The notes beneath the pieces are model-generated. The model ran no database searches, had not been told where the DNA came from, and saw only the letters and a list, made by a program, of their open reading frames with translations. From the NCBI GenBank assembly GCA_030445865.1, contig JASUSV010000001.1, forward strand, positions 1 through 64,000: a stretch of DNA of 64,000 nucleotides, in the 5' to 3' direction. Positions 1 to 64,000 of this stretch are shown here, one piece after another. The position numbers and the translations under genes were made by a program. How positions within the stretch are numbered: the first letter of the stretch is position 1; each line of letters starts with the position of its first letter. The stretch is from Clostridia bacterium. Its GTDB lineage: Bacteria > Bacillota > DSM-521 > Neomoorellales > Neomoorellaceae.

Positions 1-516
1 GGTTTCTCGCCTCCTGGTTGGTTTGGGTCTATTATGTTTTTACCAGGAGGCTTTTTTATTGGCAACACCAACCTTAATTCATTACAGGAATGCTTTTTAT
101 CGGGCAATTATCTAGAGCGCCAGCCGGGTCGCTTTCTCAAAATCGCCGTGGGTAGCGGCCTGGCCATGGTCACTGGCGCCCTGGTTCTGATGGCCATCGT
201 CAGGAATATCTATCTTTTCTTCCTGGCTATAACCGCCATGGGCATCGGCACCGGCCTGGTGCTGCCTGCGGTTAATACCTTGATCACCAGCGCCGCCGCC
301 AGGGAAGAGCGCGGTATAATTACCTGCCTCTACGGGTCCTTGCGCTTTTTTGGCGTGGCCCTAGGGCCTCCGGCTTTTGGCCTGGCTACCGCCTGGGGAA
401 AACTGGCCCTCTTTTTGACTGCAGCCGCCCTGGTGGCTTTGACGACGGCCTTCCTCCTGGCTTTCGTGCGGATTGAAAAGATCCTGCCAGACAAGCTCCT
501 TCCAGACAATAATTAA
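1..516 (+). CDS. MFS transporter, C-terminal part (5' end outside window)
   Basis: The frame is open from base 1 to the stop at 514-516, so the beginning of the gene lies outside the window. The visible part carries three or four hydrophobic segments, an interhelical LKIAVGSGLAM stretch and a glycine-rich stretch around GIGTGLVLPAVNTL, followed by LYGSLRFFGVALGPP. These are typical of the C-terminal half of 12-helix major facilitator family drug or multidrug efflux permeases, which act in the cytoplasmic membrane by proton antiport. The substrate cannot be named. The stretch between the first helix and PGRFLK (roughly residues 20-45) is polar and reads poorly for this family, so local damage is possible. 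Confidence 0.7.
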   Translation, partial: GFSPPGWFGSIMFLPGGFFIGNTNLNSLQECFLSGNYLERQPGRFLKIAVGSGLAMVTGALVLMAIVRNIYLFFLAITAMGIGTGLVLPAVNTLITSAAAREERGIITCLYGSLRFFGVALGPPAFGLATAWGKLALFLTAAALVALTTAFLLAFVRIEKILPDKLLPDNN

Positions 517-627
517 AAATAAAGCCGCGGCAGGAATTTTCTCCCCGATGCCGAAATCTTCAAGCGGTCCTTCCGAAAGAGAAGCCGCCTTTTCGTAAGC
601 ACCCTTCAAGCCGGGGAGGAACCGCTT

Positions 628-2214
628 ATGCTTAATTTTGGGGTTAAAATTATTATCGCCGTTTCTTTCCTTGTCTTAACGATAGGCAAGGTGACACCGG
701 CAGCTGCCGCACCGCCGGTAATTACCATATACGAGCCGGATAACGGTGAGGTAATCAAAAGCGATGAGGTACAGGTGCGGGGGAGAGTAGAAGACGCCGA
801 CGAGGACGGACTGTGGATTAACGGCGAGAGAGTTGGTTTTTCAAGCAGCGGCCGCTTCTATCACACCGTAACCCTGCGCAAAGGAGAAAACACCATTACC
901 GTCAGTGCCAGGAACGGTGACGGCACCACCACCGAAACCGTACGGGTAACGACGGATTACCAACCGGCAATAGAAATTGAATGGCCCACCGACGGCATGA
1001 ACCTGCGCAATAACTACGTCTGGGTGCGCGGCACAGTCGAGAACACGCGGGAAGACGGCCTAGAAATCAACGGGCAAAAAGTGCCTTTGGGCCAGAGCAG
1101 TTCCTTTACCTGCAAGCTCAACCTCAAACCAGGTAAAAATACTATTACGGTTAAAGCCGCCAACAAATTAGAGGCCGTAAGCGAGCGGATAACCGTAACT
1201 TACACCCCAAATGCCGAGATCGGCAGCAAATATGAACTTTCTGTACCGGATAAAGGGGTCAAGACGAGCCTTTTTAACGATTTCCTCCAGGTCGAAATAC
1301 CGCCCGGCGCATTGCCGATCGATAGTGTACTTACCTTCAGCGTTGCCGACCCCCTGACTTTGCCTCCCCCTCCGCCCTGGCGGGCTACGGCCAGCAGGGC
1401 CTTCAGCTTCTACGGCGCCGAATTAACCGCGCCGATTACCCTCGCTCTTAAATACGGTCCCGAAATTTTGCCGGCCAATTTAAGCCGCCTGGCCGTCTGC
1501 CGCTACGTTCAGGAGCGCGCTACCTGGCAACCCCTGGGCGGCCGGGTTGATGCGCGCAAAGGCTTGATCAGCCTTGCCGTCGACCGGCCCGGTACTTATA
1601 TGGCCATGGTCTTCTTTGGTACAATGGACGACATTATAAACGCGCCGGAACGGGAAGCTATCGAAATACTTCTGGCCAAGGGGATCGCCAATGGCATAAG
1701 CCCCACCCGCTTTGGGCCGAGAGACCCGGTAACCCGCGCCCAGGCGGCGGCCTTCCTGGCCCGAGCCCTAAACTTGCCGGCGAGGCCGCCTAAATATAAT
1801 TCTTTCAGCGACGTGCCTCCTGACCACTGGGCCTACCTGCCGGTAGAGGCCGTAGCCCGCGCCGGCTTAATGTACGGAACTTCCGCCACCACTTTCTCTC
1901 CCGAAGCCCGCATCACCAGGGAAGAGGCAGCCGTAATCCTCTCACGGGCTGCCGGCCTGCCCCCTGCCGGCGAACAGCAGGAGGCAGCGATCTTGCGTTA
2001 TTTCGCCGACCGGGACGAGATTAGCCCCTTCGCCCGCGGCAGCCTAGCCGCCCTCCTGCAGGCCAAACTGTGGCCTCTGGCCACCCAAGCGCGGGCGAAC
2101 ACAGGGCCAATTTCCGGGATGCCCGAAACTTATTTCAAGCCCAAAGCTGCGCTCACCCGCGCCGAAATGGCCACCCTGCTGGTAACGTTGCTGCGCGAAA
2201 AGAAAATGCTTTAA
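628..2214 (+). CDS. S-layer homology protein with two Ig-like repeats
   Basis: A 528-residue exported protein. A signal peptide with a hydrophobic core occupies residues 5-27 and ends near AAA. Two tandem beta-sandwich repeats follow (about 29-110 and 111-190), both with the pattern ING..V.....F...L..G.NTITV.A.N, as in the glucodextranase-B/Ig-like family. Residues about 205-330 form a ZU5-like beta domain (VEIPPGALP, then GTYMAMVFF). The C-terminus carries three SLH modules (about 335-395, 400-455 and 460-528; FSDVPPDHWAY is the clearest), which normally bind pyruvylated secondary cell-wall polymer. The start is supported by GGGAGG nine bases upstream. It is probably a cell-surface scaffold; no enzyme domain is visible. 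Confidence 0.85.
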   Translation: MLNFGVKIIIAVSFLVLTIGKVTPAAAAPPVITIYEPDNGEVIKSDEVQVRGRVEDADEDGLWINGERVGFSSSGRFYHTVTLRKGENTITVSARNGDGTTTETVRVTTDYQPAIEIEWPTDGMNLRNNYVWVRGTVENTREDGLEINGQKVPLGQSSSFTCKLNLKPGKNTITVKAANKLEAVSERITVTYTPNAEIGSKYELSVPDKGVKTSLFNDFLQVEIPPGALPIDSVLTFSVADPLTLPPPPPWRATASRAFSFYGAELTAPITLALKYGPEILPANLSRLAVCRYVQERATWQPLGGRVDARKGLISLAVDRPGTYMAMVFFGTMDDIINAPEREAIEILLAKGIANGISPTRFGPRDPVTRAQAAAFLARALNLPARPPKYNSFSDVPPDHWAYLPVEAVARAGLMYGTSATTFSPEARITREEAAVILSRAAGLPPAGEQQEAAILRYFADRDEISPFARGSLAALLQAKLWPLATQARANTGPISGMPETYFKPKAALTRAEMATLLVTLLREKKML

Positions 2215-2254
2215 AACAACGCGCGGAACCAGGTAGGAGTGCAAACCATCCAAA

Positions 2255-3133
2255 CTAGACCTTTACCTTTTCCTGTTGGGATTGATGGCCAAATTGGCGC
2301 AATAAAGTTTCCGCGGGACAAAATCCTGTCAGGGCAGAGACCAGGAGCATAAAGCCAACAAACCACGGTAACCACCATAAGGCGTCCACCACAAGGCCGG
2401 CAAAGATAAAGCTCCCGGCAACTAAGCGCACTGCTCGTTCCAGGGTAAGGCCCTGCCTGCTTGCTCCCGTGGAAGTTTTTTTCTGTAATTGTTCACACCA
2501 TAAGGAATGCCTCTTGCGGACATAATCTGCGTCCACGTACCCAGTAAACATGCTAGGCAAAAGGGGCCGGTTGGCTTTCAAAATAAATGCTGCCAGGTGG
2601 GCAATGATTCCGATCACGATCATTACCATCCCAAGATTATGCAGGTGTGTGGCCCAGTTAAGGACAGCATCAGAAAAAGTGATCCCGGAGAAATTTTTTA
2701 TTACTTTGATGAAGCCTGTAACAATAAGTAAAAGCAGGCTAAAAGCAATAAAAGCGTAAGCCAGGCGTTGTTCAGCCAGGTATTTTTCACAAGGAGGTTC
2801 TTCACAAAAACCGAACATGGATTTAATAATGATGAAAGATTCTTTAAAATCACCGCGGCGGGGGAGGAGGGCAAACTCGCGTCGCAGGCTGTGGTAGACA
2901 ATATGGAAGATGGCGGCAAACACCAGCCAGATGGCGGCAACATAATGCAGGGTAAGGGTAATGCTGAAATCAGAAGACCAGGATAAACCCGGAATTTTAT
3001 CCACCATATAGCGCTTGTAGATGGGCAACTGCCCCAGGCCGCTAAAAATCAAGAGAAAGGTAGAAACGGCCACCGACCAGTGCACGAACCGTACCACGAG
3101 GCTATGTCTTTTGATGCGCCTTACTTTATTCAT
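2255..3133 (-). CDS. Cytochrome b561-type membrane subunit fused to a DUF2892 domain
   Basis: This resembles the gamma subunit of membrane formate dehydrogenases and Ni-Fe hydrogenases, which passes electrons between an Fe-S subunit and quinone via two b hemes. Four transmembrane segments lie in about residues 15-200, with histidines placed as heme ligands (RFVHW, TLHYVAA, HLHNLGM, IIAHLAA). After a soluble linker, residues about 225-285 match the two-helix DUF2892/YgaP-type membrane domain (RAVRLVAGS, LLVSALTGFCPAETLL). The ATG at 3133 is chosen because AGGTGAT sits 7 bases upstream; an earlier in-frame GTG is at 3145. It overlaps the Fe-S gene by 8 bases, so the two are translationally coupled. 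Confidence 0.8.
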   Translation of the reverse strand: MNKVRRIKRHSLVVRFVHWSVAVSTFLLIFSGLGQLPIYKRYMVDKIPGLSWSSDFSITLTLHYVAAIWLVFAAIFHIVYHSLRREFALLPRRGDFKESFIIIKSMFGFCEEPPCEKYLAEQRLAYAFIAFSLLLLIVTGFIKVIKNFSGITFSDAVLNWATHLHNLGMVMIVIGIIAHLAAFILKANRPLLPSMFTGYVDADYVRKRHSLWCEQLQKKTSTGASRQGLTLERAVRLVAGSFIFAGLVVDALWWLPWFVGFMLLVSALTGFCPAETLLRQFGHQSQQEKVKV

Positions 3134-4103
3134 TATCCCCATCACCTTTCATGCCTTTATATACCGCTAGCCCGGCCGCCAGCACACCGGCTACCGGTGC
3201 TATTAACAATCCCTCGGCCAGGCCATTGACATTTTCGAGATAGTTTTCCACTCCGACGGGCAAGCCGGGAACCTGTTTCTGGGCTATCAAGGCCCGGTGC
3301 AGGATTTCAAAAGGCACTGCCGAGACATAAAAGGTAGAAGTACCGCCATTCTCTTTTTCCCCATAAATATAGCCGTTAATGGCGGCTGCCCTGACGTGGG
3401 CCTTTCGGCGCATTTCTTCTTTAGTCCCGAAGGCAATAGCCTCCCTGGGGCAGGCCTCTACGCAAGCCGGTAGAGAACCCCTGGAGATCCTACTATAACA
3501 GAGATCGCATTTATACATTACTCCCCCACCCGCCAGCTTGGGGGCTATTTTTAAGTATAAACCCACGCCCGCCTGGCGCTGCGGAATCTGCCAGGGGCAA
3601 ACTTCACGGCACTTGGCACCGCCGAAACATGCATTGGGATCAATCAACACCGGCCCTTCGGGTGTTTTTTCCTGGGCGCTGAAGGGACACAGGTTCGCGC
3701 AGGGGGGATTATCGCAATGCATACACCGCCGGGGAATGAATACAGTTGCCTTTTTACCCTGGTATTCCACTTCAACTTTTTGGACAAAGGTCCAGTTATA
3801 AGGAGTCAGGCGGTTGGTCACATCCTGCTTTTTTGACCAGTCCTCAAACTTTTTTTGGGGCCAGTAGGGCTGGATGTCTTCTGGCCGTGGCCGGGGGAAA
3901 CGGTCACGATTGGTTTCGCGGCACACTTCCACGCAAGCAGGCAATTTCCTACCTGCACACCCATCACATTTGGTCAGGTCAATCATGGTTCCCACAGGTG
4001 CTGTAGCTGCCAAAGCAGGCTTGAGCTTACCCAGTCCCGTGAGGGCTATACCGCCGGCAATACCGGCAATAGCAGTGCGTTTAAGAAATTCACGCCTGTT
4101 CAT
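3126..4103 (-). CDS. Tat-exported multi-cluster ferredoxin subunit (HybA/FdnH-like)
   Basis: Electron-transfer beta subunit of a periplasm-facing respiratory complex. The N-terminus is a twin-arginine signal (MNRREFLKR then a hydrophobic stretch ending in ALA). Four Cys clusters suited to 4Fe-4S centres follow: CDGCAGRKLPACVEVC, CMHCDNPPCANLCP, CFGGAKCREVCP and CDLCYSRISRGSLPACVEACP. A single C-terminal transmembrane helix (about 295-315) matches HybA/FdnH anchors. The ATG at 4103 has AAGGTGG 8 bases upstream, making it better than the GTG at 4115. It is co-transcribed with the cytochrome b gene. No catalytic molybdo/tungsto or hydrogenase subunit lies next to it, so the partner enzyme is unknown. 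Confidence 0.85.
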   Translation of the reverse strand: MNRREFLKRTAIAGIAGGIALTGLGKLKPALAATAPVGTMIDLTKCDGCAGRKLPACVEVCRETNRDRFPRPRPEDIQPYWPQKKFEDWSKKQDVTNRLTPYNWTFVQKVEVEYQGKKATVFIPRRCMHCDNPPCANLCPFSAQEKTPEGPVLIDPNACFGGAKCREVCPWQIPQRQAGVGLYLKIAPKLAGGGVMYKCDLCYSRISRGSLPACVEACPREAIAFGTKEEMRRKAHVRAAAINGYIYGEKENGGTSTFYVSAVPFEILHRALIAQKQVPGLPVGVENYLENVNGLAEGLLIAPVAGVLAAGLAVYKGMKGDGDNE

Positions 4104-4147
4104 GCTGGTTCCCACCTTCCATCCGTTTTTAAACCTCGATGATTTTT

Positions 4148-4176
4148 ACTATAGAATATCATTCTTACGCTGTCAA
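4148..4176 (-). promoter_or_regulatory. SigA-type promoter for the Fe-S/cytochrome b operon
   Basis: Read on the minus strand, TTGACA (4171-4176) is followed after exactly 17 bases by TATAGT (4148-4153). It lies about 45 bases upstream of the Fe-S gene start at 4103, the expected place for a vegetative promoter. Confidence 0.7.
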
Positions 4177-4179
4177 TAT

Positions 4180-4555
4180 TGAATAGCGAAATAAGTACAC
4201 GGCCATATTTAAAACTACTGAAAAACAAAAGCACAACAGAGCTAGATCACAACACTGAGATAGGTATCCCCGCGTGGAGAAGATTTTGGCCCGGGTAAAA
4301 AAGCGGGGTGAGAAGACAGAAAAAGCAAGTGATAACGGATCAAGGAGAAGTAGTAGAAGTAAAGGCGGATGGCGGGTCTTAATAAAAAGTCACGACAATT
4401 GACCAAGGTAACGGCGCTGAACAGGCTCATAAATTCGGTCTCGAAATACGGCATGTCGGGGTGGGTTAACCGCACGGCCCTTGAAGACATCATGGGGCTG
4501 GTCTGGCAGAACTGGGTTTCTAAGCGAAAAGTACGGAAGTTGGGGTCAATGCTGG
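4180..4555. other. Intergenic stretch with no supported gene
   Basis: About 380 bases between the Fe-S gene promoter and the phoU terminator. Overlapping open frames of about 100-125 codons exist on both strands (4242-4619 minus, 4369-4683 plus). Neither has a credible ribosome binding site, a recognisable domain or a normal protein composition, and the plus-strand frame runs antisense into phoU. It may be relic sequence; nothing more can be supported. Confidence 0.4.
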
Positions 4556-4556
4556 C

Positions 4557-4586
4557 AAAACAAAAGCCCGCCGCTAAACGGCGGGT
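4557..4586 (-). terminator. Rho-independent terminator after phoU
   Basis: A perfect 7-bp GC stem (CCCGCCG at 4567-4573, CGGCGGG at 4579-4585, loop CTAAA) is followed on the minus strand by CTTTTGTTTTG. It is about 65 bases downstream of the phoU stop codon and would end the pstB-phoU transcript. Confidence 0.8.
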
Positions 4587-4651
4587 AAAACGGAAAGTCC
4601 AAACAGACTCAGCCACCAATGGTCTTTCTAGGAGAGCTGGCTGCCGTGCTG

Positions 4652-5323
4652 CTAATCGTTCAACTCTTTCCTCTCGCCCGTAACCAGGTAAATGGCCTCT
4701 TCGCCGATGTTGGTAGCGTGATCGGCAATGCGCTCGAGATACCGACTGACGAAGAGCAGGTAAGTCGCCTGGCTGATGGTCTTGGGGTCTTCCATCATGT
4801 AGACTAAAAGCTCGCGGAAGATCTGGTTGTGCAGCATGTCAACCTGGTCGTCGGCTTTAGCGATATTATAGGCCAGCTCCACATCGCCGCGTACGTAGGC
4901 GTCGAGGGACTGCTTTACCATTTCCTGGGCCAGCTCAGCCATGCGCGGGATATCGATCAAAGGTTTAATTAACGGCTGCCCGGTAGCCACAATGCGCAGG
5001 GTAATTTGGGCGATATCGCTCGCGTAGTCGGCCATGCGCTCCAAATCGGTAATGATCTTAAAGCCGGCCACAATTTTGCGTAAGTCCCTGGCCATCGGCT
5101 GCTGCGTGGCTAGGAGCCGCAAACATTCCTGTTCAATCTTGAGCTCCATATCATCGATGATTTTATCACCGTCAATAACCGCCTGGGCCATCTCGGCATT
5201 AAGCCTGGCCAAGCTTTCAACCGCCCTGGCAATAGTTTGTTCCACCATACTGCCCATCCGCAGTATTTGCTGTTGTAGCTCCTCTAATGAATTATGAAAG
5301 GTCTGACGGGTAATGGCAGCCAT
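4652..5323 (-). CDS. phoU: Phosphate transport/regulation protein PhoU
   Basis: A 223-residue all-helical cytoplasmic protein made of two PhoU three-helix repeats (about 5-115 and 116-215). The conserved metal-binding-type patterns E..ADYASDIA and RIADHATNIGEE are both present. PhoU restrains the Pst phosphate transporter and phosphate signalling when phosphate is plentiful. It lies 91 bases downstream of pstB in the same direction and is followed by a terminator. A weak AAGGT precedes the ATG. Length and motifs are normal for the family. Confidence 0.95.
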   Translation of the reverse strand: MAAITRQTFHNSLEELQQQILRMGSMVEQTIARAVESLARLNAEMAQAVIDGDKIIDDMELKIEQECLRLLATQQPMARDLRKIVAGFKIITDLERMADYASDIAQITLRIVATGQPLIKPLIDIPRMAELAQEMVKQSLDAYVRGDVELAYNIAKADDQVDMLHNQIFRELLVYMMEDPKTISQATYLLFVSRYLERIADHATNIGEEAIYLVTGERKELND

Positions 5324-5414
5324 AACCTTCTCACCCCAAAGGAGTTGTTATCCTCCATTATACGCTTCCCCTTACGCCCTGTCACTACCTTAAAACCGGA
5401 ACAGGCCAAAAATT

Positions 5415-6170
5415 TTATCCGAAACGGCCGGTAATGTAGTCTTCGGTGCGCTGGTCCCTGGGCTTGGTAAAGATGATTTCGGTGTCGTCGCACTCGATCA
5501 TTTCGCCGTTTAGGAAGAAGGCGGTCGTTTCCGAGACTCGGGCCGCCTGCTGCATATTATGGGTTACGATAACAATAGTGTAATTAACTTTCAGCTGCTG
5601 GATCAATTCCTCAATTTTCAGGGTAGATACGGGATCGAGGGCAGAGGAGGGCTCGTCCATGAGGACTACTTCCGGCTCTACGGCCAGGAGGCGGGCTATG
5701 CAGAGGCGCTGCTGCTGCCCGCCGGACAAGTTTAAGGCGGGCTGGCGCAGGCGGTCGGCCACTTCGTCCCAGAGGGCGGCAGCCTTTAAGCTTCTTTCTA
5801 CTATTTCATCCAGCTGCTTCTTTTTCTTAATGCCGTGGATGCGGGGGCCGTAGGCAACATTATCGTAAATTGACATGGGAAAGGGGTTGGGCTTTTGAAA
5901 GACCATACCCACTCTTCTGCGCAACTGCACCACATCCACATCGGGGTCGTAAATGTTCTTGCCGTCCAGCAAAACTTCCCCTGAAAGCCTCGTATTGTCG
6001 ATCAAATCGTTTAAGCGGTTTAAAGTACGCAAAAAAGTCGATTTGCCGCACCCTGAAGGCCCGATAAGGGCAGTAACCGACTTCTCTTTAATATTGAGGT
6101 TAATATCCTTTAAGGCCCGGAGCGTACCGTAATAGAAATTAAGGCCCCTGACGACTATTTTGTCCTTCAA
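5415..6170 (-). CDS. pstB: Phosphate ABC transporter ATP-binding protein PstB
   Basis: The 251-residue ATPase of the high-affinity phosphate importer PstSCAB. Walker A is GPSGCGKST (about 37-45), the ABC signature is LSGGQQQR, Walker B is [13 protein letters not shown] and the switch His is in IVTHNMQ. The start is a TTG with GGAGGAG 7 bases upstream; no in-frame ATG competes. It is normally encoded after pstS, pstC and pstA, but here the upstream neighbour is the unrelated giant ATPase-PglZ gene. The permease and binding-protein genes must therefore lie elsewhere. A Pho box precedes it. Confidence 0.95.
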
Positions 6171-6192
6171 TAGAAGTCTCCTCCACGCCCCG

Positions 6193-6246
6193 ATTATATA
6201 TAGCGTATATTAAAATTAAATTAGCATCAGGTTAAAATTAGATTAA
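6193..6246 (-). promoter_or_regulatory. Pho box with four 11-bp-spaced repeats and a -10 element
   Basis: On the minus strand, reading toward pstB, four hexamers follow each other at an exact 11-base period: TTAATC (6241-6246), TTAACC (6230-6235), CTAATT (6219-6224) and TTAATA (6208-6213). Nine bases further on is TATAAT (6193-6198). This matches the Bacillus-type PhoP site of TT(A/C/T)A(C/T)A repeats separated by 5 bases, placed over the -35 region. The first repeat overlaps the stop codon of the upstream giant gene. Activation of pstB-phoU under phosphate starvation is inferred. Confidence 0.7.
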
Positions 6247-9200
6247 CACCGGCAAATAGCCCACGGCACCAGAACCTCTTGGAGGGAACAGCCGCCGTGC
6301 AGGTAACGGGGTTCCTCTTTATGACGGTAATTATAATTTATGGCGAAACCATGATCGGCAAAGAGCACGACGAGGGACCCCGACGGCAAGGCTTCCAGGA
6401 ACGGCAAAAGCCGGCGCTGCACCTTTAAAATAATTTCTTCGGTGAAGGCCAGGTAATCGTCGCTACTGCGGTGGACTTCCGCATCGATAAAGTTAAATTT
6501 TAATAAACAATCATCGAGGTCAAAAAGGCCACCCTCCTCATCACAATTTACAACTTTTGCAAGCCTCTCCCCCAACAACTCCAGCTGGGTTTCGGTTACT
6601 GTCGGCAGGACGGCCCAGCAAAAACCTTCTTCCATAACTTTGAGCTTTAATTCGGATTTCCTTAATTCTCTTTTAACCAGTTCCCAGATATCCCAGCGCA
6701 TGCCGTCCAATAAAATAAATTTAACAGCAGCCGCGTTCTGCCGCCGGTAGAGCGACGCAACCCGGTCAAAAAGGACGTCCAGGCGGCGCTCTTTTAAATC
6801 TTTCTCCGGCACGCGCCGGTAAAAATCTTCAAATTGACGCCGGCAAGTCATAAGCAGGCGGCGCATTCTAACACCGTTGAGTTCAAGGGGAAATTTAGCC
6901 GCCAGGCCTAAGGCCGTAATCTGGGCCACTGCGCGGGCGTAAATATGTTCCAGCAACCCCAGATCATCACGATAAAGCTCCTCCCAGGCCTGAGGCGTAT
7001 CCAGGTGCTTGCAATTCAAAGCAGCTTCCAGGTCATTCAGCCTTTTTAAAAGGTCCGCGAAAGTGCGGCAGGCAGATAAGTAAGCCTGCCGGGCCAAAAA
7101 AGCCCCTTCTTCCTCCCCGGCTTTAAGTTCTGCTATTGCCTCCTTAAGGTCGTACCCACCGGCATGGGCCAATTCCTGGCCCAAGTATATGGTTCCTCGC
7201 TCCAGAATAAAGGTAAACACTTCTTCCCGGCGCAAAATCTCGATCCAGAGCCTTATTCCCCGGTCCCGCCCTGCAATCAGAAACTCCCAATATAATTCCT
7301 GCCATCCCCGGTCCTGCAAAACCTGCTCCGCCACCTCGCGAACTTCCTGCCTCAGTTCAGGGCGCGCTTGCCGCAACTCTCCAACTGGCGCTGCCAACCT
7401 TTTCAAGATATCCGGATCGGCAAAAGGACCCAAATCCGACAGCATCCTGACATTGGTAGCCTCCAGACCGTGGGCAGCCATCCACCAGCAGGTAGCCAGG
7501 GCCAGGAAAAAATTCTGAAGACCCCATTTATCCAAAAAGGGCAAAAGCTCAGGATAACTACCAGTCACCCATGTCCTAATATTTACCCGGCCCGCAAGCC
7601 GGGAGGTGCGACCTTCGGCAGCGATACGGGCTGCCGGCCCCTGTTTGTCTGCCTCGCCGTGCACGCGGATGTAAGTCTCCGGGCCCAGGACCTCCTCGCC
7701 CTGGAGCCAGCGCTCGAAAACAGCCCGTATTTGCTCCTGGGTGAATACCCTCCCGGCCAGCAAACGGCAGAGTTCGCCCAAGTCTCGCTCGGCCACCAGA
7801 TTTGAACCCGCCAGGGCCTTATTTAAATCCTCAATAAGGTTGCGGTTCATTAGAGCTAGGAACCTGGCCAGATCTTCCCCGGATTCGGGGTCGAGTTCAA
7901 GTAGTTTTTGCATCCTGGCAGCCTGCTTCTGGCGACCGACCTCCAACAGGCCACCTATAAAGCTGCGCAGTTTTTGGGCACAAGCCGGCTCCTGAAGGGC
8001 GCGAAGGTACTCGGCTAGGCCCTGCTCCATCTCCTGCTGGATTAATGCCGGGCCGGCCAGGTCCTCCTTTTCGCCCAGGCGAAAGCCGCAGAAGCAAGAC
8101 GGGTGGATGGTCAAAAGTCGCCGGTCGGCAGCCGTACATTGCCGCGCCAGTATATCCTGCAGCCGGCCTTCCACATAGGCCAGGTCATGGGGTACAGCCA
8201 GGGCCCGTACTTGAGCCAGCAGGTTCAGGGCACGGTAGGTGGCGGTTTCTTTTAAGGCCAGGTAAGCCTCAAAGCGCCGCGGCGAGCGTTGTTTTTCATG
8301 GCCAGCCAGGTATAATTCGGCATAAGCTTCCTGGAAAAGGTTGAATTCTTTCTCCAGCCGCTCATAACCCCCGGCAAAAAATATTTCCTCATTCTGGGCC
8401 AGGTGCAGCAGGTTCTGGCGCTGGCGGGCGAGTTCCCGGTAAGGCTCTTCCTCGGGCAGTACGAGCTGGGGGGAAGACAGGTAGCCGCAAATAAAAAGAT
8501 AGCGGTCAAGCTGCTTAACGAGAAAGGTATGCAGAGAGGAAACGCGCTGCCAGTGCCGCTCCCAAAAAGGGCTGGCCTGGTAGGCGGTTAAAAAGCGCGC
8601 CAGTCCTTCCTGGGGAGCATAAGAAACTTTAATCTCTTCCAGAAGGGCGGCTACCTGCTCCAGGCTTTCGCGTAAGTTTTGCTCCCGCAGGATGGCCAGG
8701 GCCGGATATTTCTGCACCTGCTCGAGGCGCTGGCGAACTTCTTCTAATATAGCACCGGCTTCTTTTTTAAAGTTAATCAGGTATTCCCAGACTTCTTGTT
8801 GGGTGGCGTAAGAAAAAATCTCTTTCTTAAACTTAGCTGGTAAAAAGCGCACCTCGCTCAAGATTTTTAGGAAGCGTGGCGGTAGAACTTCGCCCCGGGC
8901 CAGGGATTCGATTTTCCAGAAGTTATAGGCACTGAGCTGTTGCAAACTTACCCGCCGACCGCGCTGCAGGGCGACAACTATGCCGCTGTAAAGCAGGGCC
9001 AACCCAAGAACGTGAAAGGCATTACGGCTCAAGCCAAAGGGGCCTTTACGGAGTCGGCGGTAAACTTCTTCCAGCGGCGCCTCCCCGCCCTCTACACCGG
9101 CCAAAAAGGCCGCTACCAGAGGATTTTTCTGCGGGTCTATGTGCAGCCGGTAAACCCCGCCAACCTTTTTCACCAGGCCCATGGGTTGCATGAAACCTTC

Positions 9201-11435
9201 TAAAGCCAGGCGCAGGCCGGGATCGGTCCGGGCGTTTACCTCGCCCGGCAACAAAAACTCCTCTATCAACCGCTGGAGAACGGGTTCGGTTATAATTTCA
9301 CTTATAGGAGCAATTTCGATATGCCTTGGATAGCGGGCCTGCAAGATGCCGTCGGCCAGCCTCTCAATAGTTTGGTCGAGACCCATATAGGCAGGGTTTA
9401 ACGCCCAGGAAACCAGGGCTCCTGTACCATCGAACAACCGACCCTGAAAATAAAGGCGGCGGTATATCTCCTGCACCTGCTTCTTCTTTTCCGTCAGAAT
9501 GTTCTTGAGGTAGGACTTTACTTTAACACCAGCAGGCGTATGGTCATTGGCGTATTCCATTGCCAGCTTGCGGTAAGCCCAGCACTCAGTTAGGGTCTCG
9601 CTTTCTTCTGAAGTAAGTGTGGCCGGGAGCCAGAAAAGGAAGCCTGTCCTTACATTTTCTGGCAATAACGGCAACATATCTTCCCGGTCTCCGGGACGGG
9701 CCAGGAAGATTACCAGGTCGACTTCGGTCTCGGCGGTTTCCCTGGCCAGGGAGGCTATTTCTTCTGCTCCCATATCTCCCAGGTGCTTAAAAAGCAACAG
9801 CCCCTGCCTGGGCGTCTTCTGCCAGTTGAACTGCCTCCGGCTCCGCTCCGGCAGGCCGGCCAGGGGCAGGGCGGGTTCGTCCAACCAGGTCAAAAGGTCG
9901 TCTACCAGCCGGCGGTCGTCGGGGAAAAGGTCTTTCTTCAGGTAATCGACGCGACGCCGCACGAGTAGCTGCACGTCGGCCTCGAGGTCGATGGTAAAAG
10001 CGTCTTCCAGGGGGTCCTGGCCCGGCTTCACAGCCAAATAGGCACCGCCCTGGTAGAGGCGCTGCAGCAGTTCATGCAGGTACTCGTAATTGAAGCGAGG
10101 CTCAATCTGGCTGACCCGGCAAAGTAGGAGGTGGGCCAGATCTTTAACTTTAAGGCTTCGCCCCGTAGGTCGCAGGGCGGCCAGGATTAACAGCTTGACC
10201 AGGTTTAAAGCTAGTTCCTGCTCGCGCTTATCGCTGAAGATATTGCTTATTTCCCGCTCAAAAAAGCGGTATGCCCGCTGTAAGTAAATATTAGTTTCGG
10301 GCAACTCGCGCAATCTATCCAGGAAATAGTCGAAAATGGCGACGGGACTTAAGATGGCCCCTAAGGGCCGCTCTAAAAACCCCTCGATGCGACGGCCGGG
10401 GTCGCCCCGGAGGTGGGTATAGACGAATTCGATGACGCCACGCCGCTGGGAAAAGAGCAGGCGCAGTTCGTCCAACAGGGGTACGGCCAAAGGGTGGACG
10501 GGGTAGAGTTCCAGGTAATCTTCCCAGGAAAAAGGGAGATAGGGAAAGGCGCGCTGGAGAGCAGCAAAATACGGTTTTAAATGAGCAACCGCCCCTTCCT
10601 TTTTGGGCACCAGCCGCCGGGCGATTATTTCTCTTATATGCCCGCCCCCCAGGCGGAGGCGGATGGGATAACGGTCCTTGATCTTATTAAAGGATTCCGG
10701 CGGAATGGCGCCGGTTTCTTCCAGTTGTTCCTGGAGGGTGGCCACAATCCAGCAGGGCAGGTCGGGCGCCTTTTCACCTAAAAACTGCAAGAAACGGATA
10801 TCCTCGTTAAAAGTGCGGCTATCCGGCTTGGAGCGCAAAAACTCGGAAAGCTCGTCTAGAAGCAATACCATCCCCGCCAAGCCGTTGTCCCTTAGAACCC
10901 GGCCGAGCCGGGCAAAATATTCGCGGCGCCGGTACTCCTGGGACGGCAGACCGGCGCCGGCCATACCTTTAAGCTTTTCCTGCAAGGCCTGCAAAACTAT
11001 CTCTTCCAGATATTCGCGGTTGCTATGCTCTACTAATGAGATTTCGGCTACTAAATAGCGTTTATTTTCTAGCTTCTTCAGGAGGGCCACTAGATCGCCG
11101 GGCCAGGGACGGTCGTCTCCGGCGGTCAATATCTTCCTGGCGCCGGGATCGGTGAGCATAAGGCCCAGGACGCTTAAAAGGTGCGACTTGCCGGAACCGT
11201 AATGGCCGTGAAGAAAAAAGCCGCGGCCCTCTCCGTTGGACATGGCCTGAAGCACGGCGGCCAGGGCAAGTTCGCCGTCGTCCGTGAGTACGAAACTCTC
11301 TAACAACTGCCGGCGCAGAACAGGGTCCTGGGCGTCGGCCAGACGGACAACCGTTCGCACCGGATAAAGAGTTATAATATCGCCCACGGTAAGCTCTGCA
11401 CTGGAAACGAGTTGCTCATTTCCGACTCTTCGCAC
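6243..11435 (-). CDS. Giant BrxC/PglY-like P-loop ATPase fused to a C-terminal PglZ-type domain
   Basis: A 1730-residue cytoplasmic protein. N-terminal AAA-like ATPase: Walker A GHYGSGKSH (77-85), Walker B MVLLLDELSEF (189-199), a sensor-like ATLQEQLEETG (232-242), then SFNKIKDRYPIRL, the layout of DUF6079/BrxC/PglY proteins of BREX and Pgl phage-defence systems. The middle (about 400-1560) is helical with a possible Cys pair (CFCGF). The C-terminal 165 residues match the PglZ alkaline-phosphatase-fold domain: FILLDGMRWD (about 1573-1582), LPTVTETQ with the nucleophile-position Thr, LFADHGF (about 1694-1700), and RYLHGG followed by EVLVPW. GTG start with AAAGGAGG 9 bases upstream. The start overlaps the TPR gene by 20 bases. 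No methyltransferase, nuclease or BrxL is nearby. A defence or regulatory role is inferred. Confidence 0.8.
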   Translation of the reverse strand: MRRVGNEQLVSSAELTVGDIITLYPVRTVVRLADAQDPVLRRQLLESFVLTDDGELALAAVLQAMSNGEGRGFFLHGHYGSGKSHLLSVLGLMLTDPGARKILTAGDDRPWPGDLVALLKKLENKRYLVAEISLVEHSNREYLEEIVLQALQEKLKGMAGAGLPSQEYRRREYFARLGRVLRDNGLAGMVLLLDELSEFLRSKPDSRTFNEDIRFLQFLGEKAPDLPCWIVATLQEQLEETGAIPPESFNKIKDRYPIRLRLGGGHIREIIARRLVPKKEGAVAHLKPYFAALQRAFPYLPFSWEDYLELYPVHPLAVPLLDELRLLFSQRRGVIEFVYTHLRGDPGRRIEGFLERPLGAILSPVAIFDYFLDRLRELPETNIYLQRAYRFFEREISNIFSDKREQELALNLVKLLILAALRPTGRSLKVKDLAHLLLCRVSQIEPRFNYEYLHELLQRLYQGGAYLAVKPGQDPLEDAFTIDLEADVQLLVRRRVDYLKKDLFPDDRRLVDDLLTWLDEPALPLAGLPERSRRQFNWQKTPRQGLLLFKHLGDMGAEEIASLARETAETEVDLVIFLARPGDREDMLPLLPENVRTGFLFWLPATLTSEESETLTECWAYRKLAMEYANDHTPAGVKVKSYLKNILTEKKKQVQEIYRRLYFQGRLFDGTGALVSWALNPAYMGLDQTIERLADGILQARYPRHIEIAPISEIITEPVLQRLIEEFLLPGEVNARTDPGLRLALEGFMQPMGLVKKVGGVYRLHIDPQKNPLVAAFLAGVEGGEAPLEEVYRRLRKGPFGLSRNAFHVLGLALLYSGIVVALQRGRRVSLQQLSAYNFWKIESLARGEVLPPRFLKILSEVRFLPAKFKKEIFSYATQQEVWEYLINFKKEAGAILEEVRQRLEQVQKYPALAILREQNLRESLEQVAALLEEIKVSYAPQEGLARFLTAYQASPFWERHWQRVSSLHTFLVKQLDRYLFICGYLSSPQLVLPEEEPYRELARQRQNLLHLAQNEEIFFAGGYERLEKEFNLFQEAYAELYLAGHEKQRSPRRFEAYLALKETATYRALNLLAQVRALAVPHDLAYVEGRLQDILARQCTAADRRLLTIHPSCFCGFRLGEKEDLAGPALIQQEMEQGLAEYLRALQEPACAQKLRSFIGGLLEVGRQKQAARMQKLLELDPESGEDLARFLALMNRNLIEDLNKALAGSNLVAERDLGELCRLLAGRVFTQEQIRAVFERWLQGEEVLGPETYIRVHGEADKQGPAARIAAEGRTSRLAGRVNIRTWVTGSYPELLPFLDKWGLQNFFLALATCWWMAAHGLEATNVRMLSDLGPFADPDILKRLAAPVGELRQARPELRQEVREVAEQVLQDRGWQELYWEFLIAGRDRGIRLWIEILRREEVFTFILERGTIYLGQELAHAGGYDLKEAIAELKAGEEEGAFLARQAYLSACRTFADLLKRLNDLEAALNCKHLDTPQAWEELYRDDLGLLEHIYARAVAQITALGLAAKFPLELNGVRMRRLLMTCRRQFEDFYRRVPEKDLKERRLDVLFDRVASLYRRQNAAAVKFILLDGMRWDIWELVKRELRKSELKLKVMEEGFCWAVLPTVTETQLELLGERLAKVVNCDEEGGLFDLDDCLLKFNFIDAEVHRSSDDYLAFTEEIILKVQRRLLPFLEALPSGSLVVLFADHGFAINYNYRHKEEPRYLHGGCSLQEVLVPWAICRC

Positions 11436-12420
11436 CAGCGCCTGCCTCCTTTTCTAAACGGTTAGCAAGGCCCCATAGGGCTTTCAATTCAGGGTTTTGC
11501 CGGGCCAATTCCCGCAAAAATTCGGCTCCTTCGGCCTGCCTGCCTAAACTGCGGTAAAGGCTAAGCAAAGTTGTACGCAAATAAATATCCCTGGGCTTCC
11601 GGCGAAAAGCTTCCTGCAAAGTAGCCAGGGCTTCTTTTACCTGCCCCAGGCGGTACAGGGAGTACCCCAGCTGGCCCAGGAGGTAAAGATTCCCCGGCGA
11701 AATCTCCAATCCCTGCCGGTAGGCTTCTGCAGCCTTGGCGTAATGCCCCATCTGGTAAAGGAGGTTTCCTTTCAGGATATACAGGTGGGGATTCTGGCCC
11801 CGCTTGCCAGTCTTAAGCATGATCTCCAATTCTTGTAGAACCTCTTCCGGAGGACGGCCGGAAGAAGAGAGTTTAAGGCAACTCCGGTAAGCAAACTGAT
11901 CGCCCGGGTCCAGGCGTAGAACCTCGGACCAGGCCTGGGCAGCCCCTTCCATATCCCCCAGCTTTTCAAGTACCTGGGCCAGTTGACGCCAGAGGCGGCC
12001 ATCATCTCGATTTTTGGCCAGCATTTGCCGTAAAACGCCGGCGGCGGCTTCACCCTGGCCGCTCGCCAAATAAGCCTGAGAAAGGCGCACGGCCAGAAAA
12101 GAGGTGGGGTATAAAGCAAATGCGGCGGCAAATAGCCGGCCGGCTTCCTCCCAACGCCCCTCTTTATAGGCAATATCTCCTTTGACTACCAGAGCCTGCC
12201 AATTAACAGGGTCGGTTTTTAAAACTTCGTCGGCCAGAAAACCGGCTTCCAGGTACCTGCCGCGCCGCCGGTACACGTCGGCCAGGCTGGCCTGCAAAAC
12301 CGTAGCTCCGGGAAAACGTTCCAGCGCCCGCTGCAGGCGCCGCTCTGCCTCTTGCAGTTTTCCGGCTGATTTAAGCTTCCTTATAATTTTGATTTCTGCC
12401 TCTAACGCCACCTGCTCCAC
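11416..12420 (-). CDS. Tetratricopeptide-repeat protein coupled to the giant ATPase
   Basis: A 334-residue soluble protein built almost entirely from TPR helix pairs, about nine repeats. Examples are AEAYRQGLEISPGN, AAQAWSEVLRLDPGD and EALATLQEAFRRKP. There is no signal peptide, membrane helix or catalytic domain. TPR superhelices normally act as protein-binding scaffolds. The start is a GTG with AGGAAGGT upstream at a rather long spacing. Its last 20 bases overlap the start of the ATPase-PglZ gene, so the two are translationally coupled and the proteins probably work together, perhaps with the TPR protein presenting a partner or substrate. Function is otherwise unknown. Confidence 0.85.
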   Translation of the reverse strand: MEQVALEAEIKIIRKLKSAGKLQEAERRLQRALERFPGATVLQASLADVYRRRGRYLEAGFLADEVLKTDPVNWQALVVKGDIAYKEGRWEEAGRLFAAAFALYPTSFLAVRLSQAYLASGQGEAAAGVLRQMLAKNRDDGRLWRQLAQVLEKLGDMEGAAQAWSEVLRLDPGDQFAYRSCLKLSSSGRPPEEVLQELEIMLKTGKRGQNPHLYILKGNLLYQMGHYAKAAEAYRQGLEISPGNLYLLGQLGYSLYRLGQVKEALATLQEAFRRKPRDIYLRTTLLSLYRSLGRQAEGAEFLRELARQNPELKALWGLANRLEKEAGAGAKSRK

Positions 12421-12510
12421 TGCCGAAACCAGACCTTCCTATGCTGGTTGCACAGTATTTACACCGCTAATTATAATCTATTTTGTTTTGACTGAACAGT
12501 TAGCTTACGC

Positions 12511-12547
12511 CTTAAACCCCGGGGAAATAAAATGGCCGGGGTTTAAG
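12511..12547. repeat. Perfect 12-bp inverted repeat between the TPR gene and the HMA-like gene
   Basis: CTTAAACCCCGG (12511-12522) and its exact reverse complement (12536-12547) are separated by 13 bases. It lies about 55 bases downstream of the HMA-like gene at 12602 and about 90 bases upstream of the TPR start. The stem could terminate transcription or be a regulator site, but there is no clear T-run after it on either strand. Confidence 0.6.
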
Positions 12548-12601
12548 CTCCGGCCAAAATATCCACTTGAGAGCCTGCCAGGCTCCCTATCAACACTTCC
12601 T

Positions 12602-12904
12602 TCAGATCCGCTGCAAGTAATGATAACCCGCGCTGCCAATAGTATAAGCCAGGAGTTCGGCGGTTACGGGCGGGGTATAGTAGGTTACGGTCAACTTGCG
12701 CTCCTTAAGGTTGGCCACTACTCCTAAAACCCCGTTTAATCTTTCCAAGACCTTAACCAGCCGGTCGGCGTCTTCCGGCGTATACATATTGGTAATGGTA
12801 AAAATCAGGCTGACCTGCCGCCCCGGGACAGGATAATATACCGCTGCCGGGACTTCCTGCGGGGGCACTCCTGCCTTAATACCATACCAGCTCAAAGTTT
12901 CCAC
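12602..12904 (-). CDS. Small HMA-fold protein lacking the metal-binding CxxC
   Basis: A protein of about 100 residues. From residue 30 on it follows the beta-alpha-beta-beta-alpha-beta outline of heavy-metal-associated domains: VSLIFTITNM, then PEDADRLVKVLERLNGVLGVVANLKE, LTVTYYTP and LLAYTIGSAGY. The CxxC normally following the first strand is replaced by NMYTPEDA, so copper-type binding is not expected. The frame opens with GTG at 12904, but AAGGTGG 5 bases before the TTG at 12895 makes that an equally good start. A similar protein is encoded 60 bases upstream on the same strand. Function unknown. Confidence 0.6.
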   Translation of the reverse strand: METLSWYGIKAGVPPQEVPAAVYYPVPGRQVSLIFTITNMYTPEDADRLVKVLERLNGVLGVVANLKERKLTVTYYTPPVTAELLAYTIGSAGYHYLQRI

Positions 12905-12964
12905 CTTCCTGCTAGTGTTTTTTTATTTTCTCCGGGCAAACTGCCCTAACTCTTAACGTTCTCC

Positions 12965-13240
12965 TCAGCCGCCTTGGCGCCTGAAAGATACGCCTTTTTG
13001 CTGCAACAGGTAGTCCAAAAATCCTGGGCTTACCCTGGCAGGATCATAAATCACCTTCAGTTCCTGCGGCCGGTCAGGAAGAATAGCCAACTCACAAACC
13101 AGACCACCTAGCGCTGCGTATATTTTTTGGCGGACTTCTTGAGAATTTAAGCCATCAATACAGTAAACCACTTCCTGCCGCGTGCCCCAATTCAATCTCT
13201 CCCCACGGGCATCGATCCAGAACCCTAACCTTGGTTCCAC
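12965..13240 (-). CDS. Second small HMA-like protein without CxxC
   Basis: About 91 residues. The core from residue 25 (EVVYCIDGLNSQEVRQKIYAA, then LKVIYDPARVSPGFLDYLLQ and GVSF) has the same strand-helix-strand-strand-helix plan as HMA domains and as its downstream neighbour, again with no CxxC. The GTG at 13240 is chosen because AGGAGG lies 8 bases upstream; the in-frame ATG at 13261 has no ribosome binding site. It and the 12602-12904 gene look like diverged duplicates, perhaps a heterodimer. Whether they belong to the TPR/ATPase-PglZ unit is unknown. Confidence 0.6.
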   Translation of the reverse strand: MEPRLGFWIDARGERLNWGTRQEVVYCIDGLNSQEVRQKIYAALGGLVCELAILPDRPQELKVIYDPARVSPGFLDYLLQQKGVSFRRQGG

Positions 13241-13464
13241 AGTCAACCCCTCCTCGCTCATATGTTATCTTATTCCAGTCGGCCTCTAAAATTGCCAAAT
13301 GGTAAGGGCAACCATCGTGGTATAAACAACAAGAAGAGAGGGTAATTTCTCTGATGATAGCAGCAAAATTAAGGTCAGGATGGCCCAGCCTCAACGATCA
13401 AGATTGGCTTATCCAATAATAAAAGATAGAATCATCCTAACAATCAATCAGAGGGAGGCCTTTT

Positions 13465-14070
13465 ATGCGCAATTTTAAATGGGTTTTCCTTACTGCTGCT
13501 TTAAGTCTTGTCCTGATCGCCCAAGCGGCGGTCCGGCCGGCCGAAGCCTCATGGGGGGCGAGCAAGCTCTATGAATTGCTACACCGCCAGCCCCCGGCAG
13601 CCCAACCCCAGCAACCGGCACCAACCCCTCAGCCCCAACCAACGCCGCAACCGAAACCACAACCCGAACCCGCACCGGCCCCTGTTGGCCTAACAACCCA
13701 AGAAGCAATTTTATTTGATCTGGTAAATCAGGAGCGAGTCAAAAACGGCCTCAGACCCTTAATCCTTCATCCCGGCCTGACGGAACTGGCCCGCAAAAAA
13801 AGCCAGGACATGGTGGAAAACAATTATTTTGGGCATAAGTCACCCACCTACGGTTACTTTTACAACATGGTTTATAATGCCGGCATAAGGTTTACTTCCG
13901 TAGGTGAAAACCTGGCCATGGCCCGCGACGCCAGGAAGGCTTTTTACCAGTTCCTGGCCAGCGAACCCCATAGAGCCAATATGCTCAATCCCGGCTTTAC
14001 CCATACCGGCATCGGCATCGTCCCTAACCAATACGGGGTAGTCGTTACCCAATTATTCATAAGCCAATAG
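13465..14070 (+). CDS. Secreted CAP (SCP/PR1, YkwD-like) domain protein
   Basis: A 201-residue protein with a Sec signal peptide (about 1-28, ending AEA), a Pro/Gln-rich linker (about 45-75), and a CAP domain (about 78-200). The domain shows LFDLVNQERVKNGL, FGHKSPTYG, GENLAMA, and SEPHRANMLNPGFTHTGIG. The His and Glu residues typical of the CAP cavity are present. Such proteins are common in spore-formers (YkwD/SafA-associated), and their activity is poorly defined. GAGGGAGG precedes the ATG. It is followed by a MITE-like element. Confidence 0.9.
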   Translation: MRNFKWVFLTAALSLVLIAQAAVRPAEASWGASKLYELLHRQPPAAQPQQPAPTPQPQPTPQPKPQPEPAPAPVGLTTQEAILFDLVNQERVKNGLRPLILHPGLTELARKKSQDMVENNYFGHKSPTYGYFYNMVYNAGIRFTSVGENLAMARDARKAFYQFLASEPHRANMLNPGFTHTGIGIVPNQYGVVVTQLFISQ

Positions 14071-14084
14071 CCCTGTAAGAATTT

Positions 14085-14340
14085 GATGCTTCCGAAACGT
14101 TTCCCATGCCGGGGCGCTGGCGCCGGCTCCTGATGGCTCGCCAGCGAGCCGTATGGCTCCCCCTCACCCTCCGGCGGGGTTCCCGGCCAATTCGGCATCG
14201 CAGACTTAAGTGGCCGGCCTCGGGCCTCCATGCCCTCGTCGCCTGCCTCCGGGCTCGGTTTCGTCAACGGCTCTTAAGACTCGTCCAAAGTCGCCTTACG
14301 CCAGCATCCCCGGCATTTTCATACTTTTTTCGGAAGCACC
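14085..14340. mobile_element. MITE-like element, copy 1 (256 bp)
   Basis: The left end GATGCTTCCGAAA and the right end TTTCGGAAGCACC form 13-bp terminal inverted repeats with one mismatch. GAATTT occurs immediately outside both ends (14079-14084 and 14341-14346), a probable target-site duplication. The inside holds large GC-rich inverted segments (GCCGGGGCGCTGGCG near the left, CCAGCATCCCCGGCA near the right) and no transposase. It is highly similar along its length to 47313-47568 and shares its ends with 55332-55428. Open frames crossing it are not credible genes. Confidence 0.85.
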
Positions 14341-14529
14341 GAATTTTAGCCAGGGTTTTTAACAAAAACCCTGGCTTTTTTATTTTGGTCGAGTTTTTAT
14401 GCTCAGCCAGTCCGTCTAAAAGGCCGGGCCAAAATTCTAATCTTAAAATGCCTGATGTCTTATGGCAGGTTAACTGCTTTTTTCATATTTATAGCTTAGA
14501 AAACCTTTTAAATAACGGAGGTGAAAGCA

Positions 14530-15786
14530 TTGTCGGAAACAACGATAATCTTAAGGGCTTTGGGGCAAAAGGAGGTCCTCAAGCCCCTACTGCTGCGCCT
14601 GCGCGGCTTCCTGAACGATCACGGCATAGAAATTCTTTTCATGCCCCCGTCGGCTGAAGGTGTAGAGCAATTGTTTAAACATTTTCAGGCCCAATTTATT
14701 TTTTGTTTTAATCCCAAGCTTAAAGGACAGGGAAGCGACGACTTACGCTTTTTTTATTCTCAAAAATACCATGAAGAAAGCCTAACGGTACTTGCCTCCC
14801 TTTTAAAAGAACTTTCTCGTTTAGAAATTGATATCCCTTATAGAGTTGCTTGCTGGTGGGAACATTTTTTGCGCCGCTCTTATAGAAAAGTGCTGGAGAT
14901 GGCCAACCTACCTGGTATACTTATTGAAATCGGACGCACAGCCTTAACCTCAGAACAAGAAGAAATTTTGATCAAATCTATTACCGCAGGCATCTTGGAA
15001 AACTTTTGTCCCAAAAAGGGGTTAAAAGTTTCTACCGAGCCGGATACGGACGAATCTTTGTCAAAAACTACCCAGGCAAAAGTTGAAGAGCAAACTGAAC
15101 TTGTAGCGCCGGAAGAGGATCATCTTAAACGCGGGCCAGATCCGCTGGCGGAAAAAGAACAGGGCGGCCATACTAGTCAGCAAGAGCCGCAGGAACCTAA
15201 CCCCACCGACGGAAACCAGACAGAAGCCGACCAGGGCCAGGGCGAACATCCAATCGAACCGGAACAGCAACAGGCACCGAATAAGCACCAGGAAGATACT
15301 GAAGAAGTGCCGGCAGCCCCGGAGCAGCAAGGAAAGCAAGCGCCGCAACCTCAAACCGCGTCGATCCTTGATTCTGAACAGGTTATCGGACAGCAGGCCC
15401 CTAAAAAGCGCTATTACGGCGCCAATTACAACCCTTTGCGGCCGCCAGGTGATGCCCCCGTATTTAAATTTAAGCGGCCGGTTTTGGAAGGAGCTCCAGG
15501 TTGCACCGTTGTGACATGCGGTAACGGCTCAAGCGGGGTACCGGTTACCATAGCCCAAAGCACTTTCCATAAATCAGCTTTAGGTGAAACAGCGCTGCCC
15601 AAAATTATTTCAAAAATACCGACGGCACAAGGGGTTACCGCTTATAAATTGCAACCGGATGGCTATAATCTGGCCCGAAGCAATGCAATCAAAACAGAAT
15701 CTGACTTCTTAGCCCAATTTCGCAGTCTACCCCAGGCATTAGAGGATAAAATAGGTAAAGGTAACGGTGAAATTAAATTAGATTAA
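14530..15786 (+). CDS. Degenerate amidase-like protein with long acidic/Gln-rich linker
   Basis: About 418 residues from the TTG at 14530 (GGAGGTG 6 bases upstream). Residues about 1-170 resemble the second half of the Amidase_3 (N-acetylmuramoyl-L-alanine amidase) fold: FIFCFNP at the place of ISIHFN, LLKELSRLEIDIPYRV, then MANLPGILIEIGRTALTSEQEE like the MPAILVELGFLTN region. The zinc-binding His is absent (FCFNP), so hydrolysis is doubtful. Residues about 180-290 are a low-complexity E/Q/P linker, and the C-terminal 130 residues have no family I recognise. No signal peptide is visible. It lies beside spore-coat-like genes, so a structural or coat role is a guess. Confidence 0.6.
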   Translation: MSETTIILRALGQKEVLKPLLLRLRGFLNDHGIEILFMPPSAEGVEQLFKHFQAQFIFCFNPKLKGQGSDDLRFFYSQKYHEESLTVLASLLKELSRLEIDIPYRVACWWEHFLRRSYRKVLEMANLPGILIEIGRTALTSEQEEILIKSITAGILENFCPKKGLKVSTEPDTDESLSKTTQAKVEEQTELVAPEEDHLKRGPDPLAEKEQGGHTSQQEPQEPNPTDGNQTEADQGQGEHPIEPEQQQAPNKHQEDTEEVPAAPEQQGKQAPQPQTASILDSEQVIGQQAPKKRYYGANYNPLRPPGDAPVFKFKRPVLEGAPGCTVVTCGNGSSGVPVTIAQSTFHKSALGETALPKIISKIPTAQGVTAYKLQPDGYNLARSNAIKTESDFLAQFRSLPQALEDKIGKGNGEIKLD

Positions 15787-15823
15787 CTCATTTTGATTCT
15801 CGCGCAAGCCTTTTTAAAAACAT

Positions 15824-15849
15824 AAGCACCGCTTATCAAAGCGGTGCTT
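15824..15849 (-). terminator. Terminator after the Cys-rich gene
   Basis: AAGCACCGC (15824-15832) and GCGGTGCTT (15841-15849) form a perfect 9-bp stem with an 8-base loop. On the minus strand it is followed by ATGTTTTT. It is 29 bases beyond the stop codon of the 15878-16528 gene and could also serve the convergent gene ending at 15786. Confidence 0.75.
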
Positions 15850-15877
15850 AACGTTAAATCCGGGAGCTTCAAAATGC

Positions 15878-16528
15878 TTAGAAGCACTGAGGCGGGGGCA
15901 GCGGCGGGCAGACGCCGGGCAAAGTGACGCAGGGGGCCGGTACGCAGAAGCCGTAGCTGGGAACCAGCAACTGTACGGTCAGGATGCACTTGATTACCAG
16001 GCAGACCTGGAAGTCGCAGGTGACAGTGACATTGGTGAGAGTTACGTTTGTGACAACACAGTTACAGAGAATAAGAGTGCTCTCAGTGCAATCAACCGTA
16101 GTGCCATCAGGACAGCAAAGGGTAACTACCTTGGTAAAGGTAAAAACGCGATCTACTGTCTCAGCCGGAGCATTGGGGTTGGTCAACGTCAGGGGAACGG
16201 AAACTAAAAGGGTGAGGGTAAAGAAACCGTTACTTACAGGCGTCTTGCTGACTACCGTGCAACTGATAGCAGATCCCGGCGTCAAGGTGCAGGGAACCGC
16301 CTGTCCTACGGTAAACGTACCCGTAGGCCACTCTCCACCTGTACCAATCGTAACCACCGTGTCGCGCGTCCGCTCCTCGATCTGGAAGCAACTATCGTAG
16401 ACCTTATCCACAACGATACACTCGATCCTGGTAGGCGGGGGACAGCCCTCGGGAGGGCACTGGCCAGGAGTAACCTGAGCCTGGGAAGCTGTAATGTTTT
16501 CCTTCTTCAATTCTTCTGGTAGCGGCAT
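15878..16528 (-). CDS. Cysteine-rich, beta-rich probable spore-surface protein
   Basis: A 216-residue protein with about 23 cysteines, many Thr/Val, and little charge. The N-terminal 25 residues are polar and lack a signal peptide; then come RIECIVVDKVYDSCFQ, a long Thr/Val-rich beta region, and near the end CLVIKCILTVQLLVPSYGFC followed by a Pro/Cys-rich tail. Disulfide-rich Thr/Val proteins with KVYDSC and QLLVPSYG motifs are typical of clostridial spore coat or exosporium proteins; the assignment rests on this likeness, not a named domain. Start: ATG with AAAGGAGGT 10 bases upstream. It has its own terminator. Confidence 0.6.
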   Translation of the reverse strand: MPLPEELKKENITASQAQVTPGQCPPEGCPPPTRIECIVVDKVYDSCFQIEERTRDTVVTIGTGGEWPTGTFTVGQAVPCTLTPGSAISCTVVSKTPVSNGFFTLTLLVSVPLTLTNPNAPAETVDRVFTFTKVVTLCCPDGTTVDCTESTLILCNCVVTNVTLTNVTVTCDFQVCLVIKCILTVQLLVPSYGFCVPAPCVTLPGVCPPLPPPQCF

Positions 16529-16567
16529 ACTTGTGCTTACCTCCTTTTTCAGGAATAACCTTTCTTC

Positions 16568-17635
16568 TTGATTTATAATATTAAGTTAAGGCCAGAAGGT
16601 GCCACTTTAACCGAAAAACATAAGGGTATTTGGGTGGTGAATTTTTTGCCGGTGCTATTTGATACTAGGAATAGGAATATTTGGTATTTTATGCCTAAAG
16701 GCACCCTTTTTAGTTATCGGGCATGTCTAGAAGGCGGGGTCTTTGACGGCATCCTGACTTGTATGGCCACCCTGGATAACGCTGCCAGGCCTCACCTTCT
16801 TTTAGAAACAAAAACCCACCAGTTCTTTTATTGCTGGTGGGAAAATGGATGGAAATTAGAGGAAGTTCCGCTAAATTCTATGAATCACCCGGCAAAATTC
16901 ACCGTCGACGCCTCTGGCCAAACTCACTTTTTGATTATAGGAAAAACTTCGCAGCACCTCACCTACGGCCAGGGCACCTGGACCCTAAATGAACTCCCCT
17001 ACCTGCCGGGGGGTATTGAAATTGTTTTTTTTGAGGGGCGGCACGAAAACGACATTCTTTTTTATTATGCCGTCTTGAAACAAGGGGAAAAAATTGTTTA
17101 CGGCACTACCTATATGGGCCAAAACAACACCTGGAATCCGCCCCGGCAAATTAGCCTCCTACCGCCGGCGGCCTCCGTGAGCGTCTGGCCGGGAAGAGAG
17201 ATAACGCACCTGCTTGCCTGGGAAGAAAAAAATGCAGCGCTAACTTTCTCCTATTTCCAATATAACGCCTGCGGAGAAGAGGTCGTCAAAACCGACCTAC
17301 CGGGCCTTCCCGGCCCTTTAACCTCGGGACCAGTGTTGCTGGCCGTACATGGTGAACTTATGCTCCTTTGGAGCGCCGGCGGAGAACTGTCGCTGGCCAG
17401 ATCGTTTGACCGCGGCCGCTCATGGGAAGAGCCTCAAAAAAGCCCGGCTTTCGCCCCAGCCGAAATCACAGCCGTGCAAACTTTCGCCGGACCTTCAAAT
17501 CAAATAATTGCACTCCTCAAGGCCTGCGGCCTCTCGTTAGAAGTGCCTTTAATACTGGGGGTTAGACACCTAAAAACCCTTTTTTATCCCGCCCACCCCC
17601 GCTTCCCCCGCCGGCTGGCAATAGATCCTCTATGA
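16568..17635 (+). CDS. Putative beta-propeller (BNR-like) protein of unknown function
   Basis: A frame of about 355 codons starting at a TTG without a clear ribosome binding site; the true start may be further in. The sequence alternates short aromatic strands with turns. Near residue 290 it contains LSLARSFDRGRSWEEP, a BNR/Asp-box motif found in sialidase-like propellers. Other blades show similar W/G spacing (FYCWWENGWKLEEVP, YGQGTWTLNELPYL). No signal peptide or catalytic set is visible. It diverges from the Cys-rich gene across only 39 bases and may share its promoter region, which suggests a linked envelope or spore role. Confidence 0.5.
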   Translation: MIYNIKLRPEGATLTEKHKGIWVVNFLPVLFDTRNRNIWYFMPKGTLFSYRACLEGGVFDGILTCMATLDNAARPHLLLETKTHQFFYCWWENGWKLEEVPLNSMNHPAKFTVDASGQTHFLIIGKTSQHLTYGQGTWTLNELPYLPGGIEIVFFEGRHENDILFYYAVLKQGEKIVYGTTYMGQNNTWNPPRQISLLPPAASVSVWPGREITHLLAWEEKNAALTFSYFQYNACGEEVVKTDLPGLPGPLTSGPVLLAVHGELMLLWSAGGELSLARSFDRGRSWEEPQKSPAFAPAEITAVQTFAGPSNQIIALLKACGLSLEVPLILGVRHLKTLFYPAHPRFPRRLAIDPL

Positions 17636-17662
17636 TTTTTTACAATATGCCTACTTTTAATT

Positions 17663-18889
17663 TCAGGCAAACCTCCGACACAACTCCATTACCCTCTCCC
17701 GTATTTCGGCGAGTTTAGCCTCGTCCCTGCGGCAGGTTATTGCCCCATCAATCACCTCAGCAATTATTTCCATCTCTGCCTCGCGCAGGCCGCGGGTAGT
17801 AACGGCCGGGGTACCGATGCGGATGCCGCTGGTAATCATGGGGCTGCGCGTTTCAAAGGGAATGGCGTTCTTATTAACCGTCACATGGACTTTATCCAGT
17901 ACTTCTTCGGCCTCTTTGCCGGTAATATCTTTATTAGTCAGATCGACCAGCATGAGATGGTTGTCCGTACCTCCGGAAACAAGGCGGAAGCCGCGTTTGA
18001 TTAATTCCTGGGCCAGTTTAGCGGCGTTTTTGATGATCTGTTGCTGGTATATACGAAATTCTTCCGTTAGGGCCTCTTTGAAAGCCACCGCCTTGGCGGC
18101 GATGATATGCATCAAAGGTCCACCCTGGATACCTGGGAACACGGCCTTGTCGATCCTGGCGGCCCATTCCTGTTTGCATAAAATGATGCCGCCGCGCGGG
18201 CCCCTTAACGTTTTATGGGTGGTGGAAGTAACGAATTCGGCATAAGGGACGGGGCTGGGATGCAGGCCTGCCGCTACCAGGCCGGCGATATGGGCCATGT
18301 CTACCATAAGCAGGGCCCCCACCTCATCGGCAATGGCGCGGAAGGCTTTGAAATCAATAAAGCGCGGGTAGGCGCTGGCGCCGGCAACGATCAGTTTTGG
18401 TTTCACCTTCCGGGCCAGTTCCCTTAACTCATTGTAGTCGATCTGTTCGGTTTTACGATTGACGCCGTAGGGAACGAAATTAAAATATTTGCCGGAAATG
18501 TTCACCGGGCTGCCATGGGTGAGGTGGCCGCCGTGGGCCAGGTCCATGCCCAGCACAGTATCACCCGGTTCTAGAGCTGCGAAATAGACGGCTGTATTAG
18601 CCTGGGCGCCGGAGTGGGGCTGGACGTTGACGTGGTCTGCGCCGAAAAGCTTCTTTGCCCGTTCACGGGCCAGTTCCTCGGCTACGTCCACGAATTGGCA
18701 GCCGCCGTAATATCTTTTACCGGGGTAACCCTCGGCGTATTTATTAGTAAGCACCGTACCAGCCGCCTCAAGCACGCACTGGCTGACGAAGTTCTCAGAA
18801 GCTATAAGTTCCAGCGTCTCTTTCTGCCGGCGCTCTTCGTTTTTAATAGCTTCATAAAGTTCGGGGTCAAATTGAGCCAGGGTGGACAT
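17663..18889 (-). CDS. glyA: Serine hydroxymethyltransferase
   Basis: A PLP enzyme converting serine and tetrahydrofolate to glycine and 5,10-methylene-THF, a main source of one-carbon units. The 408 residues are of normal length. The PLP lysine is in [14 protein letters not shown], and [23 protein letters not shown] and [10 protein letters not shown] are all present. ATG at 18889 is preferred over the GTG at 18898 because GGCGGTG lies 6 bases before it. It lies upstream of convergent gene 16568-17635 and downstream of the folate genes on the same strand. TATAAT on the minus strand about 25 bases upstream may be its -10 element. Confidence 0.97.
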
Positions 18890-18959
18890 CTTAAACACCG
18901 CCTTAACTTATATAATTAGATTATATACCGAAAGAGACGAGGATGTTAGGGGGCAAATA

Positions 18960-19200
18960 GCTTTTCTACTTCGAGGTTTAAATCTCCGGGCGAGCGATGA
19001 CCAGAAGTCCCTAGTGATAAGGAAAAACCGGGATGGCCACAAAGCGCGGCTCCCCCTGGATCTGAAAATCAAAAAAGACGGCATGGACATCACGGCGGCA
19101 TCGAATTCCTGGATGCCGGAAGTGGTGGCGCTCGCGCTCAAGGGCTCGCTTGCGGGCCGTAAGGCTCCCCCTCGCGCCTTAAGGCGGGGTTCTCGGCCAA
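18960..19200. repeat. Non-coding stretch holding a core fragment of the MITE-like repeat
   Basis: This gap of about 300 bases between folB and glyA has overlapping frames on both strands with unnatural composition and no recognisable domain. Its end (about 19139-19200) closely resembles the interior of the MITE copies at 14085 and 47313: GGGCTCGC..GCG..CCGTA, then GGCTCCCCCTCGC, GGCGGGGTTC and CGGCCAA in the same order. The terminal inverted repeats are not seen. It may be a truncated copy or a shared ancestral module. Confidence 0.5.
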
Positions 19201-19202
19201 GA

Positions 19203-19562
19203 TCATCGGCGGCGGTAAATTTCCACGGCTACGGTCTGCAAAGGCCCGCGTATGGGCGGCTGGGGTTTAGCTACTTTAACCCGCACACCGGTAAGGCGAG
19301 GGATGGTCAAAAGAACTCCGGCCAGGCGTTCGGCCAGAGCTTCTAAGATGTGGAAACGCTCTTCTTCCACGATCTTACGCACGCGCTCATAAACGGCGGC
19401 GTAATCCACACTCTCCTCGAGACAATCGCTCCGCCCGGCCGGCCGCAAATCGGCTTCCAGTTCGAGGTCAACGATAAATAATTGCCCCAGCTTTTTTTCC
19501 TGGTCTAAAAGGCCGTGATGGCCGTAAAATTTAAGGCCCTGCAGGAGGATTTTGTCTGTCAT
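19203..19562 (-). CDS. folB: Dihydroneopterin aldolase
   Basis: 119 residues. It cleaves 7,8-dihydroneopterin to 6-hydroxymethyl-dihydropterin and glycolaldehyde in folate synthesis. The family markers are present: LQGLKFYGHHGLLDQEKKLGQ with the catalytic-region residues, VDYAAVYERV, FHILEALAERLA with the pterin-binding Glu, and VKVAKPQPPI near the end. It overlaps folP by 4 bases (ATGA). folK, which commonly follows folB or is fused to it, is not found downstream. Confidence 0.95.
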   Translation of the reverse strand: MTDKILLQGLKFYGHHGLLDQEKKLGQLFIVDLELEADLRPAGRSDCLEESVDYAAVYERVRKIVEEERFHILEALAERLAGVLLTIPRLTGVRVKVAKPQPPIRGPLQTVAVEIYRRR

Positions 19563-20794
19563 CGCCGTACCACGGCGTCGGCCATGCGCGCCACCCTTAC
19601 CATCTCCTTAACGTCGTGCACCCGCACAATATCCACGCCCAGAGCAATCCCCAGGGCTACGGTAGCCGCCGTACCTTCCATGCGCTGGTCTACCGGCAGG
19701 CCCAGGGTATTGCCGATCAGGGATTTGCGCGAGGTCCCGAGGAGGACGGGCTTGCCCAGGACTTTTAATTCCCGCAAAGACCGCATGACTTCCAGATTTT
19801 GCTCTGTATCTTTACCAAAACCGATACCGGGGTCAACGATTATTTTCTCGCTCTTTACGCCTGCCCTCTCGGCCAAGGCGATAGATTCCCGGAGGCCGGA
19901 GAGGATATCGAACATTAAATCCCGGTAATTGGTGCTGTATTGATTGTGCATAAGGATAACCGGAACATCATAGGCGGCGCAGACGCCGGCCATTTCCGGG
20001 TCGGCCTTGAAACCCCAGACATCATTGATGATGTCCACCCCCATCTCCAGGGCCCGCCGCGCCGTTTCGGCATGGTAGGTATCTACCGATATGGGCACCC
20101 GGATCTCATCTACCAGGCGCCTGAGCACCGGTTCCAAGCGCCGCCATTCTTCTTCTACCGGCAAACCGTAAATATTCTTTCTTACAGTATTATTACCCCG
20201 GTTTTCCGCGGGAACATAAACAGGACGGGTGGATTCGCCGCCCACATCGATTATGTCGGCCCCTTCGGCCACCATCTCGTGGGCGCGCTCCACGGCCCGG
20301 ATGGGATCGTTAAAAAGGCCGCCGTCGGAAAAAGAATCCGGCGTCACGTTAAGGATGCCCATGATAAGGGTGCGCTCCCCGAAAGTTAATTTGCCCCGGA
20401 GGCAGGGAATTTCCCACACCGGCCTCTCTTCCCAGTTCCTTAAAGCCTTTTCCAGGGGCTCTCTCAACTGGCGCAGGCCAAAAGGCTGCCGCCGAAGCTT
20501 TTCCAGCAGCAACTGCAACTGTCTAGCCGTGCCCAGCAGAAGAACGTCGCTGCTATCTACCGCCCCGTCTATTACCCCCCGGCGTACGGCGGCTTCCCCG
20601 CCGCGGGCCAGCATTTCCTGCTTTAAAATATTGGCGGCCGCAGCCGGCACGTTCTTTAGCTTCACGGCGTAGTGAACGGCTTTAGGCGCCATAACCTCCA
20701 GACCGCCGCGGTCTACGCCCATCTTCTGCATCAGGGCGGCGGCCTGTTTCTGGGAGTTTATCTCGATAACCTCAATCTCTTCTTGCCAGCTCAA
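19559..20794 (-). CDS. folP: Dihydropteroate synthase with N-terminal extension
   Basis: It condenses 6-hydroxymethyl-dihydropterin pyrophosphate with p-aminobenzoate. Residues about 140-411 form the TIM barrel: MGILNVTPDSFSDGG, DIIDVGGESTRP, PISVDTYHAETA, IINDVWGF, VILMHN, DPGIGFGKDTEQN and LGTSRKSLIG. About 135 extra N-terminal residues precede it, a feature of several clostridial FolP proteins. After GGESTRP there is an insertion of roughly 15 residues (AENRGNNTVRKNIYG) in the loop that normally reaches VEEE directly. The SD is AGGAGGT, just downstream of the fhs terminator, so it may be partly read from fhs. Confidence 0.95.
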   Translation of the reverse strand: MSWQEEIEVIEINSQKQAAALMQKMGVDRGGLEVMAPKAVHYAVKLKNVPAAAANILKQEMLARGGEAAVRRGVIDGAVDSSDVLLLGTARQLQLLLEKLRRQPFGLRQLREPLEKALRNWEERPVWEIPCLRGKLTFGERTLIMGILNVTPDSFSDGGLFNDPIRAVERAHEMVAEGADIIDVGGESTRPVYVPAENRGNNTVRKNIYGLPVEEEWRRLEPVLRRLVDEIRVPISVDTYHAETARRALEMGVDIINDVWGFKADPEMAGVCAAYDVPVILMHNQYSTNYRDLMFDILSGLRESIALAERAGVKSEKIIVDPGIGFGKDTEQNLEVMRSLRELKVLGKPVLLGTSRKSLIGNTLGLPVDQRMEGTAATVALGIALGVDIVRVHDVKEMVRVARMADAVVRR

Positions 20795-20810
20795 AGAGGC
20801 TACCTCCTAA

Positions 20811-20844
20811 AAAAAGGGGATCCCCTGACGGCGACCCCCTTTTT
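20811..20844 (-). terminator. Terminator between fhs and folP
   Basis: On the minus strand AAAAAGGGGG, a 14-base loop and CCCCTTTTT form a stem ending in a T-run, between the fhs stop (20896) and the folP start (20794). The T-run runs into the folP ribosome binding site region, so it could attenuate rather than fully separate the two genes. Confidence 0.75.
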
Positions 20845-20895
20845 AAGAATTCGGCTACCTTTCGCTTTTCCTTAAGGAAGCCCAAAATGGCAGCT

Positions 20896-22692
20896 TTAGA
20901 AAAGCCCCTTGACCTTGCCGGTATTCACATCTACATCTATTCTCCGGAAAGCCGGGTCTGAACCGGTTCCCGGCATGAGGCTGATGGTACCGGTCATCGG
21001 GCAAAGGAATCTCGCCCCGGCAAAGATTAAAATGTCACGAACCGGCAAAATCCAGCCCTTCGGCACCCCTTTAAGGTTAGGATCGTGGCTGAGGCTGAGG
21101 TGGGTCTTAACCATCATAGTGGCGAAATCTTTAAAAGCCGGGTCGGACTCCAGCTGTTTGGCTTTAGCTTCCGCCTCGGGAGTCCAGGATACGCCGTCGG
21201 CACCGTAGACTTCCTTGGCGATTAACTCAACCCGCTCCCGCAACGGCATGTCCAGCGGGTAGAGGTATTTGAAGTCAACCTCTTCCTTACAGGCGTCTAT
21301 AACCGCGTCAGCCAGCTCAAGAGCGCCCTCCCCACCTTTAAGCCAGTGCTGGGAAACGGCGCAGCGCGCCCCTGCCTGCTCGGCGTAACGGCGGATCATT
21401 TCAATCTCTTCCTTGGTGTCGGTATGGAAGGCGTTGATACAGACAACCGGTTTAACTCCCGATTTCTTAACAATTCCAATATGGTGCAGCAGGTTGGGGA
21501 TGCCCTTCTCCAGGAGCTCCAGGTTCTCCTTGCTGTATTCTTCGGGAAGCGGCCGGCCCGGTACCACCTTGGGTCCTCCGCCGTGCATCTTCAGGGCCCG
21601 GACGGTAGTAACGATTACTGCGGCATTGGGAATATGGCCGCTCAACCGGCATTTCACATTCCAGAACTTCTCAAAGCCGATATCAGCACCGAATCCGCTC
21701 TCGGTGACATGATAGTCAAACATCTTTAGCCCCAGGCGGTCGGCGATAATGGAGGACTGCCCGATGGCTATGTTGGCAAAGGGACCAGCATGGACCATGA
21801 CGGGCTGGTATTCTATGGTGCAGCACAGGGTGGGGTTGATAGTATTCCGCATCCAGGCGGTCATGGCGCCGGCAACTTCCAGGTCCGTGGTAGTTACCGG
21901 GTTACCCTTCTTGTCGTAGGCAACGATAATATTACCGATTCTTTCCCTCAGATCCTTGAGATCGCGGGCAATAGCTAAAATAGCCATGAGCTCCGAGCTA
22001 ACCGTAATGCCAAACTTGGAAGCCATCATGTAGCCGTCCATGCGGCCGCCAATTCCTATAATTATATTGCGCAGGCACTGGGCGGCGAAGTCGATAACCC
22101 AGCCCATCTGGACGTTGGTGGGGTCAATATCCAGGCGCCTCAAGTTCCGCTTGGCCAGCTCTTCGTCGCTATAATTCCTCTCATGCTGCATGCGCGCGTT
22201 TAGAGCCACCATGGCCAGGTTGTGGGCGTTGGTTATATCGTTAATATCGCCAGTAAGGCCGAGGGAAAATTCGGTCATGGGGATGAGCAGGGCGTTACCG
22301 CCGCCCGCAGCCGTACCTTTGATATTCATGGTGGGGCCGCCCGAAGGTTGCCGGATGGCGCCGCCTACATTCATACCCCTTTTACTCAAGCCTTCAATAA
22401 GGCCCAGGGTGGTGGTGGTTTTCCCTTCTCCCAAGGGAGTAGGGGTGATGGCCGTAACATCGATAAACTTACCATCCGGCCTATCCTTCAGCCGCTCGAT
22501 GATCTTCAGGAAATCGAGCTTGCACAGCTTATTGCCATAAGGAATAACCTCGTCCTTCTCTAGGCCCAGTCTTTCCCGCCATTCCTCGGGAGAAGGCATA
22601 TTTTCTTCTGCTGCTTCGGCAATCTGCCAGTCCGCAAATTGGGTCGGATCAAGAGGCATATCTAATCCGTCTCCTTTCCCTATTACTGCCAT
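20896..22692 (-). CDS. fhs: Formate-tetrahydrofolate ligase, long form
   Basis: It makes 10-formyl-THF from formate, THF and ATP, the first folate step of the methyl branch of the Wood-Ljungdahl pathway. At 598 residues it is longer than the roughly 557-residue Moorella/Clostridium enzyme. The nucleotide loop is [16 protein letters not shown], and [50 protein letters not shown] and [18 protein letters not shown] follow. The [24 protein letters not shown] insertion and the opening [16 protein letters not shown] are those of the long type I know from sulfate-reducing Desulfobacterota and some clostridia. It is 64 bases downstream of nadC and may be co-transcribed. Confidence 0.95.
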
Positions 22693-22756
22693 CTATCTAA
22701 AAAGTTGCGCACAGTGTGAATTTATTCGCCATATTTTATAAATTTCCTTCTAAAAG

Positions 22757-23590
22757 CTAAACTAAAATCTCCAAACTTAGATCTAAAGCCCGGACGCTAT
22801 GGGTCAGGGCGCCTACAGAAATAAAATCTACGCCCGTAGCGGCAATTTCATGTACGTTTTCTAGAGTTATACCCCCCGAAGCCTCGACTATCGCGCGGCC
22901 GGCGACCATCTGAACCGCCTTGCGCATAACTTCTACGTCCATGTTGTCCAGCATAACAATATCTGCCCCGCAGTCCAGGGCCTCTTTTACCTGCTCCAAG
23001 CTCTCGACTTCGACTTCGATCCTGGCCGTAAAAGGCGCAGATCGCCTTACCTTCTCAACGGCAGCGGCAATCCCCCCCGCAGCCCGGATGTGATTATCCT
23101 TGATTAAAACGGCATCGGACAGGCTCAGGCGGTGATTTTGGCCGCCCCCGACGCGGACGGCGTATTTATCCAGCATGCGCAGGCCGGGCACGGTTTTACG
23201 CGTATCGGTAATGCGGGCAGGATAGGGTTTGACCGCCTCGCAATAACGCGCCGTAAGGGTGGCAATGCCCGAAAGACGCTGCAGGAAATTTAAAGCTACC
23301 CTTTCGCCGGCCAGGATGGCGACCAGGGGGCCGCTGACGGTGGCCACGCGCTGTCCGGCGCTCACTTTCTGGCCGTCTTCTACTTCTGTCTGCCACCGGC
23401 AGTCGGGACTGAGCAAATTAAATACCAAGCCCGCTACCGGCAGACCGGCGATAACTCCTTCTTCTTTTGCCAGCACTTCGCCCCGGCCCATTTCCGCCGG
23501 CTGAAAAATCGAACTGCTGACATCCCCTGCTTCCAGGTCTTCTACAAGGGCCCGGCGGACAATTTCTTCTACCAGCAACATGTTAAGCAT
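22757..23590 (-). CDS. nadC: Nicotinate-nucleotide diphosphorylase (carboxylating)
   Basis: Quinolinate phosphoribosyltransferase, the step to nicotinate mononucleotide in de novo NAD synthesis. 277 residues with the expected motifs: EDLEAGDVSS, NFLQRLSGIATLT, ITDTRKTVPGLR, KYAVRVGGGQNHR, LIKDNHI, EVEVESLEQ, MLDNM and EASGGITLENV. Its start overlaps the end of nadB by 8 bases. It is the last gene of the nadA-nadB-nadC order on the minus strand. Confidence 0.97.
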   Translation of the reverse strand: MLNMLLVEEIVRRALVEDLEAGDVSSSIFQPAEMGRGEVLAKEEGVIAGLPVAGLVFNLLSPDCRWQTEVEDGQKVSAGQRVATVSGPLVAILAGERVALNFLQRLSGIATLTARYCEAVKPYPARITDTRKTVPGLRMLDKYAVRVGGGQNHRLSLSDAVLIKDNHIRAAGGIAAAVEKVRRSAPFTARIEVEVESLEQVKEALDCGADIVMLDNMDVEVMRKAVQMVAGRAIVEASGGITLENVHEIAATGVDFISVGALTHSVRALDLSLEILV

Positions 23591-25196
23591 TTACTTTCAC
23601 CTCCTTGATACCTTCCTCCCGGGACAGAACCAGGCGCTTAACCCATTCCGGCCGGCTCGCGGGGAAATCGAGGCGGTAGTGGGCGCCCCGGCTTTCCTGC
23701 CGCCAGGCTGCCGCCCGGGCCATTAACCAGGCTACGGTTAAAAGATTGGCCCAGGCGGCGGCGGTACGGCTGTCGGCAGCCAGTCCGAGATCGTTTAACC
23801 TGACTTCCAGCTCTCTCAGGCAATCCTGCAGCTCCGGTCCATTACGGCACAAGCCAACTTTTTCCTGGACTAACCGCTGCAACCAAGAGAGATCGGCCCT
23901 TTTCTCCAGGCCCCCTTCCTTGAGCCCCTGAAAAATGAAAGGGGGAACCCGTTGCGGCCGCCGCAACGGGCTTTCCCCCAGCAAAAACTCCGCTATGCGG
24001 GCACTGAAAACCACGCCCTCCAGGAGGGAATTGCTGGCCAGGCGGTTGGCTCCGTGCACGCCGGTACAGGCCACCTCGCCGCAGGCGTAAAGGCCGTCTA
24101 TGTTGGTACGACCCCAGACATCGGTGCGTACACCGCCCATGAAATAATGGGCTGCCGGCGCCACCGGGACCCAGTCCCGCGTCGGCTCCAGGCCTAGCTT
24201 CCTACAAGCGGCAACAATGCGCGGGAAACGCCGCTCCAAAACTGCGGGCTGAATGGTGGTCAGATCTAAAAATACGTGGGCAGCTTTATGCCGTTCCATT
24301 TCCGCGGATATCGCCCGGGATACTATGTCCCGGGGCGCGAGTTCGGCCAGGGGGTGATAGGCCGGCATGAACCGTTCGCCGCGGCTGTTTCGCAGAACCG
24401 CCCCTTCGCCGCGTACGGCTTCAGAAATAAGAAAACCCCCTGCAGCGGGATGGGCCAGGACCGTGGGGTGGAACTGAAAGAACTCCAGATCCACCACCTC
24501 CGCCCCGCAGCGGTAGGCCATAGCCAGGCCATCTCCGGTGGCCACAGGAGGATTGGTGGTTACAGGAAAGAGGCGGCCGGCGCCGCCGCTGGCCAACACC
24601 GTTGCTCCCGCAAAAACGGCTTTGATCCGGTTAGAGGCGCCTTCCCAGACCAGGGCACCGTAGCAACGCTTATCGGCAACCAGGAGATCCAGCGCCATAA
24701 CTCCCTGACGGACGGTTATCCTCGGTTCCTGCCAGGCCCTGGCGGCCAGGCAACGCCAGATCACGTCGCCGGTGGCATCGCCTCCGGCGTGAACGATGCG
24801 CCGCCGGCTGTGGGCTCCTTCCCGGCCTAAAGCCAGCTTCCCGTCTTCGCGGTCAAAGGGCACGCCCAGCTCTATTAATTCCCGCACGCGGCGCGGCCCC
24901 TCTTCCACTAATACGGCTACCGCATCCCGGTCACAAAGGCCCGCACCCGCCCGTAAAGTATCTTCGAAGTGGGCGGCAGGCGAATCGTTTTCTCCTAAAG
25001 CGGCAGCGATACCTCCCTGAGCCAGTTCGGTGCTGCCGTTCTCGGCTTCCTCTTTAGTTACCAGCATCACCCGGTACCCGGTCGAAAGTTTTAAAGCTGC
25101 ATAGAGTCCGGCAATACCGCTGCCGATGATCAGAACGTCCGTTTCTTCCTGGGGTAATTCGGCCAGTTTAAAATTAACCAGGTACTGGGGCAGCAT
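23583..25196 (-). CDS. nadB: L-aspartate oxidase
   Basis: FAD enzyme oxidising aspartate to iminoaspartate for quinolinate synthesis. In anaerobes fumarate is the likely electron acceptor. 537 residues: the FAD Rossmann motif is VLIIGSGIAGLYAAL (about 22-36), then STELAQGGIAAA, HSRRRIVHAGGDATG, EFFQFHPT, and PVAPAAHYFMGGV, with GLYACGEVACTGVHGANRLASN-type FAD-binding residues (about 350-375). The C-terminal helical domain (about 425-520) is present. It lies between nadA (15 bases away) and nadC (overlap). Confidence 0.97.
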   Translation of the reverse strand: MLPQYLVNFKLAELPQEETDVLIIGSGIAGLYAALKLSTGYRVMLVTKEEAENGSTELAQGGIAAALGENDSPAAHFEDTLRAGAGLCDRDAVAVLVEEGPRRVRELIELGVPFDREDGKLALGREGAHSRRRIVHAGGDATGDVIWRCLAARAWQEPRITVRQGVMALDLLVADKRCYGALVWEGASNRIKAVFAGATVLASGGAGRLFPVTTNPPVATGDGLAMAYRCGAEVVDLEFFQFHPTVLAHPAAGGFLISEAVRGEGAVLRNSRGERFMPAYHPLAELAPRDIVSRAISAEMERHKAAHVFLDLTTIQPAVLERRFPRIVAACRKLGLEPTRDWVPVAPAAHYFMGGVRTDVWGRTNIDGLYACGEVACTGVHGANRLASNSLLEGVVFSARIAEFLLGESPLRRPQRVPPFIFQGLKEGGLEKRADLSWLQRLVQEKVGLCRNGPELQDCLRELEVRLNDLGLAADSRTAAAWANLLTVAWLMARAAAWRQESRGAHYRLDFPASRPEWVKRLVLSREEGIKEVKVNA

Positions 25197-25211
25197 TTGT
25201 TTAATACCTCT

Positions 25212-26120
25212 TCAAGCAACGGCTAGCATACGCTCTAGGGCACAAATAGCCCGACGCCGGGTTTCCTCGGGTACGGTTATTACCGGTTCCAGCCTTTCCA
25301 GACTCTTGACGATTTTTTCCAAAGTGGTCAGCTTCATATTGGGGCAAACCAGGCCAGGGGTCAAAAGATAAAAACGCTTGGAGGGATTCTCCTTTTTAAG
25401 CCGGTACAGAATCCCCATTTCCGTGCCGATGAGCAACTCCTCCGCCCTGGCTTCTCGGGCATAGCGCAGGATCGCCCCCGTACTGCCCACAAAATCTGCC
25501 GCCGCAACAACTTCCGGCCGGCACTCCGGGTGCACCAGCACGGGCGCACCGGGATGGGCTTCCCGGGCCGCTTCCAGATCCGCCAGCGTTACCCGTTGAT
25601 GGGTTACGCAGCAACCGTCCCAGGGGATGATTTCTTTAGAAGTGAACCTGGACACATAGTTGGCCAGGTTACGGTCGGGAACGAAAAGCACCTGTTTCTG
25701 CGGCAAACTGTTGACCACCTGTACGGCATTGGCCGAGGTACAGCAGACGTCGCTCTCCGCCTTAACGGCCGCCGCCGAATTAACATAGCACACCACGGCC
25801 GCTTCCGGCCAGCGTTCTTTGGCCCGGCGCAACCCTTCCACATCGATGCTGTCGGCCAAGGGGCAACCCGCCAGCTTGTCAGGCAAAAGCACGATTTTGT
25901 CCGGCGACAAAATGGCCGCACTTTCGGCCATAAAATGGACTCCGGCGAAGACAATAACTTTGGCCTTACTGGCCGCAGCTTTACGGCTAAGTTCCAAAGA
26001 ATCGCCTATAAAATCGGCTACATCCTGGACGGCGTCTTGTTGGTAGTTGTGGGCTAGGATGACGGCCTGGCGCTCTTCCTTAAGTTCCTTTATTTTTTGA
26101 ATTAACTCCCTCTCCGTCAA
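25212..26120 (-). CDS. nadA: Quinolinate synthase NadA
   Basis: A 4Fe-4S enzyme condensing iminoaspartate with dihydroxyacetone phosphate to quinolinate. 302 residues. It shows ILAHNYQ near the start, FAGVHFMAESA, three cluster cysteines in DVCCTSANA, VHPECRPEV and LVCPNMKLTTL, and FVPDRNLA. It is the first gene of the nadABC unit, with ndk and ftsH upstream. The oxygen-sensitive cluster fits an anaerobe. Confidence 0.97.
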   Translation of the reverse strand: MTERELIQKIKELKEERQAVILAHNYQQDAVQDVADFIGDSLELSRKAAASKAKVIVFAGVHFMAESAAILSPDKIVLLPDKLAGCPLADSIDVEGLRRAKERWPEAAVVCYVNSAAAVKAESDVCCTSANAVQVVNSLPQKQVLFVPDRNLANYVSRFTSKEIIPWDGCCVTHQRVTLADLEAAREAHPGAPVLVHPECRPEVVAAADFVGSTGAILRYAREARAEELLIGTEMGILYRLKKENPSKRFYLLTPGLVCPNMKLTTLEKIVKSLERLEPVITVPEETRRRAICALERMLAVA

Positions 26121-26145
26121 TTTTTTCTCCTCTCCTGGAGAAGCC

Positions 26146-26559
26146 TTATATTAACTCTTCCGGCTTAAAGTACAGGGCGATTTCCCGCTGGGCGCTGGCC
26201 TCGGAATCTGCCCCATGGATTACGTTTTCGCCTATTAAAGTAGCCAGGTCGCCCCGGATGGTGCCAGGAGGCGCCTCGGCAGGGTTGGTCGGGCCCATAA
26301 GCCGCCGCATCCCGGCAATCGCTCCCGGGCCCTCGATAACCATAGCGACTACCGGGCCGGAGATGATGTGCTCCACGAGTTCGGTATAGAAGGGCTTGCC
26401 CCGGTGTTCCGCGTAGTGGGCGGCAGCCATCTCCGGGGTTAACTGCAACATTTTTAAACCCACGATGCGGTAGCCCTTACGTTCAATCCGGCTCAAGATC
26501 TCGCCGATTAAGCCCCGCCGTACACCCTCGGGCTTAATCATACTAAAAGTGCGTTCCAT
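26146..26559 (-). CDS. ndk: Nucleoside-diphosphate kinase
   Basis: It balances (d)NTP pools by phosphate transfer through a His intermediate. About 137 residues with [57 protein letters not shown] and the active-site His in ENVIHGADS. The ATG at 26559 has AAAGGGAG 7 bases upstream and overlaps the ftsH stop codon by one base; two codons further out is another ATG. The position behind ftsH suggests co-transcription. Confidence 0.96.
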   Translation of the reverse strand: MERTFSMIKPEGVRRGLIGEILSRIERKGYRIVGLKMLQLTPEMAAAHYAEHRGKPFYTELVEHIISGPVVAMVIEGPGAIAGMRRLMGPTNPAEAPPGTIRGDLATLIGENVIHGADSEASAQREIALYFKPEELI

Positions 26560-28496
26560 TACCATACTCCCTTTAACCCCTGAAGGTAAATGAGTTTTAT
26601 TAAAAGATCTTTTTTGGCTTCATTAGGCTTCGGATTCTGGCCTTTTTCAATAGCTATGGCCTGGGCCGCCGTACCGGGATCTTTTCCCTGCTGGCGGTTA
26701 TATTCTTCAATAAGAGCCGTGAATTCCTCTGCCTCGAGCGTTTCTTTTTTCATTAAAGCCTTGGCGATTAAGTGCAGTTCTTCCAGGTGCCGTTGCAGCA
26801 TTTCTTTGGCCCGGTTATAGCACTCGTCGATAATTCGGCGCGCTTCTTTATCTATAGAAAAGGCCACGGCCTCGCTGTAGTTGCGGTCACGGGCAAGATC
26901 TCGACCTAAAAAGGGTGTTTCCTGCTTGCGGCCAAAAGTCAAAGGACCCAGTTCTTCGGACATGCCGAACTCGGTAATCATTTTACGCACCAGTTCGGTG
27001 GCCCTCTCCAGGTCGTTCTGAGCCCCGGTGCTGATCTCTTTTAACACCAGGTCTTCGGCTACGCGGCCGCCCAAAAGCATGGTCACCTGGTCGAGCATCT
27101 GCGACTTAGTCATATAACGCCGGTCTTCTTTGGGCAATAACAGGGTATAACCACCTGCCCGACCCCGCGGTATAATGGATACTTTATGCAGGGGGTCGGT
27201 ATGAGGCAAATAATGTCCCAACAGGGCATGGCCAGCCTCATGGTAAGCCACCAGCTTTTTCTCGTAATCGCTGATCACCCGCGACTTTTTCTCCGGCCCG
27301 GCAATTACCCGTTCGATGGAATCCTCCATCTCTTCCATCCCGATTTTCTTCTTGCCGCGGCGGGCGGCCAGCAAAGCCGCTTCATTGACCAAGTTGGCCA
27401 GGTCTGCCCCGGTAAAGCCGGGCGTACGCCGCGCCAGCACATCCAGATCTACATTGGCATCCAGCGGTTTGTTGCGCGTATGCACTTTGAGGATGTCTTT
27501 GCGGCCGTTGATATCCGGGACATCGACTACTATCTGGCGGTCAAAACGGCCAGGCCGCAGTAAGGCCGGGTCCAGGATGTCGGGGCGGTTGGTGGCGGCA
27601 ATGATAATAATGCCTTCGTTGGGATTAAACCCGTCCATCTCCACCAGCAACTGGTTTAACGTTTGCTCCCTTTCGTCGTGGCCCCCGCCTAAACCGGCCC
27701 CCCGCTGGCGGCCGACGGCATCGATCTCGTCAATAAAAACGATACAGGGGGAATTCTTCTTGGCCTGCTCAAAAAGATCTCGTACCCGGGAAGCGCCTAC
27801 ACCCACAAACATTTCTACGAAATCCGAGCCGCTGATGCTAAAAAACGGGACCCCCGCTTCTCCGGCTACGGCTTTGGCCAGCAAGGTTTTACCGGTGCCG
27901 GGCGGCCCGTAAAGGAGCACGCCTTTAGGGATGCGCGCACCTAACTCGTTGAATTTACGCGGGTTTTTCAGGAATTCTACTACTTCTTCCAGCTCTTCTT
28001 TAACTTCATCGACCCCGGCTACATCTTTAAAAGTAACTTTATTTTTGTCATCAGTATGCAGGCGGGCCCGGCTTTTGCCGAATTGCATAACCCGCGAGCC
28101 GCCGCCCTGCGTCTGCTGCATCATAAAAAAGACCAGGCCCACCAGCAGCAAAATGGGCAACAAGGTGCCAAAAAGATTGGTCCACCAAGGCGGCTCCGGC
28201 GAAGGCATGGTTCTTACTACCGCACCATGCCTGGTCAAACGATCGCTCAGTTCCGCTTCCCTGGGGGCATTTACGGTGAACTTTTGGCCCGACTTCAACG
28301 TACCGGTTATATGATAAATATCTTTTTCAGGCGTCAGGGTAACTTCCTGCACCTGACCCTGATCTATTGCCCGGTAAAACGAAGTTAAATCCATTTCTTC
28401 CGCCGGTTTTTCCATCGGAGTAGAAAGGCGAAAGACTGAAACGGCCAACAGCACGATTAAAAGGTAAATGGCCAGGTTTTTAAAAATGCGGTTCAT
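26559..28496 (-). CDS. ftsH: ATP-dependent zinc metalloprotease FtsH
   Basis: Membrane-anchored AAA+ protease that degrades misfolded and regulatory membrane or cytosolic proteins. 645 residues: TM helix 1 (about 5-24), an extracytoplasmic domain, TM helix 2 (about 108-128), and the AAA module with GPPGTGKT (about 195), the Walker B box IVFIDEID and the second region of homology [19 protein letters not shown]. The zinc site is HEAGH (about 418) plus a downstream acidic ligand in the peptidase domain. It lies downstream of tilS as in most Firmicutes, though the usual hpt gene between them is missing. Confidence 0.98.
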
Positions 28497-28570
28497 TGCT
28501 CAACCCCCTTTCTACCCGCGTCGCCATCTTATGAGTATTAATTTTAACACATGAAGAATATGATTGCAAT

Positions 28571-29953
28571 TTAACTTGAAGAGACTTTTGTCAAAATAAG
28601 GTGTAAAACCTCCCTAGTTGCCGGCGTTACTTTCCAGCGGGCATCAATCCGCCACCCGGCCACCCATAAGATGGAGCCCTGGCGGTCGACCACCAGGGGG
28701 ATGGCATCCCTCTGAGACTCCGGCACCTTTAAATCTACAAAAAAGTCCTGTAATTTTTTCCTGCCACCCACCCCCAGGGGATAAAAATAGTCGCCCGGCC
28801 GGCGGTTACGCACCCAGAGCTCACCCTCGATTTTTGACCAGTCCAGCCAAGCCTCGTTGTTATGGGCCGGAAAGCTTCCGGGCGGCGGCACCACTTCGGC
28901 GGCAATCTCCAGATTCAAGAAGGGTAAAGAAGTCTTGCCCGGCACAACAAGGGGTAAACAAAAAGAAAGCTTTCCTTCCTCCTGTTTCATGGGAGTAAGA
29001 AAAAAAATTTTACCACCTTTTAGTTGTATTTTCCCGCCGCCGGGCCAGTTTAAACTTCCCTGGGATTGAGCCAGCTCGCGGGCGCGCTCGATATGATAAA
29101 AATTGCCCGCTGGCCAGCCCAGGGCCGTGGCGGCAGCGCGGATCACCCGCCGCTGCAACCCTAAAGGCAGACCAAGAAACCGGCCGGCATCCAACACCAG
29201 CCGGTCGCCGCCTTCTTCTATAATAACTTCCTTGCAGGCCTGAACGGTAACCTGTCGCAAAACCTCGTCTTCGGCCCGTAAAATATCCGCCGTGCGGCAG
29301 AGGGCGTCGACAATGGCGGGATTATATTCCCTGGCCAGCAGAGGCAAGAGTTGGAGACGGATCTTATTGCGACGGTAGGCGGGATCAAGATTAGAAGGGT
29401 CGCGGCAGGGCTTTAAGCCGTGCTCCCGGCAATAGGCTTCGATTTCTTCGCGGCGCACTTCCAAAAGGGGGCGGATGAGGTCGCCCTCCCGGGGCTCCAT
29501 AGCCTTTAGACCCTCTACTCCGCTTCCCCGTAAAAGATTTAATAATACCGTCTCAGCCTGATCGTTAGCCTGGTGGCCCACCGCGATTTTACCGGCCCCT
29601 ACTTCATTGGCGGCCTGGCGTAAAAACTGGTAACGAACCTCGCGGGCGGCTTCTTCCAGGGTAAGGCCGCGTTCAACCTGGTAGGCCCTCACATCCCTGG
29701 CCTCGATCTTTACCGGCAGGCCCCAGCTTTGAGCCAGCCGGGCCACATAAGCTGCCTCGGCAGCCGATTCCTTGCCCCGCAACTTATGATCCAAATGCCC
29801 GACGTATAGCTTGAGCTTATATTCGTCTTTAAAAGCCAGGAGGCAGTGCAGCAGGGCTAAAGAATCCGGTCCTCCCGATACTCCTACCAGCACTTTATCG
29901 CCGCTGTTTAAAAGCGAGTAACGCTGAATAGTTTGTCGGATTTTGGCCAGCAT
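28571..29953 (-). CDS. tilS: tRNA(Ile)-lysidine synthase
   Basis: It converts C34 of the tRNA-Ile CAU anticodon to lysidine, changing both charging and decoding from Met to Ile. 460 residues: a PP-loop N-ATPase domain with VGVSGGPDSLALLH (about 22-35), GHLDHKLRG, EEAAREVRY and VGHQANDQAETVLLNLLRGSG. The linker (about 210-330) and the C-terminal TilS domain (about 380-455, WVRNRRPGDYFYP, GGRKKLQDFF) are intact. It is normal in length and order between spoIIE and ftsH. Confidence 0.96.
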   Translation of the reverse strand: MLAKIRQTIQRYSLLNSGDKVLVGVSGGPDSLALLHCLLAFKDEYKLKLYVGHLDHKLRGKESAAEAAYVARLAQSWGLPVKIEARDVRAYQVERGLTLEEAAREVRYQFLRQAANEVGAGKIAVGHQANDQAETVLLNLLRGSGVEGLKAMEPREGDLIRPLLEVRREEIEAYCREHGLKPCRDPSNLDPAYRRNKIRLQLLPLLAREYNPAIVDALCRTADILRAEDEVLRQVTVQACKEVIIEEGGDRLVLDAGRFLGLPLGLQRRVIRAAATALGWPAGNFYHIERARELAQSQGSLNWPGGGKIQLKGGKIFFLTPMKQEEGKLSFCLPLVVPGKTSLPFLNLEIAAEVVPPPGSFPAHNNEAWLDWSKIEGELWVRNRRPGDYFYPLGVGGRKKLQDFFVDLKVPESQRDAIPLVVDRQGSILWVAGWRIDARWKVTPATREVLHLILTKVSSS

Positions 29954-29995
29954 CTGATTCCTAAAAGCCTCTCCAGATCTTTTCCTATTTTTTCG

Positions 29996-32062
29996 TCAAA
30001 AATACTTTTTTTCCTCCTTTTTTTCGATTTTTGCTTCATGAAAAATGACCACGGCTACCGCCATATCGTCTCGCGGTCTTTCGCCCACCAAAGCCCTGGC
30101 CTGTTTAAGAAGCCGCTCGGCCATAAGCTGGGCATTATCTATAAGGGCTCGCCGCAGGCTATCCATAATCCATTTCTCTCTTTCTCCGACTTCCCGGTGG
30201 GATTCCAGCACCCCATCGGTTAACATTACCAACACATCGCCTGGCAGTAACTCCGCCGTAACTCCAACTGGACTCGCCTCTTCCCATATACCTGCCGGCA
30301 AAGACTGGGACCGCAGGGGCCAGACCTCGGAGCCGCGCCGGAGAAAGCTGGGACAGGCTCCCATTTTGCTGAATTCGACCCGGCCTGCTTTTAGATCCAG
30401 GCAGGCCAGATCTAAGGTTACAAAAGATTCTACAGGCGAGCTGTAAAATAAAACCGTATTTAATATGTGCAAGGCCAGTTCCCGGGGAAACCCGGCTTTA
30501 AGCATGGCCTGCAACAATTTTACCGCCTTCCGACTGGCGGCAGCGGCGCGGTCACCCGTTCCCATACCGTCGCTTAGGATAACAAAATACCGCCCGCCGG
30601 GAAGAGAAAAAGAAGCAAAAGTATCGCCGCAGACATCCTCCTGGTAGCGAGGCAGGCTGGCGAAGCCGCTCTCGATGCTTAAGAATACCCTTTCTTCCAA
30701 CGACTCCTCCTGCTCTTCACCGGCGGCCAGTTCTGCTAGCATGCTCGCCAGGGCCCGGTACTGAGTTGCCAGCAAGGTAGCAGGTCCGTTGTACCTGTGC
30801 TGTTGGCCAGCGCCGGCCCCCCTGTGACCTATCAGAGCTGCCAGCAACTCTCCTCCCCGGCTGCACCTGTCAACCAAACGATCCGGGAGGTCGCTTAAAG
30901 TTAAATTACCCCGCTTTTCCAGCTTGTTTTGCAGGTCCTGCAATAGCTCCATCATTTCCTTTTTTTCCACTTGCCAGCAGAGTTTGTCTGCCGGGCAACC
31001 ACGGCAGACCGGCCGGCCGATCTCTTCCCAGGTCTGGGTCCAATAATCATCCGACTGTTCTTTTAAGGGCCTCAATTCCTCTGCTAGCTTTTGCCATACC
31101 CGGGCCTGGACCTTAAGTCGGTCAGCCAGAACCGCCTGCTTTTCTTCCTGCCCGCCGGCAAAGGCCACAAGCTTCTCCAGCTTTTCTAAAATTCCTTCCG
31201 GGATTAAGACAACCAAAAAGGCCGCCAGCAAACTCTCTTTAAAGGCTGTCACCACTCCTGCCTGGCCTAAAAAATAAGAAGCGAGCAGGAGGTGGGCCAA
31301 AAAAAAGCCACCTATTGCCCCAGCTTTGCCCAGGGAACAAAAAGCGCCAGCAGCCAGGCCGGAAAAAGCCAGCAGCCCCGCTAATGTCGGGACCGAGAAG
31401 GACGCCAGGCTGGACAAAAAACCTATAGCGGCGCCTGCGGCAGCCCCTGCGCCGGCACCGCCCGCCAGGGCAGCCGCCAGAACCGCCGCCCTACCCGCAA
31501 TTCCCTGGAGGGAAAGGCCGGCAACTTCCCAGGAGCCCAAGCCCAAAAGAAAACCGAAAAAGAGCAAAAATAAACCCAGGCTTTCCTGGAAAACCATAGC
31601 CAGCCCACCGGCCAGAAGGCCTTCAAAAACGACGCCTACCCAGGAATAAAGCTCCGGGCCGGTAAACGTCAGCAGGGAACCCCGGACGACGATTTCCCCG
31701 GACAAAAGTAAAACCGCTAAAAAAATATCCCGCTTGGTCCGCAACGCCGGGTAAAAGATAAAAAGGGAAGCAAAAATAGTGTAAAGGGCAACGCGGCTAT
31801 AGGCTTCCAGGCCATCTAAACAGGAAAGGGAACCCAGGCTCAGCGAAGTTGCCACAAACACCAGCTGACGGGGAAACCTTCTGGCTACCAGCACTAAAAA
31901 AGCCGGCCCGAAAGGAAAAAGCTCTCCTAATATGCCGGCGCGAGCTAAAATAAACGCCGCCGGGAGCAGGGTTATCTCCAGCAGTAAGCTTTTAGTCGCC
32001 AAAGCTTCTTCCGGTTGTTGATAAGGGTAAATGCGAGGACCTCCGGGCAAAAAGGCCACCAC
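29996..32062 (-). CDS. spoIIE: Stage II sporulation protein E (PP2C phosphatase)
   Basis: The membrane phosphatase that dephosphorylates SpoIIAA and switches on sigma-F in the forespore. The N-terminal half holds about ten transmembrane helices; a Cys-rich segment (CRGCPADKLCW) and a central regulatory region follow; the C-terminal 220 residues are the PP2C domain with ILSDGMGTGDRAAAAS and VMLTDGVLES. The frame stays open upstream to 32230, but that part reads poorly and a TATAAT lies at 32094-32099, so one of the GTG codons at 32059-32062, before LPGGPRIYPYQQP, is the more likely start. Confidence 0.93.
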   Translation of the reverse strand: MVAFLPGGPRIYPYQQPEEALATKSLLLEITLLPAAFILARAGILGELFPFGPAFLVLVARRFPRQLVFVATSLSLGSLSCLDGLEAYSRVALYTIFASLFIFYPALRTKRDIFLAVLLLSGEIVVRGSLLTFTGPELYSWVGVVFEGLLAGGLAMVFQESLGLFLLFFGFLLGLGSWEVAGLSLQGIAGRAAVLAAALAGGAGAGAAAGAAIGFLSSLASFSVPTLAGLLAFSGLAAGAFCSLGKAGAIGGFFLAHLLLASYFLGQAGVVTAFKESLLAAFLVVLIPEGILEKLEKLVAFAGGQEEKQAVLADRLKVQARVWQKLAEELRPLKEQSDDYWTQTWEEIGRPVCRGCPADKLCWQVEKKEMMELLQDLQNKLEKRGNLTLSDLPDRLVDRCSRGGELLAALIGHRGAGAGQQHRYNGPATLLATQYRALASMLAELAAGEEQEESLEERVFLSIESGFASLPRYQEDVCGDTFASFSLPGGRYFVILSDGMGTGDRAAAASRKAVKLLQAMLKAGFPRELALHILNTVLFYSSPVESFVTLDLACLDLKAGRVEFSKMGACPSFLRRGSEVWPLRSQSLPAGIWEEASPVGVTAELLPGDVLVMLTDGVLESHREVGEREKWIMDSLRRALIDNAQLMAERLLKQARALVGERPRDDMAVAVVIFHEAKIEKKEEKKYF

Positions 32063-32096
32063 CTTAAACCTGGTTTTCGTCCTATTATAGCAATAA

Positions 32097-32414
32097 TTAC
32101 CAGGAGTTTTTTGTAAATTTAGGAGATGGCTGCGGGCTGTTTTCGACATCAAAATACACCCCGCTGGCAGACTTATAAAGCAAAAACTCTTCCAGGAGTT
32201 TATGCCAGCGTGTTTCGGTCTTGGCTGCAACCTTTACCAGACGAATAAAAAAGGCTTGGATTGCTGCGGCCACAAGACCCAGAATTGTCGTTACCACTTT
32301 GAATTCGTACTTAGCCTTTTCCAGTGAAGCTTCCTGTTCGACTACCTGATGGCGGATGTGGGTTGCTTGCTTTAGTAAGTCGTTAAGAGGCAATCGGAAA
32401 ATTTTCTTTAGCAT
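32097..32414 (-). CDS. Small membrane protein, hypothetical
   Basis: A frame of 105 codons just upstream of spoIIE. The N-terminal 45 residues are charged and helix-prone (KKIFRLPLNDLLKQATHIRH), followed by one hydrophobic segment (VVTTILGLVAAAIQAFFI, about 42-60) and a polar tail. The ATG has only a weak AGGCAGG in front. I recognise no family. It could be a minor membrane protein or a chance frame; the single plausible TM helix and moderate length favour a gene only slightly. Confidence 0.35.
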   Translation of the reverse strand: MLKKIFRLPLNDLLKQATHIRHQVVEQEASLEKAKYEFKVVTTILGLVAAAIQAFFIRLVKVAAKTETRWHKLLEEFLLYKSASGVYFDVENSPQPSPKFTKNSW

Positions 32415-32429
32415 AATGCCTGCCTAGTT

Positions 32430-32628
32430 GTACCTTTAAACGGTACCAGTACATGGCAAGGAAACTTTATCGCCTAAAGCGGTCGGCGCCATCTTAAAGA
32501 GCGCCAGGCTATCGCCGGAGGAGCTAAGGGAGCTATTGTAAGGCCCTCCCCGGAGCCCACAAGGAGGTCGAAATAGACCCCTCTAGCCCTGTTTCCCTGC
32601 CCCCGGGGTCTAGAGGGGCCTATTTTTT
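32430..32628 (+). ncRNA. Candidate structured small RNA with a strong terminator (unassigned)
   Basis: No gene fits this stretch, but it holds several nested inverted segments: GGCGC (about 32495) pairing GCGCC (about 32511), and CCGGAG (about 32515) facing CTCCCCGG further on. It ends in a strong plus-strand terminator: AAATAG and CCCCTCTAG (32571-32588) pair with CTAGAGGGG and CTATTTTTT (32610-32628). No plus-strand gene lies upstream that would need this terminator. I could not match it to any riboswitch, SRP, 6S, RNase P or tmRNA pattern I know. The 5' end is a guess. Confidence 0.35.
32571..32628 (+). terminator. Strong rho-independent terminator
   Basis: A 9-bp perfect stem (CCCCTCTAG with CTAGAGGGG), extended outside a single mismatch by AAATAG pairing with CTATTT, and followed on the plus strand by TATTTTTT. 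The loop is about 21 bases. It could work weakly on the minus strand too (CTATTTCG). Confidence 0.75.
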
Positions 32629-32661
32629 GGCTGGTATAAATGAAAAATCTGGGAGATAATG

Positions 32662-32992
32662 TTAATCAAGCTTGCGGCCGGCCCTTTTGCCGATCTGCTG
32701 CAGCCGGTTGACCGGGCTGGCCTTATCGCGGGCCTCTCTGATGTCGTCCTGGGAAAGGCGGACATATCTGCGGGTCATGGTCAGGTCCTTGTGACCCAGG
32801 ATGGGCTGCAAACTAAAAGGGTCGCCCCGCCCTTCAGGAACTCGATGGCGAAAGAATGCCTTAGCCCGTAAGCCGTAACTTTAATGCCCGTCTTCCGGCA
32901 GTATTCCCGTATTCTCCTGGCCCACTCAGGAACTCCTCCAGGGCCTGGGATAAATCTGCCATTTTCGGATTCAGCTTTGCAATTCTGCCCAT
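32662..32992 (-). pseudogene. Decayed tyrosine recombinase (integrase) gene
   Basis: Read with frame changes near 32915 and 32815, the minus strand gives an integrase C-terminus: CRKTGIKVTAYGLRHSFAIE, LQPILGHKDLTMTRRYV and a basic end closing in KRAGRKLD. The catalytic HxxR-region RHSF, the LGH and the nucleophile Tyr (TMTRRYV) are all visible. The N-terminal 23 codons (MGRIAKLNPKMADLSQALEE) join directly to this end, so some 150-200 codons of the middle are missing. Two frameshifts plus an internal deletion make it inactive. It lies about 75 bases from two tRNA genes, the usual attachment sites of such integrases. Confidence 0.75.
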
Positions 32993-33066
32993 AAAAATAA
33001 CCCCCTCAGCACCACCGGATTGGGCTAAGGAGGTTAACCCGTTGAGAATCCTGGATTTTTAAGGCT

Positions 33067-33141
33067 TGGTGACCCGTAGGGGATTCGAACCCCTGTTACC
33101 GGCTTGAAAGACCGGTGTCTTAACCACTTGACTAACGGGCC
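33067..33141 (-). tRNA. tRNA-Glu (anticodon TTC)
   Basis: 75 bases including an encoded CCA. The acceptor GGCCCGT pairs with ACGGGTC, the anticodon loop is CTTTCAA within stem CCGGT/GCCGG, and the T arm carries GGTTCGAATCC. The sequence closely follows the Bacillus-type tRNA-Glu. Confidence 0.95.
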
Positions 33142-33151
33142 ATAATAAAAT

Positions 33152-33228
33152 TGGTAGCGGTGGTAGGACTCGAACCTACGACACAGCGGGTATGAACCGC
33201 TTGCTCTGACCAGCTGAGCTACACCGCC
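33152..33228 (-). tRNA. tRNA-Met (anticodon CAT)
   Basis: 77 bases with CCA encoded. The acceptor GGCGGTG pairs with CACCGCT (one G-T pair), the anticodon loop TTCATAC sits in stem AGCGG/CCGCT, and the T arm carries GGTTCGAGTCC. It lacks initiator-tRNA features (C1 mismatch, three G-C pairs under the anticodon), so it is an elongator Met tRNA; a lysidine-modified Ile tRNA (substrate of the nearby tilS) cannot be excluded. 10 bases from tRNA-Glu. Confidence 0.93.
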
Positions 33229-33263
33229 AGGCAACCTTATTATGCAACACCCGCGGCCAAATG

Positions 33264-33764
33264 TCAAGACCGGTTAAGCATTAAGCAGGCACCCAATGCC
33301 AGTAAAACGAGGCCGAGTAATTTCCACCAGGTAAAAGGGATCTTCTCTAGGCCGAAAAAACCAAAGTGGTCGATCAACAAGGCCGTCGTTACCTGGCCCA
33401 CGATAATCGCCGTAGTGGCCAGGGCTACGCCCGCCCGGGGAATGCTGGCTACGACTCCGTAAGTAATAAGTACGCCAATAAACCCGCCTAAAAATAAGTA
33501 CCAGGGCGCCTGCAGGGCCTTGCCTAAACTTCCCGGGCTTAACGGGAAAAGAAGCAATACGCCGGTAACTATCGTTGCCGTCAGGTGTACGATAAGCGTA
33601 GCCTGGAGCAGACCGGTAATCTTGGCCAGCGCCGCGTTTAAAGATCCCTGCAGAGCCATAGCTAGTCCGGAAATCGCTGCCAGAGTGAGAGCTAAAATCA
33701 GACGTGCCATAGCGAGAATATTTTTTCCATCTACAGGTAAGAATAATATGCCATATTTTTCCAT
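33264..33764 (-). CDS. YdcZ/DUF606 family small membrane transporter
   Basis: A DMT-superfamily half-size permease of about 148-166 residues with five hydrophobic helices. Family markers include ALQGSLNAALAK, GGFIGVLITYGVVASIPRAGVAL and a C-terminal helix ending in LGACLMLNRS. The first 18 residues before MARLILALTLAA look non-native; ATG at 33710 is a plausible alternative start, though neither start has a good ribosome binding site. The substrate is unknown. No partner DUF606 gene is adjacent. Confidence 0.8.
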   Translation of the reverse strand: MEKYGILFLPVDGKNILAMARLILALTLAAISGLAMALQGSLNAALAKITGLLQATLIVHLTATIVTGVLLLFPLSPGSLGKALQAPWYLFLGGFIGVLITYGVVASIPRAGVALATTAIIVGQVTTALLIDHFGFFGLEKIPFTWWKLLGLVLLALGACLMLNRS

Positions 33765-33839
33765 AAAGATCTATACAATTGCTCCTTCTTTTAGGTACAT
33801 ACTATGGTGAGGCAAAAATCGAGAAAGGGTGCATGAGGG

Positions 33840-34781
33840 TTGCCCATAAAAAATGTTGGCGCGATTCTCATTCTTTTACTCTCAATCCTTTTTCCTGCCC
33901 CGGCTGAAGCCGGCCAATTGCCCTGCGGCTGCAATGAAAGCAACCGGCACCTGCTCCTGCTAAACCCGCCTCTACAGGGTAGCGATGTCCGCGAGCTGCA
34001 ACAGCGCCTGGCCCAATTAGGCTTTTATTTTGGCCCTTTAAACGGTTTATATAACCAGGTAACGGCGCGGGCAGTAAAAAATTTTCAAGCTTCCAAAGGG
34101 CTTAACCCTTCCGGAGAAGTAGGCCCTGCTACCTGGTCCGCCTTGGGGGAGAATTCTTCGGCCATTTCCCAGCGCCAAAGTACAGGAGGGCCACCTGCCG
34201 GCAGCAAACTTCGGCTGCTCATCGAGCTGGATAAACGGACGCTTACCATCCTGGTTGACGGCAAACCGTGGCGAACGTATCCGGTAGCCATAGGCAAATT
34301 TGAAACCCCCTCTCCCGTAGGCGAATGGAAGGTGGTACATAAAAGCAGGGATTGGGGGGGTAGCTTTGGCACCCGCTGGATGGGCCTGAACGTTCCCTGG
34401 GGCGTCTACGGCATTCATGGTACGAATAAACCCTGGACTATTGGTTCGGCCGCTTCGGCCGGATGTTTCCGGATGCACAACCAGGACGTGGAAGAGATCT
34501 TCCCCTGGATAGATATTGGTACGCCCGTCGAAGTAAAGGGCCCTTATACCAAGCCGACTGCCCCCTTAAAACGCGGCCAAACAATGCCCGAGGTAGTAAC
34601 TGTACAGGCGCTTTTGCGCCAGGCGGGCTTTTACCTTTTCGGCCCAACCGATGGGTTTTACGGGGTTATGACCGAGATAGCTATCAAGCAATTCCAATAC
34701 CTGCACAGCCTGGAAGCTACCGGCGAATTAGACGAGGCGACCCTTGAGACGCTTTTGATGTTTAGCAGGCCGGAAGCATGA
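33840..34781 (+). CDS. L,D-transpeptidase with flanking peptidoglycan-binding domains
   Basis: A 313-residue secreted cell-wall enzyme. Signal peptide about 5-25 (ends AEAG); PG-binding-1 domain about 48-105 (VRELQQRLAQLGF, TARAVKNFQASKGL); YkuD transpeptidase domain about 120-240 with GIHGTNKPWTIGSAASAGCFRM, where the Cys is the nucleophile; and a second PG-binding domain about 250-310 (VQALLRQAGFY, AIKQFQYLHSL). It forms or edits 3-3 cross-links, or attaches proteins to peptidoglycan. The start is a TTG with only AGGGTG further upstream. Confidence 0.92.
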   Translation: MPIKNVGAILILLLSILFPAPAEAGQLPCGCNESNRHLLLLNPPLQGSDVRELQQRLAQLGFYFGPLNGLYNQVTARAVKNFQASKGLNPSGEVGPATWSALGENSSAISQRQSTGGPPAGSKLRLLIELDKRTLTILVDGKPWRTYPVAIGKFETPSPVGEWKVVHKSRDWGGSFGTRWMGLNVPWGVYGIHGTNKPWTIGSAASAGCFRMHNQDVEEIFPWIDIGTPVEVKGPYTKPTAPLKRGQTMPEVVTVQALLRQAGFYLFGPTDGFYGVMTEIAIKQFQYLHSLEATGELDEATLETLLMFSRPEA

Positions 34782-34871
34782 GTTCCGGGCCCGGTGGAGC
34801 CTTGGCCCTGCCCGCCCTTTCTATTCGCCTTTCGACCTCTTATTTGCCCTACGCTTCATCGAAAATCTTCA

Positions 34872-35303
34872 TTATTGTTGTGAGGGTTTCAAACCAGGTT
34901 GCCTTGGGCATAACCTAATGTTGCGCCCCTTCAGTACCTTTATCGCCAGCGAGGTTACCTGCCGGGCGCGGCGGGCTAGAACGGCGATTTCGCCTGGGGC
35001 CGCGCCCTCTACATGCACGCCGGCCAGGACTACGGCAGCCAGCCCAAGCTCGGCAGCCAAGCGGGAGGCAGCCGGGCGGGCCACTTCATCGTCCTTATGG
35101 CCCAAAAAGGCGTATACCGAAGTAGTCGAACTCCGCCCGCTGCCGCTCAAGCTCGGGCGGGGAAGGCCGATGGCCACTGCCCCCAAGTGCGGCCTCTCGC
35201 CCCCGAAGAGGTGAAGGATAATTCCGCCGGGCACTAAAAATATATTGCCCCAGACCCGCAGGCGGCCCTTGCCCGATACCAGTGTAAATTTACGGGGTTT
35301 CAC
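34872..35303 (-). CDS. LpdD-like protein (prenylated-flavin-associated family)
   Basis: About 143 residues from the GTG at 35303 (GAAGG 5 bases upstream); the frame is open to 35342 but that would overlap ubiX by 53 bases. The core HLFGGERPHLGAVAIGLPRP, then SSTTSVYAFLGHKDDEVA and VVLAGVHVEGA match the small LpdD/gallate-decarboxylase-accessory family, thought to help prenyl-FMN-dependent decarboxylases. It directly follows ubiX, which makes the prenyl-FMN cofactor. No UbiD-type decarboxylase gene lies beside them in the window. Confidence 0.8.
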   Translation of the reverse strand: MKPRKFTLVSGKGRLRVWGNIFLVPGGIILHLFGGERPHLGAVAIGLPRPSLSGSGRSSTTSVYAFLGHKDDEVARPAASRLAAELGLAAVVLAGVHVEGAAPGEIAVLARRARQVTSLAIKVLKGRNIRLCPRQPGLKPSQQ

Positions 35304-35862
35304 CGCTACCTTCACCCCAACGCTTGACCAAGGGATTGGCAATATCCAGATGATCTAAAATCCGCCCTACAAACTGGTCTATGATCTCGCCGATGCTCTG
35401 GGGGCGGTTATAAAAAGAAGGTAGAGGCGGCATAATCAAAGCTCCCAGGCGGGCAAGCTTAAGCATATTTTCCAGATGTATGGGGTTTAAGGGTGTTTCC
35501 CTGGTAACCAAAATGAGCTTGCGCTGTTCTTTTAAAGTTACGTCGGCGGCCCGCTGGATGAGGTTGGCGGCATAACCATGGGCGATGCCCGCCAAAGTTT
35601 TCATGCTGCAGGGAATAATTACCATCCCCTGGTGCAAAAAAGAACCGCTGGCTATCGGCGCCACCAGGTTGTCTTCGTCGTAGGTATGCGAGGCGAGCAA
35701 GCGAACGGCCGCCGGATCGTACTTCGTCTCCAGCCGGATGGTTTCTTCCGCCCAGCGGCTTAAAACCAGGTAGGTTTCGACTCCCATATCTCTTAAAGCT
35801 TCCAGCAGCCTAATGCCGTAAACGACCCCGGTAGCCCCGGTCATGGCCACTACTAATTTCAA
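35290..35862 (-). CDS. ubiX: Flavin prenyltransferase UbiX
   Basis: It transfers a dimethylallyl group to FMN to make prenyl-FMN, the cofactor of UbiD decarboxylases. About 190 residues: VVAMTGATGVVYGIRLLEAL at the start, PIASGSFLHQGMVIIPCSMKTLAGIA, DVTLKERRKL-like VTLKEQRKLILVTRETPL, and PPLPSFYNRP. The TTG at 35862 is chosen because AAGGAGAT lies about 6 bases upstream; it overlaps the ppx stop codon (TTGA). Longer in-frame starts run back into ppx. Confidence 0.95.
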   Translation of the reverse strand: MKLVVAMTGATGVVYGIRLLEALRDMGVETYLVLSRWAEETIRLETKYDPAAVRLLASHTYDEDNLVAPIASGSFLHQGMVIIPCSMKTLAGIAHGYAANLIQRAADVTLKEQRKLILVTRETPLNPIHLENMLKLARLGALIMPPLPSFYNRPQSIGEIIDQFVGRILDHLDIANPLVKRWGEGSGETP

Positions 35863-36749
35863 ATCTGATCTCCTTCCCCAGCTGCAGTTAAAATCAAACC
35901 CCAAAGCAGATCAGATTCGCTGACAGTTATGCTGTTGAGCTCAAGGCCGGCCATGATAACCGCCAATATGCGAACCCCGGCAACAATAATATCGGCCCTT
36001 TCCGGCTGGAGGCCGGGCATCCGCCGCCGCTCCGCCAGAGAAGCGTTGGTAAGCTTGGCCAACCAGGCGGTAACGGCCTGCCAGGTGAGGAGGTAACCGT
36101 GAGTGCGGCGGGAATCATAAACATCCAGTTTTTGATCTAGGGCCGCCAAAGTCGTAACCGTCCCGCCGGTGCCTATTAAAAGCGAGGGCCTGAAAAGGCG
36201 CAATTCCGTAAGGACGGGCTTGAGGATTTCCTGTAAGCGCTTTAGCTCCCAGTCTTCTTCAGTGCACCGGACGGCGCCAATGGGTACGCTGTAAGTTTTA
36301 AGCTCGCTTCCTTGCTGCCAGGTAAATTCCGTACTTCCGCCGCCGAGATCGAATACGGCCGGACGGTCCACCAAAACCGGCAGGCCGGCCAAGGCGCCAT
36401 AAAACCCCAGCCTGGCTTCTTCAGAACCGCTTAAAACTACGGCTTCCCGTCCGGTAGCCTCCCACAGAGCCCTTTGAAAGGCCTTTTGATTTCGGGCCTC
36501 CCGCACCGCGCTTGTGGCCACCAGACTTATTCCTTGCGGCCGGTAAATAAGGGCCAAATCCAGCAGTTCCCGTACGGCAGCAACCGTTCTGGCTATGGCT
36601 TCCGCCTGTAAGTAACCTTCACTGGCGCCGGCAGCGAGACGGGTTGAGATAAGCCCTGTTTTGAGGGGTTTTATTTTTCCCTTAATATACTCCGCCACCA
36701 GGAGGCGTACCGAATTGGAACCGATATCCACAGCAGCATAAATCGGCAA
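35859..36749 (-). CDS. Ppx/GppA phosphatase
   Basis: A 296-residue exopolyphosphatase/pppGpp phosphohydrolase family enzyme of the actin-like ATPase fold. Motifs: AAVDIGSNSVRLLVAE, ATSAVREARN, VLSGSEEARLGF, VFDLGGGSTEF and LIGTGGTVTTLA. It degrades polyphosphate and/or pppGpp; the substrate cannot be chosen from sequence, and the short length fits the single-module clostridial form. It overlaps ubiX by 4 bases. Confidence 0.93.
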   Translation of the reverse strand: MPIYAAVDIGSNSVRLLVAEYIKGKIKPLKTGLISTRLAAGASEGYLQAEAIARTVAAVRELLDLALIYRPQGISLVATSAVREARNQKAFQRALWEATGREAVVLSGSEEARLGFYGALAGLPVLVDRPAVFDLGGGSTEFTWQQGSELKTYSVPIGAVRCTEEDWELKRLQEILKPVLTELRLFRPSLLIGTGGTVTTLAALDQKLDVYDSRRTHGYLLTWQAVTAWLAKLTNASLAERRRMPGLQPERADIIVAGVRILAVIMAGLELNSITVSESDLLWGLILTAAGEGDQI

Positions 36750-36778
36750 GACCCAATCCTTCCCAAAAATAAATTTAA

Positions 36779-36796
36779 GGCACCCGCCCGGGTGCC
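36779..36796 (-). terminator. Terminator after the S1-domain gene
   Basis: GGCACCCG (36779-36786) and CGGGTGCC (36789-36796) form a tight hairpin just past the stop codon of the 36798-37199 gene, followed on the minus strand by TTAAATTTATTTTT. The two-base loop implies that the inner pairs open. Confidence 0.6.
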
Positions 36797-36797
36797 A

Positions 36798-37199
36798 TCA
36801 AGCCATCCTATTATAGCGGCTGCCGCGGCCACCTCTTTTAGATTCGGTGTGCCGCCTTAAATCTTGAAGGCGCTCGTCGCTTTCCTTCATGAAGCGGGCC
36901 AGTTTTTCTTCAAAGGCAATGTCCGCAGCCCGCTGCCTGCGACGATGGGGGGAAGCTTCGTGTGCGGCATCAACCCTTTTCATTGAAAGACCGATTTTGC
37001 CCTTGTCGTCGATGCGAATTACCTTTACCTTAACCCGATCAGCCTCTTTTACATAATCTTTTATGTCTTTTACAAAGTTATCGGCCACTTCGGAAATATG
37101 AACTAAACCCGTTAATCCACCCGGTAGCTCCACAAAGGCGCCGAATTTGGTGATCCCGGCGACCACTCCCTCTAGGATGGCGCCTACTTCAATAGTCAT
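36798..37199 (-). CDS. S1 RNA-binding domain protein (YabR-like)
   Basis: 133 residues. An S1/OB domain fills about 3-75 (VGAILEGVVAGITKFGAFVEL, GLVHISEVADNFVKD, VKVKVIRIDDKGKIGLSMKR); the rest is a charged basic tail with HRRRQR and a Gly/Arg-rich end. This is the small S1 protein found next to divIC in many Firmicutes, thought to bind RNA or ribosomes. Upstream is divIC, as expected. Confidence 0.93.
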   Translation of the reverse strand: MTIEVGAILEGVVAGITKFGAFVELPGGLTGLVHISEVADNFVKDIKDYVKEADRVKVKVIRIDDKGKIGLSMKRVDAAHEASPHRRRQRAADIAFEEKLARFMKESDERLQDLRRHTESKRGGRGSRYNRMA

Positions 37200-37276
37200 A
37201 AATATCTTAATTCCTCCTGCAAATAGGTGAAGCTACCGTAATTATATGCGGGAATTAGAAATTTTGTCAATATGGA

Positions 37277-37639
37277 TTAATCACGCAAATCTTCCCTTTT
37301 CGGCGGAACGAGAGGGAGCACTTCCCCCGGCTGGGCCCTTAAAACCACGACTTCATCCGGCCGAACCCAACCCAGCTCTTCTCGGGCAACCTTTTCGATA
37401 TAAACGTCGTCCTGCAAACGTTTGATTTCTGCGCGCAGTCGCTCCCTTTCCTGCAGCAGCGCCGCTTTTTTAGCCTCATAATATTGGAGCTCACGCCCCA
37501 TACGACGGGCAGCCAAGCTTAGGTTAAGAAAAGAATAAAGGAGGTAGCACCCTACCAGGAAAACCAAAAAAACCACGAAAGATAGGCGCTGACGCCTTTT
37601 GGAGTAACTTTGCCTTAATACTCCCGACAACTCACTCAC
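37277..37639 (-). CDS. divIC: Septum formation initiator (DivIC/FtsB)
   Basis: A 120-residue bitopic division protein: cytoplasmic basic N-terminus, one transmembrane helix (about 20-42, LSFVVFLVFLVGCYLLYSFL), then a coiled coil (about 55-90, KAALLQERERLRAEIKRLQDD) and the conserved YIEKVAREELGWVRPDE end. It recruits septal enzymes in complex with FtsL-type partners. The order yabP-yabQ-(HTH)-divIC-S1 is the conserved clostridial arrangement. It overlaps the HTH gene by 8 bases. Confidence 0.93.
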   Translation of the reverse strand: MSELSGVLRQSYSKRRQRLSFVVFLVFLVGCYLLYSFLNLSLAARRMGRELQYYEAKKAALLQERERLRAEIKRLQDDVYIEKVAREELGWVRPDEVVVLRAQPGEVLPLVPPKREDLRD

Positions 37640-37862
37640 CTTCTCCCGTTTCAGGCAACCCCAAGATTTCAGCCGGTATGACGAGGACTACCTGATAACC
37701 CTTGCTGCGGGCGCGGTGATAAAGAGTAGCAACGCTGCTCGGGCTTAAACCTAACTGCCGCGCTACTTCTTCGTTGCTCTTGCCCATTTCCTTCAAGGCC
37801 ACGACCTGCCTCTCCCTGAAGCTCAATTTTTCTAGACCCCGAATTTCTAGCTGCACGGCCAT
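37632..37862 (-). CDS. Sigma-70 region 4-like helix-turn-helix protein
   Basis: About 76 residues. LSFRERQVVALKEMGKSNEEVARQLGLSPSSV is a clear HTH of the sigma region 4/LuxR type, but there is no region 2 or receiver domain. The frame opens at a TTG (37892) inside an inverted repeat; ATG 37862 or the following GTG (37856, AGAGG 6 bases upstream) is more plausible. It overlaps divIC by 8 bases. It is probably a small regulator, perhaps binding the inverted repeat in front of it; its targets are unknown. Confidence 0.75.
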   Translation of the reverse strand: MAVQLEIRGLEKLSFRERQVVALKEMGKSNEEVARQLGLSPSSVATLYHRARSKGYQVVLVIPAEILGLPETGEGE

Positions 37863-37871
37863 CCTCTGGTT

Positions 37872-37903
37872 TTGTCCACATTTTATGCACAAATTGTGGA
37901 CAA
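37872..37903. promoter_or_regulatory. Perfect inverted repeat resembling paired DnaA boxes
   Basis: TTGTCCACA (37872-37880) and TGTGGACAA (37895-37903) are exact reverse complements separated by 14 bases. Each differs from the DnaA consensus TTATCCACA at one position. The site lies 10 bases upstream of the probable start of the HTH gene, followed outward by another small palindrome (TTTGTACAAA, about 37907-37916). It could be an operator for the HTH protein or a DnaA-responsive site. Confidence 0.5.
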
Positions 37904-37961
37904 GATTTGTACAAAATTATAATTCGCCGTTTTTATCCGGACTCCTGCTTTTTGTAAAACT

Positions 37962-38381
37962 TCAGGAGGGCGGGGGTCGCCGCGGCCAGCGCAAAAAAAG
38001 CCGACGCCCCGGCAGAAGGATGATAAATAGCGACCGAGAGCAGATTCTGGCCAAAGCCCTGAGCCAGCGCTTGATAAAAAAACCCAGCCGTAAAAGGCTC
38101 GGGCGCACCCTTTTTCCCAGAAAAGCAAAATAGATAATCAGGCCTGAAAAGATACCTGTAAAAACGTAACCCCGGATTTCCGCCCAGTTGAGGTACATAA
38201 GAAAGCCGAAGGCTAAAAGGGTGGCTAGAATCCAGTAAAAAAGGTCCCCTACGTGGCTGCCCAGGCGCCCTGGACGGCATAGATAACGATAGGTACGGTA
38301 GATATCATATAAAAAGCCCATGATCAGGCCTAAAAACAGGATACCCCCCAGGGCCAACCATTGAGCGCATACAGGCATCAT
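37962..38381 (-). CDS. yabQ: Spore cortex biosynthesis protein YabQ
   Basis: A 139-residue membrane protein of the mother-cell outer forespore membrane. Three or four hydrophobic helices are visible, with the family opening LALGGILFLGLIMGFLYDIYR and GDLFYWILATLLAFGFLMYLN, and a strongly basic, Pro-ending tail. In Bacillus it is needed for cortex formation under sigma-E. It overlaps yabP by 4 bases. Confidence 0.92.
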   Translation of the reverse strand: MMPVCAQWLALGGILFLGLIMGFLYDIYRTYRYLCRPGRLGSHVGDLFYWILATLLAFGFLMYLNWAEIRGYVFTGIFSGLIIYFAFLGKRVRPSLLRLGFFIKRWLRALARICSRSLFIILLPGRRLFLRWPRRPPPS

Positions 38382-38644
38382 TTGAACAGGCGCTGAAGAA
38401 TATTTTTGCCCTTGCCGGAACTTTTTTCACTGTATTCCAAGGCCCGGAGGAGACCGCTAACTTCCAGCACACCCTTTTCTAAACTCAAGTTATAAATATT
38501 AAAATTTTCGCCGGTTAAGATTAAAAGCCCCGAGTTTGTTTCTAAAATTATTTCTTTTTCATCATAATTTAAGACCTGGGTTACCCCTTCAATGAACAAT
38601 TTCTTCCGGCCGGTAACAATTATCTGGTGCCTAACCTCCTCCAC
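38378..38644 (-). CDS. yabP: Sporulation protein YabP
   Basis: 88 residues with the YabP/YqfC fold: HQIIVTGRKKLFIEGVTQV, NYDEKEIILETNSGLLILTGE and FNIYNLSLEKGVLEVSGLL. A sigma-E-controlled mother-cell protein paired with YabQ. The following stop overlaps the yabQ start. A SpoIID terminator lies upstream, so the yabPQ-HTH-divIC-S1 group may have its own promoter. Confidence 0.93.
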   Translation of the reverse strand: MEEVRHQIIVTGRKKLFIEGVTQVLNYDEKEIILETNSGLLILTGENFNIYNLSLEKGVLEVSGLLRALEYSEKSSGKGKNILQRLFK

Positions 38645-38696
38645 CGCCTATCCCCTCCCTGCTTTAGCCTATGCAACCCCCGATTAAAATATGAAA

Positions 38697-38721
38697 GGGA
38701 GCTTTCGGCTTCAAAGCTCCC
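38697..38721 (-). terminator. Terminator after spoIID
   Basis: GGGAGCTTT (38697-38705) and AAAGCTCCC (38713-38721) form a perfect 9-bp stem with a 7-base loop. On the minus strand it is followed by TTTCATATTTT, 12 bases after the spoIID stop codon. Confidence 0.8.
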
Positions 38722-38732
38722 CTGCAAGGCAC

Positions 38733-39665
38733 CTACCAGGCTTTTTCTATAGTCACGCCTTTAAAAAAGTACTTGATAATCTCTTCGGGAGATTTACCCT
38801 TTTCTGCCAGGGCTTTTGCCCCCCACTGGCTCATGCCTACGCCGTGCCCATAGCCCTGTCCCCGGAAGATGATCCCGCGATCGCTGACTACAATATCCGT
38901 CAACAAAGTCGAGCGCAGGCGCTCGTTTCCCAGGGCCAACCTCAAGGCCGGGCCGCTTACCGTGACCCTGCCAATTTTCAGCCTGTAGGCCCGGCCAGAA
39001 GGGCCTTTTTCGACTATGGCAATGGAATTAATGGGGCCGGGATCCTGGCCGCTGATTTTTCTTGCGGCGGCTGCTATCTCCTGGGGGGAAAAAGTAGCCG
39101 ACCAGGACTTATTCTCCGGAGTAGTTCGATCCCAGCCGGGGTCCATCACGCTCTGGATATATGGGGCTTTTTCTTTATGATAATCTAAACCTTCTACGGC
39201 AGAAGCCGCCGTGCGCGGCCCGCCGCTGGCGTGAAACCAGCCGTTAATGTAATTGCCCTGGTATTTTACGACTTTGCCCCTGGTCAAGTCCACGGCCCGC
39301 TTAACGTTGGCGTTAATTTTTTCAGGAGCATAAGCCTGAAATTCCTCCACATCGGTAGAAGCGTCAGTGCCGTGAGCCTTGACTCCTCCCTGCTGGATTT
39401 TTTTCATAGTAAACGTCCTGGCCAAAATAGCCTGGGCTGCCAAGGCATTTACCGGCCAGGAAGTATCCATTTCGGCCGCCACCACCCCCTGGAGATAATC
39501 CTCTATTTTAATCCTTTTCGTCTGGCCGGTCTCTTTAACATAAAGGGAGATGGTTGGCTCTTTTCCAACCACCGGCCGTTTGGCCGGCGCCGGACAACCA
39601 GCCAGGGCACTGGCTAAAAAGATCGCCACCAGGCCTACAAAAATAATTTTTCCTCTATTAAACAT
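38733..39665 (-). CDS. spoIID: SpoIID/LytB-domain protein
   Basis: A 310-residue peptidoglycan lytic transglycosylase acting in forespore engulfment, or its vegetative homologue. Lipoprotein-like N-terminus (LASALAGCPAP), then the SpoIID domain: LEDYLQGVVAAEMDTSWPVNAL-type motif (IEDYLQGVVAAEMDT) with the catalytic Glu, QAILARTFTM, DASTDVEEFQAY, and FRGQGYGHGVGMSQWGAKALA near the end. It lies next to the yabP group rather than to spoIIQ/murA, so the spoIID name is by family. Confidence 0.9.
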   Translation of the reverse strand: MFNRGKIIFVGLVAIFLASALAGCPAPAKRPVVGKEPTISLYVKETGQTKRIKIEDYLQGVVAAEMDTSWPVNALAAQAILARTFTMKKIQQGGVKAHGTDASTDVEEFQAYAPEKINANVKRAVDLTRGKVVKYQGNYINGWFHASGGPRTAASAVEGLDYHKEKAPYIQSVMDPGWDRTTPENKSWSATFSPQEIAAAARKISGQDPGPINSIAIVEKGPSGRAYRLKIGRVTVSGPALRLALGNERLRSTLLTDIVVSDRGIIFRGQGYGHGVGMSQWGAKALAEKGKSPEEIIKYFFKGVTIEKAW

Positions 39666-39769
39666 AAGATCCCGCCTTTGTACTATTTAGTTAGTAATAG
39701 TTTAGGCGAGATCTTGTACGGTTATAAATGGAAAAATTGTGCAATGTAAAGCCGGTCCGCAAGGCCTGC

Positions 39770-40054
39770 TTATTTATCCGAAGCGCCGAACCGGGAATCC
39801 AGAGTTTTACCTTCCGCTAACACCCGGTAAAGGTTCCTGGCTTCGGAAGCAGGGACGCTTTCGGGAGTGGCTAAAACCTCTACTGTGAGCCACCGCCCCC
39901 CTAGATTCAAGGAAAGAATATCCCCCGGCTTAACTTCACTCCCCGCTTTGGCCGGCCGGCGGTTGAGTTCGACGCCGCCAGCAAGGCAGATTTCCTTGGC
40001 TAAAGTCCTGCGCTTAACCAGGCGCGAGACTTTGAGGAACTTATCCAGTCGCAC
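39770..40054 (-). CDS. S4-domain RNA-binding protein (YabO/RqcP-like)
   Basis: 94 residues with an S4 motif: MRLDKFLKVSRLVKRRTLAKE, VELNRRPAKAGSEVKPGDIL. The Firmicute RqcP/YabO family, encoded beside hup and mazG, helps ribosome-associated quality control by binding the 50S-tRNA complex. The start overlaps the hup stop by one base. The C-terminal 20 residues are variable. Confidence 0.93.
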   Translation of the reverse strand: MRLDKFLKVSRLVKRRTLAKEICLAGGVELNRRPAKAGSEVKPGDILSLNLGGRWLTVEVLATPESVPASEARNLYRVLAEGKTLDSRFGASDK

Positions 40055-40329
40055 TACTTGCTTACAACTTCCCGCAAGGACTTGCCGGCTTTGAAAGTCG
40101 GCACTTTAGTGGCCGCAATTTCGATCTCTTCCCCGGTACGCGGGTTTCTCCCTACGCGGGGAGCACGTTCTTTAACTTCAAAAGTACCAAAACCTACTAA
40201 CTGCACCTTTTCGCCCTGGGTAAGGGCTTCTTCAATAGTAGCAAAAACGGCGTTAACTACCTTTTCCGCCTCTTTCTTGGTAAGGTCGGTTTTTTCTGCT
40301 ACCCTAGCTACCAGTTCCATTTTGTTCAT
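40054..40329 (-). CDS. hup: HU family DNA-binding protein
   Basis: 91 residues, the standard HU size. [49 protein letters not shown] and the DNA-arm motif [10 protein letters not shown] lead to the [11 protein letters not shown] end. It bends and compacts DNA. Located between mazG and the S4 gene, as in Bacillus and clostridia. Confidence 0.97.
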
Positions 40330-40408
40330 CCAGCTTCCTCCTTCTTTATTAAAGATTAGATATCATGTCTAATATTCGCTGAAATCCAACAATCTCCTGC
40401 ATTTCCAT

Positions 40409-41869
40409 TTAAAAATCGGGGTTCTTTTTAACTTTTTCCCAGAGCGAATCCATTTCTTCCAGAGAAAGTTCCTTTAAGGACCGCCCCTGCTCCCGGGCCT
40501 CGCGGGAAACCTGTCGAAAACGCCGCCGGAACTTCTCGCAGGCCTTATTTAAAGCCCTTTCCGGTTCCACCCCAAGCCAGCGGGCCAGGTTTACGGTTGC
40601 AAAGAGCAAGTCGCCCATTTCGGCTTCAACCTGCGCTTTTTCGCCTGTCGCCACGGCCTGCCGCAGCTCCCGGGCCTCTTCAAAGAGCTTGTCCCAAACA
40701 CCTGCTGTATCAGGCCAATCAAAACCGAACCGCGCCGCCTGCTCCTGTATTTTTAAGGCTTTGAGCAATCCCGGCAGGCCGGGCGGTAAATTAAATACTC
40801 CGGTTTCGTTATTACCCCCTTTTTCCCTGGCCTTGATTTCCTGCCAACGTTCCAGAACTTGGGCGGAACTTTTCAATTCGGCCTGGCCAAAAACATGGGG
40901 GTGCCTCCGGCGCATTTTCTCACAAATTCCGGCCAATACGTCGGCCATTGCGAAATAACCTGCCTCCTCCGCCAGGCGGGCGTGAAAGACGACCTGTAAA
41001 AGTAAGTCTCCCAACTCTTCGCAGAGTTTATGCGTATCTCCAGCCTCAATAGCTTCAATGACTTCGTAACATTCTTCGATTAAATACCTTTCCAGACTCC
41101 GGTGCGTCTGCTCCCGGTCCCAGGGGCACCCTCCCTCCCCTCGCAGCCGAGCCATAATTGCCGTAAGACCTTCGAGGGTGCGATCCAAACTTTTGGGATA
41201 AGGAGGTACATAGAGGCTGGTTAAATGATCGAGCCAGTCAACCCGGTCCAGCTTATAAAGAGGCAGGCGTTCGATTTTTTCCTCTCCGGGAACTCCTGCC
41301 GCCCGTACCAGCGTCACTTCCAGGGTATCGGGGTAGAGCTCCATCAGCGTCAGCTTAACGTCGGAGGCCAGGCGGCGGTTGTACAATTGCACCAGAAGCA
41401 GTCCCATTAAAGGACGCAGGGCCTCTTTTTTAAGATCAAAGGCATCGGCTATTAAAATGCCGCTTCCCGGGTCCAGCTTCAGACTGGACCATATAACGTC
41501 CAGACAGCTCATGGCCGGGATAATTTCTACCTCCACCCCGGCCGCCGGCGCCTTTTCTAAAAGCAGGTTGACCGAGGATTCGAAAACCATAGGGTGGCCC
41601 GGAACAGCATACACCCCTTCTCCCGTCCGGGCCAAACTTAAAAGTTCCTGCACCATCCCGGCATAAAGCCGGTCAAAGTCCTGCTCCCTTTCATAAAGGG
41701 GATCAAACGTTTGGAAGGAAAAGCCCCTTTCTTTTAACCCTTTGACGGCCGGATGCGCTGCCGTCCGCAGGACGAGCCAGGAGGCCCTTTCCATAGCCTC
41801 CCAGGCGCGGGCGGGAATATCGGCTACCAGACCGGGACCGAGGCCAACTACGGCAATTTTTGAAGACAC
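40409..41869 (-). CDS. mazG: MazG-type NTP pyrophosphohydrolase with methylase-like N-terminal domain (YabN)
   Basis: About 486 residues. Residues 1-215 resemble a tetrapyrrole methylase (IAVVGLGPG, VYAVPGHPMVFE, VEIIPAMSCLDV) and 230-485 form two MazG modules (GCPWDREQTHRSLERYLIEECYEV, CEELGDLLLQVVFHA, then EAEMGDLLFATVNLAR). It hydrolyses non-canonical or excess NTPs; the methylase-like part has no known substrate. The GTG at 41869 has GGAG 9 bases upstream; the frame extends to 41884. Confidence 0.93.
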   Translation of the reverse strand: MSSKIAVVGLGPGLVADIPARAWEAMERASWLVLRTAAHPAVKGLKERGFSFQTFDPLYEREQDFDRLYAGMVQELLSLARTGEGVYAVPGHPMVFESSVNLLLEKAPAAGVEVEIIPAMSCLDVIWSSLKLDPGSGILIADAFDLKKEALRPLMGLLLVQLYNRRLASDVKLTLMELYPDTLEVTLVRAAGVPGEEKIERLPLYKLDRVDWLDHLTSLYVPPYPKSLDRTLEGLTAIMARLRGEGGCPWDREQTHRSLERYLIEECYEVIEAIEAGDTHKLCEELGDLLLQVVFHARLAEEAGYFAMADVLAGICEKMRRRHPHVFGQAELKSSAQVLERWQEIKAREKGGNNETGVFNLPPGLPGLLKALKIQEQAARFGFDWPDTAGVWDKLFEEARELRQAVATGEKAQVEAEMGDLLFATVNLARWLGVEPERALNKACEKFRRRFRQVSREAREQGRSLKELSLEEMDSLWEKVKKNPDF

Positions 41870-41975
41870 GCCTGTTCTCTCCACTCAAAGGATCTACCTT
41901 CCGCATCATACCATATTTTCCCCAGAAAAAAAATGCCCTTCCAGCGGGGAGGGACCCGGATTTTCTATTGCATTA

Positions 41976-42000
41976 AAAACGGCGCCTACAGCGCCGTTTT
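41976..42000 (-). terminator. Terminator after spoVT
   Basis: AAAACGGCGC (41976-41985) and GCGCCGTTTT (41991-42000), loop CTACA, immediately follow the spoVT stop codon. On the minus strand the T-run is the stem's own TTTT extended by TAATG. Confidence 0.8.
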
Positions 42001-42564
42001 TTACTGTTCCATTTGCTTGGCCAGGAAGCCCGCCGCCGTTTCGGCAAGCTTGAGCTCCATTTCTCCCATTTTGACATTGGGGTCTTTGGATAAAAGGATA
42101 ACTGCCCCAATAGGATCGCCTTCGGCAATAATGGGAGCGATTACTTCCGCCGTAAATTTACACCTTTCGCCTTCGCTATCTACCGGGCAATCTTTGCAGA
42201 GAAGGTGCTCTCCCGGGTTGTTAATTAAAACCGGCTTGCGTTCTTCCATAACTTTCTCTACCGCCGGGCCAATAGGTTTGTCTAAAAACTCTTTTTTCGG
42301 TGCCCCCGCGACCGCAATAATATTATCTCGATCGGCTATGCAGGCAATATGCCCGATTGCTTCGTGTAGAGAATCGGCATATTCCTTAGCAAAATCGCCG
42401 AGCTCGCCGATGGGGGAATATTTTTTAAGGATTACTTCGCCTTCCCGGTCTACAAAAATCTCTAAGGGATCGCCTTCACGGATCCTTAAAGTTCTCCGGA
42501 TCTCCTTGGGTATAACAACACGCCCTAGATCATCAATGCGCCTGACAATTCCCGTGGCTTTCAT
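42001..42564 (-). CDS. spoVT: Stage V sporulation protein T
   Basis: A forespore transcription regulator that tunes sigma-G genes. 187 residues: an N-terminal swapped-hairpin AbrB domain (MKATGIVRRIDDLGRVVIPKE, LRIREGDPLEIFVD) and a GAF-like C-terminal domain (about 60-185, with IACIADRDNIIAVAGAPKKEF). Normal length and position downstream of mfd. Confidence 0.97.
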   Translation of the reverse strand: MKATGIVRRIDDLGRVVIPKEIRRTLRIREGDPLEIFVDREGEVILKKYSPIGELGDFAKEYADSLHEAIGHIACIADRDNIIAVAGAPKKEFLDKPIGPAVEKVMEERKPVLINNPGEHLLCKDCPVDSEGERCKFTAEVIAPIIAEGDPIGAVILLSKDPNVKMGEMELKLAETAAGFLAKQMEQ

Positions 42565-42657
42565 TTGTTTCTATCCCCCCTTTTTCTTCTCCCCTGGCAG
42601 CATTATTTTACTTAAGGGATTAACTTTCACTGTTAGTATATAACGCCAGCTGAAGGT

Positions 42658-45600
42658 TTATTCATTTTTTTCCTTTGCCAGTAGGGCTTTAATGGTGGTA
42701 AAAATCTCTTCCAGCAACTTGATCTCCTCTGCCTGAGAAATATTGCCGATTTTTACCCGTATGAGCAGGCCGCCGGCCGAGGAGAAGCTCAATTTGCGGG
42801 GGAATCGCTGGCTCAAAAGCAAAAGTTTTTCTCCCCGCAGAGGAGTTTCCGGGTTTATCTTCAGTTCAACTTCTTTACCCTGCTGGCGTACGGCCAGCAC
42901 GCCGACTTCCTGGGCCAAAAGCCGCAGGCGGGCTATGGCCAGCAAATTCCTGGCCGGCTGCGGCGGCGGGCCGAAACGGTCTTCCATTTCCGCCGCTATT
43001 TCTTCTACCTCCGCCAGCGTCCTAGCAGTAATTAAACGCTGGTAAAGCTCCATCTTGAGGGATTCCTCGGGGACATAACTGTTGCTTAAGAAGGCTTCTA
43101 CCGCCAATTCCACCGGCGCCCCGGCGACTTCGGTTTTAGGGGGCGCAGGTTGGCCGCGTAATTTGCGCACGGCTTCTTCCAGTAGCTGGCAATAGAGATC
43201 GAAACCCACGGCCAGCATATGGCCGTGCTGCTCAGGCCCCAGAAGGTTCCCGGCGCCGCGCAATTGCAAATCCCGCAGGGCGATTTTATAACCCGAACCG
43301 AGGGCGGTAAACTCCCGTATCGCCGCCAGACGTTTTTCGGCTACTTCACCTAAAATTTTATCCGGCCGGTAGGTAAAGTAAGCATAAGCCAGACGGTTCG
43401 TCCTTCCTACCCGGCCCCGCAACTGGTACAACTGGGCTAGGCCAAAAGTATCGGCATCGTTTACGATAAGCGTGTTCACATTCTGGATGTCCAGGCCGTT
43501 CTCGATAATAGTGGTGCAGACCAGTATATCGTAATGCCCTTCTATAAAATCCATCATGACATTTTCTAATTCCTCTTCGCTCATCTGGCCGTGGGCTACG
43601 GCTATCCTGGCTTCCGGCACCAGTTGCTGTACGTGAAAAGCCACCTGATCGATGTCGGCCACCCTGTTATGCACAAAATAGACCTGGCCCCCGCGGGCCA
43701 GCTCCCGGCGTATGGCCTCGCGTACCAGTTCCGGGCTGTATTCTACCACATAAGTCTGTACCGGAAACCGGTCCTCGGGCGGCGTTTCGATCAGGCTCAT
43801 ATCGCGTACGCCCGCCAGGGACATTTGCAGCGTCCGGGGTATGGGCGTGGCCGTCATGGTGAGCACGTCTACACTCTTGCGCAATTGCTTTAATTTTTCT
43901 TTTTGGGCCACGCCAAAGCGCTGTTCCTCGTCTATGATAACCAGCCCTAAATCTTTAAAACGCACGTCGCTGGAAAGAAGTCGGTGGGTACCGATGATAA
44001 TATCGATCTCGCCCCGGCCCAACGCTGCCACGATTTCAGCCTGTTCCTTCGGGTTTAAGAAACGGCTCAGGACTGCTACCTTTATAGGGTAGGGCGCAAA
44101 ACGTTCTTTAAAAGTTTTGTAATGTTGCTGCGCCAGGATGGTGGTGGGCACCAAAATGGCCACCTGCTTGCCGTCCATGGTGACCTTAAAAGCCGCCCGC
44201 ATAGCCACCTCGGTCTTGCCGTAACCGACATCACCGCAGAGAAGCCGATCCATGGGTTTGGGCTGCTCCAGGTCTTTTTTAACTTCGGCAATGGCCTGCA
44301 GCTGGTCGGGCGTTTCGGTATAGGGAAAAGCTTCTTCAAATTCCCGCTGCCAGGGGGTGTCCGGGCTGAAGGCATGGCCCTGGATGGTTTCCCGGGTGGC
44401 ATAAAGCTCAAGAAGCTCTTCGGCCATAGCCTGCACCGCTTCCTGAACTTTCCCCTTCACCCGGGCCCATTCGCCGCCGCCCAAGCGATAAAGGCGCGGC
44501 ACATGCCCTTCCGAGCCGATATATTTCTGCACCAGGGAAATCTGATCGACGGGTACATAGAGCCGGTCATTGCCGGCGTACTGGATCAAAAGATAATCCC
44601 TTTTAATACCGCCGACGTCGAGATCTTTGATGCCAAGGTAGCGCCCGATACCATGCTGGACGTGGACAACGTAATCGCCCTCTTTTAGGTCCGCTAAAGA
44701 GGTAATGCGCGCCCCCCTGCTTATTTTCGGCTTCTTGCGCCGGGGCCTGACAGCAGGCCCGTACAGCTCGTTATCTCCCATTACAGCCAGCTTGATTTCC
44801 GGCCAGACAAAACCCTGGCGCAGGCGGCCTGGCGCAATCAACAACTGGCCTTGCTGTGGTGGCGAAGCTACCTCCATTACTACTGTACTTTCGACCCCGT
44901 GTTCCCAAAGGCTTTCTTTTAAAACCGAGGCCCGGTCGGGATCGTCGATCATGAGCAGTATGCGGTAATTTTCCCGGCGCCAGCGGGAAATTTCCTCGAC
45001 GATTAACCCCGGCTTGCCCTGAAAAGCAGGCAAAGTTTGGGCCGAAATCCCCACCGCCTGCCGGGGGTTTGTATCCGGTACCCGCCTAGGCAGCAAGGTA
45101 AAATACAGACGCTGATAACCGCCGAACCGACTTTCAAGCTGAGAGAGTTCGGCGTAAGCCCGGCCCTGGCCGGGTAAAGCCAAGCCGGCTTCTATCAACT
45201 CACTCAATATCTGTAGGCGCTGTTTTTCCCGGCGCTGCCCCTCCTCCCGGATACGGGCCGGATCATCGAAAACCAGGAGGGGTTTAACGGCGAAGTACTC
45301 CAGCAAGGTAGCCTGCTGCGGGTAAAAAAAGGGTTGTAAATGTCTGGCATTATCGGGCCAGATACCGGCTTCTAACTGGGATAGTATTTTGCCTGCCTTC
45401 TCACCCAATTCACGCCCCGCCTGCGGCTGGTGCCGACGCAACTTCGCCCTTACCTGCTCTACCTCCTGGCGAAGAGCGGCAATACCTTCATCCAGGCGGG
45501 CCGGAGGCACCACTTCCTGGGAGGGTGGAATCACGATTTCCTCGAGTTCGGCAGTGGAGCGCTGGGTAACAGGGTCGAAAAGGCGCAAAGATTCGATTTC

Positions 45601-46197
45601 ATCGCCAAAAAATTCTAACCTTACCGGCTGCTCGCTGGTTAGAGGAAAAATATCCAGGATCCCGCCCCGCACCGCCATTTGACCCGGCGCCTCCACTACT
45701 TCTTCCCGGCGGTAACCCAAACGCACCAGCCGCGCCAGCAGATCTTCCCTTTCCCAAGTTTCACCTCGGTTAAGGCGCAAAAGAGAGGCGCGAAAGACTT
45801 CGGGCGGCGGCAGTTTATGGCTCAAGGCTTCCACAGGCGCCACGACTAGGCGCGCCCTGCCGAGCACCAGGTCGGTCAAAACGCGCAGGCGCTGGGAATC
45901 AACTTCGGGGATGTAAGAATAGCTTTCTAAAGGCAAGATATCTACCGGTGGCAGATAATTTATGCCTTCCCCCGGCCAAAAAACCTCAATATCGGCTGCC
46001 AGCCGCTGGGCATCTTCTAAACTAGAAGTAATAACCAACAGGGGGTGAAACCGGGCAGCCATGACCGCCAGCCATAAGCTTTTCAAACCCTCGGGTAGAC
46101 CGTAAACAAGTTGCTCTGCCAGGCCGCGATGCAACCCTTCGCTTATGGTGTGAAATTGGGAACTATCACGAATAATGCTCAAAAGCCCTGCGTGCAT
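42658..46197 (-). CDS. mfd: Transcription-repair coupling factor Mfd
   Basis: It removes stalled RNA polymerase and recruits UvrA. About 1179 residues: UvrB-like N-terminal part, RNA polymerase interaction domain (about 500-560, DLKEGDYVVHVQHGIGRYLGI), RecG-like helicase motor with GDVGYGKTEVAMRAA (Walker A), IIDEEQRFG, TMTATPIPRTL, and a C-terminal TRCF domain. The frame is open to 46227, but ATG 46197 (MHAGLLSIIRDSSQF) fits homologues better; its ribosome binding site is weak. Confidence 0.97.
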   Translation of the reverse strand: MHAGLLSIIRDSSQFHTISEGLHRGLAEQLVYGLPEGLKSLWLAVMAARFHPLLVITSSLEDAQRLAADIEVFWPGEGINYLPPVDILPLESYSYIPEVDSQRLRVLTDLVLGRARLVVAPVEALSHKLPPPEVFRASLLRLNRGETWEREDLLARLVRLGYRREEVVEAPGQMAVRGGILDIFPLTSEQPVRLEFFGDEIESLRLFDPVTQRSTAELEEIVIPPSQEVVPPARLDEGIAALRQEVEQVRAKLRRHQPQAGRELGEKAGKILSQLEAGIWPDNARHLQPFFYPQQATLLEYFAVKPLLVFDDPARIREEGQRREKQRLQILSELIEAGLALPGQGRAYAELSQLESRFGGYQRLYFTLLPRRVPDTNPRQAVGISAQTLPAFQGKPGLIVEEISRWRRENYRILLMIDDPDRASVLKESLWEHGVESTVVMEVASPPQQGQLLIAPGRLRQGFVWPEIKLAVMGDNELYGPAVRPRRKKPKISRGARITSLADLKEGDYVVHVQHGIGRYLGIKDLDVGGIKRDYLLIQYAGNDRLYVPVDQISLVQKYIGSEGHVPRLYRLGGGEWARVKGKVQEAVQAMAEELLELYATRETIQGHAFSPDTPWQREFEEAFPYTETPDQLQAIAEVKKDLEQPKPMDRLLCGDVGYGKTEVAMRAAFKVTMDGKQVAILVPTTILAQQHYKTFKERFAPYPIKVAVLSRFLNPKEQAEIVAALGRGEIDIIIGTHRLLSSDVRFKDLGLVIIDEEQRFGVAQKEKLKQLRKSVDVLTMTATPIPRTLQMSLAGVRDMSLIETPPEDRFPVQTYVVEYSPELVREAIRRELARGGQVYFVHNRVADIDQVAFHVQQLVPEARIAVAHGQMSEEELENVMMDFIEGHYDILVCTTIIENGLDIQNVNTLIVNDADTFGLAQLYQLRGRVGRTNRLAYAYFTYRPDKILGEVAEKRLAAIREFTALGSGYKIALRDLQLRGAGNLLGPEQHGHMLAVGFDLYCQLLEEAVRKLRGQPAPPKTEVAGAPVELAVEAFLSNSYVPEESLKMELYQRLITARTLAEVEEIAAEMEDRFGPPPQPARNLLAIARLRLLAQEVGVLAVRQQGKEVELKINPETPLRGEKLLLLSQRFPRKLSFSSAGGLLIRVKIGNISQAEEIKLLEEIFTTIKALLAKEKNE

Positions 46198-46228
46198 TTC
46201 CCCGTTCTTAACTCCCACAGTAAACAAA

Positions 46229-46247
46229 GGCCCCTGAATGAGGGGCC
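46229..46247 (-). terminator. Terminator between the PrsW-like gene and mfd
   Basis: GGCCCCT (46229-46235), loop GAATG, AGGGGCC (46241-46247). On the minus strand it is followed by TTTGTTTACTG. It would end the transcript coming from 46302-46685 before mfd. Confidence 0.65.
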
Positions 46248-46301
46248 CTGCCCTAAAACCTTATTCTTAAATTTTATTATATCCACTTGCGCAGTTCTCA
46301 G

Positions 46302-46685
46302 TCAAGGACGGCGGTGAAGGGCCACGATCAGGAAGTTCCAGGCCAGATGAACCATGGATCCGGCCATTAAGGCGGGAAAAAAACTACCGAAAGCGATATA
46401 AGCCCACCAGGTTAGCACGCCGAAAAGGGTATGGCCGGTGAGGGCAACGAGAGCGGCTTTGAGGTTCGCCTTCTTGCCTAGCAGCTCAAAAACGGCCTCG
46501 GTGGCCCCGAAAACCAGGTGCGTCCCCACGATGGAAGTGGAAAACCATGATGCCAGCCCCGTCTTAAAACCCTCTTCCAGGAGCGGAGCCAGCGTTATAA
46601 TTGCCTTATTCCCGAACCGGGCGAGAAGGCAGGCGTTAAAAACCCAGGCCATGGCCGCCGACAAAGTACCCGCTAAAAGCCACAT
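46302..46685 (-). CDS. Small PrsW/CPBP-like intramembrane protease candidate
   Basis: A 127-residue membrane protein with about four helices. It carries PLLEEGFKT (EExxK), FGATEAVFE (second Glu), ALTGHTLFGVLTW (His) and MVHLAWNFLIVAL (HxxWN), in the order and membrane placement of the metal ligands of PrsW and CPBP intramembrane metalloproteases. At half the usual size it is a minimal version. The substrate and role are unknown. It lies between pth and mfd, a position with no conserved gene of this kind that I know. Confidence 0.6.
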   Translation of the reverse strand: MWLLAGTLSAAMAWVFNACLLARFGNKAIITLAPLLEEGFKTGLASWFSTSIVGTHLVFGATEAVFELLGKKANLKAALVALTGHTLFGVLTWWAYIAFGSFFPALMAGSMVHLAWNFLIVALHRRP

Positions 46686-46708
46686 GAGACCTCTCTATCA
46701 AAAAAATG

Positions 46709-47284
46709 TCAGCAGTTAAATATATTCATGGCTTCTTCTAAAGAATGCCCTTCAAGGATAAATCTGGCTGCAGCTGCGGCTTTGAGCAGGATGGGGCGGA
46801 TCTGCTCCCAGTCGGTTACGCTAAAGGGCTGCAGAACGTAATCTACCGGGTCTATACCCGCCGGCGGGCGGCCGATGCCGATTTTTACTCTAACAATTTT
46901 TTCTGTGCCCAGGGCTTCTATAATAGAGCTCACGCCCCGATGGCCGCCGGAACCGCCTCGCCCACGGAGGCGCAGGCGGCCGGGGGGCAAATCCAGGTCG
47001 TCGTGGATTATAATAATATCCTCAGGAGCCAGGTTATACCAGCGGGCTATCCTCCCTACCGCCTCGCCGCTGCGATTCATATAGGTCAGGGGCTTAGCCA
47101 GCAAGACCTTATTACCCGCCACTAAGCCGCTCCCCATAAGGGCCTGGTGTTTTTCCTGACCTACCTCGATGCCGAGATCATCGGCCAGCAGGTCGAGGGC
47201 GATAAAGCCGGCATTATGGCGGGTCGTCTCGTACTGCGTTCCGGGATTGCCCAGCCCTACTACGAGTTTAACCTGGCGCCGCAT
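46709..47284 (-). CDS. pth: Peptidyl-tRNA hydrolase
   Basis: It recycles peptidyl-tRNA released from ribosomes. 191 residues from ATG 47284: VKLVVGLGNPGTQYETTRHNAG with the active-site His, LAKPLTYMNRSGEAV, IIIHDDLDLPPGRLRLRGRGGSGGHRG, and RVKIGIGRP. GGAGG lies 10 bases upstream. The frame runs on for over 70 codons through the adjacent MITE-like element, but that part is not protein-like. Confidence 0.97.
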   Translation of the reverse strand: MRRQVKLVVGLGNPGTQYETTRHNAGFIALDLLADDLGIEVGQEKHQALMGSGLVAGNKVLLAKPLTYMNRSGEAVGRIARWYNLAPEDIIIIHDDLDLPPGRLRLRGRGGSGGHRGVSSIIEALGTEKIVRVKIGIGRPPAGIDPVDYVLQPFSVTDWEQIRPILLKAAAAARFILEGHSLEEAMNIFNC

Positions 47285-47312
47285 CCTCCTCGTTCCTCCG
47301 GAATAATTATTA

Positions 47313-47568
47313 GATGCTTCCGAAACATTCCCCGTACCGGGGCGCTGGCGCCGGCTCCTGATGGGCTCGCCAGCGATCCGTAGGCTCCCCCTCGCCCTCC
47401 GGCGGGGTTCCCGGCCAATTCGACATCGCAGACTTAAGTGGCCGGCCTCGGGCCTCCATGCCCTCGTCGCCTGCCTCCGGGCTCGGTTTCGCCAACGGCT
47501 CACAAGGCCCGCCCAAGGTCGCCTTACGCCAGCATCCCCGGCATTTTCATACTTCTTTTGGAAGCACC
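47313..47568. mobile_element. MITE-like element, copy 2 (256 bp)
   Basis: Nearly identical along its whole length to the 14085-14340 copy, with ends GATGCTTCCGAAA and GGAAGCACC. Only TA is repeated at both flanks, so the target duplication seen at the other two copies is not clear here. It fills the pth-ctc gap (start codon of pth at 47284, ctc stop at 47580) and carries the only transcription path between them. Non-coding. Confidence 0.85.
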
Positions 47569-47579
47569 TAGTCCGTTAA

Positions 47580-48203
47580 CTACTCTCCCGCAGCCGGAGT
47601 CTCTTCGCCTCCAGCCTCGGCGCCGGCCTCGGCCTCGGCCGCTCCGGCAGTTACTACTGTAGCCACTACCGCCTCGGCCTCGGTAAGAATTTTCACGCCC
47701 GCCGGCACTTTCAAGTCACCTACTTCCAGGTGATCACCAACTCCGAGATCGCTGACATCGACCTCGATACTTTCCGGCAAATCAGCCGGCAAACACTCCA
47801 CCTCTACCTCCCGGATACCGTGTTGCAGGATGCCGCCTTCTTTTGAGCCGCGAGCTTCACCGACCAGAACAACGGGCACCGTGACCCGCAGCTTTTCTTC
47901 CATGGAAATTTGGTGAAAATCGGCATGAAGGAGGGTGCCCCGCAAGGGGTCCCGCTGGACTTCGCGCAGCAAGGCCGCATAATCCTTAACCTGCCCGTCT
48001 TCCCTTAACCTTAGCTGGAGCAAAACGCCCTCGCCTTCGCGGGCTAAAATATTTTCCATTTCTTTTAGGCTAACTGCTACGGGTACATTACCCGCCTTCC
48101 TACCGTAAAGCACTCCGGGGAGCATCCCCTTGCGCCGTAACCTCCGCGCCTTTCCAGTACCTGTCTCCGCCCGCTTAACAGCCTCTATTATTTTAGCCTG
48201 CAT
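47580..48203 (-). CDS. ctc: 50S ribosomal protein L25/general stress protein Ctc
   Basis: 207 residues: L25 domain (about 5-95; IIEAVKR, KARRLRRKGMLPGVLYG, LLHADFHQIS) binding 5S rRNA and a TL5-type C-terminal beta domain (about 100-185), then an acidic Ala/Glu/Gly tail (about 185-207). Encoded next to pth and prs as in Bacillus. Confidence 0.96.
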   Translation of the reverse strand: MQAKIIEAVKRAETGTGKARRLRRKGMLPGVLYGRKAGNVPVAVSLKEMENILAREGEGVLLQLRLREDGQVKDYAALLREVQRDPLRGTLLHADFHQISMEEKLRVTVPVVLVGEARGSKEGGILQHGIREVEVECLPADLPESIEVDVSDLGVGDHLEVGDLKVPAGVKILTEAEAVVATVVTAGAAEAEAGAEAGGEETPAAGE

Positions 48204-48310
48204 TCTTAAAACCCCTTTCTTCCATAAAGTTTAGCCTGAACCGTGCCGGCATAAACACCCCGGCTAAAGCATAAGCATTTGATGAAGGCAAGGATTGGGA
48301 GGTGAAAAAG

Positions 48311-48964
48311 GTGTATTATAAAAGCAAAAAGCTCCTAGGCATGCCGGTGATAAACTTGAGCGACGGCCACCAATTGGGCCGCATTAAAAAGTTAATTATC
48401 GAGCCCCAGAAGTTAAATATCGCTGGATTTATTTTAGATCGCAAAGGCTGGTTTAAGGAACAACCCGTCATACCCTATAGTCAGGTAAAAAATGTAGGCA
48501 ACCACGCCGTCACTGTAGATCAGGCCGGAGCTGTAGTAAAGCTTAGCGCCATGCCGGAGCTGGAAAGCCTGGCCAAAAACCCTCTCCCCTTAATGGGCGC
48601 GAAAGTCATCACCGAAGAAGGGACCATTTTAGGAGTTGTAGAAGAATTTCATTTCGATCCCAAAACCGGCCATATCCACTACCTGGGCCTGCGGGGCGGT
48701 TTCCTGCAAGGAAGCAGTGTCCTGGATACGTCGGCCATTTTAGCCTGCGGTCGCGACGCCATTATTGCGCGGGCCGGCGCCGAAGAACTCGTACAGCGCC
48801 CTCAGAATTTTTTCAGCAAGACGTGGTGCGGCGTCGGCGAAGAGGTAGCCAAGACCTGGGAATACGGCCGCCGGTTAATAAATAATTTAAGCCAGACGTG
48901 GCAAAAGCGAATACCTGTAAGCAAAAACCAGAAACCGCCTGCCCATGAGGAAAAAGAAGATTAG
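48311..48964 (+). CDS. PRC-barrel domain protein
   Basis: About 217 residues with two PRC-barrel repeats: [23 protein letters not shown] (about 8-30), and [21 protein letters not shown] (about 95-115). PRC barrels bind other macromolecules, as in RimM and photosynthetic reaction centres. No catalytic domain. The GTG at 48311 has GGGAGG 8 bases upstream; GTG 48302 is closer to the SD than is usual. It is opposite in direction to its neighbours, and its stop overlaps that of prs by 4 bases. Confidence 0.85.
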
Positions 48965-49908
48965 TCGAAAAGCATGCTCACCGAAAGGTCTTCATGTATA
49001 CGTACTATGGCCTCGCCGAGAAGGGGGGCCACGGAGAGTTGTTTAATTTTATCTATTCCTTTTTCCGGCGGCAAAGGTATGGTATTACAGACCACCACTT
49101 CTTTGATGGGGGAAGCTACCAGGCGCTCGATGGCCGAACTGGAAAGTACTGGATGAGTGCAACAAGCGTAAACTTCCCTGGCGCCGCGCTCTAACAGGGC
49201 CTGGGCGCCAAAACAGATGGTTCCGGCCGTATCAATAAGATCGTCTATTATTATTGCCGACCGATCCTCAATGTCGCCGATAAGGTTCATGATCTCGGCT
49301 ACATTAGGAGCCGGCCTCCTCTTATCAATAATAGCCAATTCGGCGCCTATGCGATCGGCAAAATCCCTGGCCCGGGTCACGCCTCCTACATCCGGGGAAA
49401 CTACGACGGGATCCGGTATATTTTTGCCTTTAAAATATTCGGCCAAAATGGGGACGGCTGTTAAATGATCCACCGGGATGTCGAAAAATCCCTGGATGGC
49501 GCCGGCATGCAGGTCCATGGAAAGAACCCGGTTGGCTCCGGCGGTGGTAATTAAATTGGCCACCAGCTTGGCGGATATAGGAACACGGGCCCTGGTCTTG
49601 CGCTCCTGGCGGGCATAGCCGTAATAGGGTATTACGGCTGTTATGCGCCGGGCAGAAGCCCGTTTTAAAGCATCGATCATAATTAATAATTCCATCAAGT
49701 TATCGTTTACCGGCATACAGGTCGGCTGAATAACAAAAACATCGGCGCCGCGGACGTTTTCATCAATGACTACGCTGATTTCGCCGTCGGCAAACCGCCC
49801 GACCTTCATATCCCCTAAAGGCACCCCTAAATAGGCCCCAATCTCTTCCGCCAGTTTGGTGTTGGCGTTGCCGGTAAAAATTTTTAGCTTCCCATTATCA
49901 ATATCCAT
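48961..49908 (-). CDS. prs: Ribose-phosphate pyrophosphokinase
   Basis: It makes PRPP from ribose 5-phosphate and ATP for nucleotide, NAD, His and Trp synthesis. 315 residues: [76 protein letters not shown] and [12 protein letters not shown]. Standard family length. Directly downstream of glmU. Confidence 0.98.
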
Positions 49909-49932
49909 TTTTCTCTCCTTAACCTCCGGCTC

Positions 49933-51345
49933 CTAAATTGGCTGACCATTCTTTTTTCGCCCTTTTTCGTCTTCTTCCTGCTTTAATAAAAATTTTTTTG
50001 CCCGGTTGGGCAAATTTACCTGCCGGGCCCGGCCTACGGCCAGAGCAGCCTCCGGCACATCCTGGGTGATGGTCGAACCTGCGCCCACAACGGCGCCTGC
50101 CCCTACAGTCACCGGGGCAACAAGGTTGGTATTGCTGCCGATAAAGGCGCCATCGCCGATTACGGTAGGCCACTTCCGGCGGCCGTCGTAATTGCAGGTA
50201 ATCGTCCCGGCGCCGATATTTACTTCCTCGCCCACGGTGGTATCCCCTAAGTAACTTAAATGGGGTATCTTACTACCCCGTCCGACAGTAGTAGCCTTAA
50301 GCTCTACAAAATCGCCCACTTTTACGTCTGATGCCAGCACCGTCCCCGGCCGCAAGTAGGCAAAGGGGCCTATATGGCAACGATCTCCCACTTTGCTCTC
50401 GACAATTACCGACTGGCTGGCAACTACGCCTTCGCCCAACCGGCTGTTTACCAACCTTAATCCAGGCCCCAAGGAACAATTGGGCCCCACTACGGTATTG
50501 CCTTCCAAAAAAGTAAAAGGGTAAATAACGCTATCCTGGCCGATCTCTACGTCGGCATCAATAAAAGTGCTGGCAGGGTGTATAATAGTTACCCCCCGCC
50601 GCATGTGCCGGTTATTAATCCGGCGGCGCATTGCGGTCTCGGCTTCGGCCAGCTGCAGGCGGTCGTTTACCCCCATAATTTCTTCAGCATCAGGGCAAGC
50701 AACGGCGGCTATTTCTTGACCGGAAGCTTCAAGAATGGCCAGCACATCAGTAAGATAATATTCCCCCTGGGCGTTGTCGGGCTTTATTCTTTCCAGGGCC
50801 GACCAAAGGGAAGGGGTGGAGAAACAATAAATCCCGGTATTTATTTCCTTTATCGCCCGCTCGGATTCTGTTGCGTCTTTTTCCTCTACGATCCGGGTCA
50901 CCCGCCCGAAAGCATCGCGCACAATGCGGCCGTAGCCGGACGGGTCTTCCAGGCAGGCGGTAAGAACCGTAGCCGCCGCCCTTTGACGGCTATGTTCTTC
51001 CAGGAGCAGCTTCAGCGTCTGAGGCCGCAAAAGGGGCGTATCACCGCACAGAACCAGCATAGTAGTAGCCTCAGGGGGCCAAACAGGTTTAACCTGGGCT
51101 ACGGCGTGGCCGGTACCCAGCTGCTCTTCCTGGTAGACATAGGACCATGCCGATCCTAATTGCTGTTTTACTTCTTCGGCTCCATGTCCGATTACGATAA
51201 AGCATTGCCCCACACCGGCCCCCCGGACGGCTGCCAGGACATGCTCGATCATGGGTTTTCCCGCCACCCTGTGCAGTACTTTAGGGAGGCGCGAATGCAT
51301 ACGTTTACCCTTGCCTGCCGCCAGGATTACCGCTACTACATCCAC
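49933..51345 (-). CDS. glmU: Bifunctional UDP-GlcNAc pyrophosphorylase/GlcN-1-P acetyltransferase
   Basis: It makes UDP-GlcNAc for peptidoglycan. About 470 residues: N-terminal uridylyltransferase ([32 protein letters not shown]) and C-terminal left-handed beta-helix with hexapeptide repeats, ending [14 protein letters not shown]. The GTG at 51345 is preferred because AGGAGAAG precedes it and [11 protein letters not shown] is the family start; the start overlaps the upstream gene by 41 bases. The final 15 residues are a basic tail. Confidence 0.96.
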
Positions 51346-52108
51346 CGGGCTTCTCCTCCTCAGGCACCAGTACCCGTCGCACCAGCTCCAGGTCGGCCTC
51401 TTTATCCACGTCAATACCTATTTCCGGGTAGGGGCAAATAACGCCGGCGCCGCGCGCCCCCAGCAGCCGGGAGATCCTGGACTCCGCCTCCGCTACCGTC
51501 ACCAGGTGCAGCAAAAAACGCAAAATAAAGGTGAAACCGATCTGCCGTCCTAAAGCTAGGGGGCTTTTGCGCGCCCGGATCAATTTTTCGCTCCTGGCAG
51601 CGCAGACATCGAAAAGTTCCTGCCGGATGAGCAAGAGGTTGCCGCCGGTAAAAGTGCCGTCGCGCACGCGCACGTAAGTCCTCTTGACGCCGGGATATTT
51701 ACGTTCGCCGTCCTCACGGCGGATAATGGGGTAATAAAAATCGGCTTCCCTTAAGGCGCACCGCCGTAAAAAATCCATAATCGCTGCCGGCGTCAGAAGG
51801 GGGATGTCGGCGGTAGCAAAAAGCACCCAGGGAAAATTGCCCAAGGAGGTCAGCCCACGGCGCGCGCTTTCTATTACGTTGCTCCCCGCCGGAACCAGGA
51901 TAACGGCCTCTTTATCCCGGTAATATTCTGCCAGCTCCGGCGGCCCGACGATAACCAACCGCCTGACGGCTTCCGTCTTCTGGAGCGCCCTTACTACCCA
52001 GTCCACCATCGGACGGCCGCCAATAGGAAGCAAAGCCTCGGCGGTTACCCCCAATCTTTGGGTTTTATAGGGGTTGTTGCCGGCCAGGACTACGGCGCCT
52101 ACCTCCAT
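51305..52108 (-). CDS. MobA-like NTP transferase protein
   Basis: 267 residues with a nucleotidyltransferase fold: [40 protein letters not shown]-type [17 protein letters not shown] and [11 protein letters not shown] with the metal Asp. Like MobA/GlmU-N, it should transfer an NMP to a phosphorylated substrate, but the substrate is not indicated. In several Moorella-type genomes I recall a similar gene beside glmU. Its 41-base overlap with glmU implies coupled translation. Confidence 0.8.
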
Positions 52109-52110
52109 TT

Positions 52111-52818
52111 TTATTTCACCACCTGGCGCCCGGACACGCTGGAGCGCATATCTTTCCGTATGGCTTCCAACATCCGGTTTTCGGCATTCTCAATATGCTC
52201 CTGCGCCAGCTTCTGGGCCAGCTCAATGTTGCGCTCGGCGATGGCTTCCACCAGTTTTTTGTGCTCTTCCAGCATTTCCCGCATACGACCCGGAGTGGCC
52301 AGGGAAACGGTGCGCAGCCGCTGGATCTGCTCGCGCAAATTGCTGATAATCTGGGCCAGGCGCTCGTTCCGGCTGGCACGGTAGAGAACATCGTGGAATC
52401 TGGTATCCGCCTCAACCAAACTGTTGAGATCGTTATTATCGGCACACTCGGCTATGCGCACGAGCAAGCGCTCCAGTTCCTCCAGCTCTTCGCTAGTTAT
52501 CCGCTCGCAGGCCAGGCTGGCGGCCAGAGCTTCCAGGGCCGACCGGATCTCAAAAAGGTCGGCAATGTCTTTGGTAGAAAAATCGGCCACATACGCCCCT
52601 TTCCGCGGTACCATGACTACGAAACCTTCCAGTTCCAGTTTGCGAATGGCCTCACGTACCGGCGTCCTGCTTACGCCCAGCTCCTCAGCCAGCTGGACTT
52701 CCATCAGCCGCTCGCCCGCCTTTAGCTGGCCGTTTATAATGGCGTCCCGCAAGGCTTCAAAAACAATTTCTCGCAAGGGTTGGTACTTTTCCAGTTTTTC
52801 TAACGGCAGGCGCTCCAT
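52111..52818 (-). CDS. GntR/FadR-family transcriptional regulator
   Basis: 235 residues. N-terminal winged helix (about 15-80: REIVFEALRDAIINGQLKAGERLMEVQLAEELGVSRTP-type, VREAIRKLELEG) and helical FCD ligand domain (about 85-225), with D/H residues in DTRFHDVLY and metal-type His in EEHKKLVEA. FCD regulators respond to organic acids. No catabolic genes are adjacent; it sits two bases from the NTP transferase, between ispE and glmU. Confidence 0.92.
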   Translation of the reverse strand: MERLPLEKLEKYQPLREIVFEALRDAIINGQLKAGERLMEVQLAEELGVSRTPVREAIRKLELEGFVVMVPRKGAYVADFSTKDIADLFEIRSALEALAASLACERITSEELEELERLLVRIAECADNNDLNSLVEADTRFHDVLYRASRNERLAQIISNLREQIQRLRTVSLATPGRMREMLEEHKKLVEAIAERNIELAQKLAQEHIENAENRMLEAIRKDMRSSVSGRQVVK

Positions 52819-52837
52819 AGAAAATTACACCACCTTC

Positions 52838-53704
52838 TTAAAGAGTATGGGCTACGAATACCTCTGAGAAAAAAGGTCGTACCCGAGAGGCCACCTTTTC
52901 TGCTGCCTCGGCGCCATCCACCACCCCAAAAAAGGTGGGGCCGCTGCCACACATAATAACCTGTTCGGCACCGGCTTTGAAGAGGCATTTTTTTACATCC
53001 AGGGCCTGGGGATAGAGGGAACAGGTGATGCCCTCCAAGTCGTTGCCCAAAGCTTTAAGTAAAAGATCCCGCTTCCCCGTGTTTAAGGCTTCCAGGGCCG
53101 CTTCCTCATCCGGGCCCGCCTCCTTACCTGCCCCCAGGCCCGCATCCCAGCCGCGGTATACTTCTGCTGTGCTGACGCCAAAAGGCGGCTTAACGAGCAC
53201 CAGCCAGAGCCTGGGCGGGGGCGGCAGGAGAGTTAGCCTTTCGCCCCTGCCCCGGCCCAGCGCCGTGCCGCCTAAAAGGCAAAAGGGCACGTCGGCGCCC
53301 AGCTCGGCCCCGAGCAGCATGAGCTGGGCCGGCATCAACCCCAAATCAAAAAGGTAATTGAGGGCCAGCAGGGTAGCGGCCGCGTCCGCACTTCCGCCAC
53401 CCAGACCGGCAGCCACAGGAAGGCGCTTTTTTAAATATATACGCACCCCTGCGACCAACCCAAATCTTTCTTTGAGCAATAGGGCGGCGCGGTAAATTAG
53501 ATTTTCTTCCCGGGATGGGAGGCCTGCCCCTTCAGCAACCAGATCAATATCCCGGCCTTCTTTTCTGGCTATTACTTCATCATGTAAGCTGATGGCCTGG
53601 AAGATGGTGCTAAGATCATGATAGCCATCTGCCCGCTGGCCGAGCACCTTTAAAGTTAAATTTATTTTAGCATAAGCAGGAACAATAATCTCGTCCACAA
53701 CCAA
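52838..53704 (-). CDS. ispE: 4-diphosphocytidyl-2-C-methyl-D-erythritol kinase
   Basis: GHMP kinase of the non-mevalonate isoprenoid pathway. 288 residues: VPAYAKINLTLKVLGQRADGYHDL, ATP loop LPVAAGLGGGSADAAATLL and CGSGPTFFGV near the end. It is the typical Firmicute neighbour of the glmU/purR region. The start is at the ATG before VVDEIIVPAYAKIN. Confidence 0.96.
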   Translation of the reverse strand: MVVDEIIVPAYAKINLTLKVLGQRADGYHDLSTIFQAISLHDEVIARKEGRDIDLVAEGAGLPSREENLIYRAALLLKERFGLVAGVRIYLKKRLPVAAGLGGGSADAAATLLALNYLFDLGLMPAQLMLLGAELGADVPFCLLGGTALGRGRGERLTLLPPPPRLWLVLVKPPFGVSTAEVYRGWDAGLGAGKEAGPDEEAALEALNTGKRDLLLKALGNDLEGITCSLYPQALDVKKCLFKAGAEQVIMCGSGPTFFGVVDGAEAAEKVASRVRPFFSEVFVAHTL

Positions 53705-53786
53705 CCCTCAGATCAACTTTTATTTACAGAGTACAATACAATTATAATATTATAACCTTTTCAGCAAAAATCCTTTTAAAAGTTAA

Positions 53787-53812
53787 AAAAGCAGCCATTT
53801 TTGGCTGCTTTT
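53787..53812 (-). terminator. Terminator after the FG-GAP/LysM gene
   Basis: AAAAGCAGCC (53787-53796) and GGCTGCTTTT (53803-53812) form a 10-bp stem with a 6-base loop. On the minus strand it is followed by TTTTTTAACTTTT, 8 bases after the stop codon of the 53820-55307 gene. Confidence 0.85.
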
Positions 53813-53819
53813 CTGTGTT

Positions 53820-55307
53820 TTAAGCCGGGGAAGGCGGAAGTTTAAGCTTCTGGCCGCTGTAAATTATCGCTCCTGGCGGCAGCTTATTAACTTCGGCCAG
53901 CGCCTGTTCGCTTACGCCGTGGGCCTGAGCAATAGTTTTCAGGGTATCGTTGGGCCGGGCCACGTAGTCGAAGACCGCTACTTCGGCGATGATAACTACT
54001 TCCACTTCACGCGGCCTAGCAGGGTTGAAATGGAAATTGGTGTATTCCACCTGCACATCTACATGGTACCAGACACCCGGATAAAAACCAGGTACATGTA
54101 CTAGGTGCAGAAAAGGGATCTCTCCGCCGAATTCATAGACCCGGCGATCCGGCGCTGCGACATAAATAACCGAAATTTCGAATTCTCCAGCCACGATGAC
54201 TTTATTGGGCAAAACTTTCTTTTCACGGATCTTAACCCCGGTTACCTCCGCCTCTATTACTTTTAAAATATCCGGCCTGCCGGGAGGCAGTGTAAGGGTT
54301 TCTTGCACCAAAAACTGGCTGGTAAAAACAAATTTCTGGCGCAGCACATGTATTGCCTTGGAGCGGGTGCCGACGATGATTTCCACCCTGCCGTCTCTAT
54401 CCACATCAGCGACAGCTATACTTAAAACCTCGCCGGGGGCATCCAGCTCGGCAACCAAAACAAAACGCCCGAGCTCCCGACGGTAAATCCTAACCTCGCG
54501 GCCGCCGGCAATAATTAATTCCGCCAGGCCGTCGCCGTCCCAGTCGCCCGCTACCAAGGCATCGATGTGCCCGACCTGCAAGGGGCTTTCCCAAATTTCT
54601 TTCAGGCCTCCGCTTAAAACCCTAACCCGCCTGCCGCCTTCAACAACAAAAACAATTTCGTCTGCTCCGTCGCCGTCAAAATCGGCCACCAGAAGGGGCC
54701 TGCCGAGTCCGCCCGCTTCTAACCTCTGCTGCAGAGTCAATTCTCCCTGTGCGTAGGCGTAAACTTCCACCCGCCCGGCCGCCCCTGGCGTAAGCAAAAC
54801 CACTTCCTCGCGGCCGTCGCCATCAACATCACCGGCGGCAGGCAGGCCGGGAGGCAGGACGCCCTGCCATAGAAGAACCAACCCGTTTTCTTGCCGCCAG
54901 AGGTAGGTCCTACCAGTAACGGTAATGGCTATAATCTCTGCCCGGCCATCGCCGTCCACGTCACCTGCAGCCAGACTTAAAACCTGCCCTTGCAGCCTTT
55001 CCGCTTGAGCCTTTAAACGGTATTGATAATTTTGCAGGGCGTAGATAAACACGTTATTCCCCGCTCCTAGGATGATTTCCCCCTGTCCATCCCCGTCAGT
55101 ATCGGCAACTAGCAACTGCCGGATGGGAATTCCCAGTAGAACAATTATGCGCCGGCGGAAAATGCGCCCGTCCCAGCGAAATTCGTATACCCGGCCTCCT
55201 CCGGCAGCGGCAATTATCTCCGGCCAGCCGTCGCCGTTTACATCGCCCGCCGCCACCAAAACATTGGGGCCGAGGCTATAGCCGCTCCAACTGTAAGCGT
55301 ATTCCAT
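53820..55307 (-). CDS. FG-GAP propeller-SPOCS-LysM protein
   Basis: 495 residues. Residues about 10-310 consist of about seven VCBS/FG-GAP calcium-binding repeats (VAAGDVNGDGWPEIIAA, LVADTDGDGQGEIILG and so on). About 330-450 shows SPOCS/DUF3794-like features (LPPGRPDILKVIEAEVTG, KVLPNKVIVAGEFEISVIYVA), as in the SipL spore-coat morphogenetic protein. The last 50 residues are a LysM domain (YVARPNDTLKTIAQAHGV) for peptidoglycan. No signal peptide is seen, so assembly around the forespore in the mother cell is likely. SD AGGGAGGG-type bases precede the ATG. Confidence 0.8.
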   Translation of the reverse strand: MEYAYSWSGYSLGPNVLVAAGDVNGDGWPEIIAAAGGGRVYEFRWDGRIFRRRIIVLLGIPIRQLLVADTDGDGQGEIILGAGNNVFIYALQNYQYRLKAQAERLQGQVLSLAAGDVDGDGRAEIIAITVTGRTYLWRQENGLVLLWQGVLPPGLPAAGDVDGDGREEVVLLTPGAAGRVEVYAYAQGELTLQQRLEAGGLGRPLLVADFDGDGADEIVFVVEGGRRVRVLSGGLKEIWESPLQVGHIDALVAGDWDGDGLAELIIAGGREVRIYRRELGRFVLVAELDAPGEVLSIAVADVDRDGRVEIIVGTRSKAIHVLRQKFVFTSQFLVQETLTLPPGRPDILKVIEAEVTGVKIREKKVLPNKVIVAGEFEISVIYVAAPDRRVYEFGGEIPFLHLVHVPGFYPGVWYHVDVQVEYTNFHFNPARPREVEVVIIAEVAVFDYVARPNDTLKTIAQAHGVSEQALAEVNKLPPGAIIYSGQKLKLPPSPA

Positions 55308-55331
55308 TTTCCCTCCCCCCGTTCACTCCAG

Positions 55332-55428
55332 GATGCTTCCGAAACATTCCCCGTGCCGGGGCGCTGGCGACGGCTCTAGATGGGCTCGCCAGCATCCCCG
55401 GCATTTTCATACTTCTTTCGGATGCACC
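55332..55428. mobile_element. MITE-like element, short copy 3 (97 bp)
   Basis: It shares the ends (GATGCTTCCGAAA and TTTCGGATGCACC) and the first 45 and last 40 bases with the 256-bp copies but lacks their middle. What remains folds into a long hairpin (GCCGGGGCGCTGGCG with CGCCAGCATCCCCGGC). The 8-bp direct repeat CACTCCAG flanks it on both sides (55324-55331, 55429-55436), a clean target-site duplication. Upstream of the comFB-like gene. Confidence 0.85.
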
Positions 55429-55505
55429 CACTCCAGTATATTCCGGTTTTTAATTCGGCGTGCCTGGGGAGCAGGAAGAGGGATAAAAAAGGCGAATAAT
55501 TTCTT

Positions 55506-55844
55506 ATGAGTTTGCCGGCGCGCCGGCCTAAATTAAAGTTAAGGGAAAAGAGGAGAAGAATTTTGGCCCAGGAACTCTTTTTGAAGAATTACATGGAAGA
55601 TTGTGTGTGGGAGTTGCTGGATAAAGTATTGGAACAGGACCCGGCGGCCTGCCGCTGCCCGGCCTGCCGCTACGATATGGTAGCCCTGGCTTTAAATAAC
55701 CTCCCCCCGCGCTACGTGGTACGGGAAAAAGGCGAGGTATACTCCAAAGCTTCCATGCTGGAAATCCAGCACCGGGCCGATATTTACACCGCCCTTACAA
55801 AAGCCCTGGCAATAGTAAAACAAAACCCCCGCCACGAAAGCTAA
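55506..55844 (+). CDS. Late competence ComFB-like protein
   Basis: 112 residues. NYMEDCVWELLDKVLEQDPAACRCPACRYDMVALALNNLPPRYV carries the ComFB-family motif with four Cys (CRCPACRYD region) that probably bind zinc. ComFB homologues are also c-di-nucleotide-binding in some bacteria. The start may be at ATG 55506; no clear ribosome binding site is seen. Adjacent to but opposite the response regulator. Confidence 0.85.
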   Translation: MSLPARRPKLKLREKRRRILAQELFLKNYMEDCVWELLDKVLEQDPAACRCPACRYDMVALALNNLPPRYVVREKGEVYSKASMLEIQHRADIYTALTKALAIVKQNPRHES

Positions 55845-55863
55845 GCAGGGGCTTAAACCGGAT

Positions 55864-56577
55864 CTACCACAAGCTCTTGGAACCGGACTCTGGTTCCCTG
55901 AATTTATAGCCTACGCCGCGAACCGTCAGGATATAGTAAGGGTTGCTGGGGTTATCCTCGATTTTTTCTCTCAAATGGCGGATGTGCACGTCAATGGTGC
56001 GGGTGTCGCCGTAAAAATCGCCTTCCCAGAGGCGCTCTAAAAGAGCCTCGCGGGTAAAAACCCGGCCGCGGTTTTCGGCTAAAAGCTTGAGCAACTGGTA
56101 TTCTTTTAAAGTTAAGTCTACCGGGCGACCGCGCACGGTAACTACATGGCTTTCGGGGTTAATCACCAGTTCCCCGACGCTGATTACTGCAGGGCTGCGG
56201 CCTTCGCCTTCGGCCACCCGCCGCAAGATCGCCTTGACCCGCGCTACCAGCTCGCGTGGGCTGAAAGGTTTGGTCAGGTAATCGTCGGCCCCCAGCTCCA
56301 GGCCCAGAATGGTGTCTACTTCTTCTCTGCGAGCCGTCAGCATAAGAATCGGGACCCGGCTTTTGCTACGCAAGACCCGGCAGACCTCAAAGCCGTCAAT
56401 TTTGGGGAGCATGACGTCCAGGATAATAAGGTCCGGCTTTTCTTTCTCCGCCAGTTGCAAAGCCGTTTCCCCATCGGTGGCAGTGATAATATTATATCCC
56501 GCCTGAGTGAGGTTATAGGCCAACAGTTCCAAGATAGCCGCCTCATCATCTACCACTAGTATTTTTGGCTGCCCCAT
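55864..56577 (-). CDS. OmpR/PhoB-type response regulator
   Basis: About 237 residues. Receiver domain about 1-120 with phospho-acceptor Asp in IILDVMLPKIDGF, LTA and the K of YLTKPFSPRELVAR; winged-helix DNA-binding domain about 130-235 (LTLKEYQLLKLLAENRGRVFTREALLERLW, TIDVHIRHLREK, VRGVGYKF). The ATG at 56577 has AAGGTGAG upstream. No sensor kinase gene is adjacent. Phosphate control (Pho box at 6193) is possible but not shown by context. Confidence 0.93.
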   Translation of the reverse strand: MGQPKILVVDDEAAILELLAYNLTQAGYNIITATDGETALQLAEKEKPDLIILDVMLPKIDGFEVCRVLRSKSRVPILMLTARREEVDTILGLELGADDYLTKPFSPRELVARVKAILRRVAEGEGRSPAVISVGELVINPESHVVTVRGRPVDLTLKEYQLLKLLAENRGRVFTREALLERLWEGDFYGDTRTIDVHIRHLREKIEDNPSNPYYILTVRGVGYKFREPESGSKSLW

Positions 56578-56689
56578 CGCCCTCACCTTTTTGCTTTCAA
56601 CTTCCAGCTATTAAGCCATAGCCAGACAAAGAAAAGCATTTCCCCTGCTTTGCCGATGCCCGGCTACCGGTAGCTGTATTTAATAACTA

Positions 56690-57796
56690 TTATAACATTT
56701 TATGATGGGCGCTACCAGGGATGAGGTGTACCGCATGGGGCGAAAAAGAGGCCATGACCTGGGCGCCAACCTGGATCTGGGCCTGCTTTAAAGCAGGGGT
56801 GCTTACCAGGGCCAAAAGGGTTAAACCGCCACAATCGAGCTCCACCCTTTGCAGGCCGCTTTGAGGCAAAATGCGCACCACCCTCCCCGGCAAAATATTA
56901 GCCTTCTTCGGTAGGGTGGCTGCGCCTGGCGACCAAAGAACAATTTCCTCCGGGCGAAGGCAGACGTTAACCGGCCCGCTTGCCCGGCAGCAGCTCAAAA
57001 AGCGTTGGCCGCTGGCAAGTTCCACCCGGACAGGTCCTGAGCCGTCAAGATGGGCTACGCCGGGAAAGATATTGCTGACGCCTACCAGCCTGGCTAGTTC
57101 CAATGAAGAAGGGTGGTTTAAAATCTCTTCCGGGCTACCAACCTGAACCAGCCGGCCTGAGATGAGGGCTGCTACCCGGTGGGCCAGAAAAGGCAATTCG
57201 GTGAAATCGTGGGTAACAAATACGGCGGTAATACCCGTCTGGCGCAAGATTTCTTTTAATTCATAAAGCAGGTTAAGGCGTGTGGGGGCATCCAGGGAAG
57301 CGAAGGGCTCGTCGAGGAAAAGCGCTTCCGGTTCCAGGGCCAGGGCCCGCGCCAGACTAACCCGCTGCGCCTCCCCGCCGGAAAGTTCATGGGGCCGCCG
57401 CCCGGCCAGGTGGGCTATGCCCAGCAAATGGAGCCATTTCTCTACCCTTTCTTTTATTTCCCGTCGCGGTAGGCCGCGGAACCTTAAACCTGCGGCCACA
57501 TTGGCGAAAACAGAGGTATTCAACAGCAGGGGCTCCTGGAAGACGACGGCCAGGCGCCGGCGCCAGCGCAGGAGTTCATCCCGGCGGTAAAAGACGCGCT
57601 GGCCGGCAAAAAAAACTTCACCTTTCCCCGGCTTTTCCAGCAGGGACAGAACCATCAGCAGGGTGCTCTTGCCGGCGCCGTTAGGACCGATCAGGGCCAG
57701 GACCTCGCCCTCTTTTACCTCCAGCTCTTTCAATGCCAGGACGGACCGGCCTCCCTTGACTACTTCCAGGTTTTGTACCCGTAAAGAAAGGCTCAA
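56690..57796 (-). CDS. tupC: Tungstate/molybdate ABC transporter ATP-binding protein
   Basis: 368 residues: ABC ATPase about 1-235 with GPNGAGKSTL, LSGGEAQRVSLARAL, ALFLDEPFASLD and VTHDF, followed by a TOBE-type oxyanion-binding domain about 265-355. The stop of the permease gene overlaps the start here. Energises TupB-TupA import of tungstate; molybdate cannot be ruled out by sequence. Confidence 0.92.
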   Translation of the reverse strand: MSLSLRVQNLEVVKGGRSVLALKELEVKEGEVLALIGPNGAGKSTLLMVLSLLEKPGKGEVFFAGQRVFYRRDELLRWRRRLAVVFQEPLLLNTSVFANVAAGLRFRGLPRREIKERVEKWLHLLGIAHLAGRRPHELSGGEAQRVSLARALALEPEALFLDEPFASLDAPTRLNLLYELKEILRQTGITAVFVTHDFTELPFLAHRVAALISGRLVQVGSPEEILNHPSSLELARLVGVSNIFPGVAHLDGSGPVRVELASGQRFLSCCRASGPVNVCLRPEEIVLWSPGAATLPKKANILPGRVVRILPQSGLQRVELDCGGLTLLALVSTPALKQAQIQVGAQVMASFSPHAVHLIPGSAHHKML

Positions 57797-58491
57797 GCCG
57801 ACCGCCTCCCCTGCTGTAAAATGGTCAGTGCAGCCGTAACGGTAAAGGCCATGCCTAAAAGAATAAAGCTCAAGGCCAACGCCAGATCAAATTCGCCCCG
57901 AGATACCGCCAGGACGGTTGCGGTGGTCAAAACGCGGGTGTAATGCAAAATATTGCCGCCCACCATCATGGCCGCGCCCACTTCAGAAATTACGCCGCCG
58001 AAACCGGCAATAACGGCGGCCAGCAGCCCCAGGCGGGCCTCCTTGAGCATGGTCAGCAAAGCCTGCCAGGGGGAGGCCCCCAGAGCCAAAATCTGAAGCC
58101 TCAGCTTGGGCGGGAGCTGCTGGAGGGCGGCCATAGAGAGGCCGGCTACCAGCGGCGAAGCGATGACCGACTGGGCAATAATCATGGCCACGGGGGTATA
58201 AATCAAACCCAGGCGGCCCAGGGGGCCCGTCCGCCACAGGAGGAAACTGACCCAGATGCCCACCACCACCGGCGGGAGCCCCATGAAGGTATTAACCAGA
58301 CTTATGGCCAGGCGGCGGCCTGGAAAACGATAGAGGGCCAGAAAAGTACCTACGGGCACTCCTATAAGGATACTAATTAAAGTAGCCGCCCCGCAGACCT
58401 TTAAGGTAAGCCAGACTATCTCCAGGACTTCCGGGTCAAAGCTGATAAGAAGTTTAAAGGCCTGCGCCAGCCCTTCCCAGACAACTCCCAC
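57793..58491 (-). CDS. tupB: Tungstate ABC transporter permease
   Basis: 232 residues with six membrane helices and the EAA loop region LGASPWQALLTMLKEARLGLLAAVIAGFG. The GMPPVVVGIW-type start of the second helix (FMGLPPVVVGIWVSFLL) is typical of TupB/ModB proteins. Between tupA (17-base gap) and tupC (4-base overlap). Confidence 0.92.
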   Translation of the reverse strand: MGVVWEGLAQAFKLLISFDPEVLEIVWLTLKVCGAATLISILIGVPVGTFLALYRFPGRRLAISLVNTFMGLPPVVVGIWVSFLLWRTGPLGRLGLIYTPVAMIIAQSVIASPLVAGLSMAALQQLPPKLRLQILALGASPWQALLTMLKEARLGLLAAVIAGFGGVISEVGAAMMVGGNILHYTRVLTTATVLAVSRGEFDLALALSFILLGMAFTVTAALTILQQGRRSA

Positions 58492-58508
58492 CGCCTGGCG
58501 CCTCCCCG

Positions 58509-59462
58509 CTACTGCCCCAGTTTACTCTCATCCTTGCCGGCGTCGGGAAAGAAGAGGGGCTGGCCGTATTTATCCACGCCGAATTCGCCGATAATCTTCT
58601 GGGTTTCTGGTGAAATCATAAACTCGACAAAAGCCTTAGCCCCTTCGGCATTGATAGGCAGGTTAGGAAATTTTTCCGGGTTAACCTGCATGACGTGATA
58701 AATATTTAGCAGCGATTTTTCGCCTTCTACCAAAATCTCGAGATGCAGATTCTTCTTTGCAGCCAGGTAGGTGCCGCGGTCGGTCAAGGTATAACCCGCC
58801 TTCTCAGAAGCAATGTTTAATGTTTGACCCATACCGGCGCCGGCTTCCTGGTACCATTTCCCCTGGGGCTCGATGTTGGCTTCTTTCCAAAGCTCTTTTT
58901 CCTTCTTATGCGTGCCGGAATCGTCGCCGCGGGAAATAAAGAGGGCCTGTTTCTGGGCGATTTTCGCCAGGGCTTCGCTGGCCTTTTTGCTGCCCTTGAT
59001 GCCGGCCGGATCGGAGGGCGGTCCAACTATAATGAAGTCGTTGTGCATGACGAGCCGGCGGTTAATGACCGTGCCTTTTTGCACTAGTTCCATTTCCGCA
59101 GCCGGAGCATGCACCAAGAGCACGTCGGCATTGCCCTGATCTCCCATGGCCAGGGCCTGTCCGGTGCCGACGGCGCTGGTCTTGACGCGGTAGCCCGTCT
59201 GCTTTTCAAATAGGGGGATGAGCACGTCGAGCAGTCCGCTGTCTACGGTGCTAGTTGTGGTGGCCAGGATCAGATCTCGAGGTTGACTTCCTTTGGCTTC
59301 GGTCTTACCCTGCTCGGCAGGACGGGCCGCTTGGCTCCCTGCCGCTGCAGAGCCCGTTCCTGTTGCCTTACCTCCCCCCTGGCCGCACCCGGCCGTTAGA
59401 GTAAAGGCGAAAATTAAAGCTAAAATTATAGCCAGCAGCTTACTCCTGGAAAACACTTGCAT
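58509..59462 (-). CDS. tupA: Tungstate-binding lipoprotein TupA
   Basis: About 317 residues. Lipoprotein signal (ALIFAFTLTAGCGQ; Cys about 24), an Ala/Gly linker, then the TupA domain starting LILATTTSTVDSGLLDVLIP, the family's tungstate-loop signature, and DVLLVHAPAAE, FISRGDDSGTH, and GYTLTDRGTY. ATG 59462 has GAAAGGAG upstream; the longer in-frame start adds a non-native segment. Tungstate is used by aldehyde and formate dehydrogenases of anaerobes. Confidence 0.95.
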   Translation of the reverse strand: MQVFSRSKLLAIILALIFAFTLTAGCGQGGGKATGTGSAAAGSQAARPAEQGKTEAKGSQPRDLILATTTSTVDSGLLDVLIPLFEKQTGYRVKTSAVGTGQALAMGDQGNADVLLVHAPAAEMELVQKGTVINRRLVMHNDFIIVGPPSDPAGIKGSKKASEALAKIAQKQALFISRGDDSGTHKKEKELWKEANIEPQGKWYQEAGAGMGQTLNIASEKAGYTLTDRGTYLAAKKNLHLEILVEGEKSLLNIYHVMQVNPEKFPNLPINAEGAKAFVEFMISPETQKIIGEFGVDKYGQPLFFPDAGKDESKLGQ

Positions 59463-59554
59463 TAAACTCCTTTCGCCATTATGCTTATAAAAACTTAACG
59501 CCTGTTTAAAGGAAGAGGGTTTATTAAAGCACAACGCCTTTTCAAAAATTAGCT

Positions 59555-59890
59555 CTAACCGAAATATGCTTGATAACACGCCTTAATAGCCTTATCCACC
59601 TCCCGCCGGAAAAGGTTATATTTCTCCATCAACTCCCTCCCCTCTTTGGTGAGCTCGGCCCCGCCACCGTCCTCGCCACCAGTGCGGGTAACCAGAAGAT
59701 CGATGCCCAACCTTTCTTCGGCTTTTTTTACCCGGCCCCAAGCCTGACGGTAAGACATGTGCAGGCTCTGCGCCGCCCGGTTAATGGAACCGAGCCGGTC
59801 TATCTCACGTAAAAGCGAGAAAAGGCCGTCGCCAAAAACGTGCTCTCCTTCTTCCAACCAGACCTTGTAGCGCACCTGCAAGTTCGCCAT
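59555..59890 (-). CDS. ModE-type (LysR-like HTH) regulator, short form
   Basis: About 111 residues: ModE N-terminal winged helix only (LLREIDRLGSINRAAQSLHMSYRQAWGRVKKAEERLGIDLLVTRTGGEDGGGAELT-type pattern, shown here in part). The molybdate-binding C-terminal domain is absent. ATG 59890 follows the MOT1 stop; a longer frame to 59998 overlaps that gene. It is well placed to control tupABC and the permease. Possible operators are the direct repeats at 61163-61281. Confidence 0.9.
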   Translation of the reverse strand: MANLQVRYKVWLEEGEHVFGDGLFSLLREIDRLGSINRAAQSLHMSYRQAWGRVKKAEERLGIDLLVTRTGGEDGGGAELTKEGRELMEKYNLFRREVDKAIKACYQAYFG

Positions 59891-59922
59891 CCCCCAGGAA
59901 AATCTATTTTGCGTTGTTGGAT

Positions 59923-61095
59923 TTAAAGCCTTACCCAGCCTCTCTCCAGGGCCGCATTCAATAATAGTCCCGCCAGAAAGGCTACCCCCATATTCCACAT
60001 AGCAAAACCGGTGGTTACTAAAGTCACATAAAAATCCTGCCTGCCCGCTCCATCCGGCCTCGCCGTTAAGGCCAGTTCCGCCCCGGCAAAAAATAGAATA
60101 ACCCCAAGGATGGCCGGAGGGAATAGCTGAAAAAGCGTATTAACGCCACGGCTAAAAAAGAGGGCGACTATAATAACCAGGGAGCCAAGGATAACCAAGG
60201 CCCCACCGGTCCGGGCGCCGAAACGCACGTGGCCGGCCATACCCCCGGCCCCGTGGCACATGGGCACCCCTCCAAAGATGGGGGCCACCAGGTTCATCAA
60301 CCCGGTGGAAAGGGCAATTTTACGTTCGGTTACGGGGCGGCAAGGGAAGAGTTGGTTATTTTCAGCTACAATGGCGATGACGGCATTGCCGAGGGTTAAA
60401 GGGACTTGCGGCAGGGCCAGGAACAGCGACCCCTTGACCAGGTCGGGCCAAGTCAACTGGGGCAGGGTAAATGGCGGCAGGCGAAGGCCCATACCCTGCT
60501 TTAAATCGGTTATCACGGCCGGGTTGGAAACAAGGCTGCTGGTAACCCCTAAAGCCAGCAACAAAAACATGACCGGAAATCTGCGGTTGCCCAGCAGGGC
60601 AAAGGCAAGGATTAGGGCAACAACTGCCACAAAGGGGCTGGCCTGCATAGACCGCATGCCCTCCGTCATAAAACTCAGCCCCAGGCCCAAGACGATACCC
60701 TGGACCACCGGCTTTTTGGCCAGGGCCGCCACCCGGCCGACAATACCGGTAAGGCCCAGAACCAACCACACCAGCCCCGTAAAAAAGCCGGCACCCCATA
60801 CGGCTGCAGGTGAAAACCCCCCTGCCTGAGCAACCGAGGCAGCGCCGATAGCCTTCATGGGCTGGATGGGTATGGGCGTCTTGTAAAACAAACCGGCGGC
60901 GATCTTGGCAACGCCAAACATGAAAAGGAGGCCGGCAGGATCGATCTTGAGAATGTTTATGTAGGCCAGCACGAAAGGAATAAGCGTGCCCAGGTCGCCG
61001 AAAGCCCCGGCCCACTCCATCAGGTCATAGCGGTTACCGGAGAAAAATGAAGCCCATTCTTTATTGCGGGAGCGACTATACTCCATACTCTGCAA
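59923..61095 (-). CDS. MOT1-type molybdate/sulfate permease
   Basis: 390 residues with about ten helices. EWAGAFGDLGTLIPFVLAY and PIPIQPMKAIGAASVAQ are the molybdate-transporter (MFS_MOT1, SulP-related) signature sequences; GGVPMCHGAGGMAGHVRFGARTGG also matches. It moves molybdate or sulfate across the cytoplasmic membrane. The first gene of the Mo/W group, read from the promoter at 61205-61234. The start could be 61086 (MEYSRS). Confidence 0.92.
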   Translation of the reverse strand: MQSMEYSRSRNKEWASFFSGNRYDLMEWAGAFGDLGTLIPFVLAYINILKIDPAGLLFMFGVAKIAAGLFYKTPIPIQPMKAIGAASVAQAGGFSPAAVWGAGFFTGLVWLVLGLTGIVGRVAALAKKPVVQGIVLGLGLSFMTEGMRSMQASPFVAVVALILAFALLGNRRFPVMFLLLALGVTSSLVSNPAVITDLKQGMGLRLPPFTLPQLTWPDLVKGSLFLALPQVPLTLGNAVIAIVAENNQLFPCRPVTERKIALSTGLMNLVAPIFGGVPMCHGAGGMAGHVRFGARTGGALVILGSLVIIVALFFSRGVNTLFQLFPPAILGVILFFAGAELALTARPDGAGRQDFYVTLVTTGFAMWNMGVAFLAGLLLNAALERGWVRL

Positions 61096-61162
61096 GCTCG
61101 CTTAAACTACCTTCCTAAAGATGCTTGCGGGCGCCAACGTTATAGTTTTGAAAGCATAACGG

Positions 61163-61198
61163 TTGCAGCAACTAATTCCCTGAGACATGAATATCATG
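61163..61198. repeat. Direct repeat unit 1 near the MOT1 promoter
   Basis: A 36-bp unit with core CAACTAATTCCC, 29 of 36 bases identical to unit 2 (61246-61281), one unit length of 83 bases apart. This copy lies between the start of transcription and the MOT1 gene. A likely regulator site. Confidence 0.65.
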
Positions 61199-61204
61199 CC
61201 TATG

Positions 61205-61234
61205 ATTATAAACTACCAAATATAGTAATGTCAA
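61205..61234 (-). promoter_or_regulatory. Consensus SigA promoter for the Mo/W operon
   Basis: On the minus strand TTGACA (61229-61234) and TATAAT (61205-61210), both perfect matches, are 18 bases apart. It lies about 110 bases upstream of the MOT1 gene with one direct repeat on each side. Confidence 0.8.
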
Positions 61235-61245
61235 GGTTGCAACAA

Positions 61246-61281
61246 CTGCAACAACTAATTCCCCGAATCGTGAACATCATG
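61246..61281. repeat. Direct repeat unit 2 near the MOT1 promoter
   Basis: Partner of the 61163-61198 unit, lying just upstream of the -35 box. Both are in the same orientation and end in AACATCATG or AATATCATG. Conserved spacing around a perfect promoter suggests an activator/repressor site pair rather than chance. Confidence 0.65.
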
Positions 61282-61335
61282 ACTCCTTTGGGACAATACC
61301 TTTAAGAAGTAACTCTACTCGCCCCTCCAAGTTCT

Positions 61336-61399
61336 TCTTGACATTTGCCAAAAAGCAATATAAGATGATTTTAGCTATATATGTTATTAGCATATATAG
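61336..61399 (+). promoter_or_regulatory. Promoter with 25-bp palindromic operator
   Basis: TTGACA (61339-61344) and, 17 bases on, TAAGAT (or TATAAG at 15) form a promoter-like pair. Behind it is the perfect palindrome CTATATATG, TTATTAG, CATATATAG (61375-61399), at the expected start of transcription. ATGT-centred symmetry is usual for PadR operators, and a padR gene is convergent 240 bases away. Confidence 0.7.
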
Positions 61400-61425
61400 G
61401 TCAAACTTAGAGAGGAGGAGCTTCA

Positions 61426-61626
61426 ATGTGCAGGGAGATAGTTCATGGCTACTCTTTCCATCACGGCAGATGTTGTTGCTACAGCGGCCACCATCCGGCA
61501 GGTTTCCACGGGCGTTTTCTTTCCAAAGAGGAAAAGAAAGCCCGGTTGGAAAACTACCTGAAAGATTTGCAGGAGGAAGCAAAAGCCGTTGAGAAAATCC
61601 TGAAGGAACTGGAGGAAGGGGCGTAA
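61426..61626 (+). CDS. Small Cys/His-rich protein with coiled-coil end
   Basis: 66 residues. The N-terminal 30 hold four Cys and six His (HHGRCCCYSGHHPAGFHGR), suited to metal binding, and the rest is a charged helix (EEKKARLENYLKDLQEEAKA). I recall similar small DUF5320-like proteins beside metal or redox genes, but cannot name a function. ATG with GGAGGAG 6 bases upstream. The palindrome at 61375-61399 suggests PadR repression. Confidence 0.75.
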   Translation: MCREIVHGYSFHHGRCCCYSGHHPAGFHGRFLSKEEKKARLENYLKDLQEEAKAVEKILKELEEGA

Positions 61627-61636
61627 GCCCCTTTCC

Positions 61637-62017
61637 TCAGCCAAATAGGGATTCATAACGTTTAAGAAAGGTTTCCAAGGCCGCTTTGTGCCTCCGGATG
61701 GCAACCGCCCAGTCGTGTAAAAGATCTATTCCTTCCCGCGTAATCTCATAAAGCCTGCGGGCCGGCCCCGAACCCTCGGTAGACCAGTTTGACTTGACTA
61801 AACCTTCCTCCTCCATGCGCCGCAGGTTGCGGTAAACTGCCCCGGCATCGGGCACTCCTTCCCAAAAACCCAGCCGGCCCATATTCTCCATCAACTCGTA
61901 GCCGTGGGTGGGTTTTTCATAAAGCATAAGCAAAAGGCACGGCTGCAAAAAGCCCTCCATCCTGGTCCCCCGGCAGCCACAATCTTTACCGCCGTGCACA
62001 AGATCACGGTTACACAT
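61637..62017 (-). CDS. PadR-family transcriptional regulator
   Basis: 126 residues: a Cys-rich leader (CNRD, CGCRG) then the PadR winged helix LLMLYEKPTHGYELMENMGRLGF, DAGAVYRNLRRMEEEGLVKS and RRLYEITREGIDLLHDW, with a short C-terminal helix. It usually represses neighbouring genes and its own. The extra N-terminal Cys residues (four in the first 21) are not typical and could sense metal or redox state. GGAGG lies 12 bases before the ATG. Confidence 0.93.
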   Translation of the reverse strand: MCNRDLVHGGKDCGCRGTRMEGFLQPCLLLMLYEKPTHGYELMENMGRLGFWEGVPDAGAVYRNLRRMEEEGLVKSNWSTEGSGPARRLYEITREGIDLLHDWAVAIRRHKAALETFLKRYESLFG

Positions 62018-62206
62018 TTTAAGGGCTGACCTCCAATATTGGTGCGCTCCACATATAAGTATAAATCAAAGCCCCCAAATAAGCCAGTAAAAATTGCCCG
62101 AAATATCCATACCATAATCTCATCATTTCCCCGATGGGGCTTTTAAGGTCTACCCGAAATAGCAAAACAACCCTTTCAGACATACCATAAAATAAGGTGA
62201 TGGGTA

Positions 62207-62764
62207 ATGCCTAAAATTTTGATCGTCCTCGCGGAAAGGCGGCTTTATTTTTATAAGAACGGCCGGATCATGAAGTCTTATCCCATTGCCATCGGTAAAC
62301 CCTCTACGCCCACGCCGACGGGGATATATTACGTAGTCAATAAAGTAATCAACCCCGGTGGCATCCTAGGTACCCGCTGGATGGGGTTGAGCATACCCAG
62401 TACCGGCGGCCCTTACGGCATCCACGGCACTTCCATGCCCTGGAGCATCGGCCAGGCCGTCTCCAACGGGTGCATCCGCATGTATAATCACGACATCGAG
62501 GAAATCTTCCCTCATGTACCTATTGGTACCACGGTGGAAATTATCGCCGGTGGCCCAGCCGACCCCTCCTGCCCCACCGGGCATAAACGCCCCTACATCG
62601 TCCAGCCCGGCGATACCCTCTGGGGCATAGCGCGGCGCTTCGACTTGAGTCTCGCCGACCTAATCGCCGCCAACGACCTGCCCAATCCGGACCTAATTTA
62701 CCCAGGCCAGCTAATCTATCTTCCGGACTGTATACAATATTCTTTTTCTCCGGCTCTTGTTTAA
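62207..62764 (+). CDS. L,D-transpeptidase with C-terminal LysM
   Basis: 185 residues. YkuD domain about 1-115: ILIVLAERRLYFYKNGRI, PYGIHGTSMPWSIGQAVSNGCIRM with nucleophile Cys. LysM about 130-178 (IVQPGDTLWGIARRFDLS, NPDLIYPGQLIYLPD). No signal peptide, so it is probably made in the mother cell or exported otherwise; Bacillus YkuD itself is a spore protein. ATG with AAGGTGAT upstream. Confidence 0.92.
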   Translation: MPKILIVLAERRLYFYKNGRIMKSYPIAIGKPSTPTPTGIYYVVNKVINPGGILGTRWMGLSIPSTGGPYGIHGTSMPWSIGQAVSNGCIRMYNHDIEEIFPHVPIGTTVEIIAGGPADPSCPTGHKRPYIVQPGDTLWGIARRFDLSLADLIAANDLPNPDLIYPGQLIYLPDCIQYSFSPALV

Positions 62765-62961
62765 CAAGGCCGTTTTTGTTATACTGGAGGCGGTTATTAG
62801 CCCTTGGTGGCGCTTTTTTCGCCATTGAAGTGCTTTTTTTATCCTCTTTTGCCCATTATGGAGGTGAGATGGAAAAGAGGGTTAATTTTTTCACAATAGT
62901 TACCTAGCTTATAGAAATTAAAAACTTGGGCCAAATAAGAGAAACTGGAGGATGGTAGAAA

Positions 62962-64000
62962 ATGACATTCAGCAAACCCAACCGTTCTGACGCGACGGAA
63001 ACTAAAAACCGTACGCCCAGATCCGTATGTCCCTTTAGCGGGCTCTGCGCCACCTGCCTTGCCGGCTGCGAGGGCCTCTGCGAAGTGGGGCGCTCCGCCT
63101 TTCGCGGCAAAGAAGTAATCTACCCGCAGCCTTTCGGCACCACAACTTCCGCCTCGGAAAAAGATTACCCCATAGACTTCTCCCACTTTAACATTATGGG
63201 CAGCGCCGTAGGAGCGCATGGCATAGAAGCCGACAGTAACAAGGCCATTTTCCCGGCTGTAGACCTGAACATGGAAGTAGGCGCCGGCAGCGATAAAATC
63301 AAGGTAAAGCTGCCTATCATTATCGGCGCTATGGGCTCGACGAAAGTAGCTGCCGATTACTGGGATGGACTGGCTATCGGCGCCGCCATTTCCGGTACCA
63401 TCATTACCATCGGAGAAAACGTCTGCGGTATGGACCCCGGTCTCGAGCTTAAAAACGGTCGCGTTGCCCGCTCGCCTAATCTAGAAAAACGCATAAAAAT
63501 GTTCCAGGACTGGTACCGCGGCTACGGCACCATCGCCGTCCAGGCCAACGTGGAAGATACCATGCTGGGCGTCCAGGAATATGCCCTGGAGAAGCTAGGC
63601 GTAGACGCAGTTGAAATTAAGTGGGGCCAGGGCGCCAAGGATATCGGCGGCGAAGTCAAACTGGACTCCCTGGAGCGCGCGCTGCAGCTTAAGAGCCGGG
63701 GCTACATCGTTCTGCCCGATCCCGAAAATCCCTCCGTCCAGGAGGCCTATAAAGCCGGTGCTTTTACCGAGTTCGAGCGCCACTCCCGCATCGGCATGGT
63801 TGACGAGGAGAGCTTCCACAAACGGGTGGAAGAGCTGCGCCGGGCCGGTGCCAAGTATATTTTCTTAAAAACCGGCGCCTACCGTCCGGCCGATTTGGCC
63901 AGGGCCGTCAAATTTGCCTCCGACGCGAAACTCGATCTCTTGACCGTAGATGGGGCGGGCGGCGGCACAGGTATGAGCCCCTGGCGTATGATGAACGAGT
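62962..64000 (+). CDS. FMN-binding glutamate synthase-type protein with N-terminal Cys cluster (3' end outside window)
   Basis: 346 codons visible with no stop before the window end. Cys at about 23, 29, 32, 36 and 40 (CPFSGLCATCLAGCEGLC) suggest an Fe-S cluster near the N-terminus. The rest is the start of the GltB alpha2 FMN barrel: YPIDFSHFNIMGSAVGAHGIEAD, IIIGAMGSTKVAA, AVEIKWGQGAKDIGG and LLTVDGAGGGTGMSPW. GGAGG lies 10 bases before the ATG. Ferredoxin-dependent archaeal-type glutamate synthases share this layout, but a related redox role is possible. Confidence 0.85.
   Translation, partial: MTFSKPNRSDATETKNRTPRSVCPFSGLCATCLAGCEGLCEVGRSAFRGKEVIYPQPFGTTTSASEKDYPIDFSHFNIMGSAVGAHGIEADSNKAIFPAVDLNMEVGAGSDKIKVKLPIIIGAMGSTKVAADYWDGLAIGAAISGTIITIGENVCGMDPGLELKNGRVARSPNLEKRIKMFQDWYRGYGTIAVQANVEDTMLGVQEYALEKLGVDAVEIKWGQGAKDIGGEVKLDSLERALQLKSRGYIVLPDPENPSVQEAYKAGAFTEFERHSRIGMVDEESFHKRVEELRRAGAKYIFLKTGAYRPADLARAVKFASDAKLDLLTVDGAGGGTGMSPWRMMNE

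What the first reader, a model, noticed from the sequence alone, without database searches (positions are those of the whole stretch)
6243..11435. BrxC/PglY-like ATPase and PglZ-type phosphatase domain fused in one 1730-residue protein
In BREX and Pgl phage-defence systems the BrxC/PglY ATPase and the PglZ alkaline-phosphatase-fold protein are separate genes accompanied by a PglX methyltransferase. Here Walker A GHYGSGKSH and Walker B LLLDELSEF at the N-terminus and a PglZ-like end (LLDGMRWD, PTVTETQ, ADHGF, YLHGG) lie in one chain, with no methyltransferase, BrxL, BrxA/B or nuclease nearby. This could be a compact defence or signalling system in which ATP-driven remodelling is coupled directly to a phosphodiesterase.
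Basis: partly seen in the sequence, partly recalled or inferred. Interest (0 to 1): 0.9.

Follow-up and report, generated by a model that had tools for sequence, protein, structure and literature searches.

The report
Two-gene BREX-like ATPase–nuclease fusion cassette
Bacteria from at least eight major groups share a small two-gene unit that joins, in one giant protein, the ATP-driven and DNA-cutting parts of the BREX virus-defence machinery without its usual self-marking enzyme, so it is probably an undescribed, stripped-down relative of BREX.

Summary
The N-terminus is a BrxC/PglY (DUF6079) AAA+ ATPase (Pfam E=1e-41; best PDB fold match is BrxC). The C-terminus is a divergent PglZ domain: it misses Pfam's cut-off, but profile and fold searches return PorX and BREX PglZ, and the metal/catalytic set D1577, T1614, D1651, H1655, D1694, H1695, H1713 is kept in at least 52 of 54 full-length homologues. 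The fusion is no local accident: homologues occur in eight or more phylum-level groups, form one clade and evolve under purifying selection. In Moorella exactly these two genes fill a 6.8-kb site that is empty in five relatives. No methyltransferase, BrxA/B or BrxL recurs nearby; RecQ or SNF2 helicases join in some lineages. The closest unfused relatives sit in methyltransferase-linked BREX/Pgl-type loci. Best reading: a BREX-derived, methyltransferase-free two-gene ATPase–nuclease module, probably anti-invader. I found no description of it in the literature searched. Function is untested.

The parts
6243..11435 (-). BrxC/PglY (DUF6079)–PglZ fusion gene, 1730 aa, GTG start
   Evidence: open in 54 aligned full-length homologues
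10413..11387 (-). ORC/Cdc6-like AAA+ ATPase domain of BrxC/PglY type (residues 17-341); the modelled fold match to BrxC extends beyond it into the following region
   Evidence: PF19557 E=1.1e-41; profile vs solved BrxC 9zn5 E=3.2e-19; fold match 9zll/9zdx E=5e-11 and 1e-10
11181..11207 (-). Walker A GHYGSGKSH (residues 77-85)
   Evidence: G77, G80, G82, K83, S84 identical in 54/54
10839..10865 (-). Walker B LLLDELSEF (residues 191-199)
   Evidence: D194, E195 identical in 54/54
8088..8138 (-). C1100-x13-C1114-x-C1116, possible metal-binding knuckle that marks this BrxC branch
   Evidence: 54/54 identical; present in unfused relatives L159 and L160; absent from BREX BrxCs L041 and L042
6726..7118 (-). 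helical linker before the PglZ core (residues about 1440-1570), like the PorX/PglZ linker
   Evidence: AlphaFold secondary structure; profile hit to PorX covers it
6246..6725 (-). PglZ alkaline-phosphatase-fold domain (residues 1571-1730) with D1577, T1614, D1651, H1655, D1694, H1695, H1713
   Evidence: T1614 and H1713 align with catalytic T272 and H500 of PorX
11416..12420 (-). TPR-repeat partner protein, 334 aa; overlaps the fusion start by 20 bases
   Evidence: Pfam TPR_2 E=2.4e-31; upstream in 65/83 homologous loci; 13/13 genome co-occurrence
11445..11450 (-). AGGAGG Shine-Dalgarno-like sequence 9 bases before the fusion's GTG, inside the TPR gene

Best explanation
This is a compact two-gene system derived from BREX/Pgl that keeps the ATPase and the nuclease of the core complex in one chain and has dropped the modification arm. 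Proposed working: (1) the TPR protein senses or scaffolds, binding a cue tied to invading or abnormal DNA and passing it to the large protein (inferred); (2) the BrxC/PglY part binds DNA and assembles on it when ATP is bound, as BrxC does (inferred by homology; published for BrxC in PMC13326643); (3) assembly places the covalently attached metal-dependent PglZ domain on the DNA, which it nicks or cuts (inferred; shown for a BREX PglZ in PMC12205998). In BREX a third protein, BrxB, bridges BrxC and PglZ (PMC13326643); the fusion makes that bridge unnecessary. With no methyltransferase, self and non-self cannot be told apart by a locally encoded methyl mark, so the trigger must be something else, such as DNA structure, replication state or an invader protein. 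RecQ and SNF2 helicases in some lineages probably feed it DNA. The biological role is most likely defence against phages or other invading DNA. Shown here: architecture, conserved active sites, the conserved TPR partner, single clade, gain and loss as an exact two-gene unit. Not shown: any activity or any trigger.
For: Domain and fold identity of both halves. ATPase motifs 54/54 and PglZ metal/catalytic residues at least 52/54. dN/dS about 0.13-0.17 for both genes, like the neighbouring Mfd at about 0.13. TPR gene upstream in 65/83 loci, 51 adjacent, and in exactly the 13 of 399 phylum genomes with a strong (E=0) fusion match. Moorella: G014 and G016 hold exactly these two genes between prsA-like and spoVT-like genes that are joined in G006, G009, G011, G012 and G017; the pair decays in G015 and is absent in G008, G010 and G013. 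RecQ genes in 12 deltaproteobacterial loci and SNF2 genes in 5 loci at shifting positions, both in L074, point to DNA as substrate. Nearest unfused relatives L159 and L160 lie beside methyltransferase genes; L159 is MTase–specificity–two small ORFs–BrxC–PglZ–BrxD–BrxHI, with brxC and pglZ 8 bases apart, and they branch just outside the fusion clade (SH-aLRT 99 for the fusions). Published: PglZ cuts DNA and its T538A mutant loses about 3 logs of defence (PMC12205998).
Against: Neighbours in the window are metabolic (PstB, PhoU, SHMT, FTHFS) and no defence island was seen. It was not found on plasmids or viral contigs beyond BrxC-level matches. No phage-protection or nuclease data exist. A self-acting nuclease without a modification gene needs an unknown control. 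Three loci (L037/L068, L096, L119) have the ATPase without a detectable PglZ core, and L097/L161 is split by an in-frame stop.
Confidence: 0.6

Rival explanations
1. A DNA-repair or genome-maintenance module: the ATPase loads the PglZ nuclease at stalled forks or unusual DNA, helped by RecQ or SNF2 helicases, and is an accessory stress function rather than immunity.
For: RecQ and SNF2 companions; chromosomal locations beside housekeeping genes such as mfd and folate-pathway genes; ORC/Cdc6-like ATPase; not on plasmids or viral contigs.
Against: Very patchy within one genus and lost without trace in close relatives; nearest unfused relatives sit in methyltransferase-linked BREX/Pgl-type loci; the characterised proteins that pair these two domains are defence proteins.
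Confidence: 0.2
2. A signalling enzyme: PglZ degrades cyclic or linear oligonucleotide messengers, as PorX does, and the ATPase/TPR part regulates it; the system tunes or shuts off a second-messenger response.
For: Best profile and fold hits of the C-terminus are PorX, a phosphodiesterase on cyclic oligonucleotides; BREX PglZ also cleaves cA6 (PMC12205998).
Against: No messenger-making or messenger-sensing gene family recurs nearby; the attached BrxC part belongs to a DNA-binding family; the recurring companions are helicases.
Confidence: 0.12
3. Remnant or chance read-through fusion of a decayed BREX locus in this one genome.
For: The same genome does carry a decayed type-3 BREX-like remnant on another contig.
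Against: More than 50 full-length homologues with conserved catalytic residues across many phyla, purifying selection, conserved TPR partner, one clade.
Confidence: 0.02

Closest known systems
BREX/Pgl core complex BrxC(PglY)–BrxB–PglZ
   Same: Same ATPase family and same nuclease fold, which form one complex in BREX (PMC13326643); PglZ active-site T and H conserved (PMC12205998).
   Different: One polypeptide; no methyltransferase, BrxA, BrxB or BrxL at the loci; a TPR partner not described in BREX.
BREX/Pgl-type locus in L159 (MTase, specificity, BrxC, PglZ, BrxD, BrxHI), resembling type 2
   Same: Nearest unfused BrxC with the same C-x-C motif, followed 8 bases later by pglZ.
   Different: Separate genes, methyltransferase and helicase present, no TPR partner matched by the A2 profile.
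BREX-Related Capture (BRC) system (PMC12839542)
   Same: DUF6079 ATPase and PglZ outside classical BREX.
   Different: BRC has separate genes and a universal HerA/FtsK translocase, with STAND NTPase and DUF4007; no such gene recurs here.
BREX-Related type-3 system (PMC12839542)
   Same: PglZ as proposed primary nuclease.
   Different: Its ATPase is DUF499, PglZ is standalone, and it keeps a methyltransferase and a Swi2/Snf2 helicase.
PorX response regulator
   Same: Closest solved structure for linker plus PglZ domain; T272 and H500 match T1614 and H1713.
   Different: PorX has a CheY-like receiver, not a BrxC ATPase, and serves type IX secretion regulation.

Membership tests
BREX | BrxC/PglY-family AAA+ ATPase | tested here: met
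   DUF6079 E=1.1e-41; fold match to BrxC
BREX | PglZ with intact metal site | tested here: met
   Profile, fold and residue conservation; below the Pfam cut-off
BREX | PglX/BrxX methyltransferase (or phosphorothioation genes in type 4) at the locus | tested here: not met
   No recurrent methyltransferase family among neighbours; motif screen of 82 loci found no convincing N6-MTase; none among the window neighbours examined. The screen was by motif, not a full profile scan of all neighbours.
BREX | Separate brxC and pglZ genes with BrxA/BrxB-like components | tested here: not met
   Single chain in more than 50 homologues; only the TPR gene recurs broadly
BREX | Host DNA methylation and phage restriction | not testable with these tools
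   Needs sequencing of modified DNA and plaque assays
BREX-Related Capture (BRC) | Universal HerA/FtsK translocase beside DUF6079 and PglZ | tested here: not met
   No such recurring cluster among neighbours by clustering; recurrent neighbour families checked by Pfam are TPR, RecQ and SNF2
BREX-Related types 1-3 | DUF499 ATPase | tested here: not met
   DUF6079 is the Pfam hit; DUF499 is not listed
PorX | CheY-like receiver fused to PglZ | tested here: not met
   No receiver domain in Pfam or NCBIfam hits

The most novel reading that the evidence does not exclude
A widespread, undescribed immune system of only two genes in which a BrxC-type DNA-assembling ATPase and a PglZ nuclease are one polypeptide, activated by a TPR sensor and discriminating invader DNA without any DNA modification.
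Probability: 0.5. Interest if true: 0.85.

Novelty: new variant of a known kind. Interest (0 to 1): 0.75.

Why it matters
How BREX uses BrxC and PglZ is unresolved because the complex needs several proteins and is tangled with methylation. A natural single-chain version with one partner and no methyltransferase would let the ATP-to-nuclease coupling be studied directly, and would show that the BREX effector core can act without modification-based self recognition. The family is also poorly recognised: only 8 of 43 members match the Pfam PglZ model even at E 0.01, and the PADLOC library gives only piecemeal BrxC and PglZ hits.

Tried and rejected
Plus-strand reading: full of stops. Single-sequence search of genome contigs found nothing; the family alignment found 80 loci. 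Viral contigs and plasmids gave only BrxC-level matches, mostly to the ATPase part. The ~1190-aa gene beside the Moorella fusion was considered as an effector but is Mfd, part of the host site. The 670-aa (L070) and 575-aa (L063) neighbours are a periplasmic-binding-domain protein and a radical-SAM protein, not recurrent partners. A link to the adjacent PstB/PhoU genes was not supported, since other loci have other neighbours. The careful tree of the ATPase domain did not finish; the quick trees are reported, with long-branch warnings. Literature searches for a BrxC–PglZ fusion, DUF6079, or PglZ with TPR found no description; that library lacks most subscription papers and bioRxiv preprints.

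Full report
What is there. The ORF lies on the minus strand, 11435 to 6243, GTG start, 1730 aa. An AGGAGG stands 9 bases before the GTG, inside the end of the upstream gene. That gene, 11416-12420 on the minus strand, encodes a 334-aa protein made of tetratricopeptide repeats (TPR_2 E=2.4e-31) and overlaps the fusion by 20 bases, so the two are almost certainly co-translated. Downstream on the same strand are PstB and PhoU; other nearby genes are metabolic.

N-terminal half. Pfam DUF6079, the family to which BrxC belongs (PMC12839542), matches residues 17-341 at E=1.1e-41; PADLOC BrxC models reach 4e-31. A profile of 41 homologues (residues 1-1195) finds the solved BrxC chains at 3e-19 to 4e-17, and the AlphaFold model (pLDDT 87, pTM 0.50) matches BrxC structures 9zll and 9zdx at 5e-11 and 1e-10, then ORC/Cdc6 proteins.

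C-terminal half. Pfam PglZ is only suggestive (19.5 bits, cut-off 25), and just 8 of 43 homologues match it at E 0.01, so the assignment rests on other evidence. The family profile hits PorX at 5e-7. The AlphaFold model of residues 1200-1730 (pLDDT 88.7, pTM 0.82) matches PorX at 8e-9 and BREX PglZ 9zn5_B at 6.6e-8. In 54 aligned full-length proteins, D1577, T1614, D1651, H1655, D1694, H1695 and H1713 are kept in 52-53. They fit the complete alkaline-phosphatase-superfamily metal and nucleophile set (spacing argument, from general knowledge). In the PorX alignment, T1614 and H1713 fall on PorX T272 and H500 once the 5-residue construct offset is removed (my count); these correspond to T538 and H741 of E. 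fergusonii PglZ, where T538A abolishes DNA cleavage and costs about 3 logs of defence (PMC12205998).

The fusion is an old, maintained architecture. The alignment search returned 80 loci, most of the untruncated ones with an open frame of about 1480-2140 aa, from Bacillota, Deltaproteobacteria, Acidobacteria, Nitrospirae, Nitrospinota, Actinomycetes, Verrucomicrobia and candidate phyla by record title. dN/dS is about 0.17 (Moorella pair) and 0.14 (second pair), close to Mfd at about 0.13. In the ATPase tree the fusions are one side of a branch against sampled BREX BrxCs (SH-aLRT 92); in a longer alignment the fusion clade has support 99. These are quick trees with long branches.

The TPR partner. 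It lies upstream on the same strand in 65 of 83 loci, 51 times adjacent; about half of the 18 misses have little upstream sequence. In 399 genomes of the phylum, 13 carry the partner at E below 1e-30, and all 13 carry the fusion. The only two other genomes with a strong ATPase match, G114 and G168, are the unfused relatives described below.

Accessory helicases. In 12 deltaproteobacterial loci a RecQ helicase precedes the fusion, in most of them directly after the TPR gene; in 5 loci an SNF2 helicase is present at differing positions; L074 has TPR–RecQ–fusion–SNF2. Apart from a loose group of ATPases (which includes the window's PstB) at scattered positions and strands, no other family recurs widely, and a motif screen of 82 loci gave no convincing methyltransferase.

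A two-gene cassette. In Moorella G014 and G016 the pair occupies 6.76 kb (L033 7772-14534) between a gene after mfd (prsA-like) and a spoVT-like gene. In G006, G009, G011, G012 and G017 these flanking genes are 143-190 bases apart; in G008, G010 and G013 the pair and most of the prsA-like gene are absent, with a 38-base remnant in G010; in G015 the fusion is broken. The names prsA-like and spoVT-like come from knowledge of the usual gene order and were not tested. So exactly these two genes come and go together and are dispensable, as for defence modules.

Origin. L159 and L160 carry unfused relatives of 1381 and 1310 aa that keep the C-x-C motif invariant in all fusions but absent from two BREX BrxCs. 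In L159 the order is MTase (Eco57I), TaqI_C specificity protein, two small ORFs, BrxC, PglZ, BrxD, BrxHI, with brxC and pglZ 8 bases apart; in L160 a methyltransferase-like protein lies just upstream. They branch just outside the fusions. The simplest history is fusion of adjacent brxC and pglZ genes, loss of the modification arm and gain of the TPR gene (inference).

Mechanism. In BREX, BrxC binds DNA with ATP and oligomerises, and BrxB bridges BrxC to PglZ (PMC13326643); [quoted passage not shown] A covalent link replaces the bridge. I infer ATP-dependent assembly on DNA, triggered through the TPR protein, that positions PglZ to cut. Defence is the most likely role (about 0.6), with repair and messenger degradation as live rivals. 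Nothing here measures activity.

Relation to known systems. It is not a BREX member by the tests made: no methyltransferase and no separate core genes. It is not BRC (no HerA/FtsK recurring) and not BR (no DUF499). It works like the BREX effector core. I found no prior description in the library searched, which lacks many papers.

Noticed in passing
own genome G000:C11, L158:200-4386 (minus strand): Decayed type-3 BREX-like remnant: PglZ split into two overlapping ORFs, BrxHI/HII helicase pieces, and a BrxF start joined in frame to a helicase fragment; no other DUF6079 gene in the genome.
   Followed up: partly
L139, L138, L140 (G008, G010, G013): The site after mfd in these Moorella genomes lacks both the cassette and most of the prsA-like gene; G010 keeps a 38-base remnant of it.
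   Followed up: partly
L074:210-12052: Four-gene same-strand array TPR–RecQ–BrxC/PglZ fusion–SNF2, the fullest version seen.
   Followed up: partly
L161:3032-8550 (same locus as L097): Fusion divided by an in-frame TAG into 1352-aa and 469-aa ORFs with both domains preserved; natural split, pseudogene or sequencing error is not decided.
   Followed up: no
L037, L096, L119: Homologues of 1338-1376 aa of the ATPase part with no detectable PglZ core at the locus.
   Followed up: no
window:8088-8138 and homologues: C-x13-C-x-C motif invariant in all 54 fusions and kept in unfused relatives; only three cysteines, so the fourth ligand of a supposed metal site is unknown.
   Followed up: partly
L159:10381-11596: Two ORFs (158 and 259 aa) between the methyltransferase-specificity and BrxC genes have no Pfam or PADLOC match; possible divergent BrxA/BrxB-like parts.
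   Followed up: no
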